NCBI RefSeq assembly: GCF_024346055.1
Contig: NZ_JAGQCH010000014.1
Location: 1-64,000 of the forward strand
DNA from: Cyanobium sp. Cruz CV13-4-11
GTDB taxonomy: Bacteria; Cyanobacteriota; Cyanobacteriia; PCC-6307; Cyanobiaceae
Direction of reading: 5' to 3'
DNA: 64,000 nucleotides
The notes beneath the pieces were generated by a model that had not been told where the DNA came from, did not search any database, and was given only the letters and a program-made list of their open reading frames with translations. A program made the position numbers and the translations under genes. Below, piece by piece: positions 1 to 64,000 of this stretch (its first letter is position 1; each line of letters opens with the position of its first letter).

Positions 1-196
1 ACTTGCCGACGGTCATCCCGGACAGCCCCATCCGTTTGGCGATGGCTGTGTTGGTTTCACCGGCACCGCAGGCCAACACGATCTGGGCCCGCTGAACGAT
101 GGAGTGAGGCAGTGAACGGGAGCTGGCAAGAGCCTGGAGCTGCTGAACCTCGACGTCGCTGAGAAGCAGCGGCGGCATCGGACGTCCAAGCGCCAC
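1..196 (-). CDS. IS630-family transposase, N-terminal part (cut by window edge)
   Basis: The visible 65 residues read from a GTG start as VALGRPMPPLLLSD, then a helix-turn-helix segment with SIVQRAQIVLACGAGETN and IAKRMGLSGMTVGK. This matches the N-terminal DNA-binding domain of IS630/Tc1-type transposases found widely in cyanobacteria. The catalytic DDE domain would lie beyond position 1. An ATG at 178 is an alternative start. The protein would cut and join transposon ends; whether the copy is intact cannot be judged here. Confidence 0.7.
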   Translation of the reverse strand, partial: MALGRPMPPLLLSDVEVQQLQALASSRSLPHSIVQRAQIVLACGAGETNTAIAKRMGLSGMTVGK

Positions 197-256
197 GCAA
201 AACCTCGGGTGACACTCCTGATTCTAGAAGTTATTTCCGGGACGGGACACTTGCTA
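1..256 (-). mobile_element. Edge of an IS630-type insertion sequence
   Basis: The first 250 bases hold the 5' part of an IS630-like transposase gene on the minus strand, preceded by about 55 bases of terminal DNA. The end near 254-256 coincides with the abrupt stop of the neighbouring sensor gene. IS630 elements insert at TA dinucleotides, and a TA lies inside the TAG that stops the sensor gene. The other end of the element lies outside the window, so the inverted repeats cannot be compared. Confidence 0.6.
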
Positions 257-844
257 CCTAATCAAAAAAAGCAATGCTCGTCCCAACGCCTCTCGAAATG
301 CACTGGTCTTCGCTTCAGTCAGACCATACTTAACGAAGAAGAGTCCGACCCTTGACGGCATCAGTTCGCCGGGGAGGGGCTTGAGAAGAATGGGATAAAC
401 AGCGGAAAGGTACGAGCGATCCTGAGAGAGACACACCGTTCCGCGAAGCGTACGACGTGCCTGGGAAAAGATGAATGCCATTGGCGCAGCATCCGTCAGC
501 GCAATGGAATGGCCAACTTGATTGTATTCACTGGAACGGAGAACGATGTTCCTGTCACTGAAAAGTCTGACACTTAGATAGCCTGGATTGGCGCCCAGAC
601 GACTGATCAACGAAACAACCTGATCGGCTTCATCATCGGTTCGATAGAGATAGTCCACCATCCGCGCCGTCTGGGAGGCCGAGGACTTCAGATTGATGAT
701 GGAACTTTGCTCGGCCCTGCGATTCGCGTCTTGGACCTCCAAAACGAACTGTATGGCACCAATTGAAAAACCACTGACAACAATCAACGCCGGGATTGTA
801 AAGCGAAGCGGCGGAGTGAATCTCGTCATGATGGCGTCGAACAT
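254..844 (-). pseudogene. Membrane sensor protein, N-terminal half only, cut by the IS
   Basis: The 196 residues contain an N-terminal membrane helix (about residues 17-36) and a periplasmic sensor-like region of about 140 residues, then end in ALGRALLFLIR and a TAG at the edge of the IS630-like sequence. A helix starting at that point is what one expects for the second membrane segment of a histidine kinase or GGDEF sensor, whose output domain is missing. The ATG directly follows the TAG of the upstream binding-protein gene, so the two were co-transcribed. Binding protein plus sensor pairs are known signalling arrangements. The output domain cannot be named from this sequence. Confidence 0.6.
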
Positions 845-1825
845 CTAGCGTTCAGCCAGTACACGTTCGACAAACTGTGCATCCAGGAGACTGGCTGGAT
901 CAATCTCTTTAGCGATCAGGCCACTATCATGCATGACCCGCATAAAGTTCGTCATGGAGGTCACCAGGGATGGATCCCGCTGACTCACCAATGTCACATT
1001 CCCCTCAAGGGATGGCTGCTTCAGCAGACGGAAGGCCTGCAGCATCTCCTCCGGCTTCACCTGGGTGCGACTGGCCATGCGCCGCGTGGCATCGGCAGGA
1101 TTCCTGTTAAAATATTCCAAAGCCTTAAATCTTCCCGCCACAAGAGTCTGCAGATTCTCAGCGTTTTCGGCGATCGCCTGGGTGCTGACGGCAAGGGTGT
1201 CCACGATTTCGCCCGGGATCTGGGCGCTGTCGAACAACGGGATGGCTCCCGCTTTCAAAAGATTGATGCGAGCCGGGCCGAAGGTGACCACCGCATCCAC
1301 CCTGCCGGTCTTGTAGGCGGATTCGTGATCACTCAGCTCCAACGACACCACCTTGACATCCTGGGGTGTCATGTCATTGATCTCCAGGGCCCTGCCGAGA
1401 AAAAAGGCCCCCAAAGCGGTGGCCTCCACACCGATGCGTCTTCCCTTCAGGTCCCGCATCGTCGTCAAACCGGGCCTGGCGAGGATCTCATCACCACCGT
1501 TGGAGTAGTCCAAGATGGCAATGATCCTGATGTCACCCTGGGTGGCGGCCAAGGTGATCACCTGATCAATCGACAGGCCGGCTCCGTCGATCTCATTGTT
1601 GCGGTAGGCCCTGACCTCCTCGGTTCCGGAAGGGAAATCCATCAGTCTGATGGGCTTGCCTTTCAGTTCTCCCAGGTCTCTCGCCAGGAAGAGAGTTTCA
1701 TACCCCGTCCAGAGGTTGGCGCCGATTCTCAAGGGCATGGACGGCGGCCCGAAGCAACTCGTCAGCGCCACCATCAAGGCCAGGGCCACCATGCCGAGCA
1801 GGAACCACGCCGGCCGACTCCGCAT
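845..1825 (-). CDS. NMT1/SsuA-type ABC solute-binding lipoprotein
   Basis: This periplasmic binding protein of about 326 aa has a lipoprotein signal (MRSRPAWFLLGMVALALMVALTSC, lipobox LTSC). The mature part contains IGANLWTGYETLFLARDLG, the DLKGRRIGVE hinge-like segment and the GRVDAVVTF motif typical of the nitrate/sulfonate/taurine-type family. I chose the ATG at 1825 because an AGAGGA ribosome-binding sequence lies 8 bases before it; in-frame GTG 1882 and ATG 1864 lack one. No permease or ATPase adjoins it. Its stop abuts the start of the truncated sensor, so it probably fed ligand information to that sensor rather than to a transporter. The ligand is unknown. Confidence 0.75.
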   Translation of the reverse strand: MRSRPAWFLLGMVALALMVALTSCFGPPSMPLRIGANLWTGYETLFLARDLGELKGKPIRLMDFPSGTEEVRAYRNNEIDGAGLSIDQVITLAATQGDIRIIAILDYSNGGDEILARPGLTTMRDLKGRRIGVEATALGAFFLGRALEINDMTPQDVKVVSLELSDHESAYKTGRVDAVVTFGPARINLLKAGAIPLFDSAQIPGEIVDTLAVSTQAIAENAENLQTLVAGRFKALEYFNRNPADATRRMASRTQVKPEEMLQAFRLLKQPSLEGNVTLVSQRDPSLVTSMTNFMRVMHDSGLIAKEIDPASLLDAQFVERVLAER

Positions 1826-2003
1826 CCTCAACGTCCTCTGTTGCCCTCTGAAATGGTTCTCCATAGGGTTGGCTGACCTCACAGGAAACGACGAACCGGC
1901 CGTTGAGGGACAGATTCAAGTGTGGTTTTTTTTGCACGGGCAAGTGTTCTTCGATGGGTCGGTCAGATTCCTGTGGGTGAAGCGATCATTCCCGCCGGGA
2001 GGC

Positions 2004-2120
2004 CTACCAGCGCTCGATCCTGTAGCCAAGGATCACCAGCAGCACCACCTCACTGACCAGCCAGGGAAGCTCCTGGCGCAGCAGGGGATTGCGGAACTGC
2101 CACCAGCGTCGATCAGCCAT
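2004..2120 (-). CDS. Short hydrophobic peptide of 38 aa
   Basis: An ATG-initiated frame encodes MADRRWWQFRNPLLRQELPW followed by LVSEVVLLVILGYRIERW, that is a basic, Trp-rich head and one short hydrophobic segment. It starts 13 bases after the stop of the broken HlyD-type gene and runs in the same direction. It could be a genuine small membrane peptide of the old export locus or a remnant of a longer gene. I do not recognise the family. Confidence 0.35.
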   Translation of the reverse strand: MADRRWWQFRNPLLRQELPWLVSEVVLLVILGYRIERW

Positions 2121-2132
2121 GGTGATGCTCGC

Positions 2133-3281
2133 TCATGGCGGGGAGCCACCCTGGCGCAGGGAAGGCCTGTCCCATATCCGATCGATGCGCAGGCTGCGGT
2201 AGCCGCCGGTGAGGGAACGCAGACCCGGAATCACGTCGGTGATCGGTGTGCGCCACTCCACATAGGCATGGGCGGCGATTGTCAGGCCCTCCCGCACAGG
2301 GAACACCCCGCTGCCGCCGGAGAGGGTCCAGCGGTAACCATCACGGCTGGTGGGGTCCCGCTCCAGGGCGATCTCCGTGCGCATCACCGGACCCCGCTTG
2401 AGCAGGTCCCGGGCCAGCTGGGGGTTGCCAATGGTGGTGGAGATGTCCTCCTCCGTGGCCGGCAGGCCCACCGGCAGACGCCGGGCATCGGCAGGGGCGA
2501 CATAGGCCACGGCCCGCAGCAGTGGTGCCCGCTCGCCGGTGGGGCCGGCGGCCCGGCCCAGGGTGCCGAGGCGCTGGCCGGTGGCGACCGTCTGGCCCTG
2601 GATCACCTGCAGATCCAGCACCGTGCCGTCCCGGTCGGCCAGCACCTGGCCGTCGAAGGCCAGACGGGCCTCGGTGACCCGGATCTGACGGCGCATGTCA
2701 TCGATCTGTTAGCGACGCCGCAGCGCCTGGGTCTGAATGTCGAGCTTCACCTGCTCATACCGGCTCAGCCAGCGCAGATTGCGCACCTTCTCCGCGTAGG
2801 TGGCCGCCAGCTCCTCGTAGCGACGCCGGTCCTGGGCCAGCTTGGCCAGGGCGGTATCGACGCTGAGCCGCTCGCTGGAGAGCCGCAGGGCATCGCGCCG
2901 GTCGAGGTCGCGGTTGTCGCGCTCCAGCTGGGCCAGGTTGCCGCGCTGCTGCTGCAGCTGACGGTCGAGCACCGGCAGGTACAGCTCCATCAGCGCCTAC
3001 CCCTGGCGCACCTCCTGCCCAACCGCCACCCGCAGCCGTCGCACCTGGCCGCCGGCGCGGGCATCGAGCAGACCGGCGGTCTCGGGGTAGATCAGCACCC
3101 CCTGCCCCATCACCTCCGTGGGCACGGGCCAGAACAGCACCCACAACCCGAGGGCTCCGCCCATCGCCACCAGGCACGCCCCCACCTGGCCCCGGTGGTG
3201 GACCTGCGCAAGCCGGTGGCGCAGGTCCACCACCGGCTGGCGAGGCGGGGCTGCACCGGTCGGAGGAGCGAAGGTGGCCAT
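2133..3281 (-). pseudogene. NHLM bacteriocin-type HlyD secretion protein, two in-frame stops
   Basis: One continuous reading frame of 383 codons carries a periplasmic adaptor protein. It has a cytoplasmic N-terminus (MATFAPPTGAAPP), one membrane helix (VGACLVAMGGALGLWVLFW), a barrel/lipoyl start (GQGVLIYPETAGLLDAR, VRRLRVAVGQEVRQG), a coiled coil (QLQQQRGNLAQLERDNRDLDRRD to QVKLDIQTQALRRR) and a C-terminal beta part (VLADRDGTVLDLQVIQGQTV). The pattern fits HlyD-like proteins of nitrile hydratase leader microcin (NHLM) export systems. The frame is broken by TAG at 2997-2999 and TAA at 2709-2711 with no frameshift. Both are one base change from CAG/CAA (Gln), so the decay looks recent. No partner ABC exporter is present. 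Confidence 0.75.
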
Positions 3282-3313
3282 TGCCGCCAGCATGCAGGAT
3301 CGAAGGCCGCCTG

Positions 3314-4378
3314 TCAGCCCGGCAGGACGCCGAATCGGGCCAGACCCCCTGGATCGGCCACCCCGGCGATCACATCGGCCAGCACCGGAGCCAGCACCGG
3401 CACCTGGGCGAAGGCACCGCCGAAACCACTGAACACCCACAGGCCTGCCGCCCCAGGCAGTGGACCCGCCAGGGGGAGTCCGTTGCTGCAGAAGGCCACC
3501 GGCACCTGCCGAAAGGGGCCCGGCAGGGCCGCCAGCAGCGGGTCGAGGCCGGTGAGCCCCTGGCGCAGATGTTCCTCCATGGCCGCCGCCGGCGGCGGCT
3601 CGCCGCTGTCCAGGCCCGGCCGCACCAGGCTGATCTGGCCCAGCAGCAACCCCTCGCCCCAGGGGGCGAAACCGGCATCAACGATCCAGCGCTCCTCTTC
3701 CAGCCCCGGCGCCGCCGCCTCCAGGGCTGGACGCTGCCAGTGGCGTGGCTGGACGATGCGGCGCCGGGCCGCGTGCCGCAGCCAGGGGCTGGCGGAGGCC
3801 GTCGACAGGGGGGCACGAATCGGCTGGGCCAGCACCCCGGCCCAGCTGGCGCGGAGGCGCACCGGCAAGGCGGGGGCGAGGAAGCGGCAACCGGCCCCGG
3901 CCGCCAGCACCACCTGCTCCGCCAGCAGGGGGTCTCCAGACTCCAGCTCCAGTTGCCAGCCAGCGGCCACCGGTTGCGGCGGCGCCATAACCCTGCCCCG
4001 TCGCCGCTCCACCCCGGCGGCCGCCAGCACCCTGGGCAGGGCGGCCATCAGCACGGCGGTGTCCACCTGGGCGAAGGGGGGGCGCAGCTGGGAACTTCCC
4101 CAGCCGCCGCCATGGAGACGCAGACCGCAACGGCGCCAGCCAAGGGGGCCATGGCGCTCCTGCAGCCGTCGCCAGCGGGCGGGGGCCTGGCGCAGCAGCG
4201 GGCCCAGGGGCCCCGGAGCCCCGGCCCACCAGGCCACACCGCCGTAGCTGAACGCCGTGGCCGTCGCCTCCTCCGCATCGATCAGGGTCACCGCCAGACC
4301 CCGCTCCACCAGTTCCAGGGCCAGCAGGCTGCCGGCCAGGCCACTCCCCACGATGGTCAGCCGGCCAGGGGCGGACAC
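3314..4378 (-). CDS. FAD-dependent oxidoreductase, glycine/D-amino-acid oxidase type
   Basis: The 354-aa protein begins with a dinucleotide-binding motif, LTIVGSGLAGSLLALELVERG, followed by acidic VTLIDAEE at the end of the second strand, as in DAO/DadA-family flavoenzymes. A second FAD-contact region reads LAEQVVLAAGAGCRF, and the C-terminal part has LWVFSGFGGAFAQVPVLAPVLADVI, the usual site that closes over the flavin. Such enzymes oxidise amines or amino acids; the substrate is not evident. It ends 32 bases before the broken HlyD gene start and lies 2 bases after psbP in the same direction, so it may be transcribed with psbP. Confidence 0.75.
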   Translation of the reverse strand: MSAPGRLTIVGSGLAGSLLALELVERGLAVTLIDAEEATATAFSYGGVAWWAGAPGPLGPLLRQAPARWRRLQERHGPLGWRRCGLRLHGGGWGSSQLRPPFAQVDTAVLMAALPRVLAAAGVERRRGRVMAPPQPVAAGWQLELESGDPLLAEQVVLAAGAGCRFLAPALPVRLRASWAGVLAQPIRAPLSTASASPWLRHAARRRIVQPRHWQRPALEAAAPGLEEERWIVDAGFAPWGEGLLLGQISLVRPGLDSGEPPPAAAMEEHLRQGLTGLDPLLAALPGPFRQVPVAFCSNGLPLAGPLPGAAGLWVFSGFGGAFAQVPVLAPVLADVIAGVADPGGLARFGVLPG

Positions 4379-4380
4379 CC

Positions 4381-4974
4381 CTAGATCTGCAGCGTGAAGG
4401 AGCCGATCACCACGGCGAACAGATCCTTCACCTTGTTCCAGCGGGCTTCGTTGGTGCTGGCGGCGAAGGTGTAGAGCCGGCCGCGGTCGACCACCACCGT
4501 GGCCAGCTCGTGGCGATCCCGGTCGGCCAGGTGAACCGTGTATTCCAGGTCGAAGTAGGTGCGGCCGCCCTGCTCCCGCTCGTGGGCTTCCACCAGTTCG
4601 GCGTCACGGCCGCTGCCTTCCGGTGAGATGACGCTGCGGCGCAGGGTCTCGCCCACCTCAACGGCACTGCCCAGCTGGCTGAGATCCCGGTCGGGGGTGA
4701 CCTCGGACACCACCAGGCTGAGGGTCTCGTCGCTGTTGATCAGGTCGTGGAAGACCACCTGGGGGCCATTGCTGACCTGCACCCGGGTCCAGCCGGTGGG
4801 ATAGAGGAAGGCATAGCGGCCATCCGGGCTCTGGAAGGAGTTCAGGCCCGCGGCGGCGGCGCTGCAGCCCACCAGCAGCAGGCTCAGCAGCAGGGCCGCG
4901 ACCAGGGAACCGCCCCAGCGGGAGCGCCCAGTGGCGGCGTGGGAAACAGGCTGGTGGGTGGCAGGGAAACCCAT
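4381..4974 (-). CDS. psbP: PsbP-like photosystem II lipoprotein (CyanoP)
   Basis: The 197-aa product has a lipoprotein signal ([18 protein letters not shown], cysteine in LVGC) and a PsbP fold: [41 protein letters not shown], then YFDLEYTV and a C-terminal [20 protein letters not shown] stretch. Cyanobacterial PsbP is a low-abundance thylakoid-lumen protein thought to assist photosystem II assembly. The frame is open to 5022, but the ATG at 4974 leaves room between this gene and divergent recR and keeps the signal sequence. The gene marks the organism as a cyanobacterium. Confidence 0.85.
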
Positions 4975-5009
4975 GGCACGGGGCGGGGCAGGGGAGCTGG
5001 CGAGAGCCG

Positions 5010-5681
5010 TTGCCATCCTCACCCGGCGCCCTGCCGGGCGCGAGCGGGCCGCCTAGATTCCCCCCACCTGCGGCCGGTTCGCTGAGCGGTTTCACCCGAC
5101 CCCTGGCCCGGCTGATCGACCAGTTCGAACGCCTGCCGGGCATCGGGCCCCGCACGGCCCAGCGGTTGGCCCTGCACCTGCTGCGCCAACCGGAAGAGCA
5201 GATCCGCAGCTTCGCCGATGCCCTGTTGGCGGCCCGCAGCCAGGTGGGGCAATGCCGCCGCTGTTTCCACCTTTCCGCCGAGGAATTCTGCGAGATCTGC
5301 CGCAACGAGGAGCGGCGCAACGGGCAGATCTGCGTGGTGGCTGACTCCCGCGACCTGCTGGCGATGGAACGCAGCCGCGAATTCCATGGCCATTACCACG
5401 TCCTGGGCGGACTGATTTCGCCGATGGATGGGGTCGGTCCAGAGCTGTTGCAGATCCAGCCGCTGGTGGAGCGGGTCGACCGGGAGGGAGTCACCGAGGT
5501 GATCCTGGCCCTGACCCCCAGTGTCGAGGGCGACACCACCAGCCTCTACCTGGCCCGGCTGCTCAAACACTTCACGAACGTCACCCGCATTGCCTACGGA
5601 CTGCCGGTGGGGGGTGAGCTGGAATACGCCGACGAAGTGACCCTGGCGCGGGCGTTCGAAGGACGCCGGCGCATGGAATGA
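5010..5681 (+). CDS. recR: Recombination protein RecR
   Basis: RecR, with RecO and RecF, loads RecA on gapped DNA. The protein shows the N-terminal [24 protein letters not shown] helix-hairpin-helix region, a four-cysteine zinc site ([16 protein letters not shown]), the Toprim segment [16 protein letters not shown] with [17 protein letters not shown], and the C-terminal [16 protein letters not shown]. The first 28 residues before [17 protein letters not shown] are atypical and poor in structure. The ATG at 5010 is the only standard start found in frame, so the start is the uncertain part. Confidence 0.93.
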
Positions 5682-5717
5682 ACCCCACGCCTGACCCCGA
5701 CGCCTGACCACGACACC

Positions 5718-6626
5718 ATGACCGCCACCAGCCGCTACAGCGCCATCCCCCCCACGGAGCGGCTGCCGGAGTGGATCCGTCGCCCCCTCGGTGAGGCCTC
5801 AGCCACCGAACGGGTCCAGGGGGTAGTCAAGGCCCAGCGGCTGCACACCATCTGCGAGGAGGGACGCTGTCCCAACCGGGGCGAGTGCTACGCCGCCGGC
5901 ACGGCCACTTTTCTGTTGGGAGGGCCCATCTGCACCCGCAGCTGCGCCTTCTGCCAGGTGGACAAGGGCCGGGCGCCGGTGCCCTTCGACGCCGGTGAAG
6001 CGGAGCGGGTGGCGGAGGCGGTGCAGGCGCTCAACCTGCGCTATGTGGTGCTCACCGCCGTGGCCCGCGACGACCTGGCCGACCACGGCGCCAGCCTGTT
6101 CACCGCCGCCATCACAGCGATCCGCCGCCGCGATCCTCAGGTGATGATCGAGGTGCTCACCCCCGATTTCTGGGGCGGCCACGCCGACCCCGAAGCGGGT
6201 CGCCTGGCCCAGCGCCAACGGCTGGCCGCGGTGCTGGCCGCCGCGCCGGTGTGCTTCAACCACAACCTGGAGACGGTGGAGCGCCTGCAGGGGGAGGTGC
6301 GCCGCGGCGCCACCTATGGCCGTTCCCTGGAACTGCTGGCCGCGGCCCGGGAACTGGCGCCGGAGATCCCCACCAAATCCGGTCTGATGCTCGGGCTCGG
6401 CGAAACGGCCCCGGAGGTGGTGGCCACGCTGGAGCACTTGCGGGCCGCCGGTTGCCAGCGCCTCACCCTGGGTCAGTACCTGCGCCCCTCCCTGGCCCAC
6501 ATCCCCGTGGCCCGCTACTGGAGACCGGAGGAGTTCGAGGAGCTGGGCGCCATAGCCCGCGCCATGGGGTTTGCCCAGGTGCGCAGTGGCCCATTGGTGC
6601 GCAGCAGTTACCACGCCGCCGGATGA
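5718..6626 (+). CDS. lipA: Lipoyl synthase
   Basis: LipA is a radical SAM enzyme that inserts two sulfurs into octanoyl groups on lipoyl domains. The 302-aa sequence has the auxiliary cluster motif [12 protein letters not shown], the SAM cluster motif CTRSCAFC, and the conserved [24 protein letters not shown] and [10 protein letters not shown] segments. The C-terminal RSSYHA region supplies the serine ligand of the auxiliary cluster. Length is normal. It follows recR by 36 bases in the same direction, though the two functions are unrelated. Confidence 0.95.
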
Positions 6627-6650
6627 GGCCCAACGCCCTGGCCGTCGTTC

Positions 6651-7199
6651 TCAGAGACGCAGCAGGAACGCCTCCCGGTGATGGAAGTCGGGCATAGGCC
6701 CCGGATGGGCCAGGGCCCAGTAGCTCAGCCGCCCACTGCGCTCCTCGATCACGCTGGTGATCCCCACCTGCAGCGGCGCCTCCGCGGCCAGCCCCTCCGG
6801 CAGCGGCAGATCCAGCTGCAGCGTCAGCTCGCCAACGTCGCGGACGACGCGATGCGGCGGCAGGTCGTAGCCGGTCTCGGGCCGCAGACCATCGCGATAA
6901 TCATCCAGCCGGTAGAGGTTCCAGTGGCCAGCCGGGGACAGGTTGAGTTCCCAGTAGGGCCGCGCCCCCTCGACAGCCCAGAAGCACTCGAAACAGGTGG
7001 TGGCCCAGAGTCCATCCCGGCGCGCGGGGGCTGCCACAGGCGCCGGCAGATGCACCGACTCAATGGCCCCGGCCAGCCGCAAGCGGAGCAGGAGGTGCCG
7101 GCCCTCCCGGTGGATCTCACCCCCCAGCTGGAGGGCCGGCGACGCACTGCCGCCATCGAAGGGGCACAACTCGAAGCGCTGGGACACGGAAGCGACCAT
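6651..7199 (-). CDS. DOMON-like domain protein
   Basis: The 182-aa protein looks like a single beta-sandwich domain of the DOMON/carbohydrate-binding type: LLLRLRLAGAIESVHLP, RRDGLWATTCFECFW, YWELNLSPAGHWNLYRLDDYRDG, and LQVGITSVIEERSGRLSYWALAHPG. There is no signal peptide. Family members are found in cyanobacteria and proteobacteria, and their ligand is generally unknown. Its ATG overlaps the TGA of the upstream kinase-like gene (ATGA at 7196-7199), so the two are probably translated together. Confidence 0.7.
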   Translation of the reverse strand: MVASVSQRFELCPFDGGSASPALQLGGEIHREGRHLLLRLRLAGAIESVHLPAPVAAPARRDGLWATTCFECFWAVEGARPYWELNLSPAGHWNLYRLDDYRDGLRPETGYDLPPHRVVRDVGELTLQLDLPLPEGLAAEAPLQVGITSVIEERSGRLSYWALAHPGPMPDFHHREAFLLRL

Positions 7200-8338
7200 C
7201 AGCTCGCGGCGGCAAGGTCGGCCCTGAGCTCAGCGATCAGGTCCCGGATCTGAGTCTCCTGGGCCTCGATGCTCTCGGTGAGCCGGAACTGCACCAGGGC
7301 GCGCTGCAGGTTGTGGCCCGGTCGGTCGGTCTTGAAATAGACGTTGCCCGCCAGATGATCGGTGAAGAAACGCAGGCCGAGCTCAAAACTGATCAGGCGC
7401 ATCGCCCCATAGAGGTGGTCATAGTCGGCAGCGGTGAGAAATCCGGAGGCGGCGGCCAGATAGCCGCTGAGCACCTCCCGGCAGAGGGCGATATCGAAGT
7501 GAACGGCCTCCAGATCCCCCGTCTCCTCCCCCAGGGGATTGCAACAGGAGCGCAGACAATCGCCGATGTCGTAGTGAATCAGTCCGGGCTTCACCGTATC
7601 GAGATCCACCAGGGCGCAGGCCCGGCCTGAGCAGGCCTCCATCATCACGTTGTTGATCTTGGGGTCCCCGTGGATGGGGCGAAGGCGCAGCTGGCCGTTC
7701 TCCCTGGCCGCCTCCAGCACCGAAGCAAAGGCCCGGCGCTGCTCCACGAAGGCCAGGCAAAGCAGCACACCATTCCCCGCAGGGGCCGGCGCCCTGGCCA
7801 GCACCGCGTCGTAATGCTGCAGATACCGGGGCGTGACGTGAAAACCCTCCAGGGTGTCGGCCAGTCCGGCCAGGGGCAGGTCACTGATCAGGTGGTGGAA
7901 AACGCCCAGCCCGAAGCCCACCTCCCTGGCCTGCTCGGCACTGGCCACCACATCGAAACTCCGGGAGGACTCGATGAAGCTGATCAGGCGCCAGAAACCA
8001 CCATCCCGCTCCACCCAGGGCCGCCCTTCAGCGCGGCTCAGCAACAACCGGGGGTGCTCCCAGCGGCGCTCAGCCAACAGGGCACAGCCCTGGGTCAAAC
8101 GCGCCTCGACATGCGCGGCGATGGCCATCATGTTGGCCATCACCAGTTCGGGCTGCGCAAACACCGTCCGGTTCAGGCGCTGCAGCACAAAGCGCTGCAA
8201 CGGGTCCCCGTCGCAGACGACCAGATAACTGTCGTTGACATTGCCGTTGCCCAGTCGCTCCAGATCAAGGATCGGGCCCGGAAGTGCGAACGCGGCAGCG
8301 ATGGCGGCCAGCTCGCCCTTGGCGTCCCCCAGGGTCAT
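7199..8338 (-). CDS. Phosphotransferase family kinase (NahK/APH-like)
   Basis: This protein of about 379 aa has the choline-kinase/aminoglycoside phosphotransferase fold. It shows a nucleotide loop with GNGNVNDSYLV, FVLQRLNRTVFAQPELVMANM, the catalytic loop LRPIHGDPKINNVMM and the metal-binding ALVDLDTVKPGLIHYDIGD. The QRLN-x-x-VF-x-x-P-x-x-VM-x-N pattern is the one seen in N-acetylhexosamine 1-kinases (NahK). A sugar or amino-sugar kinase is therefore more likely than antibiotic resistance. I placed the start at ATG 8338; the frame stays open further upstream, with ATG 8377 as an alternative. It overlaps the following DOMON gene by one base. Confidence 0.75.
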   Translation of the reverse strand: MTLGDAKGELAAIAAAFALPGPILDLERLGNGNVNDSYLVVCDGDPLQRFVLQRLNRTVFAQPELVMANMMAIAAHVEARLTQGCALLAERRWEHPRLLLSRAEGRPWVERDGGFWRLISFIESSRSFDVVASAEQAREVGFGLGVFHHLISDLPLAGLADTLEGFHVTPRYLQHYDAVLARAPAPAGNGVLLCLAFVEQRRAFASVLEAARENGQLRLRPIHGDPKINNVMMEACSGRACALVDLDTVKPGLIHYDIGDCLRSCCNPLGEETGDLEAVHFDIALCREVLSGYLAAASGFLTAADYDHLYGAMRLISFELGLRFFTDHLAGNVYFKTDRPGHNLQRALVQFRLTESIEAQETQIRDLIAELRADLAAAS

Positions 8339-8394
8339 GGGTGGGTGCGTCGGTGCACGAGCTGTGGATGATCGCATGCCATCAAGGTGACGAC

Positions 8395-9270
8395 TCACGA
8401 CAAGCGCTGAACGGCACCCTTCTGGGTCTTCACCTTGGCCCAGACGGCCTCCATCCCACCCGCCATCGGCCGCGAGCTGAGGGCGTAGATCCGCAGGACC
8501 TGCCCCCTGGGGATGATGCCGAGCGAGGAGCCCGAGCGAATCGTTCCCTGGGACCTCAGATACACGGACGTTGTGGTGGTGACCTCGGCATTGGGGGCCG
8601 GCTTTGTCGGCAGACTGATGGTGCGGTCGTCCCGCAGGGTGCCGGAGGCATCCGCCTTGCCGATGTAGATCCATCCTTGAAGGTCGGAGGCGGCGATCTT
8701 GGCCGTCGTGATCTCCTCCAGGGCCATGGCGACGGGCGATGGTTGAACCGGAATCGTCTCCACAGCGTCCTGCTGGAGAGCCCCCTGGGATAGGCCGATC
8801 AACTTCTCTTCCTTGCGAATCTGCCGCTGAACGCTCACATCCTCTGTGCGGGCCAGCATATCCAGTGCATTTTTACAAGTCGATAACTCAGGCAGCTCTT
8901 TGCATTCCTGCCTGAGCAGAAACGCGGCGGCATCCCTGAGATTGCTTTTGCCGCTCTGCAAAGCGATGTTGGCAATGTTCATCTTGTCCTTGTCATTGGC
9001 TGCGATGATATAGAGGCCAATCAGGGCAACCTTTCCCTTCGTTTCATTGTCACCCGTAAGGTTATCCATCTGATCCAGGATCTGCCTTGAGAAGGCCTGC
9101 GTCCGTTTGGCCTCCTCCAGAGACTGGGTGATTCTCACAGCACTCCAGGCCTGGAACGCACCAGATAGAGACACTACCGAAGCCGTGAAGATGCTGAGGT
9201 TCCTGATCAGTGAAGCGGCGTCATCGGAAGGAGAAGGTCCCATTGATCGTCCGACCAGACAGCCTTCCAT
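8395..9270 (-). CDS. Unknown membrane-anchored protein
   Basis: I do not recognise this 291-aa protein. It has one hydrophobic segment near residues 21-45 (LIRNLSIFTASVVSLSGAFQAWSAV), a helical middle part containing QILDQMDNLTG, KVALIGLYIIAAND and AAAFLLRQECKEL, and a C-terminal beta-rich part (VTTTTSVYLRSQGTIRSGSSLGIIPRGQVLRIYAL) that could be an SH3-like or wall-binding domain. The start at 9270 has a GGAGAGGG sequence 7 bases upstream. Its AT content is higher than that of neighbours, which may point to transfer. It ends 56 bases before the kinase gene start. Confidence 0.6.
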   Translation of the reverse strand: MEGCLVGRSMGPSPSDDAASLIRNLSIFTASVVSLSGAFQAWSAVRITQSLEEAKRTQAFSRQILDQMDNLTGDNETKGKVALIGLYIIAANDKDKMNIANIALQSGKSNLRDAAAFLLRQECKELPELSTCKNALDMLARTEDVSVQRQIRKEEKLIGLSQGALQQDAVETIPVQPSPVAMALEEITTAKIAASDLQGWIYIGKADASGTLRDDRTISLPTKPAPNAEVTTTTSVYLRSQGTIRSGSSLGIIPRGQVLRIYALSSRPMAGGMEAVWAKVKTQKGAVQRLS

Positions 9271-9488
9271 ACCCTATCCCTCTCCAACCAGGATGCGCCT
9301 CAGATCCACTGAGTTTGATCGGATAAACGTCACAATCACCATCCGCTTCTTTGGGGCGGCAGCTTTTTTCCGGCTCCCATCAGCCCCCTTGAGGCGGTTG
9401 GCAGGCAGGCGACTCCCACAGATTTCGTGCTAAGCATTAATGGTCTGCCGGTGAGGCGGGCCCCATCTCAGGGATTCTGAGGTTCACC

Positions 9489-10505
9489 ATGAATCACGAC
9501 GTCGCCGTCCTCATCGGACGCTTCCAGCCCTTTCATGAAGGGCATCTTGCTTTGATCGCTTCGGCGTTCGAAAGGGCCGACCGCCTGCTGCTTCTGCTGG
9601 GCAGCCATCGCTGCGCTCCCGATACCCGCAACCCCTGGAGCAGTGAGGAGCGGGAGCGCATGATCCGCGCCGCCCTGCCGGCCGACTGGCAGCGCCGGCT
9701 GGAGGTGATCCCGATCCGCGATCACCTCTATTCCGACAATCTCTGGCTGGCGGAGGTGCAGCAGAAGGTGCTCGCCGTCACGGACGAGGACGATCGGGTG
9801 CTGCTGGTCGGTCACAGAAAGGACCTCAGCAGTTACTACCTCGACCTCTTCCCCCAGTGGGACTTTCAGGACGTGCCCCTCAAGAACGCCGTCCACTCCA
9901 CAGCCATTCGCCAGGCCTACTTCTCGGGCGGCGATGGGCAACCGTGGGCCTCCCATGTGCCGGAGGCGGTGTGTGCTTTTCTCACGGAGTATCGGGAGAC
10001 GGGCCGCTACCGCAGGCTGCGCCAGGAGGCCGACTACATCGCCAGCTACCGCCAGCTCTGGTCGGTGGCTCCCTACCCGCCCACCTTCGTCACCACCGAT
10101 GCGGTGGTTGTTCAATCGGGCCACGTGCTGGTGGTGCGCCGCCGGGTGCGGCCAGGCCAGGGGCTGATCGCCCTCCCCGGGGGCTACCTCGACCAGCAGG
10201 AGCGGGTGGTGGACGGGATGCTGCGGGAGCTGCGGGAGGAGACGGGCCTGAAGGTGCCCCGGCCGGTGCTGGAAGGATCGATCGCCGACCGCCACGTCTT
10301 TGATGCTCCGGGTCGCTCCCAGCGCGGCCGGGTGATCACCCATGCCTTCCTGATCCAGCTCAAGGGGGGCGTCCTCCCCAGTGTTCGCGGCGGCGACGAC
10401 GCCGACAAAGCCTTCTGGATGCCCCTGGCCGACATCTACGCCCACGAAGACACCTTCTTCGAGGACCACGTCCAAATCATTCAGCACTTCATCTCCCGGC
10501 TCTGA
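9489..10505 (+). CDS. nadM: Bifunctional NMN adenylyltransferase / Nudix hydrolase
   Basis: The N-terminal half is an archaeal-type nucleotidyltransferase (AVLIGRFQPFHEGHLALI, with the GRFQPFHxGH signature and a C-terminal HSTAIRQAY motif) that joins NMN and ATP to NAD. The C-terminal half is a Nudix hydrolase with the box GGYLDQQERVVDGMLRELREETGL. The same fusion is encoded in Synechocystis (Slr0787), where a nicotinamide phosphoribosyltransferase gene lies beside it, as here. The likely job is salvage of nicotinamide to NAD with hydrolysis of ADP-ribose-like products. The 338-aa length is normal for the fusion. Confidence 0.92.
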   Translation: MNHDVAVLIGRFQPFHEGHLALIASAFERADRLLLLLGSHRCAPDTRNPWSSEERERMIRAALPADWQRRLEVIPIRDHLYSDNLWLAEVQQKVLAVTDEDDRVLLVGHRKDLSSYYLDLFPQWDFQDVPLKNAVHSTAIRQAYFSGGDGQPWASHVPEAVCAFLTEYRETGRYRRLRQEADYIASYRQLWSVAPYPPTFVTTDAVVVQSGHVLVVRRRVRPGQGLIALPGGYLDQQERVVDGMLRELREETGLKVPRPVLEGSIADRHVFDAPGRSQRGRVITHAFLIQLKGGVLPSVRGGDDADKAFWMPLADIYAHEDTFFEDHVQIIQHFISRL

Positions 10506-10602
10506 CCCACAGCGCCGCCGGCGACGGCTGGCCCCTATCAACGCTTCAGGCCTGGGGAGACCGGGCCGAAGCCCCCTATCCACATCGTGCGGAGCGCACA
10601 CC

Positions 10603-11982
10603 ATGGACTTCAATCTTCTGCTCGACACCGACAGCTACAAAGGCAGCCACTGGCTCCAGTACCCCCCGGATCTCACCGCCATGGGGGCCTACCTGGAGAG
10701 CCGGGGCGGCGAGAACCCGGCCACCCTGTTCTTCGGGTTGCAGATGCTGCTGCAGACCACCCTGGCGCGGCCCGTCACCCAGGGGGATCTCGAAGAGGCC
10801 GCCGAGCTCTGGACCGCCCACGGCCTGCCGTTCAACCGCGGGGGCTGGCAGCGCCTGGTCAGCGTCCATGGCGGTCGCCTGCCCCTGCGCATCCGGGCCG
10901 TTGCCGAGGGCAGCCGCGTGCCCACCGGCAACATGCTGATGACGGTGGAGTCCACCGATCCGGCCCTGGCCTGGCTGGTCACCTGGGTGGAGACCCTGCT
11001 GCTGCGCCTCTGGTATCCCACCACCGTGGCCACCCGCAGCTGGCACTTCCGGGAACTCCTGCGGGCAGCGCTGGAGCGCTCCGCCGACGACCCGGCCGCC
11101 GAGCTCCCCTTCCGGCTGCACGACTTCGGCTCCCGCGGCGTCTCCAGCCGCGAGAGCGCCGCCATCGGCGGCCTGGCCCACCTGGTGGCCTTCCGCGGCA
11201 CCGACACCGTCGCGGCCCTGGTGGCGGGACGCCGCCACTACGACTGCCCGATGGCCGGCTTCTCGATTCCCGCCGCCGAGCACTCCACGATCCTGGCCTG
11301 GGGGCAGGAGCACGAGCTGGAGGCCTATCGGACCATGCTCGACCGCTTCGCCAGGCCCGGCGCCGTGCTGGCGGTGGTTTCCGATTCGTACGACCTCTGG
11401 AATGCCGTCGACCATCTCTGGGGTGAGCAGCTGCGGCAGCAGGTGATCACCTCGGGCGCCACGGTGGTGATCCGGCCCGATTCGGGCGATCCGGTTGCGA
11501 TCGTGCCGGAACTGCTGCGCCGTCTGGAGGCCCGCTTCGGCAGCCGGGTCAACGGCAAGGGCTACCGGGTGCTGGAGCACGTGCGGGTGATCCAGGGGGA
11601 TGGCATCACCGCCACCAGCCTGCCGCTGGTGCTCGAAGCGATCCTGGCGGCGGGTTTCAGAGTCGAGAACGTGGCCTTCGGCATGGGAGGCGGACTGCTG
11701 CAACAGGTCAACCGGGACAGCCAGCGCTTCGCCTACAAGGTGTCCTGGGTGGAACGCTCGGGCCGGATCCTGCCGGTGCACAAGTGCCCGGTCACCGATC
11801 CCGCCAAGACCAGCAAGGCCGGCGTGCTCGATCTGATCCGCCGAGGAGGGACGTACCGCACGGTCGTGCGGCCGGGGGCGCAGCCCGATCCGGACTCCTG
11901 CCTCGAGACCGTTTTCGAAAACGGCATGCTGCGGCGCCACTGCAGCCTCGAGGAGGTGCGGGCCAGGGCGATGCAAGGCTGA
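10603..11982 (+). CDS. nadV: Nicotinamide phosphoribosyltransferase
   Basis: The 459-aa enzyme makes NMN from nicotinamide and PRPP. Hallmarks visible are MDFNLLLDTDSYKGSHWLQYP at the N-terminus, RLHDFGSRGVSSRESAAIGGLAHL, AGFSIPAAEHSTILAWG, VSDSYDLWNAV, VIRPDSGDP for phosphate binding and VAFGMGGGLLQQVNRDSQRFAYK. The frame is open further upstream, but the ATG at 10603 begins the conserved domain. It lies 97 bases after nadM, whose product uses its NMN, giving a two-step nicotinamide to NAD salvage route. Confidence 0.92.
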   Translation: MDFNLLLDTDSYKGSHWLQYPPDLTAMGAYLESRGGENPATLFFGLQMLLQTTLARPVTQGDLEEAAELWTAHGLPFNRGGWQRLVSVHGGRLPLRIRAVAEGSRVPTGNMLMTVESTDPALAWLVTWVETLLLRLWYPTTVATRSWHFRELLRAALERSADDPAAELPFRLHDFGSRGVSSRESAAIGGLAHLVAFRGTDTVAALVAGRRHYDCPMAGFSIPAAEHSTILAWGQEHELEAYRTMLDRFARPGAVLAVVSDSYDLWNAVDHLWGEQLRQQVITSGATVVIRPDSGDPVAIVPELLRRLEARFGSRVNGKGYRVLEHVRVIQGDGITATSLPLVLEAILAAGFRVENVAFGMGGGLLQQVNRDSQRFAYKVSWVERSGRILPVHKCPVTDPAKTSKAGVLDLIRRGGTYRTVVRPGAQPDPDSCLETVFENGMLRRHCSLEEVRARAMQG

Positions 11983-11986
11983 GGGG

Positions 11987-12673
11987 GTGACCCTGGGATC
12001 CCCCCTGCCCGTGCCCCGCCAACGGCTGCCGCCGTCGCGGCTGATCCTGCTGATCGTGCTTGGCCTGGGGCCGCCGGGGCTCGGCTGGGCAGCGCCGGCC
12101 TTCCAGGCCACGGTGCTTTCGGTGGGCGATGGCGACACCCTGCGGGTGCGCAGCGGCCAGCAGCGGATCACGGTCCGGCTGGCCTGCATCGATGCCCCCG
12201 AAACGGCCCAGAGCCCCTGGGGCCAGCAGGCGCGCCAGGTCCTCCAGCTGCGCCTGCCCGTGGGGCGGTCGGTGACGATTCAGCCCCGGAGCAGCGACCG
12301 TTTCGGGCGCACGGTGGCCGAAGTGATCAGTGACACCAACATCAGCCTGGCCCTGGTGGAGGACGGCCTGGCCTTCGCCTACCGGCGCTATCTCGCCGCC
12401 TGCGACGGAGCGGCCTACCTGGAGGCCGAGGAGCGGGCCCGACGCCAGCGGCTCGGCGTGTGGCGGGTGCCGGGTGGGATCACCCGGCCCTGGGACTTCC
12501 GGCATGGTCGCCGCTCCGCCCGGATCCCCGATGGCACCAGCCCCGACGGGCGCCGCCATTACTGCAGCCAGAACGGCTCCCATGCCAGGGCCCAGCAGCT
12601 GCTGCGCCAGGGCCACAGCGACCTGGACTCCGATGGCGATGGCGATGGAGAAGCCTGTGAACGCCTGCCCTGA
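11987..12673 (+). CDS. Secreted thermonuclease-like nuclease with Excalibur-type tail
   Basis: A GTG start 5 bases after the nadV stop begins a 228-aa protein with a signal peptide (LILLIVLGLGPPGLGWAAPA). The SNase domain shows SVGDGDTLRVR, VRLACIDAPETAQSPWG and RFGRTVAEV, including the Asp, Arg and Glu positions of staphylococcal nuclease. A C-terminal calcium-binding motif (DLDSDGDGDGEACE), preceded by HYCSQN, is typical of Excalibur domains. It should degrade nucleic acid outside the cytoplasm. Co-transcription with the NAD-salvage genes is suggested by spacing only. Confidence 0.85.
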   Translation: MTLGSPLPVPRQRLPPSRLILLIVLGLGPPGLGWAAPAFQATVLSVGDGDTLRVRSGQQRITVRLACIDAPETAQSPWGQQARQVLQLRLPVGRSVTIQPRSSDRFGRTVAEVISDTNISLALVEDGLAFAYRRYLAACDGAAYLEAEERARRQRLGVWRVPGGITRPWDFRHGRRSARIPDGTSPDGRRHYCSQNGSHARAQQLLRQGHSDLDSDGDGDGEACERLP

Positions 12674-12730
12674 TCTGCCCTTCGGGCTCGCCCCAGCCGC
12701 CTAGGGTCAAAATGCCACTGAGTGGCCGCC

Positions 12731-15484
12731 ATGTTCCCTCCCGAGCCCACGGCCTGGCAGGCCCTTTCCGGGGGCGAATGCCTGCGTCGGCTCGGGGTGG
12801 GGGAGGCGGGCCTGAGCGAGGCCGCTGCGGCCGAACGCCTGGCCAGCGCCGGACCCAACCGACTCGCCCTTCCACCGGGCCCGGGACGCTGGCGGATCCT
12901 GCTGGATCAGTTCAGCAACGTGATGCTGGTGTTGCTGCTGGCGGTGGCGGCCGTGTCCGCCGGACTGGCGCTGCTCGACCACACCGTTCCCAAGGACGCG
13001 ATCGCCATCCTGCTGATCGTGGCCCTCACCGCCCTGCTGGGCTACCTGCAGGAGAGCCAGGCGCTGCTGGCCCTGCGCAGTCTGCTGAACCTGGCCCAGC
13101 CCCTGGCCCGGGTCCGCCGGGGCGGGCACTGGCAACGCCTCCCTGCTGACCAGCTGGTGCCGGGGGACCTGATCCGGCTGGAGAGCGGCGATCGGGTACC
13201 CGCCGATGCCCGGCTGCTTGAGGGCAACGAACTCGGGCTGCAGGAGGCGGCCCTCACCGGCGAGGCCGAACTGGTGAGCAAGCGCGCCGAACCGCCGCTG
13301 GCAGCCGGAACACCGGTGCTGGAGTGCAGCAACTGCCTGTTTCTGGGCAGCGAGGTGGGGCGGGGGCGGGGGCTGGCCGTGGTGACCGCCACGGGCATGG
13401 CCACCGTGCTGGGCGGCATCGCCACCCTGATCCACACCGCCCGCCCCGAGCCGACCCCCCTGCAGAAACGGTTGGCGGACCTCTCAGGCCGGCTTGTGGC
13501 CTGGGCCCTGGTCCTGGTGGCGGCGGTGGTGCTGGGGGGCTGGCTGCTGGGCGGCTCCCCCCTGGCCCTGCTGGAGCTGGCCCTCTCCACCGCCGTGGCG
13601 ATCGTGCCGGAGGGGCTGCCGGCCGTGATCACGGTGAGCCTGGCGATCGGCACCCGGCGGATGGTGCGGCGGGCCGCCCTGATCCGCCATCTGCCGGCGG
13701 TGGAGGCCCTCGGCGCCATCACCGTCATCTGCACCGACAAGACCGGCACCCTCACCCAGAACCGCCAGGTGGTGGTGGAGATGCGCTGCGGCACCCAGGC
13801 CCTGGAGCTCAGCGAGAATGGCTTCGGGTTCAGGGAGCTGGCGCCGCCGCCAGGGGCCGGGGCCGGCATTGCCCCTGGCCAACCGGATCTGCTGCTCCAG
13901 GCCGGCGTGCTCTGCAACGACGCTGAAACAGGGCAGCAGGGAAGGGTGGGGGATCCCACCGAACTGGCCCTGCTGGAGGCCGCTGCCAAGGCTGGCCTGG
14001 ATGGTTCCGATCTGCGTGCGAAGCACAGACGCCTGGCGGAGACTCCCTTCAGCGCCGAGCGCCAAAGGATGGCGGTCTGGGTGGACGACCCCGACGGCCG
14101 CCTGGCGGCCCCCCTGGATCCAGCCCCCTTCGGCTCCTCCCCGACAGAGGGGTCCCAGCTGCTGATCGTCAAGGGAGCCCCGGAGGCGATCCTGCAAGAC
14201 TGCGATCGCTGGCTGGATGGGGCCGGGGCGCGGAACCTCACGCCAGCCCAGCAGGACTGGTGGCTGGCGGAAGCGCGCGGGCTTGCCGCCAGCGGCCTGC
14301 GGGTGCTGGCCTTCGCCTGCCGCCCGCACCACCCAGGGCCGGCAGCCGGAGTGGACGGCCTGGTGCTGGTTGGACTGATGGCGCAGCGCGATCCGCCCCG
14401 GCCAGAGGTCCCCAGTGCCGTGGCCCGCTGCCATGGGGCCGGCATCCGGCCGGTGATGGTCACCGGCGACCATCCCCTCACGGCGCGGGCCATCAGCACG
14501 GCCATCGGCCTGGCGGATCCGGCCAGCCCGATCGTGCTGGGACCGGAGCTGGAGGGCCTCGACCCGGCGGCGCTCGAAGTGCTGGTACGGCGGACCAGCC
14601 TCTTCGCCCGGGTACTGCCGGAGCAGAAGCTCCGGATCGTGCGGGCCCTGCAGGCGACGGGCGCGGTGGTGGCCATGACCGGTGACGGGGTCAACGATGC
14701 CCCGGCCCTGCGCCAGGCCCACATCGGGGTGGCGATGGGCATCAGCGGCTCGGACGTGAGCCGGGAGGCGGCTGATGTGGTGCTGCTCGACGACAACTTC
14801 GCCTCCATCGTCAATGCCGTGGAGGAGGGACGGCAGGTGTACGCCAACATCCGCCGCTTCGTGCGCTTCATCCTGGGCTGCAACCTGGGCGAACTGATCA
14901 CCATCGGCTCGGCGCCGCTGATTGGCCTGGCCCTGACACCCCTGCAGATCCTCTGGATCAACCTGGTGACCGACGGCCTGCCGGCCCTGGCCCTGGCCCT
15001 GGGGCCACCCGGGGAGGATCTGATGCACCAACCGCCGATCGAGCCCGGCGAATCGCTCTTCGCCCGCGGGCTGGGCAGCGCCATCCTGCGCATCGGGCTG
15101 GTGTTCGGGACCCTGGTGGTGGCGCTGATGCTGGTGGCTTCCCACCTCGGCCGTCCCTGGCAGACCATGGCCTTCACCACCCTCTGCCTGGCCCAGCTGG
15201 GCCATGCCCTCTCGGCCAGCAGCGACCGGCCTCTGTGGCGCACCCCTCCCCTGGCCAACCCCTGGCTGCTGGGGGCGGTGCTGGCCACCGCCGCCCTGCA
15301 GCTGATACTCCTCTACGTGGCGCCGATGGCCAGGTTCCTCGGGGTCACCGCTCTGTCGGCCTTCGATCTGGCGGCCTGCGCAGGGGTGAGCCTCGCCTTC
15401 GTGGCCTACCTGGAGCTGGAGAAGGGGCTCACTTCGGGGCTGCGCCATGCTGGGCGCTCACCCCACCCCTCCACCAGCGCATGA
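12731..15484 (+). CDS. Calcium-type cation P-type ATPase
   Basis: The protein of about 917 aa has the full P2-type ATPase order: N-terminal cation domain, first membrane pair ([15 protein letters not shown]), actuator motif [16 protein letters not shown] in the ion-binding helix M4, phosphorylation motif [12 protein letters not shown], nucleotide-binding KGAPEAI, hinge [12 protein letters not shown], and six C-terminal membrane segments with [14 protein letters not shown]. The PEGL and NLVTDG motifs point to Ca2+ (PacL-like) rather than heavy-metal transport. A GTG at 12722 is an alternative start. Its TGA overlaps the ATG of the Nif11-like gene by four bases. Confidence 0.9.
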
Positions 15485-15696
15485 GCCTTGATCAGGCGCG
15501 CTCCTTCCTGGCCCGCATGCAGGACGACGAGGCCCTGCGCAGCCAGGTGCTGGCCGCCGCCACAGCCGACGACGTGGCCCAGATCGCCGCCGGCAAGGGC
15601 TTCGACTTCTCTGGGGATGAGCTGCTGCGGCTGTCGGGGAAGAAGGTCGGCCGGGTCACGGTAACCAAGCAGGACATTCCGGGGGAATACAACTGA
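15481..15696 (+). CDS. Nif11-like leader peptide family protein
   Basis: The 71-aa product [20 protein letters not shown], continuing with AAATADDVAQIAAGKGFDFSGDEL, matches the Nif11 domain used as leader in many ribosomal natural-product precursors of cyanobacteria. The tail (KKVGRVTVTKQDIPGEYN) has no double-glycine cleavage site and no Cys, Ser/Thr-rich core, so it may be a stand-alone Nif11 protein rather than a precursor. The ATG overlaps the stop of the P-type ATPase gene as ATGA, which implies translational coupling. No modifying enzyme is near; the only export relic is the broken HlyD gene 12 kb away. Confidence 0.8.
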   Translation: MSLDQARSFLARMQDDEALRSQVLAAATADDVAQIAAGKGFDFSGDELLRLSGKKVGRVTVTKQDIPGEYN

Positions 15697-15706
15697 TGGG
15701 GGCCAG

Positions 15707-16123
15707 CTAGGCCACCGCCAGCCGCCGCCACTGGCTGCGCAGCTGATGCGGCACCGGCAGGGCGCGGTAGTCCCGGGGATCACTGGGGCCGTGGCGCAGC
15801 ACGGCATTGACCAGCAGGGCGGGGATCCGGCCCCGGTTGATGGCGCCGTGGGGCACCCCGGGGGGAATCCGGACCCAGAGGCCCTCGTCCTCCCGCAGCG
15901 GGATGCGGCGCAGCTGGCGGTTCTGGAGCACCACCAGATCGATCGATCCGCGCAGCACGAGCAGCTGATCGGTCTGGAAGCGGTGGCAGAAGAGCTCGAA
16001 AGAGTCGCCGCTGGCGATCTCGGCGATCAGGGTTTCGTCGCTGGCGCGGGGGGCGGAGACCACCGCCTCCCCATGCAGCGAGCGCTCCATGGGGAGGTGT
16101 TCCACGTTGCGGGAGAGGGCCAT
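15707..16123 (-). CDS. Cupin-domain protein
   Basis: The 138-aa protein is a small single-domain cupin: DSFELFCHRFQTDQLLVLRGSIDLVVLQN, LREDEGLWVRIPPGVPHGAINRG, ALLVNAVLRHGPSDPRDYRALPVP. Metal-binding histidines of a canonical cupin are only partly seen (H in PPGVPHG). It might bind a small sugar- or acid-like ligand or act as a sensor; no function can be given. It converges on the Nif11 gene, ending 11 bases beyond its stop. Confidence 0.65.
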   Translation of the reverse strand: MALSRNVEHLPMERSLHGEAVVSAPRASDETLIAEIASGDSFELFCHRFQTDQLLVLRGSIDLVVLQNRQLRRIPLREDEGLWVRIPPGVPHGAINRGRIPALLVNAVLRHGPSDPRDYRALPVPHQLRSQWRRLAVA

Positions 16124-16202
16124 GACGTTCGCAGCAATTGGGTTAACTTTCGCGACCGTTTTCCCGGGTGATCGTCGTATCGGCTACCGACAACTGGTGC
16201 TG

Positions 16203-16976
<774 letters not shown>

Positions 16977-16981
16977 CGGTT

Positions 16982-17542
16982 CTAACCGGCCCTGCCGGAG
17001 CCGGCCGAACGCCAGTCGAGCCAGGGCAGACCCGGCAGGATCGCCGGGGTCGTGGCGCGATAGGCCTCGTACTGGGGATGGAGGCTGCAGAGGCCGGTCT
17101 CCTCCCGCCGCGCCTTGAACCCCAGCACCACGACCAGCCCCAGCAGCAGGGCCAGATGCAGCAGGCTGCCCAGGGCCACGGTGACCCCCAGCGAGCACAG
17201 GATCAGTGACTGGTACAGCGGGTGGCGGCAACGGCCGTAGGCGCCGGTGGTGACCAGGGCGGCCTCGGGCATCGGTTCGGGCAGGGGGCTGAGGCTGGCG
17301 CCCAGGTTCAGGGCGCCCTGGCCGGCCAGCACCAGAGCCAGGGCGAACAGCACCAGACCCCCGAGGCGCAGCGCCAGCGGCCAGTGCAGCCCCAGGGAGA
17401 CGGGGGAGGGGGTGGCCGGCAGCAGATGGGCCACGATCAGGGCCATCTGGGCGATCAGCCACCACTCACCACGGCGGTTGTCGCGTAGTCCCGCCCAGGA
17501 AAATCCCCAGGCGGTGAGTCGTTCGGCCAGGGCGTTCGGCAT
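16982..17542 (-). CDS. Isoprenylcysteine-carboxyl-methyltransferase-like membrane protein
   Basis: The 186-aa protein has four or five hydrophobic segments and the signature of the PEMT/ICMT-type methyltransferases: GAYGRCRHPLYQSLIL and, near the C-terminus, RREETGLCSLHPQYEAYRATTP. These bind S-adenosylmethionine at the membrane face; the methyl acceptor is unknown. The ATG at 17542 follows a GGGAGG ribosome-binding sequence. It ends 5 bases before the SOD start, so the two probably share a transcript. Confidence 0.7.
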   Translation of the reverse strand: MPNALAERLTAWGFSWAGLRDNRRGEWWLIAQMALIVAHLLPATPSPVSLGLHWPLALRLGGLVLFALALVLAGQGALNLGASLSPLPEPMPEAALVTTGAYGRCRHPLYQSLILCSLGVTVALGSLLHLALLLGLVVVLGFKARREETGLCSLHPQYEAYRATTPAILPGLPWLDWRSAGSGRAG

Positions 17543-17591
17543 GGTGACCTCCCAGATCGGCGTCCACCTCCATGCTGGGCCGGAACCGCCT

Positions 17592-18206
17592 TCAGGCGCG
17601 CAGCAATTCCTCCACCAGGGCATCGAGGGCCGCCGGGTGGCGCAGCAGCTGCTGGTGGCTCCAGACCGGCAACATCCGCCGCGGCCCGATCGGCAACACC
17701 CCATGCCAGCCCGGCACCACCATCAGATCCACGGCGGTGCCATAGCTGCAGCACTCGATCCCCTGCAGGGAACTGAGATCCCCGTTGAGCTGGCGCAGCA
17801 GGGTGCTGCCCGGCTTGAGATCGGCGATGCCGGCCAGGGGCAGGCGTGGCCAGGGCTGGGCCGTCAGGGTGCCCTGCTGGGGGCTGCCGAGGCTGAGGAA
17901 ACGGCGGGTGCGGACATGGCCGCCCAGCTGCTGAATCCAGGTGCGGGCGATGACGCCACCCATGGAAAAGCCCAGGATGTCGATCGGCTCGTTCGCACCG
18001 AACGCCGCCTCAATGTGTCCGGCGAGCCGCTGGGCCGACGTCTGGATCGGGGCGATGCCGAAGCGCAGGGGCAGGGCGGGCAGCAACAGGCGCTCACGCC
18101 TGCCGGCCAGATGGCGCTTGAGACTGTCGAACACCCTGGGGGTGTCGAAGAGTCCGTGCACCAGCACCAGCGGGGGCCGGGCGGAGGATTCCCGGCCGGA
18201 ACACAT
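17592..18206 (-). CDS. Alpha/beta-hydrolase (lipase-like)
   Basis: The roughly 204-aa protein begins its fold with PPLVLVHGLFDTPRVFDSLKRHL (oxyanion HG motif), carries the nucleophile elbow GFSMGGVIA, and has a late His in MLPVWSHQQLL. It resembles triacylglycerol lipase/acetyltransferase-like hydrolases of cyanobacteria. The substrate is not evident. The frame is open upstream, but ATG 18206 starts just before the domain; an A8 run (T8 on the coding strand) lies directly upstream, so no normal ribosome-binding site is visible. It lies 49 bases before the methyltransferase gene in the same direction. Confidence 0.7.
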   Translation of the reverse strand: MCSGRESSARPPLVLVHGLFDTPRVFDSLKRHLAGRRERLLLPALPLRFGIAPIQTSAQRLAGHIEAAFGANEPIDILGFSMGGVIARTWIQQLGGHVRTRRFLSLGSPQQGTLTAQPWPRLPLAGIADLKPGSTLLRQLNGDLSSLQGIECCSYGTAVDLMVVPGWHGVLPIGPRRMLPVWSHQQLLRHPAALDALVEELLRA

Positions 18207-18469
18207 GGCAAAAAAAAGGCAGGGCCCCCATCCTGCGATGGTATGGCTCTTGGGTTCCGCTGGCGAGGGACGCTGCTGCTGAGAGCCGCGGCCTCCGGGA
18301 TCAGCGGCCACCGTCGCTCAGCGAACGGTGGGATGGGCTTGATAATCTTGGAGCACGGCTGTTGACGGGACACAGCCTGCGGTGGGTAGTCAGGAGGGCC
18401 GCCTTCAGGGCCTCTCAGGCTGACGTGATCGAAAGAGTCGCTGACAGAACGAACGCCGCTGACGGAGCT

Positions 18470-18658
18470 TTACTTCAGGAACGCCGAGACACTGGGCTGC
18501 AGGGACTGAAGGGAGCTGGTGGGCTCGGAGGGCGCCGACATGGCAGCCGAGGAGTCGGCCTTCGACTCAGGGAAAGGAACCACCACCATCGAGATCAGGA
18601 AAGCAGCTCCGCTGATCGCGGCCACCGCCAACTGGGCTACGGGACTGACAGGATCCAT
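18470..18658 (-). CDS. Small single-span membrane protein, 62 aa
   Basis: The product starts MDPVSPVAQLAVAAISGAAF and continues LISMVVVPFPESKADSS, then a Ser/Pro/Ala-rich tail. It has one transmembrane helix at residues 7-28 and a disordered C-terminus. Size and layout resemble small cyanobacterial thylakoid proteins, but I cannot assign it to a photosystem subunit. The gene stands alone with gaps of more than 200 bases on both sides. Confidence 0.5.
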   Translation of the reverse strand: MDPVSPVAQLAVAAISGAAFLISMVVVPFPESKADSSAAMSAPSEPTSSLQSLQPSVSAFLK

Positions 18659-18887
18659 GGCCGCCGCTTCACCGCTCCTTAAGCGTACACCAAGTTATCG
18701 CTCATGACCAATGCGGCGCAGCGGTGCTGCTGCAGCCGTGCCGCTCTCGTCCACCCTGGCCAGATTTCAAACACTGACAGGACTTTGGGGGGGGGTTAAC
18801 GATCCCCGACACCAGCCCCTGTACCGCCATTGAGACCCTTCCTCGCCAGCGCTCAGGCCGTAGATAAGCTGAGAGAGAGAGGAAAAC

Positions 18888-19421
18888 TTGGATGAGCCGC
18901 CCCAGATGAACCGCTATGACGCGCTGGCGGAACGGTGGCGGCTCCAGAGCACCAGAACCGACGAGCTCCAGGAATCCCTTCGCACCCACTCCTATCTGCT
19001 GCTCAACGAGCTGGCGACAGAGCTGGGGGTGGAGGCGAAAACCTGGAAGGAGCAGAAGAACCCCTTTCACCGCCGCTATGTGGAGTACCGGCTCTCGCCC
19101 TTCCCCGGCTCCGAAGGGGAGACACGGATCGACCGATACACCCCCAGGGGCGAACTGGAGTTCGCCATCGTCGTCACCTTTGACCACGGCGACGACCAGT
19201 TCCCGAAAACCCGTTTCCTGCTGCCCCTGGCCACCCGCATGTACCGGCAGCATCCCCAGTTCTGTCTGTGGGACCCCCTTCTGGCGGCGCCCCTGGAGGG
19301 CTTTCTCTGGGTGGCCACCCGAGCGGCCGTGATCCAGGACATCTTCACCCTGCTGGATCGGGAGCTGGCGATCGATCCCTTTGAGGGGCCGCCGACGCCC
19401 CCCAGGCTCGGCTGCCTCTAA
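18888..19421 (+). CDS. Conserved-looking cytoplasmic protein of unknown function
   Basis: I do not recognise this 177-aa soluble protein. It is mixed helix and strand (RYDALAERWRLQSTRTDELQES, HRRYVEYRLSPFPGSEGET, FAIVVTFDHGDDQFPKTRFLLPLATRMYRQHPQF, DPLLAAPLEGFLWVATRAAVIQDIF). A TTG at 18888 is preceded by GAGAGAGAGG five bases upstream, a better ribosome site than that of the in-frame ATG at 18906, so TTG is preferred. No operon partner is evident. Confidence 0.6.
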   Translation: MDEPPQMNRYDALAERWRLQSTRTDELQESLRTHSYLLLNELATELGVEAKTWKEQKNPFHRRYVEYRLSPFPGSEGETRIDRYTPRGELEFAIVVTFDHGDDQFPKTRFLLPLATRMYRQHPQFCLWDPLLAAPLEGFLWVATRAAVIQDIFTLLDRELAIDPFEGPPTPPRLGCL

Positions 19422-19448
19422 ATCGGCGGCGCAAAAACCCGCGGCCGT

Positions 19449-19640
19449 TCAGGCCAGCACCGGAAAGCAGCCCCGCAGGCCGCTGACGAGCATCTGGACG
19501 GCGATGGCACTCAGCAGCAGACCCATCACCGCACTGAGGGCCGCCTTCCCTTGCCAGGCCACAGGGGCATCGGCCACCACCAGGGGAATGGCGCCGGTGT
19601 GGTGCCGATCGGCCTGCCCCTGCTGGCGGGCCCCGGGGAC
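19449..19640. pseudogene. Two inverted fragments of a marC-type membrane protein gene
   Basis: On the minus strand, 19449-19559 encodes ALSAVMGLLLSAIAVQMLVSGLRGCFPVLA and a stop, which looks like the C-terminal end of MarC/NAAT-family membrane proteins. On the plus strand, about 19586-19640 encodes NGAGVVPIGLPLLAGPG, the central VVPLxxPLLAGPG motif of the same family. In an intact gene both parts lie on one strand about 80 codons apart. The pieces now adjoin tail to tail, so the gene has suffered an inversion and deletion. Confidence 0.5.
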
Positions 19641-19778
19641 ACCGGGAAATCGATGACCATCATCGGAGCGATGGGCACACCGGCACGCCGGACACATCCG
19701 GTCATCACCCCGTGGCCCCGGCCCCATTGCGCCGCTGACAAGCGCCGATTGACTGGCGGGGCCCTCCACGCTCGACCC

Positions 19779-20396
19779 ATGACCGTCACTCGAGCCCGGC
19801 TTCGACTCCGAGCCGGCCAGGCCACTCCGTTGCTCCTGGCCCTGCTGCTTCCCGCCCCGGCGACGTCCACCACCTACCAGGCCCTCTGCGGCAACAACCC
19901 CTGCAGCATCAACCTCGACGCCAACGGCATCGGCGAAAGGAACAGCTTCATCCCCATCGGCCGGATCGCCCGCTGGTACGCCGGCGGCCAGGAGACCTAC
20001 GACAGCACCAACGGCACCGTGGGAGCTGTGGGTGGCGGCACCGCCGGGGCCATCGCCGGTGGCCTGCTGCTGGGCCCGATCGGCCTGGTGGGAGGCATGG
20101 TGGGCGGGGCCCTGGCTGGATCGAAGGCCGGCAAGACCGCCGATCTCCACTTCTCCGTGGTGGGCTACGACAGCGCCGGCGACAAGACAACGCTCAATTT
20201 CCGCTTCGTGAACCCCAGGCCTGCCAACCAGCTGAAGCAGGAACTGGCGGTGCTGACAGGCCTGGCCCTGGGTGAAACCCCCTCCCTCGCCGAACTGCAA
20301 CGCCAACGGGATGGCCTGCCCCAGCGCCTCGGCAGTGGCCCGTCACCCCAGTCGATTCCCACCCAGTCCTACGGAGCCCCCTCCCGTTACCGCTGA
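19779..20396 (+). CDS. Secreted or envelope protein with glycine-zipper segment
   Basis: The roughly 205-aa product has a signal peptide (LRAGQATPLLLALLLPAPATST), a short Cys pair (CGNNPC), a glycine-zipper helix pair (GTVGAVGGGTAGAIAGGLLLGPIGLVGGMVGGALAGSKAG) and a beta-like region (DLHFSVVGYDSAGDKTTLNFRFVN). Glycine zippers of this sort insert into or pack within membranes. No function can be assigned. The gene converges on the acyltransferase gene with a 10-base overlap. Confidence 0.6.
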   Translation: MTVTRARLRLRAGQATPLLLALLLPAPATSTTYQALCGNNPCSINLDANGIGERNSFIPIGRIARWYAGGQETYDSTNGTVGAVGGGTAGAIAGGLLLGPIGLVGGMVGGALAGSKAGKTADLHFSVVGYDSAGDKTTLNFRFVNPRPANQLKQELAVLTGLALGETPSLAELQRQRDGLPQRLGSGPSPQSIPTQSYGAPSRYR

Positions 20397-21253
20397 GCCT
20401 CGACCGCCAACCGGTCCAGCGCCTGCTGCATGGTGTCGGTCACCCGCTGGTAGCACTGCTGCACATAGGCCCGGTCGCGGCTGGCGGCATAGCCGCTGCG
20501 CTCGAAGCGGATCGGCGGGCACACCCGCGTGCGGATCCGCACCGGCAGGGGCAGGTTGAGCAGCGGTCCCAGGGCCAGCCCCCAGGGGAGGCCCAGGTAG
20601 AGGGGCATCACCTCCGGGTCGATGCCGAACAACCATGGCATCCCCCGCTCGTGCAGCGCCCGGAACTGGGGATAGAAGTCTTCGAGCACCACCAGGGTGT
20701 CGTGGGCCCCCCAGGAGATCAGGGGAACGATCGGCAGCCCCTGCCAGATCGCCAGACGCAGGAAGCCGGTGCGACCGGCGAAGTGGATGCGGCCCCGGTC
20801 CCGGTGGGGACGGAAGGTGTCCTGACCGCCGCCGGGATACACCAGCAGGCTGTTCCCCTCCTCCAGGGCCGCCAGGGCCAGGCGAGGGTGGTACGGGATG
20901 GCGCCGGTGCGGGAGGCCAGATCCGCCAGCGGCGGGTAGCCCAGCCAGACCTTCGGGTGCGCCAGCCCCAGCACCGGGCGCTCCAGGCCGAAGCGGCGGA
21001 ACCAGTCGTACATGACCATGTGCATGTCGGGGGCCGCCAGCCCGCCGTTGTGGGTCCCCACGAACAGCACCGGATCGGCGTCGGGGATGTGCTCCCAGCC
21101 ATCGGAGACAACGCGGAAGTAATGGTGGTAGAGCCAACCCCAGAAGGGCATCAGACGCTGGATCAACTGCGGATCCCGGCGTTGCCAGCGTTGCAGCGCG
21201 GCCTGGCGGGACACGGGCATGGGGGAGAGGGACGTGGACTGGAGTCTGGCCAC
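20387..21253 (-). CDS. Lysophospholipid acyltransferase-family protein
   Basis: The 288-aa protein belongs to the glycerol-phosphate acyltransferase superfamily. PVLFVGTHNGGLAAPDMHM is the acceptor-site block, SRTGAIPYHPRLALAALEEGNSLLVYPGGGQDTFRP holds the YPGG substrate motif, and GLPIVPLISWGAHDTLVVL is block IV. It probably transfers acyl groups to a lipid at the membrane face; diacylglycerol or lysophospholipid acceptors are both possible. ATG 21220 is an alternative start. Confidence 0.75.
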   Translation of the reverse strand: MARLQSTSLSPMPVSRQAALQRWQRRDPQLIQRLMPFWGWLYHHYFRVVSDGWEHIPDADPVLFVGTHNGGLAAPDMHMVMYDWFRRFGLERPVLGLAHPKVWLGYPPLADLASRTGAIPYHPRLALAALEEGNSLLVYPGGGQDTFRPHRDRGRIHFAGRTGFLRLAIWQGLPIVPLISWGAHDTLVVLEDFYPQFRALHERGMPWLFGIDPEVMPLYLGLPWGLALGPLLNLPLPVRIRTRVCPPIRFERSGYAASRDRAYVQQCYQRVTDTMQQALDRLAVEAQR

Positions 21254-21297
21254 CGGACGGGCCCGACCAGCAGGCTGCCCTTTCTAGGCTCAACCCC

Positions 21298-21723
21298 ATG
21301 GCCGAACTCACCCTGCTGTTCGATGGCGCCTGTCCCCTGTGTGTGCGGGAGGTGAAGACCCTGCGCCGCCGCGATGCAGAGCAGGGCCGCCTGGCCTTCG
21401 TGGATGTGGATGACCCCGCCTACGACCCGGCGCACCATGGCGGTATCACCTATGCCGACGCCATGGGGCGCATGCACGCCCTGCGCGCCGACGGAAGCGT
21501 GATCCGGGATGTGGAAGTGTTCCGCCAGGCCTACGAACTCGTGGGGCTCGGTTGGCTCTACGCCCCCACCCGCTGGCCCCTGCTGCGGCCGCTGGTGAAC
21601 GCCCTCTACGGACTCTGGGCCCGCTGGCGGCTGGCGATCACCGGCCGGCCCGGGCTGGAGACACTCTGCCGCGATCGTTGCTCTGCAACACCCGTCGCTG
21701 CCGGCGCCACCCTTCAGCCCTGA
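21298..21723 (+). CDS. DCC-family (DUF393) thiol-disulfide oxidoreductase-like protein
   Basis: The 141-aa protein opens with LTLLFDGACPLCVREVKTLRRRD, the DxxCPxC signature of the DCC family, followed by AFVDVDDPAYDP, a GRMHALRADGSVIRDVEVFRQAYELVGLGW segment and a C-terminal amphipathic helix. The fold is thioredoxin-like and a redox role is usually inferred. A second member of the same family is at 37316-37750 in this window. Confidence 0.8.
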   Translation: MAELTLLFDGACPLCVREVKTLRRRDAEQGRLAFVDVDDPAYDPAHHGGITYADAMGRMHALRADGSVIRDVEVFRQAYELVGLGWLYAPTRWPLLRPLVNALYGLWARWRLAITGRPGLETLCRDRCSATPVAAGATLQP

Positions 21724-21819
21724 GCCGCCCAGGGACATCCCTTCCGTTGCCCCTGGAGCGCCAGACCATCGGCCTGCTTCGCCAGGCTGGCTCGACGCGA
21801 GCTGGAAAAGGGGAAGCAG

Positions 21820-21858
21820 AAAAAACCGGTGCGGCCCCCCAGAAGATGACCGCACCGG
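21820..21858 (-). terminator. Rho-independent terminator
   Basis: A perfect 9-bp inverted repeat, CCGGTGCGG (21826-21834) and CCGCACCGG (21850-21858), is followed on the minus strand by six T residues (A run at 21820-21825). It lies about 95 bases downstream of the DUF6671-type gene that ends at 21954 and would end its transcript. The rest of the gap between 21724 and 21953 shows nothing else. Confidence 0.8.
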
Positions 21859-21953
21859 AAGAGGATTCCAGGAGACTTCGAACTTAGGAGCTGCCTCAGG
21901 GGAGACGGCGTCAACCGGACACCCCATGGGGTAGTGGCCACGACCGGAGCCCC

Positions 21954-22904
21954 TCAGGGGTTGCAGCGCGGACAGTCACCGGGATCCGCCGTGCGCCTGC
22001 CATCCCGTCGGGGCCGCTCCTGCCGGTGGTCGCAGGCCACGCACTCCCGCACGTCCGCCCGGAGTCGCGGCGTCGGCAGACCGCACCACCCGCACGGCAG
22101 CCCGGCCAGTCCCTCCCCTGGCCCCCAGCCCGGCGCCGCGCACTCAGGACACCGACGGGCGATCCGTCGCACCAGCCGGAACGCCAGGGTCCGGATCACC
22201 CCCAGGCGCGTGGGGTTGCAGTGGGCGCGCATGTCGGTCTCGAGGCGGGCACGCCCATCGATGGAGGCCCCGGCGCAGCGACCCAGCGCTTCAGCCAGCG
22301 CCCTTGCCGTCCGGACTCCCTTGATCACCGGAGCCTCCCCGGAGGCGTCCCCTAGGTGAGGACGGACGATCAGCCCATGGGAGGGGAAACCCACCCGCCG
22401 CAGCCAGGCCTCGATGTCGTCCCCTGGCGACACCACCCGGTGTTCGAAGTTGGTGCGGTTGGCGAGCAGGCTGTCGGCGATCACCAGGCCCGCCCGTCGG
22501 TCCACGAAGGTGAGCCATTCCTGGTTCACCGCCAGCCAGGGAAAGCTGGGGTGGGGACCGAAACTGCCCTCGCTGGGCAGACCGAGATCCAGACCGGTGT
22601 GGTCCATGCCGGCTTCCGCCTTCTGCCGGCAGGTCTGTCTGGCATCGGCAGGACGGGAACGTTCGCCGGAAAAGGTGCCCAGCTGATCCGTATCGAAACC
22701 TGTGGCTACGACGACAGTGAGGTCGAGGCCCCGATGGAAGGGACGCGCCAGCGCCCTCTCCTTGCCATGGCAGGTGGCCAGGCTCACCCGACGGCCGCCA
22801 TAGGGGTCCAGCGCGTTGGAGACGGGTGGCACGATCACCGGCGGTGAGAGAACAAGAGCCAGGCGGGCAATCCGATCACCGGGGCTTATCGGCTGGATTG
22901 GCAA
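21954..22904 (-). CDS. DUF6671-family protein with C-terminal zinc ribbons
   Basis: The roughly 316-aa protein has GKERALARPFHRGLDLTVVVATGFDTDQLGTFSGE, then a FGPHPSFPWLAVNQEWLTFVD block, which I associate with the DUF6671 family. The C-terminus carries several CxxC pairs (CPEC, CGWC, CVAC, CPRC), consistent with two zinc ribbons. No catalytic activity is known to me. A terminator follows downstream. The exact start is uncertain; ATG 22904 lies close to the duplicated upstream element of the divergent regulator gene. Confidence 0.65.
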   Translation of the reverse strand: MPIQPISPGDRIARLALVLSPPVIVPPVSNALDPYGGRRVSLATCHGKERALARPFHRGLDLTVVVATGFDTDQLGTFSGERSRPADARQTCRQKAEAGMDHTGLDLGLPSEGSFGPHPSFPWLAVNQEWLTFVDRRAGLVIADSLLANRTNFEHRVVSPGDDIEAWLRRVGFPSHGLIVRPHLGDASGEAPVIKGVRTARALAEALGRCAGASIDGRARLETDMRAHCNPTRLGVIRTLAFRLVRRIARRCPECAAPGWGPGEGLAGLPCGWCGLPTPRLRADVRECVACDHRQERPRRDGRRTADPGDCPRCNP

Positions 22905-22961
22905 TCCTGCGTTGAGCTAGCACCCAACAGCCGAATCCAGTCATTAATGTTCCCGGACTCC
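22886..22961 (+). promoter_or_regulatory. Duplicated upstream element, copy A
   Basis: This 76-base stretch aligns without gaps to 24298-24373, with 20 mismatches by eye (about 74% identity). The best conserved blocks are GATTGGCAA, AGCACCCAACA and CCGGACTCC. In this copy the first block is part of a perfect palindrome, GGATTG-G-CAATCC. It lies 118 bases before the ATG of the Crp-type regulator, while the second copy precedes the binding-protein gene. It is probably an operator/promoter unit common to both. Confidence 0.65.
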
Positions 22962-23078
22962 GACAAGGGCCTTTCCACGGGAGGTTCGGGCACCCCTGAC
23001 AACAAAAAGTTCCAGGCCAGTTTTCAGCAGCATCCACCCCCGCCCGCAGGAGTCTCCAGCCATGCCATCCGCCGTGAC

Positions 23079-23747
23079 ATGACCCTCGCCATGCCTGCCC
23101 GACCGCTGCGCCTGACTCTGCGGGCCGACGATCATCTGCCGGCCGACCTGAGCTGGCAGATCGACGATGGCTACATCCGTGCGAACACCTGGAATGAGGA
23201 GGGGGAGTCCATCACCCTTGGCATCTGGGGCCCTGGCGACCTGATCACTCCCACCGGTTGCAGGGTGACGCCCTACGAACTCATCTGCCTCACCAAGGTG
23301 GCGGTGGTCGAGTTCGAACCCAGCGAAAGCGAAACCCTGGAATTCATGCGGGATCTGTTCACCCAGACCACCCAGTTGCTGCAAATCCACCGGGTCAGAC
23401 CTGCCGATTCACGACTGCTGCGCCTGCTGCACTGGATCGGCACCCGCTTCGGCCGGGTCAGCAGCAGCGGCACCACCCTCTCGCTGGAGGACATGAACCT
23501 CACCCACCGCCAGCTCGCCGAGATCGCCGGCATGACCAGGGTCACCGTGACCAAATCCCTGACCCGGTTCCGCAGCAAGGGTCAGGTCGTCAAGGTCAGC
23601 GAGGCCGATCTGCTCGTCCCTCGCGACGCCAGCCTGCCGACCCCAAGCGAAACCCCAGACCCCCTTCCCGTGGCCCCGTTCCGGTTCCCGAAAACCCTTC
23701 GCCATGAACCACCCGCCCACCGGAACGCCGGTTTCGACACTCCATGA
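23079..23747 (+). CDS. Crp/Fnr-family transcription regulator
   Basis: The roughly 222-aa protein has a short effector-domain part (WQIDDGYIRANTWNEEGESITLGIWGPGDLITP), a dimerisation helix and a winged helix-turn-helix DNA-binding domain (DMNLTHRQLAEIAGMTRVTVTKSLTRFRSKGQVVK). The effector domain lacks the cAMP-contact signature, so the signal is unknown. An ATG at 22947 is in frame but falls inside the duplicated DNA element whose other copy is non-coding, so I place the start at 23079 or 23091. Its 3' end overlaps psiE by 44 bases. The likely targets are its own promoter and the cmpABCD operon. Confidence 0.8.
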   Translation: MTLAMPARPLRLTLRADDHLPADLSWQIDDGYIRANTWNEEGESITLGIWGPGDLITPTGCRVTPYELICLTKVAVVEFEPSESETLEFMRDLFTQTTQLLQIHRVRPADSRLLRLLHWIGTRFGRVSSSGTTLSLEDMNLTHRQLAEIAGMTRVTVTKSLTRFRSKGQVVKVSEADLLVPRDASLPTPSETPDPLPVAPFRFPKTLRHEPPAHRNAGFDTP

Positions 23748-24213
23748 CGCCATCCCCTGGCATCAGCAGCTCCGCCGCAGCCAGATCGTCCAGTCCCTCG
23801 AGGCCGTCCAGGACCTGATTGCCATTTCCCTCTGCCTGGGGCTGTTCGGCGTGATGGTGCTCCAGCTGAAGCGAACCTTCTCGACCCTCTTCTCCACATC
23901 GGAATTTCACGAGGTCACGGCCGACAGCCTGTTCATCCTGATCCTGGTGGAGCTGTTCCGCCTGCTGATCATCTACCTCCAGGAACAACGGGTGTCGATC
24001 GGCGTGGCGGTGGAGATCGCCATCGTGTCGGTACTGCGGGAAGTGATCGTCCGCGGCGTGCTGGAGACGGACTGGCAACAGATTCTTGCGGTCTGCCTGT
24101 TTCTGATGACCATGGCCCTGCTGATGGTGGTGAGGGTGTGGCTGCCGCCCACCTTCGCCGGCTTCGACCCCGAAGCCCAGGTGTCGGCGCGGATGCGCCA
24201 GCATCAGGAATAG
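23704..24213 (+). CDS. PsiE-family membrane protein
   Basis: The 169-aa protein has four membrane segments (LIAISLCLGLFGVMVLQL, SLFILILVELFRLLIIYL, IGVAVEIAIVSVLREVIV, ILAVCLFLMTMALLMVV) with the conserved charged residues VELFRLL and REVIVRG of PsiE-type proteins. PsiE was named from phosphate starvation induction in E. coli, but its role is unclear. It is translationally tied to the Crp-type regulator by overlap and precedes the cmp operon. Here it may act as a membrane sensor partner; that is inference. Confidence 0.75.
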   Translation: MNHPPTGTPVSTLHDAIPWHQQLRRSQIVQSLEAVQDLIAISLCLGLFGVMVLQLKRTFSTLFSTSEFHEVTADSLFILILVELFRLLIIYLQEQRVSIGVAVEIAIVSVLREVIVRGVLETDWQQILAVCLFLMTMALLMVVRVWLPPTFAGFDPEAQVSARMRQHQE

Positions 24214-24297
24214 CTGAATCTCCGGCTCAATTTTCAGTGGTTGTTGTCCTGAATACCTGCCTCCAGAACCATGTATTCCTGGATGCATAAGTCAGGA

Positions 24298-24373
24298 TTA
24301 TTGAGACGATTGGCAAGTCTGCTTCAAGTCAGCACCCAACAATCGAGTTCAGCCACTAACGTTGCCGGACTCC
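24298..24373 (+). promoter_or_regulatory. Duplicated upstream element, copy B
   Basis: This is the second copy of the 76-base element at 22886-22961, in the same orientation, 180 bases upstream of the cmpA-type ATG. GATTGGCAA, AGCACCCAACA and CCGGACTCC are shared exactly. Near the 3' end, TAACGT (TAATGT in copy A) could be a -10 hexamer with no good -35 box, as expected for an activator-dependent promoter. The remainder of the 24214-24552 gap shows no gene. Confidence 0.65.
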
Positions 24374-24552
24374 AGATTCAGGACCGCGAACCACTGTTCA
24401 CCGTTCCGATCTGGGTTCACTTCCGTCCACCATCGTCTCAGCTCCCACGAGATAGTTCTGACCACTCCAATACCTCAAGGAGCTGTTCACCGAGCACCCC
24501 TTTCTTCTTCACTGGCCATCCCTTTTCTCCCCCCTGTTCCTCCCCGGACGCC

Positions 24553-25887
24553 ATGACCAGTCGCCGTCGCTTCATCACCCTGTTCGGAGGCACCTTCGGG
24601 ACCTCCCTGCTGCTTGCCGGATGCCTCGGCAATCCCCCCGACCGCAGCGGCTCCAGTGGCACCGCCCCCAAGCCTGATGCCGCCGCCGCCGCCAAGCTGG
24701 AGACCACCACGGTCAAGCTGGGTTATATCCCCATCCTCGAAGCCGCCCCGCTGGTGGTGGGGGTCCAGAAGGGCTTCTTCGCCAAGCACGGCCTCAAGGT
24801 GGAACTGGCCAAGCAGGCCAGCTGGCCCGCCGCCCGCGACAACGTGGTGCTCGGCTCCGCCGGCGGCGGCATCGATGGTGGCCAGTGGCAGTCGCCCATG
24901 CCCCATCTGATCACCGAGGGGATCATCACCGACGGCAAGAAGGTGCCCATGGTGGTGCTGGCCCAGCTGATCAGCCAGGCCAACGGCATCGCCATCTCCA
25001 ACAGCCTCAAGGCCGAGAATCTCGGCCTCGATCTGTCCCGGAGTGTGGACGTCTTCAAGCGATTCCCGGAAAAGCAGGGCCGCAAGTTCCGTGCCGCCTA
25101 CACCTTCCCCAACGCCAACCAAGACCTCTGGATCCGCTATTGGCTGGCGGCCGGGGGTATCGATCCCGACAAGGACATCGAACTGCTGACCGTGCCCTCC
25201 ACCGAAACCCTCCAGGGGATGCGCAACGGCACCATGGAGGCGTTCAGCACCGGCGATCCCTGGCCGTTCCGGATCGTCACCGATGACATCGGCTACCTGG
25301 CCGCCCTCACCGCCCAGATGTGGCCGGCCCACCCGGAGGAGTTCCTGGGGATGCGCGCCGACTGGGTCGATAAGAATCCCAAGGCGGCGGTGGCGCTGGT
25401 GAAGGGCCTGATCGAGGCCCAGCAATGGGCCGACAAGCCCGAGAACCGCAGCGAGGTGGCCAAGCTGATCAGCTCCCGCGCCTATTTCAACACTCCCATG
25501 GAGGTGCTGGAGCCTGCCCTCAAGGGCCAGTACCTGCTGGGCGCCGATCGGAAACCCGTGAAGGATCCGAAGCTGGGTCCGATCTACTGGATGAGTGATC
25601 GGGGTGTGATTTCCTATCCCTATAAGAGCCTGAGTCTGTGGTTCCTGGTGGAATCCCTGCGCTGGAACATGCACCCAGGCAAGCTCACCACGATCGAGCA
25701 GGCCAGGGCCCTCGTCGACAAGGTCAACCGGGAGGATATCTGGCGTCAGGCCGCCACCGAACTGGGGCTGCCCACCAAGGACATCCCCACCGGTTCGTCC
25801 CGCGGCAAGGAGACCTTCTTCGACGGCATCGTCTTCGATCCGGAGAATCCCCAGAGCTATCTCAACAGCCTCAAGATCAAGCGCTGA
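24553..25887 (+). CDS. cmpA: Bicarbonate/nitrate ABC transporter binding protein (CmpA/NrtA type)
   Basis: The 444-aa lipoprotein has a Tat-like signal ([23 protein letters not shown]) and the cyanobacterial NrtA/CmpA domain: [89 protein letters not shown] and [16 protein letters not shown]. At the position where nitrate-binding NrtA has His (THD), this protein has Gln (NQD), as I recall for bicarbonate-binding CmpA, so bicarbonate is favoured. No nitrate reductase genes adjoin. The protein sits in the periplasm, tethered to the membrane, and delivers ligand to the permease at 25934. Confidence 0.75.
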
Positions 25888-25933
25888 AGCGCAAGCCCCC
25901 GAGTCCCCCCTCCGCCCCGTACCCACTCCTTCC

Positions 25934-26767
25934 ATGACGATCACACCTCAGGCACCAACCTCCTCGCCATCCGGCCCCCTGCTCTGGTGGAAACGCCACA
26001 GCAAGGTCATCGTTCCGCCGATTCTTGGCATCTTCGGCTTTCTGCTGGCCTGGCAACTGAGTGCCAGCCTGGGCCTCACCCGGCTTCCCGGTCCCCTGAG
26101 CCTGTTCACCGAAGAGCGCACCCGCGACCTGCTTCTGTATCCCTTCTATGACCGGGGCGGCCTCGACAAGGGGCTCTTCTGGCAGACGATGGCGAGCCTG
26201 GGCCGGGTCGCCCAGGGTTACTTCCTCGCCGCCGTGGTGGGGATCGGCGCCGGCATCGCCGTGGGCCTCAACAAGACCCTCAACCGGGCCTTCGATCCGC
26301 TCTTCCAGTTCCTGCGCATGGTGGCGCCCCTGGCCTGGGTGCCGATCGCCCTGGTGATCTTCCAGAAGAACCAGCCGGCCGCCATCTTCGTGATCTTCAT
26401 CACGGCGGTGTGGCCGATCCTGATCAACACCGCTGAAGGGGTGCGACAGATCCCCCAGGACTATCACAACGTGGCCCTGGTGCTGCAGATGTCGAAGAAG
26501 ACCTTCTTCACCAAGGTGCTGATTCCTTCGGCACTTCCCTACATCTTCACGGGCCTGCGCATCTCCATCGGCCTGGCCTGGCTGGCCATCATCGCTGCCG
26601 AGATCGTGATGAGCGGCATCGTCGGCATCGGCTTCTTCATCTGGGATGCCTATCAGCAGAACTACGTCAGCGACATCCTGCTTGCCGTGCTCTGGATCGG
26701 TGGCATCGGCCTGCTGCTGGATCGCCTGATGGCCTGGATCCAGTCGCGCATCTCCCCCGGTCAGTGA
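25934..26767 (+). CDS. cmpB: ABC transporter permease (CmpB/NrtB type)
   Basis: This 277-aa inner-membrane protein has about six hydrophobic segments and the permease EAA loop for ATPase contact (LMSKKTFFTKVLIPSALPYIFTGLRISIGLAW; the loop begins ALVLQMSKKTFF). The AEIVMSGIVGIGFFIWDAYQQNY tail is typical of NrtB/CmpB. It forms the channel for anion uptake as a homodimer. It begins 46 bases after the binding-protein gene and is followed after 10 bases by a small membrane-peptide gene. Confidence 0.88.
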   Translation: MTITPQAPTSSPSGPLLWWKRHSKVIVPPILGIFGFLLAWQLSASLGLTRLPGPLSLFTEERTRDLLLYPFYDRGGLDKGLFWQTMASLGRVAQGYFLAAVVGIGAGIAVGLNKTLNRAFDPLFQFLRMVAPLAWVPIALVIFQKNQPAAIFVIFITAVWPILINTAEGVRQIPQDYHNVALVLQMSKKTFFTKVLIPSALPYIFTGLRISIGLAWLAIIAAEIVMSGIVGIGFFIWDAYQQNYVSDILLAVLWIGGIGLLLDRLMAWIQSRISPGQ

Positions 26768-26777
26768 GACAGCAGCC

Positions 26778-26927
26778 ATGAACCTGCCCACTGCCCTCAA
26801 GTCCTTTGGATGGCTCGAAGCCTGGATGAGCGAAAAGAAGAACGTGATCCGCTTCCTGCTGGGCCGCCTCCTGCTCATGACCGCCATGGTCCTGGCCTTC
26901 TGTGTCCTCCACCTTCCCCAAACGTGA
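26778..26927 (+). CDS. Small membrane peptide of 49 aa inside the transporter operon
   Basis: An uninterrupted ATG-to-TGA frame encodes MNLPTALKSFGWLEAWMSEK, then KNVIRFLLGRLLLMTAMVLA and FCVLHLPQT: an amphipathic head and one transmembrane helix. It fits exactly between permease (10-base gap) and ATPase (6-base gap), with no room for other function, so it is probably translated. I do not know a named counterpart. It may be a small accessory subunit of the transporter. Confidence 0.6.
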   Translation: MNLPTALKSFGWLEAWMSEKKNVIRFLLGRLLLMTAMVLAFCVLHLPQT

Positions 26928-26933
26928 TCCGCC

Positions 26934-28931
26934 ATGACAGCACTCGTTGATATTCAGAATCTCGAAAAGAACTTTCCCCTCAGCGGCGGTGGCAACTACC
27001 AGGCCCTGAAGGGGATCGATCTGGAGATCCGCAAGGGGGAGTTCATCTCCCTGATCGGCCACTCCGGCTGCGGCAAGTCCACCCTGCTCAACATGATCGC
27101 CGGTCTGGATCTGCCCACAGGCGGCACTGTTCTCCTTGAGGGGGAAACGGTGAAGCGACCGGGCCCCGACAAGATGGTCGTGTTCCAGAACTATTCCCTG
27201 CTCCCCTGGCTCACCGTCCGCCAGAACATTGCGCTTGCTGTCGACGAGGTGATGCCCAATCTGGGCAAGGCCGCCAGGGACGCCCTGGTGGAGGAGCATC
27301 TGGACATGGTGGGACTGACCCAGGCCGCCACCAAGCTCCCCGCCCAGCTCTCGGGGGGCATGCGCCAGCGCGTGTCCATCGCCCGGGCCCTGGCGATCAA
27401 GCCCAAGCTGCTGCTGCTCGATGAACCCTTCGGGGCCCTCGATGCCCTGACCCGGGGCAACCTGCAGGAAAAGCTGATGCAGATCTGCAACGAGCACGAG
27501 CTCACCGCGGTGATGGTTACCCACGACGTGGACGAGGCGGTGCTGCTCTCCGACCGGATCGTGATGCTCACCAACGGACCGGGATCGAAGATCGGCGGCA
27601 TCCTCGAGGTGGACATCCCGCGGCCCCGCCAGAGGCTCACGGTGATGCACCACCCCAGCTACTACAGCCTGCGCTCGGAAATCATTTACTTCCTCAACCG
27701 CCAGAAGCGGGTGAAGCAGTGGCAGGCCCGCCCCCACAAGGTGCTGGCCCGCCACGGTCTGGAGAAGGTCAACCTGGATCTGGGCTTCATCCCCCTGGCC
27801 GCCTGCGCCCCCATGGCGGTGGCCGAGGCCAAGGGGTTCTTCACCAAGCACGGTCTCGATGACGTGAATCTGGTGCGGGAAACCAGCTGGCGCGGTGTGG
27901 TCGACGGCCTGGTCGACAACACCCTCGATGCCGCGATGATGCCGTCGGGCACGCCCACCTGGATGACAGCCGGTGGCCATGGCGGTCCGCCGCTGCCGAT
28001 CGTGTCCGCCCTCACCATCAGCCGCAATGGCAACGAGGTGACCCTCGCCAAACGGTTGGCGGAGCAGGGCGTCAGCACCGTGGAGGACTACCGCGCCTGG
28101 CTGGGCAGCCATGAACGGGAGCCGCACCGGATCGGCATCGTCCATCCCGCCTCGATGCACAACCTGCTGCTGCGCTACTGGCTGGCGGCCAACGGCATCG
28201 ATCCAGACAGAGACGTCCACCTGCAGACCCTGCCGCCCGCCCAGATGCTGGCCGACCTCAAGGACGGCTCCATCGACGGCTACTGCATTGGTGAACCCTG
28301 GAACTTCCGGGCCGCCAGCAGTGGTCATGGTGTGCCGATCGTGGGCGATCTGGAGATCTGGTCGGGCCATCCCGGCAAGGTGCTCGGTACCCGCGAAGAC
28401 TGGGCCCAGGCCTACCCCAACACCCACATCGCCCTGACCAAGGCGCTGCTGGAGGCCTGCCGCTACTGCGCTGACCCTGCCCACTGGGCGGAAATGAGCG
28501 AGCTGCTCAGCGACCGGCGCTACCTGGGGATCAAGTCCGACCTGATCCGCTTCAGCGCCCAGCCCGGCGACGCCGGAGCCTTCGCCCCCCATGGCGAACC
28601 GCACCACCTCTTCTTCGGAGCGGGGCTCAACCGGCCCAGCCGCAGCGAGCACCTCTGGATCCTCACCCAGCTGGCCCGCTGGGCCGAGATCCCCTTCCCC
28701 CGCAACTACGTGGAGATCCTCGAGCGGGTCTGCAGCGTGGGGGTGTTCAGCACCGCCGCCCGGGAACTGGGCCTGGAGGACGTGAGCTATCAGCGCAGCG
28801 GCATCGAACTGTTCGACGCCCGCCCCTTCAACCCCGAGGACCCGATCGGTTACCTCAACGAGGTGTCCCTGCACCGTGATTTCAGCATCGCCGAAATCCC
28901 CATCGGCCAGCCCCGCGCCATCACTGCCTGA
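26934..28931 (+). CDS. cmpC: Fused ATPase and binding-protein subunit (CmpC/NrtC type)
   Basis: The 665-aa protein joins an ABC ATPase (about residues 1-255) to a CmpA/NrtA-like domain (about 285-660). The ATPase has Walker [10 protein letters not shown], signature LSGGMRQR, Walker [14 protein letters not shown] and switch His VTHDVDEA. The C-terminal part shows LGFIPLAACAPMAVAEAKGFFTKHGL, HNLLLRYWLAANGIDPDRDVHL and YCIGEPWNFRA. This fusion is a hallmark of cyanobacterial nitrate and bicarbonate importers, where the extra cytoplasmic domain is thought to regulate uptake by binding the anion. Confidence 0.9.
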   Translation: MTALVDIQNLEKNFPLSGGGNYQALKGIDLEIRKGEFISLIGHSGCGKSTLLNMIAGLDLPTGGTVLLEGETVKRPGPDKMVVFQNYSLLPWLTVRQNIALAVDEVMPNLGKAARDALVEEHLDMVGLTQAATKLPAQLSGGMRQRVSIARALAIKPKLLLLDEPFGALDALTRGNLQEKLMQICNEHELTAVMVTHDVDEAVLLSDRIVMLTNGPGSKIGGILEVDIPRPRQRLTVMHHPSYYSLRSEIIYFLNRQKRVKQWQARPHKVLARHGLEKVNLDLGFIPLAACAPMAVAEAKGFFTKHGLDDVNLVRETSWRGVVDGLVDNTLDAAMMPSGTPTWMTAGGHGGPPLPIVSALTISRNGNEVTLAKRLAEQGVSTVEDYRAWLGSHEREPHRIGIVHPASMHNLLLRYWLAANGIDPDRDVHLQTLPPAQMLADLKDGSIDGYCIGEPWNFRAASSGHGVPIVGDLEIWSGHPGKVLGTREDWAQAYPNTHIALTKALLEACRYCADPAHWAEMSELLSDRRYLGIKSDLIRFSAQPGDAGAFAPHGEPHHLFFGAGLNRPSRSEHLWILTQLARWAEIPFPRNYVEILERVCSVGVFSTAARELGLEDVSYQRSGIELFDARPFNPEDPIGYLNEVSLHRDFSIAEIPIGQPRAITA

Positions 28932-28957
28932 TCCCTCCTCCGTCCCCCCTAACCCCC

Positions 28958-29764
28958 ATGATCACCACAGCCCCCCAGCCCCTGCTGCGCTTCGAAGGCC
29001 TGGGCAAGGTCTACCCCACCCCCACCGGCCCCTATCCGGTGCTGGAGAACGTCAACCTGCAGGTCGAGCAGGGGGAATTCATCTGCGTCATCGGCCATTC
29101 CGGCTGTGGCAAATCCACCTTGCTGAACATGGTCTCCGGTTTCGCCAAGCCCAGCTCCGGCCAGGTGTTGCTCAAGGGGGCACCGATCCAGAAGCCCGGC
29201 CCCGATCGGATGGTCGTGTTCCAGGGGTACGCCCTGCTGCCCTGGATGACGGCCTACGAGAACGTGTACCTGGCGATCGACGAGGTGAAGCCAGACCTCT
29301 CCAGCCGCGAAAAGCGCGAGATCGCCTTGGAGCATCTGGCGATGGTGGGCCTCGACAAGGCCAGTGACAAGAAGATCACCCAGCTCTCCGGTGGCATGAA
29401 GCAGCGGGTGGCCATCGCCCGCGCCCTGGCCATCCGCCCGGAAGTGCTCATCCTCGATGAACCCTTCGGGGCCCTCGACGCCATCACCAAGGAGGAACTC
29501 CAGGAGGAGCTGCTGCAGATCTGGAACACCCAGAAATGCACCGTGCTGATGATCACCCACGACATCGATGAGGCCATCTTCCTGGCCGATCGGCTGGTGA
29601 TGATGACCAACGGCCCAGCGGCTTCGATCGGCGAGGTGATGACCATCGACTTCCCCCGGCCCCGCAACCGGGAGGACATCATGGAAGACCCGAAGTACTA
29701 CGAGCTGCGCAACACCGCCCTCGACTTCCTCTACAACCGCTTCGCCCACGACGATGTGGAATGA
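28958..29764 (+). CDS. cmpD: ABC transporter ATPase (CmpD/NrtD type)
   Basis: The 268-aa ATPase has Walker [11 protein letters not shown]-loop [18 protein letters not shown], signature LSGGMKQR, Walker [13 protein letters not shown] and switch ITHDIDEA. It is the unfused partner of the preceding fused subunit, and the two form the heterodimeric motor of the importer. It starts 26 bases after the fused gene and ends the four-gene transporter unit; the next gene follows after 24 bases from a TTG start. Confidence 0.92.
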
Positions 29765-29788
29765 GGTCCCGAGAGCGGGGTTGCTGCC

Positions 29789-31327
29789 TTGACGCGGACA
29801 TCGCCGTCCCGGATCCCGGTGGCCCTCGCCCTGGCCGCCGCCATCGCCGTTCCCCCTCCGGCGCTGGCCCTTGAGCAGGTCGAGCTGAAGCTGCCGCTGC
29901 TGGACACCACCTTCACCATCCGGCTGGCCGAACTGCGCGATCCCCGCGCCCTGCTGGCCGGCGACAGCGACCTGGCCGAGCTCGACCAGGCCACCCGGGG
30001 TGCCATCGGGCAACGGATGGTGGAACTGTTCAACACCCCCCTGCCCCTGCAGTCCCTGGATGTGGCCCGCCAGGTGGCCCCCTCACCCCTGGCCCAGCAG
30101 GCGCTGCTGCTGCTCTCCTCCCTCGGGGGCGTCGACGGGCTACCGGCCGAAGTCTCCAGTGACACCCTGTTGCAGATTCTCGACCGGGCCGCAGGCCGGG
30201 GGACCCTGACGATGCTGGGGGTGCTGCAGGCCATCCCTGGCCACACAGCCACCGTGGATGTCGGCAAGGGCCTGTTCCTGCTGCAGCGGATGAACGGCCA
30301 GCTGCGGGCCGCCGCCCAGCTGCAGGAGAGAGAGACCCCGGCGGCCGTGGATCCCGCCCTGGCCGGCCCGGGTCCCCTGCCCGTGCGGCGGGACACCCTG
30401 AAGCTGCCGGTGACCTACCGGCCCCTGCCCCTGGAGGTGGTGATGATCCGGCCGTCCCAGCAGGCCTCCGGCCGGCTGGTGGCCATCTCCCACGGGCTCT
30501 GGGATGGGCCGGAAAGCTTCGAGGGCTGGGGCCGGCATCTGGCCAGCCACGGCTACACCGTGCTGCTGCCCCGCCACCCCGGCAGCGACCGGACCCAGCA
30601 GCAGGACATGCTCTCCGGCAAGGTGCCTCCGCCGGGACCGGCGGAGCTGCGCCTGCGGCCCCTCGACATCTCCGCCCTGATCGATGCGGCGGCGGCGGGG
30701 CAACTGGGGCTGCCGCCCGGCGTGAACACCGGTTCGGTGGTGGTGCTGGGCCAGTCCTGGGGGGCCACCACCGCGCTCCAGCTGGCGGGCGCCCGGCCCA
30801 GCTCCCAGCAGCTGAAGAAGCGCTGCAACGATCTGCAGGACCCCCAGCGCAACCTCAGCTGGGTGCTGCAGTGCAGCTTCCTCGACGCGATCGACCAGGC
30901 GGCCCTGGCCGACCCGCGGGTGAGGGCGGTGGTGGCGGTGAGTCCGCCGATGGCGCTCCTGTTCGCTGCCGAAACCTCCCCTGTGTTCCAGGGTCGGGTG
31001 CTGCTGGTGAGCGGCAGCCGCGACTGGGTGGTGCCGCCCGGCCCCGAGGCCATCGCACCGATGGCCCGCATCGCCCGCCAGGCCAAGGAGGGGCATCGCC
31101 TCATCCTGGCGAGCGGCGGCGATCACTTCAACATGGGCTCCACCTACGACCAGGGCGGAGGGCCCCTGCGGGGTCTGCTGCTGGGCTGGGTGAACGGAGC
31201 CTTCGCCGCGGGTCCAGGGGTCGCCCCGGGCGTGGGCGCCCCGTCCCTGCTGCCCCCGGATGGCTGGGGGGATGGGGTGCTGTCGCTCACGGACGTGAGC
31301 GGCCGGCTGGCGAGTTGGAACCCCTGA
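29789..31327 (+). CDS. Exported alpha/beta-hydrolase with N-terminal DUF1400
   Basis: A TTG start opens a 512-aa protein with a signal peptide (IPVALALAAAIAVPPPALALE), a DUF1400 segment (LDTTFTIRLAELRDPRALLAGDSDLAELDQAT) common in cyanobacteria, and a hydrolase domain with ISHGLWDGPESF, the nucleophile elbow LGQSWGATTALQLAG, an acid region VLLVSGSRDWVVPPGPEA and a His in GDHFNMGS. It should be a secreted lipase or esterase. A DUF1400-only protein follows at 31386. It lies close behind cmpD, but a functional link is not obvious. Confidence 0.8.
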   Translation: MTRTSPSRIPVALALAAAIAVPPPALALEQVELKLPLLDTTFTIRLAELRDPRALLAGDSDLAELDQATRGAIGQRMVELFNTPLPLQSLDVARQVAPSPLAQQALLLLSSLGGVDGLPAEVSSDTLLQILDRAAGRGTLTMLGVLQAIPGHTATVDVGKGLFLLQRMNGQLRAAAQLQERETPAAVDPALAGPGPLPVRRDTLKLPVTYRPLPLEVVMIRPSQQASGRLVAISHGLWDGPESFEGWGRHLASHGYTVLLPRHPGSDRTQQQDMLSGKVPPPGPAELRLRPLDISALIDAAAAGQLGLPPGVNTGSVVVLGQSWGATTALQLAGARPSSQQLKKRCNDLQDPQRNLSWVLQCSFLDAIDQAALADPRVRAVVAVSPPMALLFAAETSPVFQGRVLLVSGSRDWVVPPGPEAIAPMARIARQAKEGHRLILASGGDHFNMGSTYDQGGGPLRGLLLGWVNGAFAAGPGVAPGVGAPSLLPPDGWGDGVLSLTDVSGRLASWNP

Positions 31328-31385
31328 GCCGACAGGCCCCCCCGTCTGACCCACACTTGACCCCCATGGTTCCAGCCCCTGCCTG

Positions 31386-31988
31386 ATGTCGCCTTGGCCC
31401 TCCCCGCCGCCATCGGCCCGCGCCTGGGGCGGAGCCGGCCTGGCTGCCCTGCTCACCCTGGCCGCCCCGTCGGCCCGGGCGGCCGAGCAGGTGGTGTTCG
31501 TCAGCGGAGCCTTCCGCCGCTCGATTCCCGTCGCCGACCTGGAGCGGCTGGCCCGTACGGGGGAGGCCGTGGGCCTGCTGGGGGATGCCCTGCGCCTGGG
31601 CGGCAAGGATCCTGCCGAGGTCGGCAAGCTGCTGAACCACCGGGTGACGCTGCCGCTGGTGCTGACCACACGGCTGTTGAGCACCGGGTTCGGAGAGACC
31701 GCCCTGGAGAAACTGTCCGTGATCATCTACCCCCTCAAGGCGCCGAGGGTGGGGATGGTGGCCCTGCGTTCGGCGACGATCCTGGGACTCCAGTCCGGCT
31801 CGGGAAGCCTGTCGGCCGTGGGATTCCTGCGGGCCTATCCGAATGAGGACGTGGCGATCAACCTGCCGGCGCTGCAGTCGGCCCTGCAGGGGCTCAGCGG
31901 CATGGGCAACGTCGTCAAGGAGTTCCTGGAATCGGACCTGGGCGCCAACCTCGAGCGGGTGAAGCCCCCCGGGGCGCCGGCCAGATGA
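31386..31988 (+). CDS. Exported DUF1400-type protein without hydrolase domain
   Basis: The 200-aa product has a signal peptide (GGAGLAALLTLAAPSARAAE) and then a DUF1400-like unit (VVFVSGAFRRSIPVADLERLARTGEAVGLLGDALRLGGKDP) followed by NLPALQSALQGLSGM and a charged tail. It corresponds to the N-terminal part of the preceding 512-aa hydrolase but lacks a catalytic domain. It starts 58 bases downstream in the same direction. Role unknown; it may bind the hydrolase or the same ligand. Confidence 0.7.
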   Translation: MSPWPSPPPSARAWGGAGLAALLTLAAPSARAAEQVVFVSGAFRRSIPVADLERLARTGEAVGLLGDALRLGGKDPAEVGKLLNHRVTLPLVLTTRLLSTGFGETALEKLSVIIYPLKAPRVGMVALRSATILGLQSGSGSLSAVGFLRAYPNEDVAINLPALQSALQGLSGMGNVVKEFLESDLGANLERVKPPGAPAR

Positions 31989-32061
31989 CCGTCAAGGGGG
32001 GTGCCAGCCACGATCCCAGGTCCCTGGGCTTCAGTGATCGCCTCTCAGCGCAGGGTTGCCG

Positions 32062-32676
32062 CTAAGCCACCAGGGCCATCACAGCGTCGGGCTGGGGCAG
32101 AGCGAGCCGCCTCAGGATCGCCACCAGGGCCCCCAGCTGGGGGCCCTCGAGGTGGAACAGACCCTGTTCCACACTGGTGCCACGGGCCGAGAGCACCTCG
32201 TGGATGGCCTCGCAGATCGCCAAGGCCTGGGAGTCGGATTCGACGCGACACACCTGCACGGTCTCCAGCTGGCCGCCGGGAGCGGCAGGGCTCGCCGTGG
32301 CCTGCAGACGAAACCAGCGCCGGCCATCCGGCATCGGTTGGGCTGTCAGATGCACGACATGGTGGCAAGCCTCGAGCCGCCGGTCCACCGCCCGTCCCAG
32401 CTGCAGCGCCAGGTCGCCATCGTGACCCTCACCCAGGCCGATCTGGGCATGAAAGGCGGCTTCGAGCCCCTGCTGCTCGGCATCGGTGGCTTCCCTCTGG
32501 CCCCGGCACACCTCGGAGCGCAGGTGCTCCTGCCAGCCATGGGCCACGAACACCGGCAACAGACTGAGGTCATCCGCCGCAAAGGCCCGCTGGAGATTGC
32601 CCGGCAGGGTCGCCGGGGTGCCATCGGTGGCGTGGCGGAGCAACCATTCCTGCAGGGGCGTTGCCGGTGCCGCCAT
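32062..32676 (-). CDS. Unknown protein of 204 aa
   Basis: I do not recognise this soluble protein. It contains PLQEWLLRHATDGTPATLPGNLQRAFAADDLSLLPVFVAHGWQEHLRSEVCRG, a beta part (HVVHLTAQPMPDGRRWFRLQATAS, LETVQVCRVESDSQALAICEAIHEVLSARG) and a C-terminal helix pair. There is no signal peptide or membrane helix. It is convergent with the DUF1400 gene and lies 38 bases before the next unknown gene on the same strand. Confidence 0.5.
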   Translation of the reverse strand: MAAPATPLQEWLLRHATDGTPATLPGNLQRAFAADDLSLLPVFVAHGWQEHLRSEVCRGQREATDAEQQGLEAAFHAQIGLGEGHDGDLALQLGRAVDRRLEACHHVVHLTAQPMPDGRRWFRLQATASPAAPGGQLETVQVCRVESDSQALAICEAIHEVLSARGTSVEQGLFHLEGPQLGALVAILRRLALPQPDAVMALVA

Positions 32677-32714
32677 GACGTCAACCTATTATTCAACAGA
32701 CTTTAAGCCTAGCT

Positions 32715-33230
32715 TCATTTTGTCGTCTGGCCAGCCTCCAGCAGCCAGAGGGCCAGGCCGCCGCCCCGCCCCCGGGCCGCCAGCCACCTGGGGGTCGCCC
32801 CCGCCCCGGGGCCCTCGGCGGCGATCAGGGCGAAGAACGGCCGGCGCAGAGGGTCCGGCGCAGGCAGGGCGCGCTCGATCAGCACCCGCCCGCCCAGCAG
32901 CAGCCGCAGGCGATCGAAGCTGAAGACCAGGAGGGGCCGGCGGCCCTGAAGCCGCCCAACCCCATCAAAACGAAGCTCCAGGGCACCGAGGCGAACGCTG
33001 TTCACCAACCGCATCGTCTCGCCGCCTTGATCCGCCCCGTCGAGCGCCAGCTGCAGGCGAGCCGACAGACCCCGCAGCAGGGCGGCACCGAACGCGGCGG
33101 GCCGCAGGCTGCCCTTGCCCCAGATCCGCTCCAGTCGCCAGGAACCGATCAGCGCCGCCTGGTTGAGACCGCTGCCCTCCCGGCGGCTGCGTCGCTCGCG
33201 CTCCAGTAACCACTGGGCCTCGGGAATCAC
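32715..33230 (-). CDS. Unknown small beta-rich protein
   Basis: The 171-aa product contains AALIGSWRLERIWGKGSLRPAAFGAALLRGLSARLQLALDG, LGALELRFDGVGRLQGRRPLLVFSFDRLRLLLGGRVLIERALP and RPFFALIAAE. The opening LIGSWRLE motif and alternating strands resemble lipocalin or fibrillin (PAP)-type lipid-binding proteins, but this is only a weak impression. It is divergent from the Crp-type regulator at 33389, and the two share a 158-base control region. Confidence 0.5.
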   Translation of the reverse strand: MIPEAQWLLERERRSRREGSGLNQAALIGSWRLERIWGKGSLRPAAFGAALLRGLSARLQLALDGADQGGETMRLVNSVRLGALELRFDGVGRLQGRRPLLVFSFDRLRLLLGGRVLIERALPAPDPLRRPFFALIAAEGPGAGATPRWLAARGRGGGLALWLLEAGQTTK

Positions 33231-33353
33231 GGCAGAGCGCCTCGGGTAGCAAGGCCTAACGGTAGGGACGCCCAGCCGCCCGGCGCCCCGCCGCTTCGCA
33301 ATCCCCAGCTGCTATTGAGAATCGCTTGCAAAAGGGCCCCTTCGGCGTCTAGG

Positions 33354-33370
33354 TTGCGAGCAGTTCGCAA
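33354..33370. promoter_or_regulatory. Perfect palindrome TTGCGA-N5-TCGCAA before the regulator gene
   Basis: TTGCGA (33354-33359) and TCGCAA (33365-33370) form a perfect inverted repeat spaced by GCAGT, ending 18 bases before the ATG of the Crp-type regulator. The 17-base, two-fold layout is what a Crp/Fnr dimer recognises (compare TTGAT-N4-ATCAA for Fnr). It is a good candidate for autoregulation, probably repression given its closeness to the start. A further partial site, TTCGCAA, lies at about 33295. Confidence 0.5.
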
Positions 33371-33388
33371 TAAGGGCGCTCCTCTCCG

Positions 33389-33982
33389 ATGCGCTATCGC
33401 TTCCTTCCCGACGACCCCGTCAGCGCCGTGCGCATGCCGGCCGGCCATACGGTGCTGCTCGACCCCACCCCCAGGCCCGGTGGTTCCTGTCTGGAGGTGC
33501 TCGACGGCATCGCCCGCGTCTACTGCCCCTGCGAGGAGACCGAGGGCATGACCCTGGCCTTCCTCCAGTCCGGCGACCAGCTGCGCACCGACCGGCTCTG
33601 CAGTGAAGGCGTCTGCGTTGAGGCCCTCACCCCCCTGTGCTTCCGCAGTGATGCCGAACCGATCGAGGGGCACGGCTTTGATCCCGTCAACGAGTGGACC
33701 CTGCAGTTGCTGCGCATCCGCCACCTCGGCAGCGCCGAACTGCGGCTCCATGCCCTGCTCTCGCTGCTCGTACGCCGCCTCGGCCGCCGCTGCGGGCCCT
33801 GGTGCGATCTGCCCTTCCGCCTCACCCACGAGCGCATCGGCGAACTGATCGGCACCACCAGGGTCACCACCACCCGGCTGATCTCCCGCATCCGCGCCGC
33901 CGAGCTGCTGCAGGTCCCCAGCGGTGAAGCCGGCCTGCGCCTGGCGCCGGCCCTGGTCGATGGCGCTCCCCTGGCCGCCTGA
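33389..33982 (+). CDS. Crp/Fnr-family transcription regulator, second copy
   Basis: The 197-aa protein has a compact effector domain (VRMPAGHTVLLDPTPRPGGSCLEVLDGIARVYCPCEETEGMTLAFLQSGDQL) and a winged helix-turn-helix (FRLTHERIGELIGTTRVTTTRLISRIRAAELLQV). Several Cys (CLEV, CPC, LCSEGVC) might bind a metal or an FeS cluster. A perfect palindrome lies directly upstream. The next gene starts within a few bases and a ferritin gene converges on the pair, so an iron- or redox-linked role is plausible but not shown. Confidence 0.78.
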   Translation: MRYRFLPDDPVSAVRMPAGHTVLLDPTPRPGGSCLEVLDGIARVYCPCEETEGMTLAFLQSGDQLRTDRLCSEGVCVEALTPLCFRSDAEPIEGHGFDPVNEWTLQLLRIRHLGSAELRLHALLSLLVRRLGRRCGPWCDLPFRLTHERIGELIGTTRVTTTRLISRIRAAELLQVPSGEAGLRLAPALVDGAPLAA

Positions 33983-33988
33983 CCCGTG

Positions 33989-34261
33989 ATGCCAACCACC
34001 TGCCAAGCCTCCGAGAGCCTGATCGGCAGCCTCTGCCGCGAGATGGCCGCCCTGCGCCAGAGCTGGCAGCTGCTGAACGGGCACCTGACCACCTGCCGCG
34101 ACTCCCAGCTGCGCCAGCGCCTCGGGCGGGAAGCGGCGCACCTGCAGCGGCGCCGACTGGCTATCCAGGGGCTGGCCCGCACCATGGCGCGGCTGCCCCT
34201 GCGCGATCCCCTCGGGGCGAGCTTTCTGCTGGAGGTGGCCAGCAGGCCCCTGCCCGGCTGA
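33989..34261 (+). CDS. Small helical protein after the Crp-type regulator
   Basis: The 90-aa protein (CQASESLIGSLCREMAALRQSWQLLNGHL, RLGREAAHLQRRRLAIQGLARTMARLPL, DPLGASFLLEVASRPL) is almost all helix and probably forms a coiled coil. GTG 33986 is an alternative start. It lies 6 bases after the regulator stop, so they share an mRNA. I know no function; it could modulate the regulator or the facing ferritin. Confidence 0.6.
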   Translation: MPTTCQASESLIGSLCREMAALRQSWQLLNGHLTTCRDSQLRQRLGREAAHLQRRRLAIQGLARTMARLPLRDPLGASFLLEVASRPLPG

Positions 34262-34287
34262 AGGACTGGGCAGGGGCGCAGCTCCGA

Positions 34288-34869
34288 TCAGGCCAGGGCG
34301 GCCGCCGACGGCTGGGCCGACGCCAGCTCCCCGTCGATCAGCAGCATGGACGCCGCCTCCAAACGGCCGAAGCGGACCCGACCCAGCAGGTGAGCCGCTT
34401 CGTTTTCGGCAGCGATCTGGCCCTGAATCAGGGGGTCGAGGAAGACGGTGCTGCGCACGTCCCCGGCACGCTCAGCCATGGAATAGAGGAGCTGCAGGGA
34501 GGTGGTGACGTCGGCCTCCAGCCGGAAGGCGTCGGCCAGGAGCGCCTCGGCATCGCTCCACTGCTGGCCAGGGGCCGGCAGGTCACCCAGATGCACCGTC
34601 TGACCGCGGGCGATCAGGTAGTCGGCCACCAGAGCGGCATGGTGCTGCTCACCCCGGGATTCCTCCAGGAGGTAAGCGGCGAATCCGCGCAGTTCCCGCT
34701 CGCAGAACCAGAGGGCCATGGCCCAGTAGGCGGCGCTGGCCTTGCGCTCCAGGCCCAGGTGCTCCTGCAGGCCCTCCAGCAGCGCGGCCTCCATGGGCAG
34801 GGCCATGGCCCTGCCGGCGGGGCCGGTGGCGACGGCGTTCTGGGCCAGGGAGGAGGTGGAGAAGGTCAT
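34288..34869 (-). CDS. Ferritin (iron storage)
   Basis: The roughly 193-aa four-helix protein has the ferroxidase ligands in order: LGLERKASAAYWAMALWFCEREL (Glu, Tyr), YLLEESRGEQHHAALVADYLI (ExxExxH type EESRGEQHH) and DPLIQGQIAAENEAAHLLGRV (Gln/Glu). The pattern matches the ferritin of marine Synechococcus. It oxidises Fe2+ and stores it as mineral in a 24-mer shell. The start at ATG 34869 is preferred to one 27 bases upstream, since GPAGRAMALPMEAALLEGLQEHL follows as expected. It faces the Crp-type regulator pair. Confidence 0.87.
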   Translation of the reverse strand: MTFSTSSLAQNAVATGPAGRAMALPMEAALLEGLQEHLGLERKASAAYWAMALWFCERELRGFAAYLLEESRGEQHHAALVADYLIARGQTVHLGDLPAPGQQWSDAEALLADAFRLEADVTTSLQLLYSMAERAGDVRSTVFLDPLIQGQIAAENEAAHLLGRVRFGRLEAASMLLIDGELASAQPSAAALA

Positions 34870-34936
34870 GACGATCGGCCTGGGGGAACGACCCATTCAC
34901 CGTCGGTTCAATGTAAGGAGGCCGGCGACGATCCGA

Positions 34937-34956
34937 CCCGCTGCGGTAGCAGCGGG
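34937..34956. other. Perfect 8-bp hairpin in the ferritin upstream region
   Basis: CCCGCTGC and GCAGCGGG flank a four-base GGTA loop between the divergent ferritin gene and the membrane-protein gene at 34997. There is no T run, so it is not a standard terminator. It could be a protein-binding site or an mRNA hairpin in either leader. Confidence 0.4.
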
Positions 34957-34996
34957 CGAACAGCGGCCCAGACTTGGTGAACCCTGCAGCCTCCCC

Positions 34997-35434
34997 ATGG
35001 CCGGTGCCATCGACCATGGCCTGCGTCTGCGCAGCCTCTGGATCGCCTGGCTGCTGGCCATGCTGTTCCACGTCAATCTGGGGCTGATGCCCCTGTTCCA
35101 CGGGATCTCGCCGGAGATCGACAGCCACGTGCCGGTCGCCCAGCTGCCGTTGCTGTTCGGGGCGATGCTGGGTTACTTCCTGCTGCCTCTGGCGGCGTTG
35201 GTGCTGATCGCCTACGCCGCCAGCGATCCATCGCACCCCGGCCGCTGGCGCCGCTGGCGCCTCTGCCACTTCTGGTTCAGCTTCGGGTACACCCTGACCA
35301 ACATCCCCCATCTAGCGGCCGACATCCTGGTGCCCGACGCCCGGATCGATCAGATCGTGCTGATGCTGGCCATGGTGGTGATCGGCCTGCTGATCAACCG
35401 TGAGGGCTGGCTCTGGTGGCGTCTGGGGCCGTAG
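34997..35434 (+). CDS. Four-helix membrane protein of unknown function
   Basis: The 145-aa protein has four hydrophobic helices (LWIAWLLAMLFHVNLGLMPLF, LPLLFGAMLGYFLLPLAALVLIAY, HFWFSFGYTLTNIPHLAADIL, IVLMLAMVVIGLLINREGW) with several histidines inside or near them (FHVNL, LFHGI, CHFWF, PHLA). These could bind haem or metal, which would suit the ferritin neighbourhood, but no family is recognised. Its 3' end overlaps the 3' end of the HDAC-like gene by 41 bases. Confidence 0.65.
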   Translation: MAGAIDHGLRLRSLWIAWLLAMLFHVNLGLMPLFHGISPEIDSHVPVAQLPLLFGAMLGYFLLPLAALVLIAYAASDPSHPGRWRRWRLCHFWFSFGYTLTNIPHLAADILVPDARIDQIVLMLAMVVIGLLINREGWLWWRLGP

Positions 35435-36419
35435 CTGCCAACCCCAGCAACGTGGCCACATGGGCCGCGCTGGCCGACGCCAGACCCTCGAGGTCGTAGC
35501 CGCCCTCCAGGACGGACACCAGCCGCCCCTGGGCCGACTGGGCGGCGATGTCAAGCATCAGCTGGGTCAGGGCGGAGAAGTCGCGATCCTCCAGCCGGAA
35601 ATCCCCCAGGGGATCGCCGCCCCTGGAGTCGAAGCCCGCCGAGATCAGCACGAACTCCGGGGCGAACGCCTCGGCCAGGGGCACCAGCCCGTCGCGCCAG
35701 GCGGCCAGCAGCTGCCGGCCCGTCGTGCCGGCCGGCAGGGGGCAGTTGCAGGTGAAGCCGGCTCCAGGCCCCTCACCCCGCTCCAACCGGGTGCCGGACC
35801 CTGGGTAGAACGGGGCCTGATGGCTGCTGAAGAACAGCACCGAAGGATCGCGCCAGAAGATGTCCTGGGTGCCGTTGCCGTGGTGCACATCCCAGTCGAC
35901 GATGAGAATCCGCTCCAGTCCATGCACCGCCTGCAGATGGCGGGCGGCAATGGCCACGTTGTTGTAGATGCAGAAGCCCATGCCGCGGGTGGCGCTGGCG
36001 TGGTGCCCCGGGGGCCGCACGACCGCAAAGGCCTGGCGCACCCGCCCCTCCATGACAGCCTCCACCGCCGCCAGCACACCGCCGGCGGCCAGCCGGGCGG
36101 TCCGCTCGGAGTGGGCGCTGATGGCCGTATCGCCGGTGGAGAGCTGGTCGCGGCCCGCCAGGATGTCGTCCTGAACGCGCTGCAGATACTGCGGGGTGTG
36201 GCAGCGCAGCAACTCTCTCTCCGTGGCCGGGCGCGGAGGGATCAGCAGACAGCGGCCCAGCAGTCCGGCTCGCTCCAGCCCCTGGATCACGGCGTCAACC
36301 CGGGCGGGACATTCCGGATGCCAGGCCCCTGTGGCGTGCTCCCGGTATGTGGCGCTGCAGAGGAGGCCGGTGCCGGGGCCTGGCGTCGGTGGGTGTGACT
36401 TCAGTGGGGCAGCAGGCAC
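35394..36419 (-). CDS. Histone-deacetylase-like amidohydrolase
   Basis: The product of about 341 aa is a class II HDAC/acetoin-utilisation-type zinc hydrolase. HPECPARVDAVIQGLERAGL opens the fold. The catalytic blocks are VRPPGHHASATRGMGFCIYNNVAIAA (twin His), ILIVDWDVHHGNGTQDIFW (Asp and His zinc ligands) and LISAGFDSRGGDPLGDF (Asp ligand). Bacterial members deacetylate polyamines, lysine or small amides. I propose GTG 36419 as start, since no ATG lies near the domain; the frame is open further to 36476. Confidence 0.88.
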   Translation of the reverse strand: MPAAPLKSHPPTPGPGTGLLCSATYREHATGAWHPECPARVDAVIQGLERAGLLGRCLLIPPRPATERELLRCHTPQYLQRVQDDILAGRDQLSTGDTAISAHSERTARLAAGGVLAAVEAVMEGRVRQAFAVVRPPGHHASATRGMGFCIYNNVAIAARHLQAVHGLERILIVDWDVHHGNGTQDIFWRDPSVLFFSSHQAPFYPGSGTRLERGEGPGAGFTCNCPLPAGTTGRQLLAAWRDGLVPLAEAFAPEFVLISAGFDSRGGDPLGDFRLEDRDFSALTQLMLDIAAQSAQGRLVSVLEGGYDLEGLASASAAHVATLLGLAATAPDATRASPHG

Positions 36420-36730
36420 ACCGAGCTGGCATTCCCCTTGACCCCTACCGCTCGGCTCGGGATCTGGGGCAGCCATTCCGGACAGGGAGATACCCCATCT
36501 TGCTGCATGGCCATGGCATCGGCCGAGAGTTGCTCCGTGAGCACGACCCCCAGCGAATCCCTCGCCCAGACTTCCACATCACTGGCTGGGGGGCAGTGGA
36601 ACGTGAGCACTTCGAAGGGAAACACCACCCTTTCCAGAAAGAAATCGTCTGGCCCACAGCAGCGGATGATCCGCATGCGTTCGGAACAGTTGCGATAGCT
36701 ACATAGCAAAACGTCCATGACATCCTCCAT
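36401..36730 (-). CDS. DUF1830-family protein
   Basis: The roughly 109-aa protein has the cyanobacterial DUF1830 pattern: LLCSYRNCSERMRIIRCCGPDDFFLERVVFPFEVLTFHCPPASDVEVW. The conserved FFLERVVFPxExLxFxxP core is clear. The C-terminal tail after ADAM is probably unstructured. The function of the family is unknown. ATG 36718 is an alternative start. It overlaps the proposed start of the HDAC-like gene by 19 bases. Confidence 0.7.
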   Translation of the reverse strand: MEDVMDVLLCSYRNCSERMRIIRCCGPDDFFLERVVFPFEVLTFHCPPASDVEVWARDSLGVVLTEQLSADAMAMQQDGVSPCPEWLPQIPSRAVGVKGNASSVCLLPH

Positions 36731-36824
36731 CCCGCCCAGACATCCACCCACGGACAGCACCGGAAGTCAGTGACCGATGCGACGAAGACTTGGGAATGAG
36801 TGTTTGTACTGCGTATGGAACGGC

Positions 36825-37127
36825 TCAGCTGCGGCGCAGCCAGTTCGGCGCCCCGGAGAACCAGTCGCCCAGATCGTCCCGATTGGGATTGAAGGACCTG
36901 CTGTCACTGGATTCCCCCAGATCCATCTGCACCATGAAGCGCTCGAGTTCCGTGTCCGGCTCCGCCCGCTGCTGCGTCCGCTGGGCCCGTCGCAACCAGC
37001 TCCAGACGCTGGCATCGCGATCAGCGAACTTCTGTACATAGATCCGCTCGCTTAAACTGATTGGCTGGCAATCGGCAATTCTGCCGATGATGTCCTGCAG
37101 CCGCAGACGGGTGCTGGGTGTAAGCAT
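36825..37127 (-). CDS. Unknown protein of 100 aa
   Basis: The product begins MLTPSTRLRLQDIIGRIADC and continues with SERIYVQKFADRDASVWSWLRRAQR, then an acidic tail ending DWFSGAPNWLRRS. It looks mainly helical at the N-terminus and disordered after residue 60. Comparable short proteins occur in the Synechococcus/Cyanobium group, but none has a known role. The frame is open upstream without a better start. Confidence 0.5.
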   Translation of the reverse strand: MLTPSTRLRLQDIIGRIADCQPISLSERIYVQKFADRDASVWSWLRRAQRTQQRAEPDTELERFMVQMDLGESSDSRSFNPNRDDLGDWFSGAPNWLRRS

Positions 37128-37315
37128 CTGTCGATCATCCAGTGGCGGAAGATCTAGCGGGTCTGATGAATCGGATGGTGCCGATGGCCACAGAATGCGG
37201 TGGCCTGTCAGGACTTGCCGAAAGTCAGCCGCGGGGCACGCCGGCGCCGTGGAAGCTCCCCCGGCACCAGAATCGAAGCGCGACTCAGGGCACCCAAGTC
37301 CCAGGCTTTTGTCCC

Positions 37316-37750
37316 ATGCCCACCCCCTCTGCGCTGAGCGACCCTGCCGCGCAACCGCCGGGTCCGGAGCAGCCACCGCTGCTGCTCGTCTACGACGGCG
37401 GCTGTCCGTTCTGCCGCCACTTCGCCCTGAGCAGTGAACTGCGCAGCGGCATCACCAACCTGCGCATCGTCGACGGGCGGGCCGACACGGACCTGCGCCG
37501 GGAGTTGCGGGCACGGGGCCTGCCCCTGGCGGAGGGGGCGGTTCTGCTCCAGGGAGAGAGGGCCTGGCATGGGGCCGAGGCGGTGCGGCATCTGTGCGGC
37601 CTGATGCGCCCCAGCGATCCGCTGCTGCGGTTGCTGGTGCCCCTGTTCGACGGGCCCTCCCGCAGCGAACGGCTCTATCCCCTGCTGCTGGGGGCGCGGC
37701 GCCTGGCCCTGGCCTGGAAGGGCCTGCCGCTGGATCCCGACAGGCCCTGA
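37316..37750 (+). CDS. DCC-family (DUF393) protein, second copy
   Basis: The 144-aa protein has LLLVYDGGCPFCRHFALSSELR, the DGGCPFC redox signature of the DCC family, LRIVDGRADTDLRRELRARGLPLAEGAVLLQGERAWHGAEAVRHLCGLM and a C-terminal helix pair. It is related to the protein at 21298-21723 but only loosely. A redox or electron-transfer role is usually inferred for the family. The gene is alone on its strand. Confidence 0.75.
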   Translation: MPTPSALSDPAAQPPGPEQPPLLLVYDGGCPFCRHFALSSELRSGITNLRIVDGRADTDLRRELRARGLPLAEGAVLLQGERAWHGAEAVRHLCGLMRPSDPLLRLLVPLFDGPSRSERLYPLLLGARRLALAWKGLPLDPDRP

Positions 37751-37780
37751 AGGGCACGGCTCGAGGGGGGGACCAGGGGC

Positions 37781-38464
37781 TCAAGGCAGCGGCGGCAGGG
37801 GCGCCCGTCCCGCCACGGAGGCTCCCGTTCCGATCGGTTGCAGCAGGGGCGAGGGGTCCACCGCCACCAGTCGCCCCTGCCGCCTCTGGCGCCATTCGAA
37901 ATGCAGATGGGCCGTGCTGGCCGATCCGCTGCTGCCCACCCGACCGAGGCTCTGCCCAGCAGCCAGGGTTTCGCCCGGCAGCACCGCCACGTCCAGCAGG
38001 TGGGCATAGAGGCTCTGCCAACCCAGGCCATGGTCGACCACCACAAGCAGCCCATAGCCACCGACCTCAGCCACCAGGCGCACGGTGCCCGGCAGCACGG
38101 AGAACACCGGCGTGCCCTCCGGGACGATCAGGTCGAGACCGGTGTGCATCCGCCAGGCGTTGCGGGAGTCGGCCAGCCGCCAGCCGAAGGAGGCCTGTTC
38201 CGTGGGCTGTTGCCCCAGGGGGTAGCCCAGAGCTCCGGCCTGCACGGCCGGCAGCACCCCGACTGCCGCCGGCCGGTAGCGGGCGCGCAGCGACTCCGGC
38301 AGGCGGTCGTTCTGTCCAAGATCCCCCACCGGCACCTCCAGGGGAACCTCCGTCGGCCGGGGCGGCAGCTCGCCCGTGGCCAGCACAGGCAGCGGCAGCA
38401 GCGACAACGGCACCAGCCAGGGCCATGCCAGTGCGCCCAGAACGCGTCGAAACCGGGAGGCCAT
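37781..38464 (-). CDS. M23-family peptidase (LytM type)
   Basis: The 227-aa exported protein has a signal peptide (LGALAWPWLVPLSLLPLPVLATG) and a C-terminal zinc endopeptidase domain with MHTGLDLIVPEGTPV (HxxxD), QSLYAHLLDVAVLPGETL and STAHLHFEWR (HLH). All M23 catalytic residues are present. It should cut peptidoglycan cross-bridges during cell growth or division. It is convergent with the DCC gene. Confidence 0.85.
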   Translation of the reverse strand: MASRFRRVLGALAWPWLVPLSLLPLPVLATGELPPRPTEVPLEVPVGDLGQNDRLPESLRARYRPAAVGVLPAVQAGALGYPLGQQPTEQASFGWRLADSRNAWRMHTGLDLIVPEGTPVFSVLPGTVRLVAEVGGYGLLVVVDHGLGWQSLYAHLLDVAVLPGETLAAGQSLGRVGSSGSASTAHLHFEWRQRRQGRLVAVDPSPLLQPIGTGASVAGRAPLPPLP

Positions 38465-38548
38465 CCGCCTTGTTCCATAGAGCCGTGAAGGCCTTGGTAA
38501 CGCCCCCGGGCGTTGCTGCCAAGGCGTCGCCGCCGTTCGGTGGACAAC

Positions 38549-39256
38549 TCAGCTCCCGGCTGGAGTCTCCGTAACCTCGGGCAGGATCACCATGGCGTTG
38601 GCGATGGCGGAGTCCATCACGATCCGCAGGGCCAGACAGGGATCGATCACCTCCCGTCCCATGGTGATGGCCTTCTGGGCCAGCAGGCCGTACAGGATCG
38701 GCCATTCCGCCGGGTCCGGGCAGAAGCGCAGCACCATCGGCAACAGGGCCGGCCAGAGGCTCGGCAGCGACTGCAGGGAGTCCGGGGACGGCAGGTGCCG
38801 GCTGGGCACCTGCGGCACACCGAAGGTCTCCTGGCCCAGGCTGTCCATGCCGTGACGCCATAGTGCCAGCGGATCCGGCAACGCCGTGCAGCCCGCCTGC
38901 TGGGCGGCGGCGGCGGCCAGCCCCCAGGTGGAGTAGCGCTCCTGGAACAATCCCTGGGCCAGGCCCTCACCGACGAGAAAGGAGCCCCCGTCCCGGGTGC
39001 CGACCACGTGCAGTCCCTCCGGCTCCATCTGGCCCACCGCCCGGGCGCGGGCCCTCAGGCTCGCCTGCCAGGCGTGGCCCGCCAGGGCGCCGCACACGGC
39101 CAGGAGCGATTCGACATGCACGCCCCTGTCCGTGGCCATGGCCTGCAGCAGCCGGCGACTGACCTCTTCGGCGCCGATCTTGGCCCCCACCAGGGGGTCC
39201 TGCGCCCGGCGGGCGGTGATGGCCTCATCCAGGGGATCACGGGAGGGAGCTGTCAT
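38549..39256 (-). CDS. Unknown protein of 235 aa
   Basis: This largely helical soluble protein contains LVGAKIGAEEVSRRLLQAMATDRGVHVESLLAVCGALAGHAWQASLRA, GMDSLGQETFGVPQVP, RFCPDPAEWPILYGLLAQKAI and CLALRIVMDSAIANAMVIL. I do not recognise the family. Its ATG overlaps the stop of the RDD-family gene (ATGA at 39253-39256), so the pair is translationally coupled. Confidence 0.6.
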   Translation of the reverse strand: MTAPSRDPLDEAITARRAQDPLVGAKIGAEEVSRRLLQAMATDRGVHVESLLAVCGALAGHAWQASLRARARAVGQMEPEGLHVVGTRDGGSFLVGEGLAQGLFQERYSTWGLAAAAAQQAGCTALPDPLALWRHGMDSLGQETFGVPQVPSRHLPSPDSLQSLPSLWPALLPMVLRFCPDPAEWPILYGLLAQKAITMGREVIDPCLALRIVMDSAIANAMVILPEVTETPAGS

Positions 39257-39756
39257 GGCCAATGACGGGGGGAAGGAGATCCAGCACCAGCATTCCCGAC
39301 CGACGTCGGGGCCGTGGTGGCCGGGAGATCCCGTCGCGGGGGATGGACCACCACCGTGCCGGCGAGCTTGTCGTGCCAGGCCTGGCGGCGGGGATCCCAC
39401 AGCACCCAGAAGAACCCCAGCAAGAGGGGCACGGTGGACAGGACATAGCCGACATAACGCAGACACCTCTGGCGCAGACTCGGCTCACCGCCGGAATCGG
39501 CATCCACGATCCGCAGGCGCAGCATCAACTTGCCGGGGGTGCCCTGCTTCCAGCGCCAGAAGAGAATCACCAGCACAGCTGAGAACAGGGTGCTGAGAGC
39601 AAGAACGGCCGTTTCGCTGGGAAGCACAACGAGAAGGAATGGAAACGGTGCCGTGATCAGCAGCATCAGCACCGAGTCGATCAACGTGGCGGCCGTGCGT
39701 ATCCCGAATCCGGCATACACCTCGGCCGGGGTAGGGGAAGGAACACGGATCACCAT
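39253..39756 (-). CDS. RDD-family membrane protein
   Basis: The roughly 167-aa protein has three membrane segments and RDD-type features: AGFGIRTAATLIDSVLMLLITAPFPFLL, GTPGKLMLRLRIVDADSGGEPSLRQRCLRYVGYVLSTVPLLLGFFWVLWDPRRQAWHDKLAGTVVV. The RQAWHDKxAGTxVV block is the family signature. RDD proteins have been linked to ion transport, otherwise unclear. An ATG at 39834 would overlap the start of the divergent gene, so ATG 39756 is favoured. Confidence 0.75.
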   Translation of the reverse strand: MVIRVPSPTPAEVYAGFGIRTAATLIDSVLMLLITAPFPFLLVVLPSETAVLALSTLFSAVLVILFWRWKQGTPGKLMLRLRIVDADSGGEPSLRQRCLRYVGYVLSTVPLLLGFFWVLWDPRRQAWHDKLAGTVVVHPPRRDLPATTAPTSVGNAGAGSPSPRHWP

Positions 39757-39832
39757 GGCGCCATCTTCCCGTGGCGACAGCACGAACGGCCACAGCGGTG
39801 TTAGGACGGGTTCGATTTGCTCCCCTTGGCCC

Positions 39833-40075
39833 ATGCGAGCCCTCTCCTTCTTTTTCGCCTTGATGGTGGGTCTGGCCCTCGCCTTTTTCGCCCCGGCGAT
39901 GGCCGGCGGGCGTGCTCAGGCACCTGAAGCGATGATGGCCCCTGAGGCTGCCGAGATCAGCACCGAATCCAGCGATCAGCTGGCTGCCGATCTGCTGGCC
40001 GAACTGAGCATCGATCTGGCCCCATCCCTCGACGCCGCCTCCCTAGACGCCGCCGCCCTCGACGCCTCGGTCTGA
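39833..40075 (+). CDS. Small secreted protein of 80 aa
   Basis: The product has a signal peptide (MRALSFFFALMVGLALAFFA, cleavage near APAMAGG) and a low-complexity acidic mature part rich in Ala, Glu, Asp and Leu (LLAELSIDLAPSLDAASLDAAALDASV). It is divergent from the RDD gene and precedes the J-domain-like gene by 46 bases. No function is known. Confidence 0.5.
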   Translation: MRALSFFFALMVGLALAFFAPAMAGGRAQAPEAMMAPEAAEISTESSDQLAADLLAELSIDLAPSLDAASLDAAALDASV

Positions 40076-40121
40076 GGCACGCCCACCCACCAACGCACCG
40101 GCCGAGCTGGCACCTGAACCC

Positions 40122-40523
40122 ATGGCTCGCACCTTGTTCGACCCACGCGTTTCCTTGCTGTCCCTCCGACCGGCAACGGCCAGCAGCCCCGCCGAGGAAG
40201 GTCCCCAGGACCCACCCAAAAAAGGCTTTGCCATGCGCTCCGGTGGCAAAGCCAAGCCTGCTGGAACCAAGGGACGGCGCAAGAAAGGCACGGGCCTCTC
40301 CGCCGCCGACCACGGGCCTCTGGGCCGCAGTCCGGGCCTTGAGGCGATTGAAGCCCGCTCCAGACTTGGCTTGGCCCTGTCAGGACGTCTGCGCGAATCG
40401 GACGTCACCGTGGCCTGGAAGCAGGCCGCCGCCGAGCATCACCCTGACCGAGGCGGCCGCCACGACACGATGCAGGCCGTCAACGGCGCCAGGGACGTGC
40501 TGCTTGGTCGCGGCCTCAGCTGA
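40122..40523 (+). CDS. Protein with a reduced J-like domain
   Basis: The 133-aa product has a basic, disordered N-terminal half (GFAMRSGGKAKPAGTKGRRKKGTG) and a C-terminal segment VAWKQAAAEHHPDRGGRHDTMQAVNGARDVLLG. This contains the HPD tripeptide and following helix of DnaJ J-domains, but helix I and IV are poor or missing. It could stimulate an Hsp70 or be a degenerate J-domain protein. Confidence 0.6.
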   Translation: MARTLFDPRVSLLSLRPATASSPAEEGPQDPPKKGFAMRSGGKAKPAGTKGRRKKGTGLSAADHGPLGRSPGLEAIEARSRLGLALSGRLRESDVTVAWKQAAAEHHPDRGGRHDTMQAVNGARDVLLGRGLS

Positions 40524-40526
40524 CGC

Positions 40527-41177
40527 CTAGATGACACCCGGAACCAGCCACCAGCTGCTCTGGCGGTAGGCCTCGAACCCGGGGTAGCGCTCTGCCATCG
40601 CGGCCTCCTTCTGGATCATCCGGGGCAGATACAGCGCCAGCACCGAGGCGGGCAGCAACCAGGCCCAGGGCGAACCGGCGATCACCGCAAAGCTGCTGTA
40701 GCGCAGCAGGTCGCCCAGATAATTGACATGGCGGACACGGCGCCAGGCCCCGTCCGCCACCAGGGTGGCGCCCAGCTCCTTGGCCGTTCCTTTCTGCACA
40801 TCTGCTGCCGTGTTAAGGAGCGATCCGAAGATGTAGAAGCTGAGCCCCAGGGCGATGGTCAGCGGCTGCAGGGGCTGGTCGTTGGCCATCGCCAGCCAGC
40901 CCGGCAGGGCATAGAAGATCCCGACATAGAGCACCACCACGGCGGCCTGCAGCGGCCCGACCACCTCGGTGAACAGCTGGCGCGAACGCCAGGGGAACAG
41001 CTGCTCTTCGAGCAACCACCAGAGGCAGTAGCTGAGATGCAGGGAGAGGTAGATCACCACTCTGGGAGACTCCAGCCCCAGCACCAGGGCCGGGATCAGC
41101 AGCGCCACCATGGTGGTCACCTTGGCGATGTTGATGGCTTGCAGCTGGGTCATCCAGGGCCGAAGGGGGCCATCCAT
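40527..41177 (-). CDS. DUF1295/ICMT-like membrane methyltransferase
   Basis: The 216-aa protein has five or six hydrophobic segments and the C-terminal block ATLVADGAWRRVRHVNYLGDLLRYSSFAVIAGSP, then MIQKEAAMAERYPGFEAYRQSSWWLVPGVI. RHVNYLGDL and RYPGFEAYR match the pattern of isoprenylcysteine methyltransferases and DUF1295 or sterol-reductase-like proteins. The substrate is unknown. ATG 41153 is an alternative start. It is convergent with the J-like gene, which ends 4 bases away. Confidence 0.7.
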   Translation of the reverse strand: MDGPLRPWMTQLQAINIAKVTTMVALLIPALVLGLESPRVVIYLSLHLSYCLWWLLEEQLFPWRSRQLFTEVVGPLQAAVVVLYVGIFYALPGWLAMANDQPLQPLTIALGLSFYIFGSLLNTAADVQKGTAKELGATLVADGAWRRVRHVNYLGDLLRYSSFAVIAGSPWAWLLPASVLALYLPRMIQKEAAMAERYPGFEAYRQSSWWLVPGVI

Positions 41178-41191
41178 GCTGGCAGGGTGCT

Positions 41192-42166
41192 TCAGCGTCC
41201 GGGAGGGGCCGACGCAGGAAAGCGCTTCAGGTAGGTGCTGACCGGCAGGGGCCTGGTCTGGTTGTACCCCACCGGCAGCCAGAGGTCACCGGCGGCGGAG
41301 TTGTAGTGGATCTCCCAGTGGTAAAGGCCTGTGAACGCCTGGGGGTCCTGGCGAAGCAGCTCGGCGTAATGCAGAACACCCCGCACATAGCGGTTGCTGT
41401 TGTTGTACCCCCAGAGCCCCTGGCGGATGTCCTTGAGCCCGCCGCGACGCACCAGGTAGCGGGCGGCGGCATGGATCGCATCCTCCGGGTCGCGGATGTC
41501 TCCCTGGCCGATGCCGCGCTGGGCCCAGGTGCTGGGCAGAAACTGCATCGGTCCCCGGGCATCAGCGACGGACACCCCATCGATGCGGCCCATGCCCGTT
41601 TCCACCAGATTGACCGCAGCCAGCACCTCCCAGGGGATGCCGGTGGCGGCCGCCGCTTCTCGGTAGTAGCGCAGCAGATTGGCCGCGGGCTGCGGTGGAA
41701 TGATCTGCCAGGCGGGCACGACGGCCGAACGCGGACCACCCCTGTGCATGGCCAGGAACTCGCGGCGGGCCGCCAGGTGACGGTCGAGGACGCCTTGCCA
41801 GCGGACGGGGAGGAACCCACGCACCCGGGCGGCCAGGGCCGGATCGGTGGCGAGCCGGCGGTAGATCACCTGCTGGCGGTGGGCCAGATCGGGCAACTGA
41901 TCGGGCGATGGGGCCGTCGAACGCAGGGCCATCTCCAGGGCCGCCAGCTCGGCGGCAATGGCGGCAGGATCCTGCGGCAGACGGGGGTAGGCACGGGGCG
42001 CCACCGCAGGTGTCGTCGGCGGCGGGGGTAGTGGCTGAGAGGGGGCCTCAGGGGCACTGGCAGCGGGGCGGCGCTGCACCGTCACCGTCGTCACGGCCGC
42101 GGCGGCGGAAGCCAGCAGAAGGGCCAGCAGAACGGGGGTGGCGACGCGCATGGGCAGTGGAGCCAT
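41192..42166 (-). CDS. Lytic transglycosylase
   Basis: The roughly 324-aa exported enzyme has an N-terminal signal or anchor (VATPVLLALLLASAAAAVTTVTV), a Pro-rich linker and a C-terminal SLT-like lysozyme domain: AAAATGIPWEVLAAVNLVETGMGRIDGVSVADARGPMQFLPSTWAQRGIG, with the catalytic Glu in NLVETGMG and the GPMQFLPSTW motif. It cleaves peptidoglycan glycan strands. ATG 42166 avoids overlap with the amylosucrase gene that ends at 42181. Confidence 0.85.
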   Translation of the reverse strand: MAPLPMRVATPVLLALLLASAAAAVTTVTVQRRPAASAPEAPSQPLPPPPTTPAVAPRAYPRLPQDPAAIAAELAALEMALRSTAPSPDQLPDLAHRQQVIYRRLATDPALAARVRGFLPVRWQGVLDRHLAARREFLAMHRGGPRSAVVPAWQIIPPQPAANLLRYYREAAAATGIPWEVLAAVNLVETGMGRIDGVSVADARGPMQFLPSTWAQRGIGQGDIRDPEDAIHAAARYLVRRGGLKDIRQGLWGYNNSNRYVRGVLHYAELLRQDPQAFTGLYHWEIHYNSAAGDLWLPVGYNQTRPLPVSTYLKRFPASAPPGR

Positions 42167-42180
42167 CGAGCGTTGGGGCT

Positions 42181-44133
42181 TCAGGATTTGGTTAGCCAAT
42201 AGAACTGGTAAGCCTGCAGCACGATGCGACTGGAGGACTGGGACGGGCTGCGGCCTGAATGGAGATCGATGAGGCGGTCGTGGCTGCTGAAGACCGAGGG
42301 CACCAGGCTGTCGAGGTCGAAGAACTGCGGCTGGTTGCTGAAGTTGGCCACCACCAGGACCAGATCCGAAGGCCGCAGGTGATTGAAGCGCACGAAGGCC
42401 AGAAGGTGCTGATTGTCAAGCTGCAGAATCTCACGGTTATTGAAATCGGCGAAGGCAGAAATCTCCTTGCGGATGGCAATCATCTTCTTCATGGCCGAGA
42501 AGATGGAAAACTCCACCGTTCCCTGCTTCCTTCTGAGCTCTGCCTTGGCCCAGTTGATCTTCGGGCGGTGCACCCAGCGGCTGTCGTTGCACTTGCTGGG
42601 ATCGTCGTAGAAGCTGTAATCGTTCAGGACGCCCAGGGCATCGCCGTTGTAGATCAGTGGAATACCACCGAAAGAAAGGATGATGCCATGCATCAGCAGG
42701 ATGCGGCTGATGGCCGTGGCGATCAGCTTCTGATCCTTTGACTCCAGCGCCGACTCCAGGCCAACCAGGGAAGCCAGCGATCCACAGATCCGCGCGTCCC
42801 CGGTGGTGTCGTTGGGCATGAAGGCCAGGCCCCGGGGAATCGCATCGAAATCGCCCTTGAAGTAGTCGATCAGGAAGCGACGGTGGGCCCGGGGTTCATA
42901 GCCCACCTGCTCGATGTCCTGGTCATCGAAGCCGAAGCCGATGTCATCGTGACAGCGGACGTAGTTCAGCCAGGTGGCCCGCTCCAGCTTGTTCGGCAGA
43001 CTCTTGAGACCCTGCGACAACAGTTTCGTGTTTCGGGTGGCCACGCTGTCCCACAGCAAGGCCATCAAGGTGGCGTTGTAGGCGATCTCACACTCCTTGG
43101 CCACGATCGCATCTTCGCCGAAGTATTTAGTGATCTCGGTGGGCGCCACGATGGCCTCGGCAATGAACAACACACCGGGCGCGGTCACCTGGCAGCAGTC
43201 CTTCATCAGCTGCAGGATCAGATGGGCCTTACGTTCGTTCTGGCAGGTGGTGCCAAGCTTTTTCCAGAGAAAGGCCACGGCGTCGAGACGCAACACATCC
43301 ACTCCCTGGTTGGCCCAGAACAACAGCACATCCAGCATTTCAATGAATACAGCAGGATTGGAGTAGTTGAGATCCCACTGGTAGTCATGAAACACCGTCA
43401 TGACCCATTGCCCCATCGCCTCATTCCAGGTGAAGTTGCCCGGGTCGGACTCCGGAAAGACTTCAGGCATGCTCTGCTCGAAGACGTCAGGGATGTCCCT
43501 GCTGTCATAGACATAGTAATAATCCCGGTAGTGCTGCTCTCCAGCAATCGCCCATCTGGCCCACTCGTGCTCATCCGAGGTATGGTTCAGAACAATATCC
43601 AGGACGAGCAGGATGTCTCGCTTCCTGAACTCCTCGGCGATGTGGCGTAGATCAGAGATGGTACCGACCCTCTCATCGATCTGGCGGAAATCACTGATCG
43701 CATAGCCACCATCACTTTTACCAGCCGGACACCTCAAGATGGGCAGGATATGCACCATATTGATCCCAAGTTCTTGAAAATAGCCAATCTTGTTTTCAAG
43801 ATCTGATAGATTCTCCGCAAAACCATTGGAGTACACAGCCATCCCCACCCACTTCTGGGAGAGGAACCAGTTGTAGTCGTCCTCCCTCTGAATATCAAGT
43901 GACTCGAGATCCAGTGATCGATCAATATAGCCACGAGCCATGGTCTCAACCAGGCGCAGAAGCTGGAACTTGAAGTCGTCACGATGGCCGTAAAGGGTAA
44001 CGAACAGGGAATGGATAGCGTAGAAGTTGGCACCCAGCCTTGTATAGAAGTGACGCAGATCCTGGCGCCGAATCTCTGGGCGGAGATCGTCGAGAATAGA
44101 ATTCAGCAGAGAGTGGGAGATTTGTTCGTACAT
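42181..44133 (-). CDS. ams: Amylosucrase (GH13)
   Basis: The 650-aa enzyme has the GH13_4 layout: an N-terminal helical domain (YTRLGANFYAIHSLFVTLYGHRDDF), a barrel with VLDIVLNHTSDEHEWARWA, catalytic nucleophile VDVLRLDAVAFLWK, acid/base VLFIAEAIV and third Asp YVRCHDDIGFGFDD, then a C-terminal beta domain. Amylosucrase cleaves sucrose and adds glucose to glucan, releasing fructose. Fructokinase is encoded 4 bases upstream, so the operon couples sucrose breakdown with fructose phosphorylation, as in Synechococcus PCC 7002. Confidence 0.9.
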   Translation of the reverse strand: MYEQISHSLLNSILDDLRPEIRRQDLRHFYTRLGANFYAIHSLFVTLYGHRDDFKFQLLRLVETMARGYIDRSLDLESLDIQREDDYNWFLSQKWVGMAVYSNGFAENLSDLENKIGYFQELGINMVHILPILRCPAGKSDGGYAISDFRQIDERVGTISDLRHIAEEFRKRDILLVLDIVLNHTSDEHEWARWAIAGEQHYRDYYYVYDSRDIPDVFEQSMPEVFPESDPGNFTWNEAMGQWVMTVFHDYQWDLNYSNPAVFIEMLDVLLFWANQGVDVLRLDAVAFLWKKLGTTCQNERKAHLILQLMKDCCQVTAPGVLFIAEAIVAPTEITKYFGEDAIVAKECEIAYNATLMALLWDSVATRNTKLLSQGLKSLPNKLERATWLNYVRCHDDIGFGFDDQDIEQVGYEPRAHRRFLIDYFKGDFDAIPRGLAFMPNDTTGDARICGSLASLVGLESALESKDQKLIATAISRILLMHGIILSFGGIPLIYNGDALGVLNDYSFYDDPSKCNDSRWVHRPKINWAKAELRRKQGTVEFSIFSAMKKMIAIRKEISAFADFNNREILQLDNQHLLAFVRFNHLRPSDLVLVVANFSNQPQFFDLDSLVPSVFSSHDRLIDLHSGRSPSQSSSRIVLQAYQFYWLTKS

Positions 44134-44137
44134 GGCT

Positions 44138-45043
44138 TCAGCTTGAGCTCCATGCCATCAGAAACTGCTCGTAAACGCTCACGTCGTCGATCGTGGCGCC
44201 CCTGCGGGACACCAGCTCAGCAGCAAAGTCACGGGCATGCTCAAGGCTCTCCTCCAGAGGCCACCGCTGGCCAAGACCAAGCAGAAAAACAGCGGAAAAG
44301 CCGTCCCCCGCCCCCACCGTGTCGACCACATGGCTGCAGGCGGCGGGTCCAACGGAGACGATCCTGCCGTCCCTCCAGACCAGGGCTCCCAGGGCACCAC
44401 GGGTGAGGATCAGGGTCTCGAGATTGTGGCGGCGGGCGAAGCGATCCACCGACGACGACAGGCTGGCGTCATCCGCTGCAGCCAAGCCCTCCGACGACAG
44501 CAGGGCCAGTTCGGCAGTGTTGAGCTTGACGTGATCCGCATCCTCCACCAAAGGCAGAACCGATTCCGGCGACCACCAGGGGCTGCGCAGGTTGACGTCC
44601 AGGAAGATCTGGCCCCGATGCCGGCCCTTGAGAGCCGCCAGGGCCGCAGCCGAAGCGGAATGACGCAGGGCCAAGGTGCCGTGATACAGAAGACCGGAGG
44701 CTGGCAGCTGCTGGAAGCCCTCGGACTGGATGACGTCGTAGGCACTCCCCTGCACGATCGCGTAGTGGGGTTCGTCGTCCTCGAAGGTCACGGCCACCCG
44801 CCCGGTGGGGTGGGAGGCATCTGCCTGCAGGCATGACGGTTCCAGCCCCCAGGACGTCATGGCGGAACGAATCGCATCGCCACGACGATCCGTACCCACT
44901 CGGCTGATGAAGATGGGAGCCAGGCCAAAGCCCCTCAGGTGCCAGGCCACGTTGAACGGTGCACCTCCGAGGACCTCCGTGCCATCCGGGAAGCAATCGA
45001 AAAGAACTTCTCCGAAAATGGTGATCGGACAACGCTGCAGCAT
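44138..45043 (-). CDS. frk: Fructokinase (PfkB family)
   Basis: The roughly 301-aa sugar kinase shows PITIFGEVLFDCFPDGTEVLGGAPFNVAWHLRGFGL (substrate-binding GGAPxN), QIFLDVNLRSPWW, HVKLNTAELALL and the anion-hole and catalytic block VVDTVGAGDGFSAVFLLGL (GAGD with catalytic Asp). It phosphorylates fructose freed by amylosucrase. The ATG at 45043 lies 4 bases after the SPP stop and the gene ends 4 bases before amylosucrase, indicating one operon. Confidence 0.9.
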   Translation of the reverse strand: MLQRCPITIFGEVLFDCFPDGTEVLGGAPFNVAWHLRGFGLAPIFISRVGTDRRGDAIRSAMTSWGLEPSCLQADASHPTGRVAVTFEDDEPHYAIVQGSAYDVIQSEGFQQLPASGLLYHGTLALRHSASAAALAALKGRHRGQIFLDVNLRSPWWSPESVLPLVEDADHVKLNTAELALLSSEGLAAADDASLSSSVDRFARRHNLETLILTRGALGALVWRDGRIVSVGPAACSHVVDTVGAGDGFSAVFLLGLGQRWPLEESLEHARDFAAELVSRRGATIDDVSVYEQFLMAWSSS

Positions 45044-45047
45044 CAGA

Positions 45048-45926
45048 TCAACCCAGCACCCGGAGGGCATCGGCGTGGAAGTGACCGATCCCTTCCAGGA
45101 TGCCCGCACTGTAGTTGCCGTTCATGCCCAGAAACCCGCCTCTGGCAAGATACAAACGGTCCACCGTGCCGTTCCGCCTGACCTCCGCGCTAGCCAGCTC
45201 GACCACAGATGGATGGGCATTGGCCACCAGCACCGCAGGCAGCGAACTGGTGAGCACCGAAAGATCATTGCCGCTGTCGCCGGCAAACAGCGTCTGATCA
45301 GCGTTGAATCCCTGCTTCCACATGAGGAATTCGATCGCGTGCAGCTTGCTGGCCCGCCGCGGCAGGATATCCAGCAAACCGACGGCCGCCTGCTCATCCA
45401 CGCTATGGATCAGGTTGGCCGTAAGAGCCCGTTCCTCCAGCCGTAGTTCGATGGCCTGCATCAAGGCGGGCAGATCAACATCCAGAGATACGAAGCAACT
45501 AAGTTTGTGGATGTTCTGCCTGTCGTCTGGCTGCAATCTCAAACCTGGAAGTCCTGCGAGAAGAACGGCCAGATCCTTTGCCGTGAGTCCCTGCCAATCA
45601 GCGGCAATGTGCCGTGACCATGGGGCCAGCAGGGACCAGCCAAGGCCAGCTCGCTGATAGACGGAGCTGCCCACATCAGCAAGAATCCAGTCAGGCTGAG
45701 GCAGCCCATAGGCCTGAATCGACTCTTCCACCAACGCCAGGTGGCGACCACTGACATAGGCCAGAGAAAGGCCCGGTTGCGCCACCACGCGGGCGAACAT
45801 CACGCGGGCCCCTGGGGATTCCTGGGCCTCGCCGTTGGGGAGAAGGGTGCGGTCCAGATCCGTGCAGAGAAGCAGCCGTTGCTCCCATGCCACCTTGGTG
45901 CCCAGCTGATCAGTGAAAGAAGTCAT
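45048..45926 (-). CDS. spp: Sucrose-phosphate phosphatase
   Basis: The roughly 292-aa HAD phosphatase has motif I LLLCTDLDRTLLPNG (DxDxT with both Asp), SLAYVSGRHLALVEESI (motif II), a Lys region RRASKLHAIEFL and motif IV TLFAGDSGNDLSVL. These match cyanobacterial SPP, which releases phosphate from sucrose-6F-phosphate to give sucrose. The ATG at 45926 overlaps the sps stop by 17 bases. It is the likely active phosphatase of the locus, since the domain fused to SPS is impaired. Confidence 0.9.
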   Translation of the reverse strand: MTSFTDQLGTKVAWEQRLLLCTDLDRTLLPNGEAQESPGARVMFARVVAQPGLSLAYVSGRHLALVEESIQAYGLPQPDWILADVGSSVYQRAGLGWSLLAPWSRHIAADWQGLTAKDLAVLLAGLPGLRLQPDDRQNIHKLSCFVSLDVDLPALMQAIELRLEERALTANLIHSVDEQAAVGLLDILPRRASKLHAIEFLMWKQGFNADQTLFAGDSGNDLSVLTSSLPAVLVANAHPSVVELASAEVRRNGTVDRLYLARGGFLGMNGNYSAGILEGIGHFHADALRVLG

Positions 45927-48051
45927 AGTGCTCAATCGCCTCCAAAATGCCTGAGGCATGGGATCCCGAAGAGAAATAAACCCGTGCGGAATCACTCAGT
46001 TGGGTCAGCTCCTCTCGGAATCGGCAATCCACCACCACGCCCAGGGTTTGGCCCCGCAACATGTCCTCGTCACCGCGGGATCCGCCGTTGACCAGAACAC
46101 GCTCCAGGGGGATCTTCCATTTGTTGACGACATAGCGCAGCGCCTGTCCTTTGGAGGCACGGGCAGGGACGAAGTCAAGAAAGTGCCCGAAGGAGAGGCT
46201 GGTATGGGCCGAAAGCTCATGCTGACGCAACAGCGTGAGAATCTCCTCCATGGAAGGGGCCTGTTGGCCATCGTAGAAGTACGACAACTTGAAACGGCTC
46301 TGATGCTCCTTGGACTGCAGGATCAGTCCCGGTAGAGGATCCATGAGCCGCTTGATCACCTGCGGGGTCCACAGATGGTCGATGTGATACGTCCAGGAGA
46401 TATCTGTCGTCAGCTGCGGTGGGGTATAGATCTCTGTGCCCAGGTTTGTGATCAGCACATCGGGCATGGGAATCGAATGAACCTTCAGGATCTTGAGCAC
46501 CGAGTTCAGGCGTCGGCCGCTGGCAATGCCAAACAGAACCCTGCGATGCTGCTGCCGCAGCACCGCCACAAGCTGGGCAAGGGCCTGGGGATCGCCAAGC
46601 AGGGTGTCATCGATGGCCGTGAAGAGGGCGCAGGTTCGTGTCTGGACAGCCGGAGGCTTGGACAGGGGTGCCGGTCGGGAAAGATCCTGGCTCTGAAGGA
46701 CCAGAGTCTGCAATCTCTCAAGATACTTTTGTGCATGAGCTTCCCAGGAATAGAACCTGGCGACATTCTTCACTCCATTGGTAGAAAACATTGTCCAAAG
46801 CTCTCGATCTTCCAGAATCTGGAGCAAAGCATCGGCAATCGATGCCTCATCAAGAGGATCAACCAGTAGACCATTTTTGCAGTTTCCAATGATGTCCACG
46901 GGTCCGCCTACCTCCGTCGCCACAAGCGGCAGTCCACTGGCCGCCGCTTCCAGCAGGGTCAGGCCAAAGGGCTCGGTAAGGGCAGGATTGACGAACACAC
47001 CCTTCGAGAAAGCTGCCAGCCGATAAATGTCCGCCACATCACCGGAAGAATGGTGCTTGGGCAAAGCCACAAGTCCGTTCAACTCGTGGCAGTCGATGAC
47101 AAGAAGCAGCTCCGTCAGGACAGCCTGTGCGCCCTCATTGAGCTCACGAATGTCGTTACGATTCCCCGCAACTATCACAAGATTGGCTGCCTGTTGAAGA
47201 CATTTTGACTGCCCGTAAGCCTCCAGAAGTGAGACGATGTTCTTGCGTTGATCCGGCCTGGAAAGTGCCAGGATCATCGGCTTATCAGGCACCCTGAGAT
47301 GCTTGTCCAGAGTACTGGCGAATGCGACAGGTCCATCCCCGAAAGAGGGGGGATGGAATTGATTCAGATCGGTTCCCGGTGGAATAACCGACATCTTGTC
47401 TGGTGTGTAGCAGTCATACAGCTCGTATTGATCTTCGATCTCATTGTGCGTGCTCGTGATCACGAGATTGGCACTATTCAACACCTCCTCTTCCGCACTG
47501 ATCCGTTCAGCCATCCTGTAGCGCTGCTGGATCTCCTCGACGGACAAGCCGAGGGCAAGCAGCCGGCGAACCTTGTCCCGACCGAGGGAGTGGCCGGTGT
47601 GGATGAGTGGCAAACCCATGAGGTGAGAAAGGCGGACTCCCACATAGCCGGCATCGGCGTAGTGACTGTGCAACACGTCCGGCAGGCGCGGCTGACGATG
47701 GAGCCAGGAAAACAACTCATCGGTAAACGTATCGAGATGGCCCCAGAGCTCTTCCTTGGGAATGTAGGCATCCGGTCCGGCAGTGATGCGAATCAGGCGT
47801 GCTTTGGGATCCAGCAGCTCCGTCGGCATCCCATAGTCTGCAGAAACGCCAGCATCACGTACGCATCGGGTGACAAGATCCACCTGCCCAACAGAGGCTT
47901 GACGGGCCAAGGCCCTTGTTAACTCCACCACATATTTCGTCTGTCCTCCGGTATCAGCATCACGTCCCAATTCAAGATCCTCTCCACGGATCAGGCCATG
48001 AATGCTGATCATCAAAATGTAGAGAGAATGGCCCTTGGCACCCATCGTCAT
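45910..48051 (-). CDS. sps: Sucrose-phosphate synthase, two-domain form
   Basis: The 713-aa protein couples a GT-B glycosyltransferase (SIHGLIRGEDLELGRDADTGGQTKYVVELTRAL, HSHYADAGYVG, HTGHSLGRDK, VIPPGTDLNQF, NPALTEPFGLTLLEAAASGLPLVAT with the EX7E motif) to a C-terminal SPP-like HAD domain (from about residue 475). It makes sucrose-6-phosphate from UDP- or ADP-glucose and fructose-6-phosphate, the first step of compatible-solute sucrose synthesis. In the HAD part, motif I reads TAIDDTLLG: the first Asp, the nucleophile, is Ala, so this domain should not act as a phosphatase. Confidence 0.93.
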   Translation of the reverse strand: MTMGAKGHSLYILMISIHGLIRGEDLELGRDADTGGQTKYVVELTRALARQASVGQVDLVTRCVRDAGVSADYGMPTELLDPKARLIRITAGPDAYIPKEELWGHLDTFTDELFSWLHRQPRLPDVLHSHYADAGYVGVRLSHLMGLPLIHTGHSLGRDKVRRLLALGLSVEEIQQRYRMAERISAEEEVLNSANLVITSTHNEIEDQYELYDCYTPDKMSVIPPGTDLNQFHPPSFGDGPVAFASTLDKHLRVPDKPMILALSRPDQRKNIVSLLEAYGQSKCLQQAANLVIVAGNRNDIRELNEGAQAVLTELLLVIDCHELNGLVALPKHHSSGDVADIYRLAAFSKGVFVNPALTEPFGLTLLEAAASGLPLVATEVGGPVDIIGNCKNGLLVDPLDEASIADALLQILEDRELWTMFSTNGVKNVARFYSWEAHAQKYLERLQTLVLQSQDLSRPAPLSKPPAVQTRTCALFTAIDDTLLGDPQALAQLVAVLRQQHRRVLFGIASGRRLNSVLKILKVHSIPMPDVLITNLGTEIYTPPQLTTDISWTYHIDHLWTPQVIKRLMDPLPGLILQSKEHQSRFKLSYFYDGQQAPSMEEILTLLRQHELSAHTSLSFGHFLDFVPARASKGQALRYVVNKWKIPLERVLVNGGSRGDEDMLRGQTLGVVVDCRFREELTQLSDSARVYFSSGSHASGILEAIEHYDFFH

Positions 48052-48177
48052 GTCTCACTTGCCGTCCTTCCCCCTTCCAGTGTGACCAGGTATGGCCTCA
48101 TTGGGCCTTGCCAAGGGACTGCCACGCCATTGGTGGTGGCCGATGGCAACGGAAGTGGACGCCCAGCGATTCAGCCC

Positions 48178-48450
48178 TCAGCCGAGCAGCCAGCGCAGCA
48201 TCAGGGCCAGCTGACCGAGAACACCCTGTCCAGTGAGCTGCTCACCGATCAGGGCCGCCACGAACCCGAGCATCGCCGCCCGTCCATTCAGCCGTTCCAC
48301 CCCTGTCAGGGCCGTGAGGTTCCAGGGACGGGAGGTGGTGAGCCCTTCCCCGAAGCGCTCCAGGGGCTCATAGAGAAAGGCCTGTTCGCCGCCTTCCTTG
48401 CTGCCTTCCTTGCTGCCTTCCTTGCTGCCTTCCTTGCTGCGTTCGTCCAT
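48178..48450 (-). CDS. High-light-inducible (Hli/Scp) protein
   Basis: The roughly 90-aa protein has the one-helix chlorophyll-binding motif ERLNGRAAMLGFVAALIGEQLTGQGVLGQL. Hli proteins bind chlorophyll and carotenoid at photosystem II assembly sites and protect against excess light. The N-terminus MDERSKEGSKEGSKEGSKEGG is unusual: four KEGS-like repeats come from a perfect 12-bp tandem DNA repeat. The start at ATG 48450 is preferred over an upstream one. Confidence 0.85.
   Translation of the reverse strand: MDERSKEGSKEGSKEGSKEGGEQAFLYEPLERFGEGLTTSRPWNLTALTGVERLNGRAAMLGFVAALIGEQLTGQGVLGQLALMLRWLLG
48391..48438. repeat. Four perfect 12-bp tandem repeats inside the hli gene
   Basis: The unit GCCTTCCTTGCT occurs four times without change. 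On the coding (minus) strand it encodes Ser-Lys-Glu-Gly-type units near the N-terminus of the Hli protein. Copy number could vary by slippage without shifting frame. Confidence 0.95.
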
Positions 48451-48539
48451 CGTTTCAGCCCCGCAATGGCTGCACCCTATGCGGCGCCTGGGCGCCACTG
48501 CGTTTTCAAGCTACAGTACAGATGTACCAGAGCTTGGCC

Positions 48540-48815
48540 ATGGCACCCGGTCAGATCGATCCCGCGGTGGCTCCCCTCCGGCGGGCCAACCCCCAGCGCT
48601 TCCGTGAGGCCCGCCCGGGCCATCTGGCCGTGGTGGCCATGGCCGGCCGGCCCTGGTTCATCGGCCGCATCTGCGACCTCAGTGGCCCAGCCCCGACGGA
48701 CTTCGCCCGGGTGCTGAACATCGACACCGGTGACATCGAGCGGATTCCAGCCCCCTGGATCGTTGAACTGATGGGGGAAGGGGGACTCGGGATCAGCCGT
48801 TCTCTGCACCGATAG
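48540..48815 (+). CDS. Small conserved-looking protein of 91 aa
   Basis: The product contains MAPGQIDPAVAPLRRANPQR, FREARPGHLAVVAMAGRPWFIGRICDLSGPAP, FARVLNIDTGDIERIPAPWIVELM. A short beta-barrel resembling an SH3 or KOW fold is likely from the alternating hydrophobic strands. The family is not recognised. ATG 48522 is an alternative start. It is divergent from hli, and its 3' end overlaps the oxygenase gene by 23 bases. Confidence 0.55.
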   Translation: MAPGQIDPAVAPLRRANPQRFREARPGHLAVVAMAGRPWFIGRICDLSGPAPTDFARVLNIDTGDIERIPAPWIVELMGEGGLGISRSLHR

Positions 48816-49776
48816 CCACCCCGTTCTCCAGCAGATTGATGCGGTAGAGCACCTCCTCGAGGGCATCGGCGGCACCGATGGCGCTGTAGCGCTGGGGATG
48901 ATCGGGCCCGCAGCAGGACGGCACCGGAGCCAGGATTGTCCAGGGCCTGGCGTGGCAGAACTGGACAACGCTGTGGCGCTCACCACTGGCCCCTGCCGGT
49001 GCCACCACCCGATGCCAGCCGGTGGGGATGCGACCGTTCGAGAGACGCTCCAGCATCAGCCCCGTGTTGATGATCACCCGCCCCTCCGGCGGAGCCGCCT
49101 CCACCCATTCCCCGGCCACGCGCACCTGCAGTCCCGGCCCGGTGGCCCGCGGCAGGGCCGTGATCAGGTTGATGTCCCCATGGGCCGCCGCCCAGACATG
49201 GCCCTGCGCCGGGGCCTGGGCCATGGGCGGGTACCGCAGGGCCCGGGTGAGGGTGGGGGCCTCCGACACCATCTCCTCGAAGAAGCCTTCGGCGCAGCCC
49301 ATGCCCAGGGCGATCACCCGCAGAAAGCGCCGCTGCAGATCGGCGATCGCCCGGTGGAACTCCCCCAGCACGGCGGTGATGCCGGGCACGGCCGCCTCCG
49401 GCAGGAGCTGCTCGGGATAGAGCTCAGGGAACCGGCGCCGCAGGGGATGGCCCAGCGGCAACGGGGCCGACCAGTTCAGCATCTCCTTCCAGTCGGGATG
49501 CGCGCTGCCGGCGGCGGTTTCCACCAGCAGCTCTGTGTAGCCGGTCTGGCCGTTGGCGCCCGGGGCGCGGAAGCACCGCTTGGCCCCAGCCTCCAGGGCG
49601 AAGAACCGCTGCAGGAGGCCGTAGGCGGAATCGAGCAGATCGACGGGGAGATCGCTGTTGGTGTAGACGAAACCGGTGGCCAGACTGCATCTGACTCCAT
49701 CGACCACGGCCTCCCTGGCCCGTTGGCTGCCCCGCTCGAAGGCCAGCAGATCCACGTCGAGAATGGCTTCAGCCAT
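48793..49776 (-). CDS. 2-oxoglutarate/Fe(II) oxygenase, isopenicillin-N-synthase type
   Basis: The roughly 327-aa protein has the N-terminal DIOX-type region (VDLLAFERGSQRAREAVVDGVRCSLATGFVYTNS) and a double-stranded beta-helix with the Fe ligands HGD in WAAAHGDINLITALP and distal His in RIPTGWHRVVAP. The RxS pair in ERHSVVQF binds 2-oxoglutarate. It should hydroxylate or desaturate a small molecule; the substrate is unknown. ATG 49776 is chosen to avoid overlap with the prohibitin gene upstream. Confidence 0.8.
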   Translation of the reverse strand: MAEAILDVDLLAFERGSQRAREAVVDGVRCSLATGFVYTNSDLPVDLLDSAYGLLQRFFALEAGAKRCFRAPGANGQTGYTELLVETAAGSAHPDWKEMLNWSAPLPLGHPLRRRFPELYPEQLLPEAAVPGITAVLGEFHRAIADLQRRFLRVIALGMGCAEGFFEEMVSEAPTLTRALRYPPMAQAPAQGHVWAAAHGDINLITALPRATGPGLQVRVAGEWVEAAPPEGRVIINTGLMLERLSNGRIPTGWHRVVAPAGASGERHSVVQFCHARPWTILAPVPSCCGPDHPQRYSAIGAADALEEVLYRINLLENGVAIGAENG

Positions 49777-49786
49777 GGGGGCGGAT

Positions 49787-50590
49787 TCAGCGGCGACCGT
49801 TGACAATCACGGGATTCCCACCCCCGGCCGCCCCGGGCAGGGCGGGCACCACCGACGTCTGACCGTCCCACTTATCCAGGAACAGCTTGTAGAGCACCTG
49901 GTCGTCGAGGCTGGAGTTGAGGGTCTGGTAGCGCTTGGCCTCCTGCTCGGCGATCAGCACCTCCGTCTGGGCCCGCAACAGTTGCTGTTCGGCGATCTGC
50001 TTCTGCTCGATCGCGGCGCGATACTCCTCGGCGATCTGCAGGCCGGTGAGATCCAGTCCCTGGACGGTCACGTAGTCGAACTTGCGCAGCTCTTCAGCCA
50101 CCTTCTCCTGCACCAGTTCCGAGATGGAGTTCCACTCGGTGGCGATGGTCACCAGTTCGTACTGGGAGAACACCGACTTGAGGGCCTTCAGCAGGGACGG
50201 CTGGATCACCCGCGGATAGATCTGCTGGTCGTCGGTGGCGATCGTTTCGTAGATGCGACCCGCCTCGGCGGGCTTCATGGCGTACTTCACCGTCGCGGTG
50301 GCCTGGATCACCTGCAGGTCCTTGGTGAGGGTGGAGAACTGCTCCGGCCGCACCTGGGTGCGCACATCGAAGAGGGAGGTGTTCTGGGCCAGGGGAACCT
50401 TGAAGTTGGCCCCCGGCTGCCGCGGCGCGCCGGTGACCTTGCCCAGGGTGGTGACCACGGCGACGCTGCCCGCCGGCACGATGAACACCGTCTGGGTGAG
50501 CAATACCAGCCCTCCCAGCACGGCGGCGAAGATCAGCTGCCAGAGGCCGCCGAAGCCGTTGTCTGCGCCGGAGCGCATGGGGGATTGCAT
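49787..50590 (-). CDS. Prohibitin-family (SPFH) membrane protein
   Basis: The roughly 267-aa protein has one N-terminal membrane helix (LWQLIFAAVLGGLVLLTQTVFIVPAG), an SPFH domain (GSVAVVTTLGKVTGAPRQPGANFKVPLAQNTSLFDVRTQ, ATATVKYAMKP) and a coiled coil (EEYRAAIEQKQIAEQQLLRAQTEVLIAEQEAKRYQ). Cyanobacterial prohibitins form large rings at cytoplasmic and thylakoid membranes and often bind FtsH proteases. ATG 50578 is an alternative start. It ends 11 bases before the oxygenase gene. Confidence 0.88.
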   Translation of the reverse strand: MQSPMRSGADNGFGGLWQLIFAAVLGGLVLLTQTVFIVPAGSVAVVTTLGKVTGAPRQPGANFKVPLAQNTSLFDVRTQVRPEQFSTLTKDLQVIQATATVKYAMKPAEAGRIYETIATDDQQIYPRVIQPSLLKALKSVFSQYELVTIATEWNSISELVQEKVAEELRKFDYVTVQGLDLTGLQIAEEYRAAIEQKQIAEQQLLRAQTEVLIAEQEAKRYQTLNSSLDDQVLYKLFLDKWDGQTSVVPALPGAAGGGNPVIVNGRR

Positions 50591-50685
50591 CGGGTGACTG
50601 GGAACCATGGGGGTGCCACGACCCTAGGCAGCGTTGGTGGCCCGGGGCCGCCATCGTGGGATGACCAGCAGATGGGGGAGGGCTG

Positions 50686-51621
50686 GTGCTGCGCTTCATG
50701 CTCGAACTGGTGCCGGCCCTGGGGATCGGAGTGTTGCTGGGGCTGCGGTTCCCAGGGCTGCCGGGGAGGCTGGCCCCACCGCTGATCTCCTGGGGCATCC
50801 CGATCGGCCTGGTGGCCCTGCTGCTGCGCTCGGGCTTCCAGGCCAACCTGCTCACGGCGGCGCTGATGGCGGTCGCCGCCTCGGGCCTGGGCCTGCTGCT
50901 GCTGCGTCTGCCGGCCCTGAGCCGCCGGATCCCCGACGGCAGCCTGCAGCTGGGCTGCATCGTGGGCAACACCGCCTATTGGGGACTCCCTGTTGGGTTG
51001 GCCCTGCTCCCTGCCGAGGCCATCGGCTTCACGATCGCCTTCGATCTGATGGCCACCCTGATCACCTGGAGCCTTGGCCCGCTGCTGGTCGACCGGCACG
51101 CCGGCAACCTCCGCCAGCAGCTGCGCGTCCTGGCCACCAGCCCGGCCATCCGGGGGCTGCTGCTCGCCTTGCTCGTGTACCAGACCCCCTGGAGCGCCTC
51201 CCTGGCCCAGTGGCTCTGGTGGCCGGCACGCCTGGTGATCCTGGTGGCCCTGGCGATGGTGGGGATGCGGCTGGCTCTGGTGCTGCGGCGTCGCCATCCG
51301 AGCCCTGAGAGCCCCCCCGGGCTGGGGGTGGCCCTGGCGGGCAAGCTCCTGGCGTTGCCCCTCGCCGTGCTGCTGCTGGCCAGCCTGCTGGGTTTGCCCC
51401 CCCTGCTGCGGGATGCGGTGGTGCTGCAGGCGGCGGCTCCCACCGGCGTCTCGGTTCTACTGCTGACGGAAGCGGCCGCCGTCAGGCAGCCGGCAGGGGC
51501 CTCTGCCAAGCAACAGGGGGCGGCGGAAGCGGTGGCGGCTCTGGTGTTGTGGAGCACGGGCCTGGCCCTGGTCTCGGTTCCGCTGTGGTGGTGGCTGCTG
51601 AGCGGTCCGCTGGGGAGCTAG
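50686..51621 (+). CDS. AEC-family transporter-like membrane protein
   Basis: The roughly 311-aa protein has eight to ten hydrophobic helices (MLELVPALGIGVLLGLRFPG, LISWGIPIGLVALLLRSGF, GCIVGNTAYWGLPVGLALLP, VVLQAAAPTGVSVLLLTEA). NTAYWGLPVGLAL and QAAAPTGVSVLLL are the broken-helix motifs of auxin-efflux-carrier-type transporters. The substrate, likely a carboxylate or small organic acid, is unknown. A GTG at 50686 and an ATG at 50698 are both possible starts. Confidence 0.75.
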   Translation: MLRFMLELVPALGIGVLLGLRFPGLPGRLAPPLISWGIPIGLVALLLRSGFQANLLTAALMAVAASGLGLLLLRLPALSRRIPDGSLQLGCIVGNTAYWGLPVGLALLPAEAIGFTIAFDLMATLITWSLGPLLVDRHAGNLRQQLRVLATSPAIRGLLLALLVYQTPWSASLAQWLWWPARLVILVALAMVGMRLALVLRRRHPSPESPPGLGVALAGKLLALPLAVLLLASLLGLPPLLRDAVVLQAAAPTGVSVLLLTEAAAVRQPAGASAKQQGAAEAVAALVLWSTGLALVSVPLWWWLLSGPLGS

Positions 51622-51658
51622 GACTGGCCCGGAACGCTTTGCCCACCCGTCGGCGGCC

Positions 51659-52240
51659 ATGGCCGGATCTCTCTCCCAGCGTCTCGACCGCAGCCTGTCC
51701 CACCTCAAGGGTGTGGCCGTGCTGCCCCTGCTGATCCTGGCGGTGCCCTGGGTCCAGGAGATCATCGACCAGCTGGTCTTCGGGGGGCGCTGGAACCTGC
51801 CGATGGTGCCGGGGGGCCCCTTCCTCGGCGTTCTCACGGCCCCCTTCAGCCACGGTGGCTTCGGGCACCTGATCAGCAACAGCCTCTGGTTCCTGCCCCT
51901 CTCCTGGCTGGTGCTGGCCAAGAGCCGGGGCGACTACCTGGCGGTGTGGCTGGGGGTCTACGCCACGGCCATTCCGGTCTGGCTGTTCTGGCACCAGGCC
52001 AGCCACGGGCTTTCCGGGCTGATCTACGGCCTGCTGGGTTACCTGCTGCTGATCGGCTGGCTGGAGCGCCGCCCAGTTTCGATTCTGTTGTCGCTCACGG
52101 CCCTGTTCGCCTACGGGGGTGCCCTGCCCAGCCTGTTGCCCTTCCTGAGTCCCCCGGGGGTGAGCTGGATCGGCCACGCCTCCGGTTTCGCCGGGGGGGT
52201 GCTGGCCGCCCTGGTGATCCACCGCGAACGGGGGAGCTAG
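51659..52240 (+). CDS. Rhomboid-family intramembrane protease
   Basis: The 193-aa protein has six membrane segments with the rhomboid catalytic pair: Ser in SHGLSGLIYGLLGYLL (GxSG) and His in WIGHASGFAGGVLAAL, plus the oxyanion-region motif FSHGGFGHLISN (HxxxN). It cleaves transmembrane helices. It starts 37 bases after the AEC-type gene and lies 4 bases before the large CPBP protease, so two membrane proteases are side by side in one unit. Confidence 0.85.
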   Translation: MAGSLSQRLDRSLSHLKGVAVLPLLILAVPWVQEIIDQLVFGGRWNLPMVPGGPFLGVLTAPFSHGGFGHLISNSLWFLPLSWLVLAKSRGDYLAVWLGVYATAIPVWLFWHQASHGLSGLIYGLLGYLLLIGWLERRPVSILLSLTALFAYGGALPSLLPFLSPPGVSWIGHASGFAGGVLAALVIHRERGS

Positions 52241-52244
52241 CGAC

Positions 52245-54632
52245 TTGTTGCTCCTGCCACAGCCGTGGCTGAGGCGGCCTCCCCAGCGCCGCCGCCGCTG
52301 GCCCGTTCTCCTGCTGGCCATCGGCGCCATGGCGCTGCTGCTCCTGCCCCTGGCCAGGGCAGCCCTGACCCAGCCGGCCCCACGCCCCCCCACCAGCTAT
52401 GACCTGGCCTGGCGGGCCCCCTTCAACCGTCCGGCGCACTATCCCCTGGAGCGTCGGCCGGATCTGGCCCTCTACCGCCCCCATGGCGACTGGTTTGGAC
52501 GGCTGATCCTTCCCCCTGCCGCCGCCATGGCCCAGGGCGGCGAGGACTGGGTATGGCTGGAGGTGGAACAGGCCCCGGCCGGCCATGACGACCTGATCGG
52601 CCGGCGGCTGCGCCTGGGCTGGCAGGACGACCCGAGGCTGCGTGCCCTGGTGGGGAAAATGCAGACGCCGGTACGGCTCGGGGCCGAGGCCCGCCTGGCG
52701 GCCCAGCAAGGCAATGTGGTCCCCACCCGCCTGGACGGCCGTGATGACGTGGGGCCGCTGCAGTCACTTGCTGGGGCCCACCCCCACGACGACATCACCG
52801 TGGCACTCGAAGCGGTGCAGCTCGAGCAGCGGGACGGGGAGCCCATGCTGCGCATCGGCCGTCCGCCCCTGCAGAGCACGGGCCGCTGGGTGGGCCTGGT
52901 GCGACTGCTCCGGCGCGATCCTGCCGACCCTGAGCGTTTCCGGGTGCAGCATTACGACCGGCTCCGGGGGGGCTTCAGCGGCGCCATCGAAACCGTCAGG
53001 CTGCCCCGCCAGCCACCCGATCGCCACGGCCGGCGCTTCTTCGATCCGGAGGGGCTGCTGGAGACGCCTGCGGGCGACGAAGGCTGGTACCTCTACGGAG
53101 CCCCGGATAGCGCCGGGACCTTCACGGCCCAGGCCCTGGAGCCCCGCCTGCTCACCTCCCTGGCAAGCGACCGGCTCCTGCGGGGCACCACCGCGGGACT
53201 GAACCACATCAACCGGGTCAACTGGAGCCGCGACCAGACCCGGCGCGGCCGCTTCACCCGGGTGGACCTGGTCCCCGACGGTCCCCACACCCCGTGGCAG
53301 CCCAGCGACCGCTCCCTGCTGATCCACAACTTCGGCGGCATCGGTGGCCCGGAGGGCGAGCCGATCAGCGGCTTCACGGTCACGGGTCATTTCGCCTTCG
53401 GCGCCGCCCGGGTGGTGATCGATCCCTTCACGGGCCAGCCCCGTTTTGACATGCGCTACCACCAGATCTATGCCAACAACCCCAATGGCATCGTCTCCGG
53501 CAGCCAGGACTGGAGCGCCTACACCGGCAACCTGCAGCGGGGCTGGCTGGGCACGCGTCCGATCTCCGACGTGCTGGTGCGCACCGAGCCCCTGCTGCTG
53601 GAGGAACTGGCGATCCAGGCGGAGGTGCTGATGGCCCGCTACCGCAGCGGCGACGGCAGCGGGGTGTCCCTGGTCAGTCCGGCCATCTCCTGCGTGCAGG
53701 ATTCCAGCCAGGCCCTCTGGATCGCCATCGACCAGCTGCGTCGCCGTCGCCGGCAGCTGGACGGCCGCGAGCTGCCCCGGCTGGCTTCACTGGCCCAGGC
53801 TCTCGATGCCCTGCTGACCCCCTTCGGCATGGTGCGGTCCGACTGGCGCCACAACGCCTCGCTCATGGACACCCCGGGCGATGGCCCGGACCGGTTCAAG
53901 GCCAACCCGAGCCTGTGGGACGGGGTGCTCAGCTGGCGCTCCATGCTGCCCCGCCGGGCCCACGATGAGATGGCCGGGGTGTTCCTGCGCCATGGCGACC
54001 CCCTCCATGTGGTGCGCACCAACCAGGTTCCCGGGGTCGACGAGCGCCTGGCCCCCCTGGCTCCAACCCAGCTGCTGGGGCAGTTGCCTGTGGTGGGGGT
54101 GGTCCTGCCCCGGCTGATGGACGCCTTTTTCGCCCCTCTCACCGGCCGCGGGCTGGCCCTGGGCGCCCTGCTGCTGGGGGCCTACGCCGCCGCAGCCCTC
54201 GCCTTGGGGCGTGGCACGGGATTCCTGCCGGCGCAGCGGACCAGGGCGAGGCCCCTCGTCATGGTCCGCCAGGCGATCGTCCTGTTGCTGACCCCGTCCC
54301 TGATCGAGGAAACCCTGTTCCGCGCGGCCCTGCTGCCCCACCCCCTCGAAGGGCTGAACGGATGGGACAGCCTCGCCTGGGGAGCCCTGAGTGTGGGGCT
54401 GTTCGTGGCCTGGCATCCGTTGGCCAGCCGGCTCTGGTATCGCCAGGGGCGGCGCCTGTTTGACGACGGCCGCTTTCTGCTCCTGGCCAGTCTGCTGGGG
54501 GTGGCCTGCGTGATCGCCTACCAGGCCACCGGCTCGATCTGGCCGCCGGTGCTGATCCACTGGCTGGTGGTGCTGATCTGGTTGGAGCTGCTGGGGGGCC
54601 GCTCGCGGCTTGGCCAGGCGGTTCAGGGATAG
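52245..54632 (+). CDS. CPBP-family membrane protease with a large extra N-terminal domain
   Basis: A TTG start yields a 795-aa protein. Residues 20-45 hold a membrane helix; about 50-620 form a large, mostly polar region I do not recognise (e.g. DPADPERFRVQHYDRLRGGFSGAIETVRLP, HIGR-like segments, SLLIHNFGGIGGPEGEPISGFTVTGHFAFG). The C-terminal 170 residues form a CPBP (Abi) glutamic protease with LIEETLFRAALLP (EExxxR), LFVAWHPLAS and LIHWLVVLIWLEL. Ordinary CPBP proteins are 200-300 aa, so the fusion is unusual. The 3' end overlaps ppk2 by 10 bases. Confidence 0.75.
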   Translation: MLLLPQPWLRRPPQRRRRWPVLLLAIGAMALLLLPLARAALTQPAPRPPTSYDLAWRAPFNRPAHYPLERRPDLALYRPHGDWFGRLILPPAAAMAQGGEDWVWLEVEQAPAGHDDLIGRRLRLGWQDDPRLRALVGKMQTPVRLGAEARLAAQQGNVVPTRLDGRDDVGPLQSLAGAHPHDDITVALEAVQLEQRDGEPMLRIGRPPLQSTGRWVGLVRLLRRDPADPERFRVQHYDRLRGGFSGAIETVRLPRQPPDRHGRRFFDPEGLLETPAGDEGWYLYGAPDSAGTFTAQALEPRLLTSLASDRLLRGTTAGLNHINRVNWSRDQTRRGRFTRVDLVPDGPHTPWQPSDRSLLIHNFGGIGGPEGEPISGFTVTGHFAFGAARVVIDPFTGQPRFDMRYHQIYANNPNGIVSGSQDWSAYTGNLQRGWLGTRPISDVLVRTEPLLLEELAIQAEVLMARYRSGDGSGVSLVSPAISCVQDSSQALWIAIDQLRRRRRQLDGRELPRLASLAQALDALLTPFGMVRSDWRHNASLMDTPGDGPDRFKANPSLWDGVLSWRSMLPRRAHDEMAGVFLRHGDPLHVVRTNQVPGVDERLAPLAPTQLLGQLPVVGVVLPRLMDAFFAPLTGRGLALGALLLGAYAAAALALGRGTGFLPAQRTRARPLVMVRQAIVLLLTPSLIEETLFRAALLPHPLEGLNGWDSLAWGALSVGLFVAWHPLASRLWYRQGRRLFDDGRFLLLASLLGVACVIAYQATGSIWPPVLIHWLVVLIWLELLGGRSRLGQAVQG

Positions 54633-55597
54633 GCGTTGGGGACGAAGAACTGCTCGTTCATCGGGGGCCGCTGATAGTCGCCGCCGCTCTTGCGGGGGGG
54701 CAATTCGATGGCGGCCGGGGTCATGTCCTCGTAGGGGACCTTGCTGAGCAGGTGACGGATGCAGTTGAGCCTGGCCCGTCGCTTGTCATTGGCCTCCACC
54801 GTGAACCAGGGAGCCTCAGGGATGTTGGTGTGGGCGAACATTTCATCCTTGGCCCGGGAGAACTCCACCCAGCGATCTCGGGATTCCAGATCCATCGGGC
54901 TGAGCTTCCAGCGCCGGGCGGGGTCTTCGAGACGGGAGCGGAAGCGGATCTCCTGCTCGTCGTCGCTGACGGAGAACCAGTACTTGATCAGGGTGATGCC
55001 GCTGCGCACGAGCATGCGCTCAAACTCCGGACAGGACAGCATGAACTCATCCACCTGCTCCGGTGCGCAGAAGCCCATCACCTTCTCAACGCCCGCCCGG
55101 TTGTACCAGCTGCGGTCAAACAGCACGATCTCCCCGGCCGAAGGGAAGTTCTCGACATAGCGCTGGAAGTACCACTGGGACTTCTGCTGGTCGGAGGGGG
55201 TACCCAGGGCCACCACGTTGCAGCCGCGGGGGTTCAGGGGCTCGGTGATCCGCTTGATGGTGCCGCCCTTGCCGGCGGCGTCACGGCCTTCGAACAGCAG
55301 GATCATGCGGTAGCCCACATGTTTCACCCAATACTGCATCTTGACCAGCTCCACCTGCAGCCGGACCAGTTCCTTCTCATAGAACTTGCGGTCCAGCTTG
55401 GTGGGACGGTCTTCTGGAAGGCTGGCGAGGTCGTCGAAGATGGGAGAGGGGCGGTAGAGATCCGACTCACTGATACCGCTGGATCGGTAGGAATTCGCCG
55501 TCTTTTTAGCTGACTTGTCCTTGCTGCTCAGGTCCTTGGATTTAGCTGCCGACCTGTCGGCCTTGATCTTGGAACCGCTTTTGTCCTTTTTTCCCAT
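54623..55597 (-). CDS. ppk2: Polyphosphate kinase 2
   Basis: The 324-aa enzyme transfers phosphate between polyphosphate and nucleotides. Motifs are Walker A MILLFEGRDAAGKGGTIKRI, LNPRGCNVVAL, Walker B VLFDRSWYNRAGVEKVMGF and RRWKLSPMDLESRDRW (lid). The first 45 residues (KDKSGSKIKADRSAAKSKDLSSKDKSAKK) form a lysine-rich disordered tail, which could tether polyphosphate. ATG 55597 is the proper start. It converges on the CPBP gene. Confidence 0.92.
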   Translation of the reverse strand: MGKKDKSGSKIKADRSAAKSKDLSSKDKSAKKTANSYRSSGISESDLYRPSPIFDDLASLPEDRPTKLDRKFYEKELVRLQVELVKMQYWVKHVGYRMILLFEGRDAAGKGGTIKRITEPLNPRGCNVVALGTPSDQQKSQWYFQRYVENFPSAGEIVLFDRSWYNRAGVEKVMGFCAPEQVDEFMLSCPEFERMLVRSGITLIKYWFSVSDDEQEIRFRSRLEDPARRWKLSPMDLESRDRWVEFSRAKDEMFAHTNIPEAPWFTVEANDKRRARLNCIRHLLSKVPYEDMTPAAIELPPRKSGGDYQRPPMNEQFFVPNAYP

Positions 55598-55751
55598 GCC
55601 ACTGCGGAAGGTGAGCTGCTTACGGAATAGCCCATCCTCGGCCAGGGGACGGCAACAATGGTCACCCTGAGACAAACAAACAGCTTGACGGCGCTTTCCT
55701 CAGGAACGGCGGCCCGGGTCCACCCCAGCCTGTGCCGTCACTGCCGCTCCA

Positions 55752-55910
55752 TCAGTTGGGAGCATCGGAGCTCTGGACCCACTGGGCGATCAACTGCTCC
55801 TGGCGCACCAGCCGATAGCGGCTGGTCTCGCAGGGGCTACGCCGGTACTGATCCCTGAGGCTTTCAAGCCTGGAAACCAGGTAATGGTAGACGGGATGAT
55901 TTTTGTGCAT
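55752..55910 (-). CDS. Small protein of 52 aa, first of a tandem pair
   Basis: The product is MHKNHPVYHYLVSRLESLRD, followed by QYRRSPCETSRYRLVRQEQL and IAQWVQSSDAPN. It shares 24 identical positions with the 52-aa protein at 55979-56137, including HPV at the start, QY, RYR and RQExLIAQW at the end. It looks helical, probably a helical hairpin. The two genes are 68 bases apart in the same direction, each with a GTTAAGA sequence about 30 bases before its start (55935-55941 here). Function unknown. Confidence 0.65.
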   Translation of the reverse strand: MHKNHPVYHYLVSRLESLRDQYRRSPCETSRYRLVRQEQLIAQWVQSSDAPN

Positions 55911-55978
55911 GAGTTAGACCGAGAGGCAGCAACTTCTTAACAAGAGTTAACCGGCAGAGGGGTTGGGTCGCCGGTTTC

Positions 55979-56137
55979 TCAGGCGGCGAAACTAAAACCA
56001 GGAGCCCACTGGGCGATCAGCCGCTCCTGGCGGACAACGCGGTAGCGGTTGATTTCGTTGGGGAACTGGCTGTACTGCTCGTTGAGGGAGCGGAGCTGCT
56101 CCAGCAGCGCATTCAGAACGGGATGGTCAGCATTCAT
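55979..56137 (-). CDS. Small protein of 52 aa, second of a tandem pair
   Basis: The product is MNADHPVLNALLEQLRSLNE, followed by QYSQFPNEINRYRVVRQERL and IAQWAPGFSFAA. It is paralogous to the protein at 55752-55910, with the same length and conserved HPV, SL, QY, RYR and RQExLIAQW. A GTTAAGA sequence (56163-56169, reverse strand) lies at a matching distance upstream. The pair arose by tandem duplication and has diverged, with the helical core kept, so selection is likely. No known function. Confidence 0.65.
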   Translation of the reverse strand: MNADHPVLNALLEQLRSLNEQYSQFPNEINRYRVVRQERLIAQWAPGFSFAA

Positions 56138-56325
56138 GGCTCGTGTCGATCTGTTGCCAAAATCTTAACTGAATCGGAAGGGGTGCAGCGCCGGCGCTGC
56201 GGTCGGGTCAGCGAACCCCCATGGCGGCGCCCAAGCCCGAATGTCCCCGTTTGGGGGGGGGCGCGATGGTCGGCCATGGACGACAGTGGATGGATCTCTG
56301 CGGGGCCTGCCCCGAAGGATGGCCG

Positions 56326-56604
56326 ATGAGCGCCCGATCGCTTCCAGCGTCCCTACCGAAGGCCACGATTCCGAAAGTCACCATCGGTGAACTGGAGGCC
56401 AACTATTCGATGTACTGCAAGGCCCTGCGCCTGCTGGTCCGCGAAGGACGAACCCTGAAGAAGATCCAGCGCACGGTCTGCTGGCACCGCCTCGAGCAAC
56501 TGCACCAATGCCTGCCGAGCCAGTACAAGGACCCTGACTACCTCTTTCTGTTGTTGCGCCGCGAAACCAACCGCAAGGCGGCAGGCCTCCCCTGCCCCAC
56601 CTGA
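56326..56604 (+). CDS. Unknown protein of 92 aa
   Basis: The product contains KVTIGELEANYSMYCKALRLLVREGRTLKKIQRTVCWHRLEQLHQCLPSQYKDPDYLFLLLRRE. It is helical and basic in the middle, with no signal or membrane segment. A nucleic-acid or protein contact is possible but no family is recognised. The ATG at 56326 begins the structured part. It lies just upstream of the guanidine riboswitch, on the same strand. Confidence 0.5.
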   Translation: MSARSLPASLPKATIPKVTIGELEANYSMYCKALRLLVREGRTLKKIQRTVCWHRLEQLHQCLPSQYKDPDYLFLLLRRETNRKAAGLPCPT

Positions 56605-56679
56605 GTCGACCAGGGGGTTCCAGTAGCAACCGTCACAACGGTCAGCCCCATGGACCTTCACCATGCCTGAGCGGACAAT

Positions 56680-56820
56680 GCTTCTAGGGTTCCGATCCTC
56701 CTTTGCAGGCTCTGCCGGCAAAGAAAAGGATGTCTGGTCCGAGAGAAGCACATTCACTGTTCTGGGGCCCATGTCCCCAAAACAGTGAATGGCACGGAGG
56801 GACAAAAGCCCGGGAGACCG
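56680..56820 (+). ncRNA. Guanidine-I (ykkC) riboswitch
   Basis: The leader of the guanidine operon has the conserved blocks of the guanidine-I aptamer in order: CTAGGGTTCCG (56684-56694), CTGGTCCGAGAG (56734-56745) and ACGGAGGGACAAAAG followed by CCCGGGAGA (56794-56817). Between the second and third block lies a long stem with arms CATTCACTGTT (56751-56761) and AACAGTGAATG (56781-56791). These blocks match what I know of the ykkC motif, which binds free guanidinium and turns on the gene below. The start codon of gdmH is 30 bases further. Confidence 0.92.
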
Positions 56821-56844
56821 CCCCATTCCCACCGTGCCCAGAGG
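56791..56844 (+). promoter_or_regulatory. Probable expression platform of the riboswitch with gdmH ribosome site
   Basis: GGCACGG (56791-56797), which overlaps the conserved ACGG of the aptamer, is the exact complement of CCGTGCC (56832-56838) just before the GAGG ribosome-binding sequence (56841-56844). Pairing of these arms would disrupt the aptamer and place a stem against the ribosome site. No T run follows, so control at translation start seems more likely than a terminator. This is an inference from sequence complementarity. Confidence 0.5.
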
Positions 56845-56849
56845 ACTGA

Positions 56850-58064
56850 ATGAACGAACCGTCCAGCGGCAGCGCAGCTGATGCGGCCGAGGCATTTGCG
56901 CGGGGTGGTCACCCTGCCGGCAGTGAAGGGGCCCGGGCCCTGGAGAGAGAAGCCGCCCTGCCCCTGACCGGCTGGCAGCAGGAGGTTGACCAGGGCCTTC
57001 GCTATGGCCTGGAGGCGGCGAGCAGCATCGTCGATCGGCGCATCTCCACCTTCTCCCGCGGTGAGCTGCCCCACTACGCCGGCATCAACACCTTCATGAA
57101 GGCCCCGTACCTGGAGGATGTGAACCGGGTCGGGGACTTTGACGTGGCGGTGGTGGGCGTGCCCCACGACAGCGGCACCACCTACCGCCCAGGCACCCGC
57201 TTCGGCCCCCAGGGGATCCGGCGCATCTCAGCCCTGTACACCCCCTACAACTACGAAATGGGGGTCGACCTGCGCGAGCAGATCACCCTCTGCGACGTGG
57301 GGGACATCTTCACCATCCCCGCCAACAACGAAAAGAGCTTCGACCAGATCTCCAAGGGCATCGCCCACGTGTTCGCCAGCGGCGCCTTCCCGATCATCCT
57401 GGGCGGCGACCACTCGATCGGCTTCCCCACCGTCCGGGGCGTCTGCCGCCATCTCGGCGACAAGAAGGTGGGCATCATCCACTTCGATCGCCACGTCGAC
57501 ACCCAGGAGACCGACCTCGACGAGCGCATGCACACCACGCCGTGGTTCCATGCGACCAACATGGCCAACGCCCCGGCCCAGAACCTGGTGCAGCTGGGCA
57601 TCGGCGGCTGGCAGGTGCCGCGCGAAGGGGTGAAGGTCTGTCGCGAACGGGGCACCAACGTGCTCACCGTCACCGACATCTGCGACATGGGCCTGGAGGC
57701 GGCGGCCAAGTTCGCCATCGAACGGGCCACCGACGGTACCGACTGCGTCTACATCTCCTTCGACATCGATTGCATCGACGCCGGTTTCGTGCCTGGCACC
57801 GGCTGGCCCGAGCCGGGCGGGTTGCTGCCACGGGAAGCCCTCAAGCTGCTGGAGCTGATCGTGCGCAACGTGCCGGTCTGCGGCCTTGAGGTGGTGGAAG
57901 TCTCCCCCCCCTACGACGTCAGCGACATGACCTCCCTGATGGCCACCCGGGTCATCTGCGACACCATGGCCCACCTGGTGGTGAGCGGCCAGCTGCCCCG
58001 CAAGTCGGTGCCGGCCTGGCTTCACAGCGACTGCAACATGCAGGTCGACCGCGCCTGGAGATAG
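56850..58064 (+). CDS. gdmH: Guanidine hydrolase (ureohydrolase family)
   Basis: The 404-aa enzyme has the arginase/agmatinase fold with metal motifs GGDHSIGF, HFDRHVDTQETD (DxHxD) and SFDIDCIDAGFVPGTGWPEPGG. The long N-terminal part (about 85 residues before GDFDVAVVGVPHDSGTTYRPGTRFGP) and the DRHVDT variant are as in the nickel-dependent guanidine hydrolase of Synechocystis (Sll1077), which splits guanidine into urea and ammonia. A guanidine-I riboswitch upstream and hypA/hypB-like nickel genes downstream support this over agmatinase. A GAGG ribosome site lies five bases before the ATG. It heads a seven- or eight-gene unit. Confidence 0.88.
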   Translation: MNEPSSGSAADAAEAFARGGHPAGSEGARALEREAALPLTGWQQEVDQGLRYGLEAASSIVDRRISTFSRGELPHYAGINTFMKAPYLEDVNRVGDFDVAVVGVPHDSGTTYRPGTRFGPQGIRRISALYTPYNYEMGVDLREQITLCDVGDIFTIPANNEKSFDQISKGIAHVFASGAFPIILGGDHSIGFPTVRGVCRHLGDKKVGIIHFDRHVDTQETDLDERMHTTPWFHATNMANAPAQNLVQLGIGGWQVPREGVKVCRERGTNVLTVTDICDMGLEAAAKFAIERATDGTDCVYISFDIDCIDAGFVPGTGWPEPGGLLPREALKLLELIVRNVPVCGLEVVEVSPPYDVSDMTSLMATRVICDTMAHLVVSGQLPRKSVPAWLHSDCNMQVDRAWR

Positions 58065-58068
58065 GGGC

Positions 58069-58476
58069 GTGCACGAAGTCGACATGACCCGCTGCCTGCT
58101 CCTCTCCATGCACGAGTGGAAGCAGCAGCACGCCCCCCGGGAGCCCCACGTGGACCGGGTCCACCTCGAGGTGGGCACCTTCACCTGCGTCGAACCCGAC
58201 CAGCTGGTGGTCACCTGGTCCGATGCCGTCAAAGGCACCTGGCTCGACGGGTCCGAACTGGTGATCGAGTCGGTGCCCCTTGTGGGTCGCTGCGTCCGCT
58301 GCCAGGCCACCTACAGCCCCGATGCCGCCGACGGCTTCCGCTCCCCCTGCTGTCAGCACCCGATGGAGGAGATCGTCAGCGGCCGCGAGCTGCGGATCCG
58401 CTCGGTCGCCTACGGCTTCGAGCCCTCTCCCGCCCACGTACCGCCCACCACTCCCCGTCCCACCGCCGCCCGCTGA
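58069..58476 (+). CDS. HypA-like nickel chaperone
   Basis: A GTG start 4 bases after gdmH gives a 135-aa protein beginning MHEVDMTRCLL, the nickel-binding MHE motif of HypA. The zinc site is CVRCQATYSPDAADGFRSPCCQHP, with one CxxC pair and a CC pair in place of the second CxxC. A Pro-rich tail follows residue 122. HypA normally hands nickel to hydrogenase, but no hydrogenase genes are present here; the paralogue linked to GdmH is thought to load its nickel. Confidence 0.85.
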   Translation: MHEVDMTRCLLLSMHEWKQQHAPREPHVDRVHLEVGTFTCVEPDQLVVTWSDAVKGTWLDGSELVIESVPLVGRCVRCQATYSPDAADGFRSPCCQHPMEEIVSGRELRIRSVAYGFEPSPAHVPPTTPRPTAAR

Positions 58477-58482
58477 TCCGCC

Positions 58483-59184
58483 ATGCACATGCCCCTCGAA
58501 GACACCCTCGGCCTCAACCTGCTGGCGGCCAACCAGCACCGGGCCGAGCACAACCGCGAGCACTTCGACGCCTGGAACCTGCTCTGCCTCAACGTGATGA
58601 GCAGTCCCGGGGCCGGCAAGACCTCCCTGCTGGAGCGCAGCCTCGCCGCCCTCTCAGGCCGCTGGGCCATGGCCGTGCTGGAGGGCGACATGACCACCCT
58701 GCTCGATGCCGAGCGGCTGGAAGCCGTGGGGATTCCGGTGGTGCCGATCACCACCGGCCGTGCCTGCCACCTCGATGCCGCCATGGTGAGCGGCGGCCTG
58801 AAGCTGCTCCACCAGCGGCTCGATCCCGCCGCCCTGGACATCCTCTGGGTGGAGAACGTGGGCAACTTGGTCTGCCCCGCCGAGTTCGCCATCGGTGAGC
58901 ACCGCAAGGTGGCCCTCCTGAGCGTCACCGAGGGGGACGACAAGCCGCTCAAGTACCCGGTCATGTTCCGGGAGGCCGATTGCGTGCTGATCACCAAGGT
59001 GGATCTGCTGCCCCACCTGCCGGTGGATGTGGAGCGGATCGAGGCCCACATCCGCCAGGTCAACCCCCGCACCGCCGTGTTCCGCCTCTCCGCCACCACC
59101 GGAGAGGGCTTCGAGGCCTGGCACGACTGGCTCGACGCCCAGCGCCAGGCCGTTCAGACCTCCCCCACCCTGCTGCACGCCTGA
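58483..59184 (+). CDS. HypB-like GTPase for nickel insertion
   Basis: The 233-aa SIMIBI-class GTPase has Walker [42 protein letters not shown] (switch region with Cys-His metal site), [39 protein letters not shown] and the base-recognition motif LITKVDLL. There is no His-rich N-terminus. It partners the HypA-like protein to deliver nickel to GdmH. The stop overlaps the start of the glutamine-synthetase-like gene by one base. Confidence 0.88.
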
Positions 59185-60548
59185 TGAGTCACCAGCATCC
59201 CGCTTCCGATGCCACCACGGCCCTGCAGGCCGACCTGCGCTCGAAGGGGGTCCGCTACGCCCTGGCGAGCTTCGTCGACCTGCACGGGGTGAGCAAGGCC
59301 AAGGCCGTACCCCTCGCGCACCTCGGCCAGATGATGGCCGGCTCCGAACTGTTCACCGGGGCGGCCCTCGACGGGGTTCCCCAGGAGGTGAGCGACGACG
59401 AGGTGGCCGCCGTCCCCGATCCCGCCAGCGCCACGGTGCTGCCCTGGCAGCGGGAGGTGGCCTGGTTCGCCAGCGACCTGCATCTGCACGGCCAGCCCTT
59501 CGACGCCTGCAGCCGCCACATCCTTGGCCGTGTCCGCCAGGAGGCCGCCGCCATGGGCTTCCGCTTCAACCTCGGCATCGAGACCGAGTTTTTCGTGCTC
59601 AAGAAGGGCGCGGCGGGCGGCTGGGTGCCCTACAGCGATCGCGACACCCTCGACAAACCTGCCTACGACGTACGCGGTCTGCTCGACAACCTGCCCTGGC
59701 TGGACGAGCTGGTGCAGGCGATGAACGATCTGGGCTGGGGGGTCTATTCCTTCGATCACGAGGATGGCCCTGGCCAGTTCGAGACCGACTTCGATTACGC
59801 CGAAGTCCTCACCATGGCCGATCGGCTGACCTTCTTCAAGCTGATGGCCAAGGAGATCGCCCATCGCCATGGGCTCCTGGCCACCTTCATGCCCAAGCCG
59901 TTCGGTGACCGCACCGGCAGCGGCGCCCACTTCAACATGTCCCTGGCCGATGGGCAGACGGGTGCCAACCTGTTCGCCACCCCCGAAGCCACTCCGGGGA
60001 AGGTCACCCGGCTGGCCGAACACTTCATCGCCGGCGTGCTCCGCCATGCACCGGCCATCTGCGCCGTGATCGCTCCGACGGTCAACAGTTACAAGCGGTT
60101 GGTGGCCCAGGGGAGCATGTCGGGATTCACCTGGGCTCCGGTCTTCGTTTGCTACGGCAACAACAATCGCACCAACATGCTGCGCATTCCCTCACCGGGG
60201 GGACGGGTGGAATGCCGGGCCGCAGACATCTCCTGCAATCCCTATCTTGGCGCCGCCCTGATGCTGGCGGCCGGGCTGGAAGGGATCCGCGAAGAACTCG
60301 ATCCCGGAGCACCCAATCTGGTCAATGCCTACACACTCAGCGCGGCGGAACGGGCCGAACGGGGCCTGACCATGCTGCCGCGGACCCTCGGTGAGGCCGT
60401 CGAGGCTTTCGCCCTGGATCCACTTGCCAAAAGCGTATTCGGTGATGCCATGTTCGAGGCGTTTATCACCTACAAACGTGAAGAGTGGGAGTCCTACCAC
60501 TCTGCGGTTTCCGAATGGGAGCAGCAACGTTATCTGGAGTTCTTCTGA
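59184..60548 (+). CDS. glnT: Type III glutamine synthetase-like glutamate-ammonia ligase
   Basis: The 454-aa protein has the glutamine synthetase catalytic core: FNLGIETEFFVLKK (metal Glu), YSFDHEDGPGQFETDFDYAEVLTMADRLTFFK, FMPKPFGDRTGSGAHFNMSL (ATP and NH3 site) and NNRTNMLRIPSPGGRVECRAADISCNPYLGAALMLAAGL (substrate and Glu flap). The start region KGVRYALASFVDLHGVSKAKAVPL matches GlnT-type enzymes, which include glutamine and gamma-glutamylamide synthetases. Within this operon it could capture ammonia from guanidine, or glutamylate a guanidine-derived amine. The main GlnA is not in the window. Confidence 0.82.
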   Translation: MSHQHPASDATTALQADLRSKGVRYALASFVDLHGVSKAKAVPLAHLGQMMAGSELFTGAALDGVPQEVSDDEVAAVPDPASATVLPWQREVAWFASDLHLHGQPFDACSRHILGRVRQEAAAMGFRFNLGIETEFFVLKKGAAGGWVPYSDRDTLDKPAYDVRGLLDNLPWLDELVQAMNDLGWGVYSFDHEDGPGQFETDFDYAEVLTMADRLTFFKLMAKEIAHRHGLLATFMPKPFGDRTGSGAHFNMSLADGQTGANLFATPEATPGKVTRLAEHFIAGVLRHAPAICAVIAPTVNSYKRLVAQGSMSGFTWAPVFVCYGNNNRTNMLRIPSPGGRVECRAADISCNPYLGAALMLAAGLEGIREELDPGAPNLVNAYTLSAAERAERGLTMLPRTLGEAVEAFALDPLAKSVFGDAMFEAFITYKREEWESYHSAVSEWEQQRYLEFF

Positions 60549-60649
60549 CGACCTATCCGACGATCAGCGACCTTCCACGTGATCACTCGGAACACCGAAG
60601 TCAGCCCTGATTCCCATCTCCAGACGCCATCCTTTCCCCGATTTCCCTG

Positions 60650-61660
60650 ATGTTTAAGTTTTCCTCGATCCGTCGTCAACACCGGGCCCTATCCCTTGTT
60701 CTCGTAGCCAGCCTCGGGGGAGGATTGCTGGCCGGTTGTCAGCAACCAGCCAGCCAGGAAGCACCGGTAAAAATCGGTTACAGCGCCTGGCCAGGCTGGT
60801 TCCCGTGGAAAGTCACGGAAGTCAAGGACCTGTTCAAAGCGCAGGGCGTATCGGCCTCGATGCAGTGGTTTGACGGCTACCTCGACTCCATCAACGCCCT
60901 CAACGCCGGTCAGCTTGACTGCAACAGTCAGACCCTGAATGACACCATCAGTTCCGTGGCTGGCGGAGCGGATCTGCAGATCGTGCTGCAGAACGATTTC
61001 TCCACGGGCAACGACCAGATCATCGCCGCAGCGGAAATCGCCTCCATCCCTGGTCTGAAGGGCAAGAAGGTGGCCGCCGAAGAAGGCACGGTCGACCACT
61101 TCCTGTTGTTGAAGGTGCTCAAGGACGCAGGTCTCTCGGCCAAGGACATCACCTTCGTCCCCCTGGAAACCGGCGCCGCCGCAGCGGCCTTCGCTGCCGG
61201 CAGGGTGGATGCGGCGGGTGTCTATGCCCCCTTCACCACCCAGGCCCTGAAGCGACCGGGCAGCCGGGCCCTGGCCACCTCCAAGGATCACCCCGGGGCG
61301 ATCAGCGATCTGCTCGTCTGCCGCACCGATTTCGTCGCCAAGAATCCCGAGAAAGTCCAGAAGATCGTCAACGCCTGGTTCGCCACCTTGAAGACCATCG
61401 AGGACGATCCCGCCGGCACCCTGCCAATCCTGGTGGAGCGCTCCGGTGTCAGCGAGGCGGAGTTCAAGGAGTACAACGCCGGCACCACCATCCAGACCCT
61501 CGCGGAAAACCGCAGCAACTTCAAACTTGGCACCACGATGCTGTCGCTGCCCTATGCCGCCGAGCAGATCAGCGCCTTCCTGGTCGAAACGGGCCTGGCC
61601 AAGACCAAGCCTGATCTGACCAACCTGCTGAATTCCCAGTTCGTCGACAACGCCCCTTGA
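60650..61660 (+). CDS. ABC solute-binding lipoprotein, probable guanidine binder
   Basis: The 336-aa lipoprotein has a signal (LVLVASLGGGLLAGC) and an NMT1/SsuA-type fold with VKIGYSAWPGWFPWKVTEVKDLF, WFDGYLDSINALNAGQLDCNSQTLNDTI, LKGKKVAAEEGTVDHFLLLKVL and FAAGRVDAAGVYAPF. The aromatic GYSAWPGW loop and acidic residues would suit a cation such as guanidinium. In Synechocystis the equivalent genes (sll1080-1082) follow gdmH and hypAB. The gene begins 101 bases after glnT and its stop overlaps an alternative TTG start of the permease. Confidence 0.85.
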   Translation: MFKFSSIRRQHRALSLVLVASLGGGLLAGCQQPASQEAPVKIGYSAWPGWFPWKVTEVKDLFKAQGVSASMQWFDGYLDSINALNAGQLDCNSQTLNDTISSVAGGADLQIVLQNDFSTGNDQIIAAAEIASIPGLKGKKVAAEEGTVDHFLLLKVLKDAGLSAKDITFVPLETGAAAAAFAAGRVDAAGVYAPFTTQALKRPGSRALATSKDHPGAISDLLVCRTDFVAKNPEKVQKIVNAWFATLKTIEDDPAGTLPILVERSGVSEAEFKEYNAGTTIQTLAENRSNFKLGTTMLSLPYAAEQISAFLVETGLAKTKPDLTNLLNSQFVDNAP

Positions 61661-61665
61661 CCGCC

Positions 61666-62442
61666 ATGGTCCGGTCTCCTGCCCTGCGCCGCTTCTTGCA
61701 TCATCCCTGGGTCCTGGGGGTGCTTGGCCTCCTCACGGTCTTTGTGATGTGGTTTCTGGCCACCTCCAGCGGCATGGTCGACAAGCTCTTCCTGCCCGGG
61801 CCCGGGGCGGTGTGGCTGGCGGGCAGCGACCAGTTTCAGCAGGGGATTCTGGTCAAGGACGCCATCGCCAGCATCCAGAGGGTCTTCCTGGGATTCGTGA
61901 TCTCCGCGGGGCTGGCCTTGCCGATCGGCATCGCCATGGGCACAAACCGGACGATCTGCTATCTGCTCGAGCCGCTGATGGGGTTGATCCGGTACATGCC
62001 GGCGCCGGCCTTCATTCCCCTGCTGATCATCTACTTCGGTCTGGAAGAGCTGCCCAAGGTGATGCTCATCTTCATCGGCACCTTTTTCTTCAACACCTTG
62101 ATGATCATGGACGCGGTGAAGTTCGTTCCCTCCGAATTGGTGGAAACGGCGCTGACTCTGGGGGGCCGGGGTCTGCCGATCCTCACCAGGGTGGTGGCCC
62201 CCTTCATTGCCCCCCAGGTGCTCGACACCTACCGGATCAACATGGCATCGGCCTGGAATCTCGTGATCGTTGCCGAACTGGTGGCAGCCAACGAGGGCCT
62301 GGGCAAACGCATCAGCCTGGCCCAGAGATTCCTGCGCACCGATGAGATCTTCGTTGGCCTGATCGTGATCGGCCTGATTGGCCTGATCATCGATCTCGGC
62401 TTCCGGTTCCTGATGCGCCGGGCCTGCTCCTGGGCCAACTGA
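61666..62442 (+). CDS. ABC transporter permease, guanidine-type operon
   Basis: The roughly 258-aa protein has six hydrophobic segments (WVLGVLGLLTVFVMWFLAT, FLGFVISAGLALPIGIAMG, MPAPAFIPLLIIYFGL, VMLIFIGTFFFNTLMIM, AWNLVIVAELVAAN, IFVGLIVIGLIGLIIDLGF) and the EAA-type loop ETALTLGGRGLPILTRVVAPFIAPQVLDTYR. It is an SsuC/TauC-type membrane subunit that passes the ligand across the inner membrane. ATG 61666 is preferred; a TTG at 61657 is also in frame. Confidence 0.88.
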   Translation: MVRSPALRRFLHHPWVLGVLGLLTVFVMWFLATSSGMVDKLFLPGPGAVWLAGSDQFQQGILVKDAIASIQRVFLGFVISAGLALPIGIAMGTNRTICYLLEPLMGLIRYMPAPAFIPLLIIYFGLEELPKVMLIFIGTFFFNTLMIMDAVKFVPSELVETALTLGGRGLPILTRVVAPFIAPQVLDTYRINMASAWNLVIVAELVAANEGLGKRISLAQRFLRTDEIFVGLIVIGLIGLIIDLGFRFLMRRACSWAN

Positions 62443-62447
62443 ACCCC

Positions 62448-63215
62448 ATGCATCTTCAGGTTTCCAACGTCTCCAAGAGCTTCGGTGAGGGGCGCGATTG
62501 CAAGCTCGTCCTTGAGAATATCAGCTTTGAGCTGGTGTCCGGCCAGTTCATGGCCCTGGTGGGAAGCTCGGGATCGGGCAAGTCCACCGTGATGCGCTTG
62601 ATCGCCGGTCTGGAGCGCCCCAGTGAGGGCACCATTCACCTCGATGGTGAGCGGGTCCAACGCCCCGGCTCCGACCGGGGCATGGTGTTCCAGAAGTACA
62701 GCCTCTACCCCTGGCTGACGGCGGCCCAGAACGTCGCCTTCGGCCTGTCGCTCCAGGGCAGGGACAAGGCGGAGATCCGGGAGCGGACCGCTTACTTCCT
62801 CGACGTGGTCGGCCTGGCGGATGCGGCCCGGCTGCTGCCGCGGGAACTCTCCGGGGGCATGCAGCAGCGGGTGGCGATCGCCCGGGCCCTGGCCACCGAG
62901 CCGAAGGTGCTGCTGCTGGATGAGCCCTTCGGGGCGCTGGATCTGCAGATCAGGGAGTCGATGCAGGAGTTCCTCCACGATCTCTGGAAGACCACGGGAC
63001 TCACGGCCCTGCTGATCACCCATGACATCGAGGAAGCCCTGCTCCTCGCCGGCACGGTCCACATCATGGCGCCACGGCCCGGCAGGATCGTTCACACCGT
63101 GGCCGTGCAGCTGGATCGCTCCGATCTGCGCCACCTGCGGGTGTCCCAACCCTTCCTGGAACTGCGCGAGGAACTGGCGAGCCGCCTGCGCAGCCTCGAC
63201 GGCTCCCTGCTCTGA
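62448..63215 (+). CDS. ABC transporter ATPase, guanidine-type operon
   Basis: The 255-aa ATPase has Walker A GSSGSGKST, Q-loop VFQKYSLYPWLTAAQNV, signature LSGGMQQR, Walker [14 protein letters not shown] and switch ITHDIEEA. It powers the importer with the permease encoded 6 bases upstream. The protein is of SsuB/TauB size and lacks extra regulatory domains, unlike the cmpC-type fusion at 26934. The Rieske oxygenase gene starts 11 bases downstream. Confidence 0.92.
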   Translation: MHLQVSNVSKSFGEGRDCKLVLENISFELVSGQFMALVGSSGSGKSTVMRLIAGLERPSEGTIHLDGERVQRPGSDRGMVFQKYSLYPWLTAAQNVAFGLSLQGRDKAEIRERTAYFLDVVGLADAARLLPRELSGGMQQRVAIARALATEPKVLLLDEPFGALDLQIRESMQEFLHDLWKTTGLTALLITHDIEEALLLAGTVHIMAPRPGRIVHTVAVQLDRSDLRHLRVSQPFLELREELASRLRSLDGSLL

Positions 63216-63225
63216 ACGCCCTTCG

Positions 63226-64000
63226 ATGCCGTCCGCCTCAGCCGCTTTCCTGCCGCCGGAGCTCTACCGCTCCGAGGCCGTCGCCGCCCTCGAGCGGGAG
63301 CACGTCGCGTCGCGTTTCTGGCATCCCGTCGTCGTCGCCGCCGATCTGCCCCCTGGCCATGTCCGGGCGGTGGAGTTGCTGGACCTGCCGGTGCTGCTCA
63401 GCCATGGCCATGACGGCGTCGTCCGGGCCTTCCGCAACCGTTGCCCCCACCGGGCCGTGGCCTTCCGGGAGCCAGCCGACGGCAGCGTGGCCTGCCGCAG
63501 GCTGGTGTGCCCGTACCACGGCTGGACCTACGACCTGGGCGGAACGCTGCTGGCGGCCGCCCGGGAAGCGGAGTTCGTCGAACCGTTCGATCGCGAGGCC
63601 TGGCCGCTGGAGGTTCTCGGCTGCCGGGTGCGGGCCTCCCTGATCTGGGTGGCCCTCGGGGCCGATCCGTTCCCGCTGGACGATCAGCTGGATCTGCCGC
63701 TGCAGGAAGCCCCCGACGCCCTCGCCCGAACCCTGGTGCCCCTGGCCTTCCACAGCCAAGCCCTGACCTGCAACTGGAAGATCGCCAACGACAACACCCT
63801 CGACGACTATCACGTCGCCATTGCTCACCCCACCACCCTGCACCGGATGCAGGGCCCGGTGCGCCACTACAGCCATCGCTTCGGCACCTGGGCCAACGTG
63901 CTCGCCACCCCCTGGCTGGACGGGGACAGCGAATTTCTCACCTTCGGCCTGCCGCCCTGGAACCACCTGCTGCTGTGGCCCGACGGACGCCTGGCCCTGA
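63226..64000 (+). CDS. Rieske non-haem iron oxygenase, alpha subunit (cut by window edge)
   Basis: The visible 258 residues contain the Rieske cluster motifs CPHRAVAF and CPYHGWTYDLGG (CxH and CxxH) and the start of the catalytic domain with NWKIANDNTLDDYHVAIAHPTTL, which supplies the His pair and bridging Asp of the mononuclear iron site. Such oxygenases hydroxylate rings or remove N- or O-methyl groups. It lies 11 bases after the ATPase gene on the same strand. The substrate could be an alkylated guanidine; this is speculation from context. The C-terminus is outside the window. Confidence 0.85.
   Translation, partial: MPSASAAFLPPELYRSEAVAALEREHVASRFWHPVVVAADLPPGHVRAVELLDLPVLLSHGHDGVVRAFRNRCPHRAVAFREPADGSVACRRLVCPYHGWTYDLGGTLLAAAREAEFVEPFDREAWPLEVLGCRVRASLIWVALGADPFPLDDQLDLPLQEAPDALARTLVPLAFHSQALTCNWKIANDNTLDDYHVAIAHPTTLHRMQGPVRHYSHRFGTWANVLATPWLDGDSEFLTFGLPPWNHLLLWPDGRLAL

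Follow-up and report, generated by a model that had tools for sequence, protein, structure and literature searches.

A probable gamma-glutamyl ligase of the GmaS branch accompanies guanidine genes in Cyanobium and in proteobacteria

The guanidine operon of Cyanobium sp. Cruz CV13-4-11 contains a gene for a glutamine synthetase (GS)-type ligase, which probably has an overlooked part in guanidine metabolism, that of joining an organic nitrogen compound, and not ammonia, to glutamate. The gene lies in a 64,000-nucleotide window, which is the whole stretch of DNA that was analysed (contig NZ_JAGQCH010000014.1, positions 1 to 64,000). The gene is genuine and intact, strong purifying selection acts on it, and its linkage to guanidine genes is not a matter of chance. 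The protein is a member of the type III/GmaS (gamma-glutamylmethylamide synthetase) branch, where it forms a clade of its own. We consider it rather likely that the ligase is of GmaS type, serves the guanidine regulon specifically and gamma-glutamylates an organic nitrogen acceptor, not bulk ammonia. The type of reaction is taken from the family, while the identity of the acceptor, the order of the steps and the role of the accompanying Rieske enzyme are guesses. The case is one of a guanidine operon carrying a GmaS-related ligase clade for which the literature searched describes no role.

The guanidine operon and its riboswitch

The ligase is the fourth gene of an operon with the order Guanidine-I riboswitch, gdmH-hypA-hypB-GS-ABC importer-Rieske oxygenase (Table 1). 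The riboswitch also scores 110 bits with our own covariance model R1, the window being among the sequences from which R1 was built. The naming of gdmH follows the operon position of sll1077 (PMC8390497, PMC12186494). Intergenic gaps are about 10 bases or less, the exception being 101 bp ahead of the binding protein. No terminator-like site was found in any gap of the operon, and a search of the operon for a sigma-70-type promoter found none. The original prediction had the ligase overlapping hypB by one base, and it does so, with the hypB TGA at 59182-59184 and the ligase ATG at 59184. Its place ahead of the importer, embedded in the guanidine operon, is likewise borne out by gene order and riboswitch. 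The ligase thus shares an apparent transcription unit with the upstream riboswitch, and the proposed co-expression with guanidine hydrolysis, as a predicted shared transcript, is strongly supported by the same two features.

Past the operon (C6:64459-68808, equivalent to L006:8460-12809) there is a TIM-barrel gene on the minus strand, and on the plus strand a set comprising a fatty-acid-desaturase-like gene, a MetX-like alpha/beta hydrolase gene and a GS-type gene of the RhGmaS clade. The ligase at locus L250, which is of the same type as that in the window, also neighbours a TIM-barrel gene (42% identical), an alpha/beta hydrolase gene (46%) and a desaturase-like gene.

Table 1. Features of the guanidine operon and of its ligase, in window coordinates
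Feature	Coordinates	Strand	Evidence or remark
Guanidine-I (ykkC subtype 1) riboswitch aptamer	56673..56818	+	RF00442 83.7 bits, gathering score 63
gdmH-type guanidine hydrolase, Arginase/agmatinase family, 404 aa	56850..58064	+	PF00491 2.7e-77; operon position as sll1077
hypA-type nickel chaperone	58069..58476	+	PF01155 9e-24
hypB-type nickel chaperone GTPase	58483..59184	+	TIGR00073 278.6 bits, cutoff 121
GS-type gamma-glutamyl ligase (predicted), 454 aa	59184..60548	+	TIGR03105 558.3 bits, curated cutoff 469.6; own clade
Asp50' loop counterpart, codons 54-61, SELFTGAA	59343..59366	+	Thr58 where GlnA has ammonium-binding Asp
Putative acceptor pocket, codons 188-205, YSFDHEDGPGQFETDFDY	59745..59798	+	Asp191, Glu200 kept; Ser189, Asp202 clade-specific
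ABC importer substrate-binding protein, SsuA family	60650..61660	+	TIGR01728 221 bits, cutoff 163.5
ABC importer permease	61657..62442	+	PF00528 2.4e-21
ABC importer ATPase	62448..63215	+	PF00005 3e-35
Rieske oxygenase gene	63226..64000, on to contig base 64272 beyond the window	+	contig past the window; solved-structure relatives

The ligase gene and its place in the family

The translated ligase frame has no internal stop and carries a Gln-synt_C domain (Pfam, 7e-98). Its dN/dS of 0.03-0.09 against eight close relatives excludes a chance open frame. The protein passes the NCBIfam model TIGR03105, named 'type III glutamate-ammonia ligase', a name that is no proof of ammonia as the acceptor. 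It falls below the cutoffs of the models for GlnA (328 vs 429 bits) and PuuA (NF045547; 272 vs 650 bits). The top solved relatives are the glutamate-methylamine ligase 9qur, which is the nearest at 389 bits, and RhGmaS (7cql). The Cyanobium genome beyond the window was searched family by family and holds other GS-domain genes, one of them on contig C1 with a 467-aa open frame. A second GS-type gene, at C6:67561-68808, groups in the RhGmaS clade, apart from the operon ligase.

A phylogeny against GmaS had been proposed as a check on the original prediction. In a tree built by quick search, with clade members picked by similarity, the operon ligase lies outside both GmaS clades, its own clade being separate from those of RhGmaS and 9qur (SH-aLRT 95). 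As a control, 249 Pseudomonadota genomes were screened, of which 31 had a TIGR03105 match. Four of the matches belong to the operon-ligase clade; those in genomes G725 and G761 are some 1.4 kb away from a Guanidine-I riboswitch, and for that in G564 the distance is about 10 kb. Of the roughly 25 GmaS-type genes in the tree, none has a Guanidine-I riboswitch nearby, although some 10 of their genomes contain one.

Linkage to gdmH within the family

In the window's family 300 genomes were examined, of which 98 have gdmH and 57 a close orthologue of the ligase. Nearly all of the orthologues (55/57) follow gdmH on the same strand at a distance of 1.1-1.5 kb, and the remaining two are cut by, or sit at, a contig start. 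The original prediction had allowed that comparison across genomes might find the gene normally unlinked to gdmH; with 55 of 57 orthologues close behind gdmH, the linkage stands. A ligase is missing from 42 of the 98 gdmH genomes, in which the importer normally comes straight after hypB. Mapped on a tree of the remaining operon proteins, the presence of the ligase changes 8 times, with at least 6 independent gains or losses forced. From these two results the ligase is an accessory part, repeatedly gained and lost. It is also not needed for guanidine use, because so many gdmH genomes are without it and because Synechocystis, which uses guanidine, has an operon described without a ligase (PMC10094980). 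In a phylum-wide cyanobacterial sample the ligase is rare outside a few groups.

Decayed pieces of the ligase are found at the hypB/binding-protein site in genomes G319 (L209:4610-5377) and G441 (L214:8715-8924), which shows that loss was recent; both genomes are without the Rieske gene. In G460 (L215:4882-5937) neither ligase nor binding protein is present, the permease directly follows hypB and the Rieske gene is kept, an arrangement that reflects either a deletion or an assembly fault.

Relatives beyond gdmH operons

The neighbourhoods of the 80 nearest relatives of the ligase were taken up to 10 kb on each side, and 73 of them contain a local guanidine marker. The 7 relatives without a marker in that span are 3 betaproteobacterial and 4 alphaproteobacterial. 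Thirty loci of Cyanobium/Synechococcus type have the order gdmH-hypA-hypB-GS, followed by importer and Rieske gene where the contig permits. At all 8 loci of Nodosilinea/Leptolyngbya type a Guanidine-I riboswitch directly precedes GS-importer-(Rieske) and gdmH is absent locally; each of these 8 genomes has a gdmH (83-84% identical) elsewhere. At the 4 such gdmH sites that were examined, hypA and hypB come next and there is no matching importer.

In beta- and gammaproteobacteria the ligase keeps company with the carboxylase route. The betaproteobacterial loci L066 and L067 have a riboswitch-preceded operon of ligase, importer, a carboxylase of about 1200 aa and two further genes, which from place and sequence we read as a putative carboxyguanidine deaminase pair. 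The same carboxylase set occurs at Marinobacter, Alcanivorax and Derxia loci. Altogether, clade members lie in guanidine-carboxylase clusters at L059, L061, L062, L064, L066, L067, L079 and L251, and a sister ligase that is 53% identical (L249, genome G695) is also inside such a cluster. At 32 gammaproteobacterial loci a urea/guanidine-carboxylase-associated binding protein is adjacent to the ligase or within about 1 kb of it; the representative from L059 scores 503 bits with TIGR03427 (cutoff 334), and its counterparts at the other loci share 65-93% identity with it. A Guanidine-I match was obtained in 17 of 20 non-cyanobacterial host genomes, 16 of them above cutoff, while in three alphaproteobacterial hosts none was found genome-wide. 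What the ligase accompanies is the entire guanidine regulon, carboxylase route included, and not gdmH alone.

Several of these loci carry additional genes. The four alphaproteobacterial loci without a local marker are L083, L084, L085 and L087, and three of the four genomes are those without the riboswitch; a creatininase-family gene lies beside the ligase in L084 and L085, and Rieske genes are near it in L084, L085 and L087. Next to Guanidine-I riboswitches, the clusters L047:1-8799, L079:1339-7453 and L066:106-6623 include genes for a desaturase-like oxygenase, an SDR protein and an EamA exporter, with creatininase-family, isochorismatase-family and MBL-fold genes in addition in L047 and L079. 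These clusters resemble a pathway, so far undescribed, for some compound related to guanidine. In L249:9977-14500 the sister ligase and a creatininase-family gene overlap by 11 bp, with an MBL-fold gene alongside. A 2-oxoglutarate dioxygenase gene at this locus overlaps that of a 263-aa protein without a Pfam match, whose AD-x-R motif resembles the catalytic D49/R51 reported for MgdL.

The Rieske companion

The closest solved relatives of the Rieske enzyme are carnitine monooxygenase and Rieske demethylases. In a wider sample of operons, 44 have both the GS and the Rieske gene, 3 GS only, 17 Rieske only and 16 neither, so that the Rieske gene is found in 44/47 GS-positive and 17/33 GS-negative operons. 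The association is marked by Fisher's test (p 2e-5), whereas a comparison of independent pairs on the tree yields median p values of 0.125-0.25. A strict partnership is not upheld, the tree-corrected coupling of gain and loss not being significant; coupling is suggestive, and the Rieske gene is a frequent companion of the ligase, not a strict one.

Active site and alternative acceptors

Residues were mapped on RhGmaS numbering, and 81 sequences of the ligase clade were compared with 34 GmaS-type sequences. The catalytic residues of RhGmaS are Arg312, Asp177 and Glu186, and in GmaS Trp300 replaces the flap Glu and Ala48' the Asp50' of true glutamine synthetases (PMC7948447). The ligase counterparts of Asp177, Glu186, Arg312 and Trp300 are Asp191, Glu200, Arg329 and Trp317, all fixed in the clade. 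The ammonium-site residues Asp50' and flap Glu327 of GlnA correspond to Thr58 and Trp317. Five of the methylamine-pocket residues (Tyr147, Gln175, Asp177, Glu179, Glu186, Asn188 and Lys30') are kept in the clade and two are changed, Gln175 to Ser189 and Asn188 to Asp202, in 81/81 sequences; Gln175 is fixed in 34/34 GmaS-type sequences. Since the Asp188, Phe189 and Asn237 (RhGmaS numbering) of the ligase are present in GlnA too, these residues may be ancestral and not specificity changes, so that only part of the pocket difference is new. The case for Asp188 as a guanidinium-specific change is weakened by the same comparison. The ligase combines GmaS-like catalytic residues with a lost ammonium site and a different acceptor pocket.

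A specific form of the favoured reading is that the ligase gamma-glutamylates guanidine itself to gamma-glutamylguanidine (5-oxoarginine), thereby detoxifying or assimilating it. The common factor of the clade is guanidine control together with degradation genes of two unrelated routes, and the changes of Gln to Ser and Asn to Asp, with Glu55 in the Asp50' loop, bring smaller, more acidic side chains to the pocket. Guanidinium is, however, a very weak nucleophile, the Asp at the changed position is shared with GlnA, GdmH or the carboxylase fully handles guanidine alone, and no such enzyme or product was found in the literature searched. We regard guanidine as an unlikely acceptor.

The original prediction had offered two functions, local re-fixation of ammonia and gamma-glutamylation of a guanidine-related amine. 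Gamma-glutamylation of some nitrogen compound other than ammonia is favoured here, and re-fixation has given way. As an extra glutamine synthetase, the enzyme would capture ammonium from GdmH and urease; it has the fold and the automatic name for this, and GdmH yields ammonium and urea (PMC12186494). However, where a true glutamine synthetase has Asp50' and the flap Glu the ligase has Thr and Trp, much as GmaS has Ala and Trp, and GmaS, which is without key ammonia-binding residues, prefers methylamine (PMC7948447). The genome has further GS-domain genes, including the 467-aa frame on C1, and in Nodosilinea-type genomes the ligase stands outside the gdmH operon. With the ammonia-site residues gone, re-fixation is out as the leading reading and we think it quite improbable.

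The ligase could also be a common gamma-glutamylmethylamide synthetase, acting on methylamine, that strayed into the operon; this would agree with the nearest solved relative being a glutamate-methylamine ligase and with the retained RhGmaS catalytic residues. Against it, the clade is apart from both GmaS clades, the invariant pocket Gln175 of GmaS is Ser throughout the clade, an RhGmaS-clade paralogue is already present in the genome, and GmaS-type genes are unlinked to guanidine riboswitches. A Glu_synthase domain search of the Cyanobium genome found no small MgsC-type subunit of the N-methylglutamate route, the matches being one full of GOGAT length and one weak and partial (24.8 bits). On tree, pocket, paralogue and the missing MgsC-type subunit this is no longer a leading reading either, and we give it little credence.

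That the gene is a chance neighbour or passenger is scarcely credible: its patchy occurrence, with 42/98 gdmH genomes lacking it and 8 changes (at least 6 forced) on the tree, would suit such a gene, but the gene is kept at one site under strong selection, its clade goes along with guanidine genes in distant phyla whose gene orders differ, and chance insertion is contradicted by these linkage data.

Proposed function

A GmaS-type ligase for an organic nitrogen compound of the guanidine regulon could work as follows. The riboswitch would switch the operon on when guanidine is present, and the importer would take up guanidine and perhaps related compounds. HypA and HypB would load GdmH with nickel, and GdmH would hydrolyse guanidine to urea and ammonium, a reaction established for Synechocystis (PMC8390497, PMC12186494). 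The ligase would activate glutamate as gamma-glutamyl phosphate and couple it to an organic nitrogen compound (ATP + glutamate + acceptor-NH2 -> gamma-glutamyl-NH-acceptor + ADP + Pi). Guanidine may itself be the acceptor; other candidates are amines and substituted guanidines that enter through the same importer. The ligase would be an accessory step beside GdmH or the guanidine carboxylase, often with an oxygenase (the Rieske enzyme in cyanobacteria), which may oxidise the ligase product or a substituted guanidine. The purpose is probably to turn a related compound into guanidine or assimilable nitrogen. There is a precedent for such a role: the additional genes mgdH/mgdL of a guanidine-carboxylase operon turn methylguanidine into guanidine (PMC12508155). 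More tentatively, the clade could be a new class of enzyme that uses ATP to gamma-glutamylate guanidine (or an alkylguanidine) and mark an undescribed branch beside the guanidinase and guanidine-carboxylase routes, which we hold as a doubtful but conceivable extension.

Guanidine riboswitches are widespread, but the literature searched describes only export, two ways of degrading guanidine and a side branch for methylguanidine. That one ligase clade goes with guanidine control in cyanobacteria as well as in proteobacteria indicates that a substrate or step is missing from this picture, and the clade is a precise candidate for assay. A 'type III glutamate-ammonia ligase' in a guanidine operon should not be taken as a sign of ammonia assimilation, and such genes should not serve as methylamine (gmaS) markers in environmental surveys.

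Comparison with known systems

The ligase resembles GmaS (RhGmaS 7cql; 9qur) in fold, at about 40-44% identity, in the catalytic Asp/Glu/Arg set and in having Trp for the flap Glu; the Asp50' position is Ala in GmaS and Thr in the ligase, Asp being absent from both. It differs from GmaS in its own clade, in Ser for Gln175, Asp for Asn188, Phe for Trp189 and Asn for His237, in its guanidine-regulon linkage, and in that no MgsC-type N-methylglutamate synthase subunit was seen in the genome. With GlnA (type I) it shares the fold, the glutamate-, metal- and ATP-site residues and the three residues Asp188, Phe189 and Asn237, but it is without Asp50' and the flap Glu and scores below the GlnA cutoff. 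PuuA is in principle also a GS-type gamma-glutamyl-amine ligase, from whose model the ligase is far removed in score.

The operon is similar to the cyanobacterial gdmH-ghaA-ghaB-ABC operon (Synechocystis sll1077-1082) in having gdmH, nickel chaperones, an ABC importer and a riboswitch (PMC10094980, PMC10119275, PMC12186494). It differs from described gdmH operons in the GS-type gene inserted between hypB and the binding protein. The picocyanobacterial guanidine cluster has been described with a Rieske gene, as in the window, in a text that is silent on the ligase (PMC10119275). Our search found no literature linking the ligase to guanidine genes, although its coverage was incomplete and an earlier mention is possible. 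Like the ligase, mgdH/mgdL are accessory genes of riboswitch-controlled guanidine operons (PMC12508155). However, they encode a 2-oxoglutarate dioxygenase and a lyase, whereas the window has a ligase and a Rieske enzyme; near the sister ligase in L249 there is indeed a 2-oxoglutarate dioxygenase gene.
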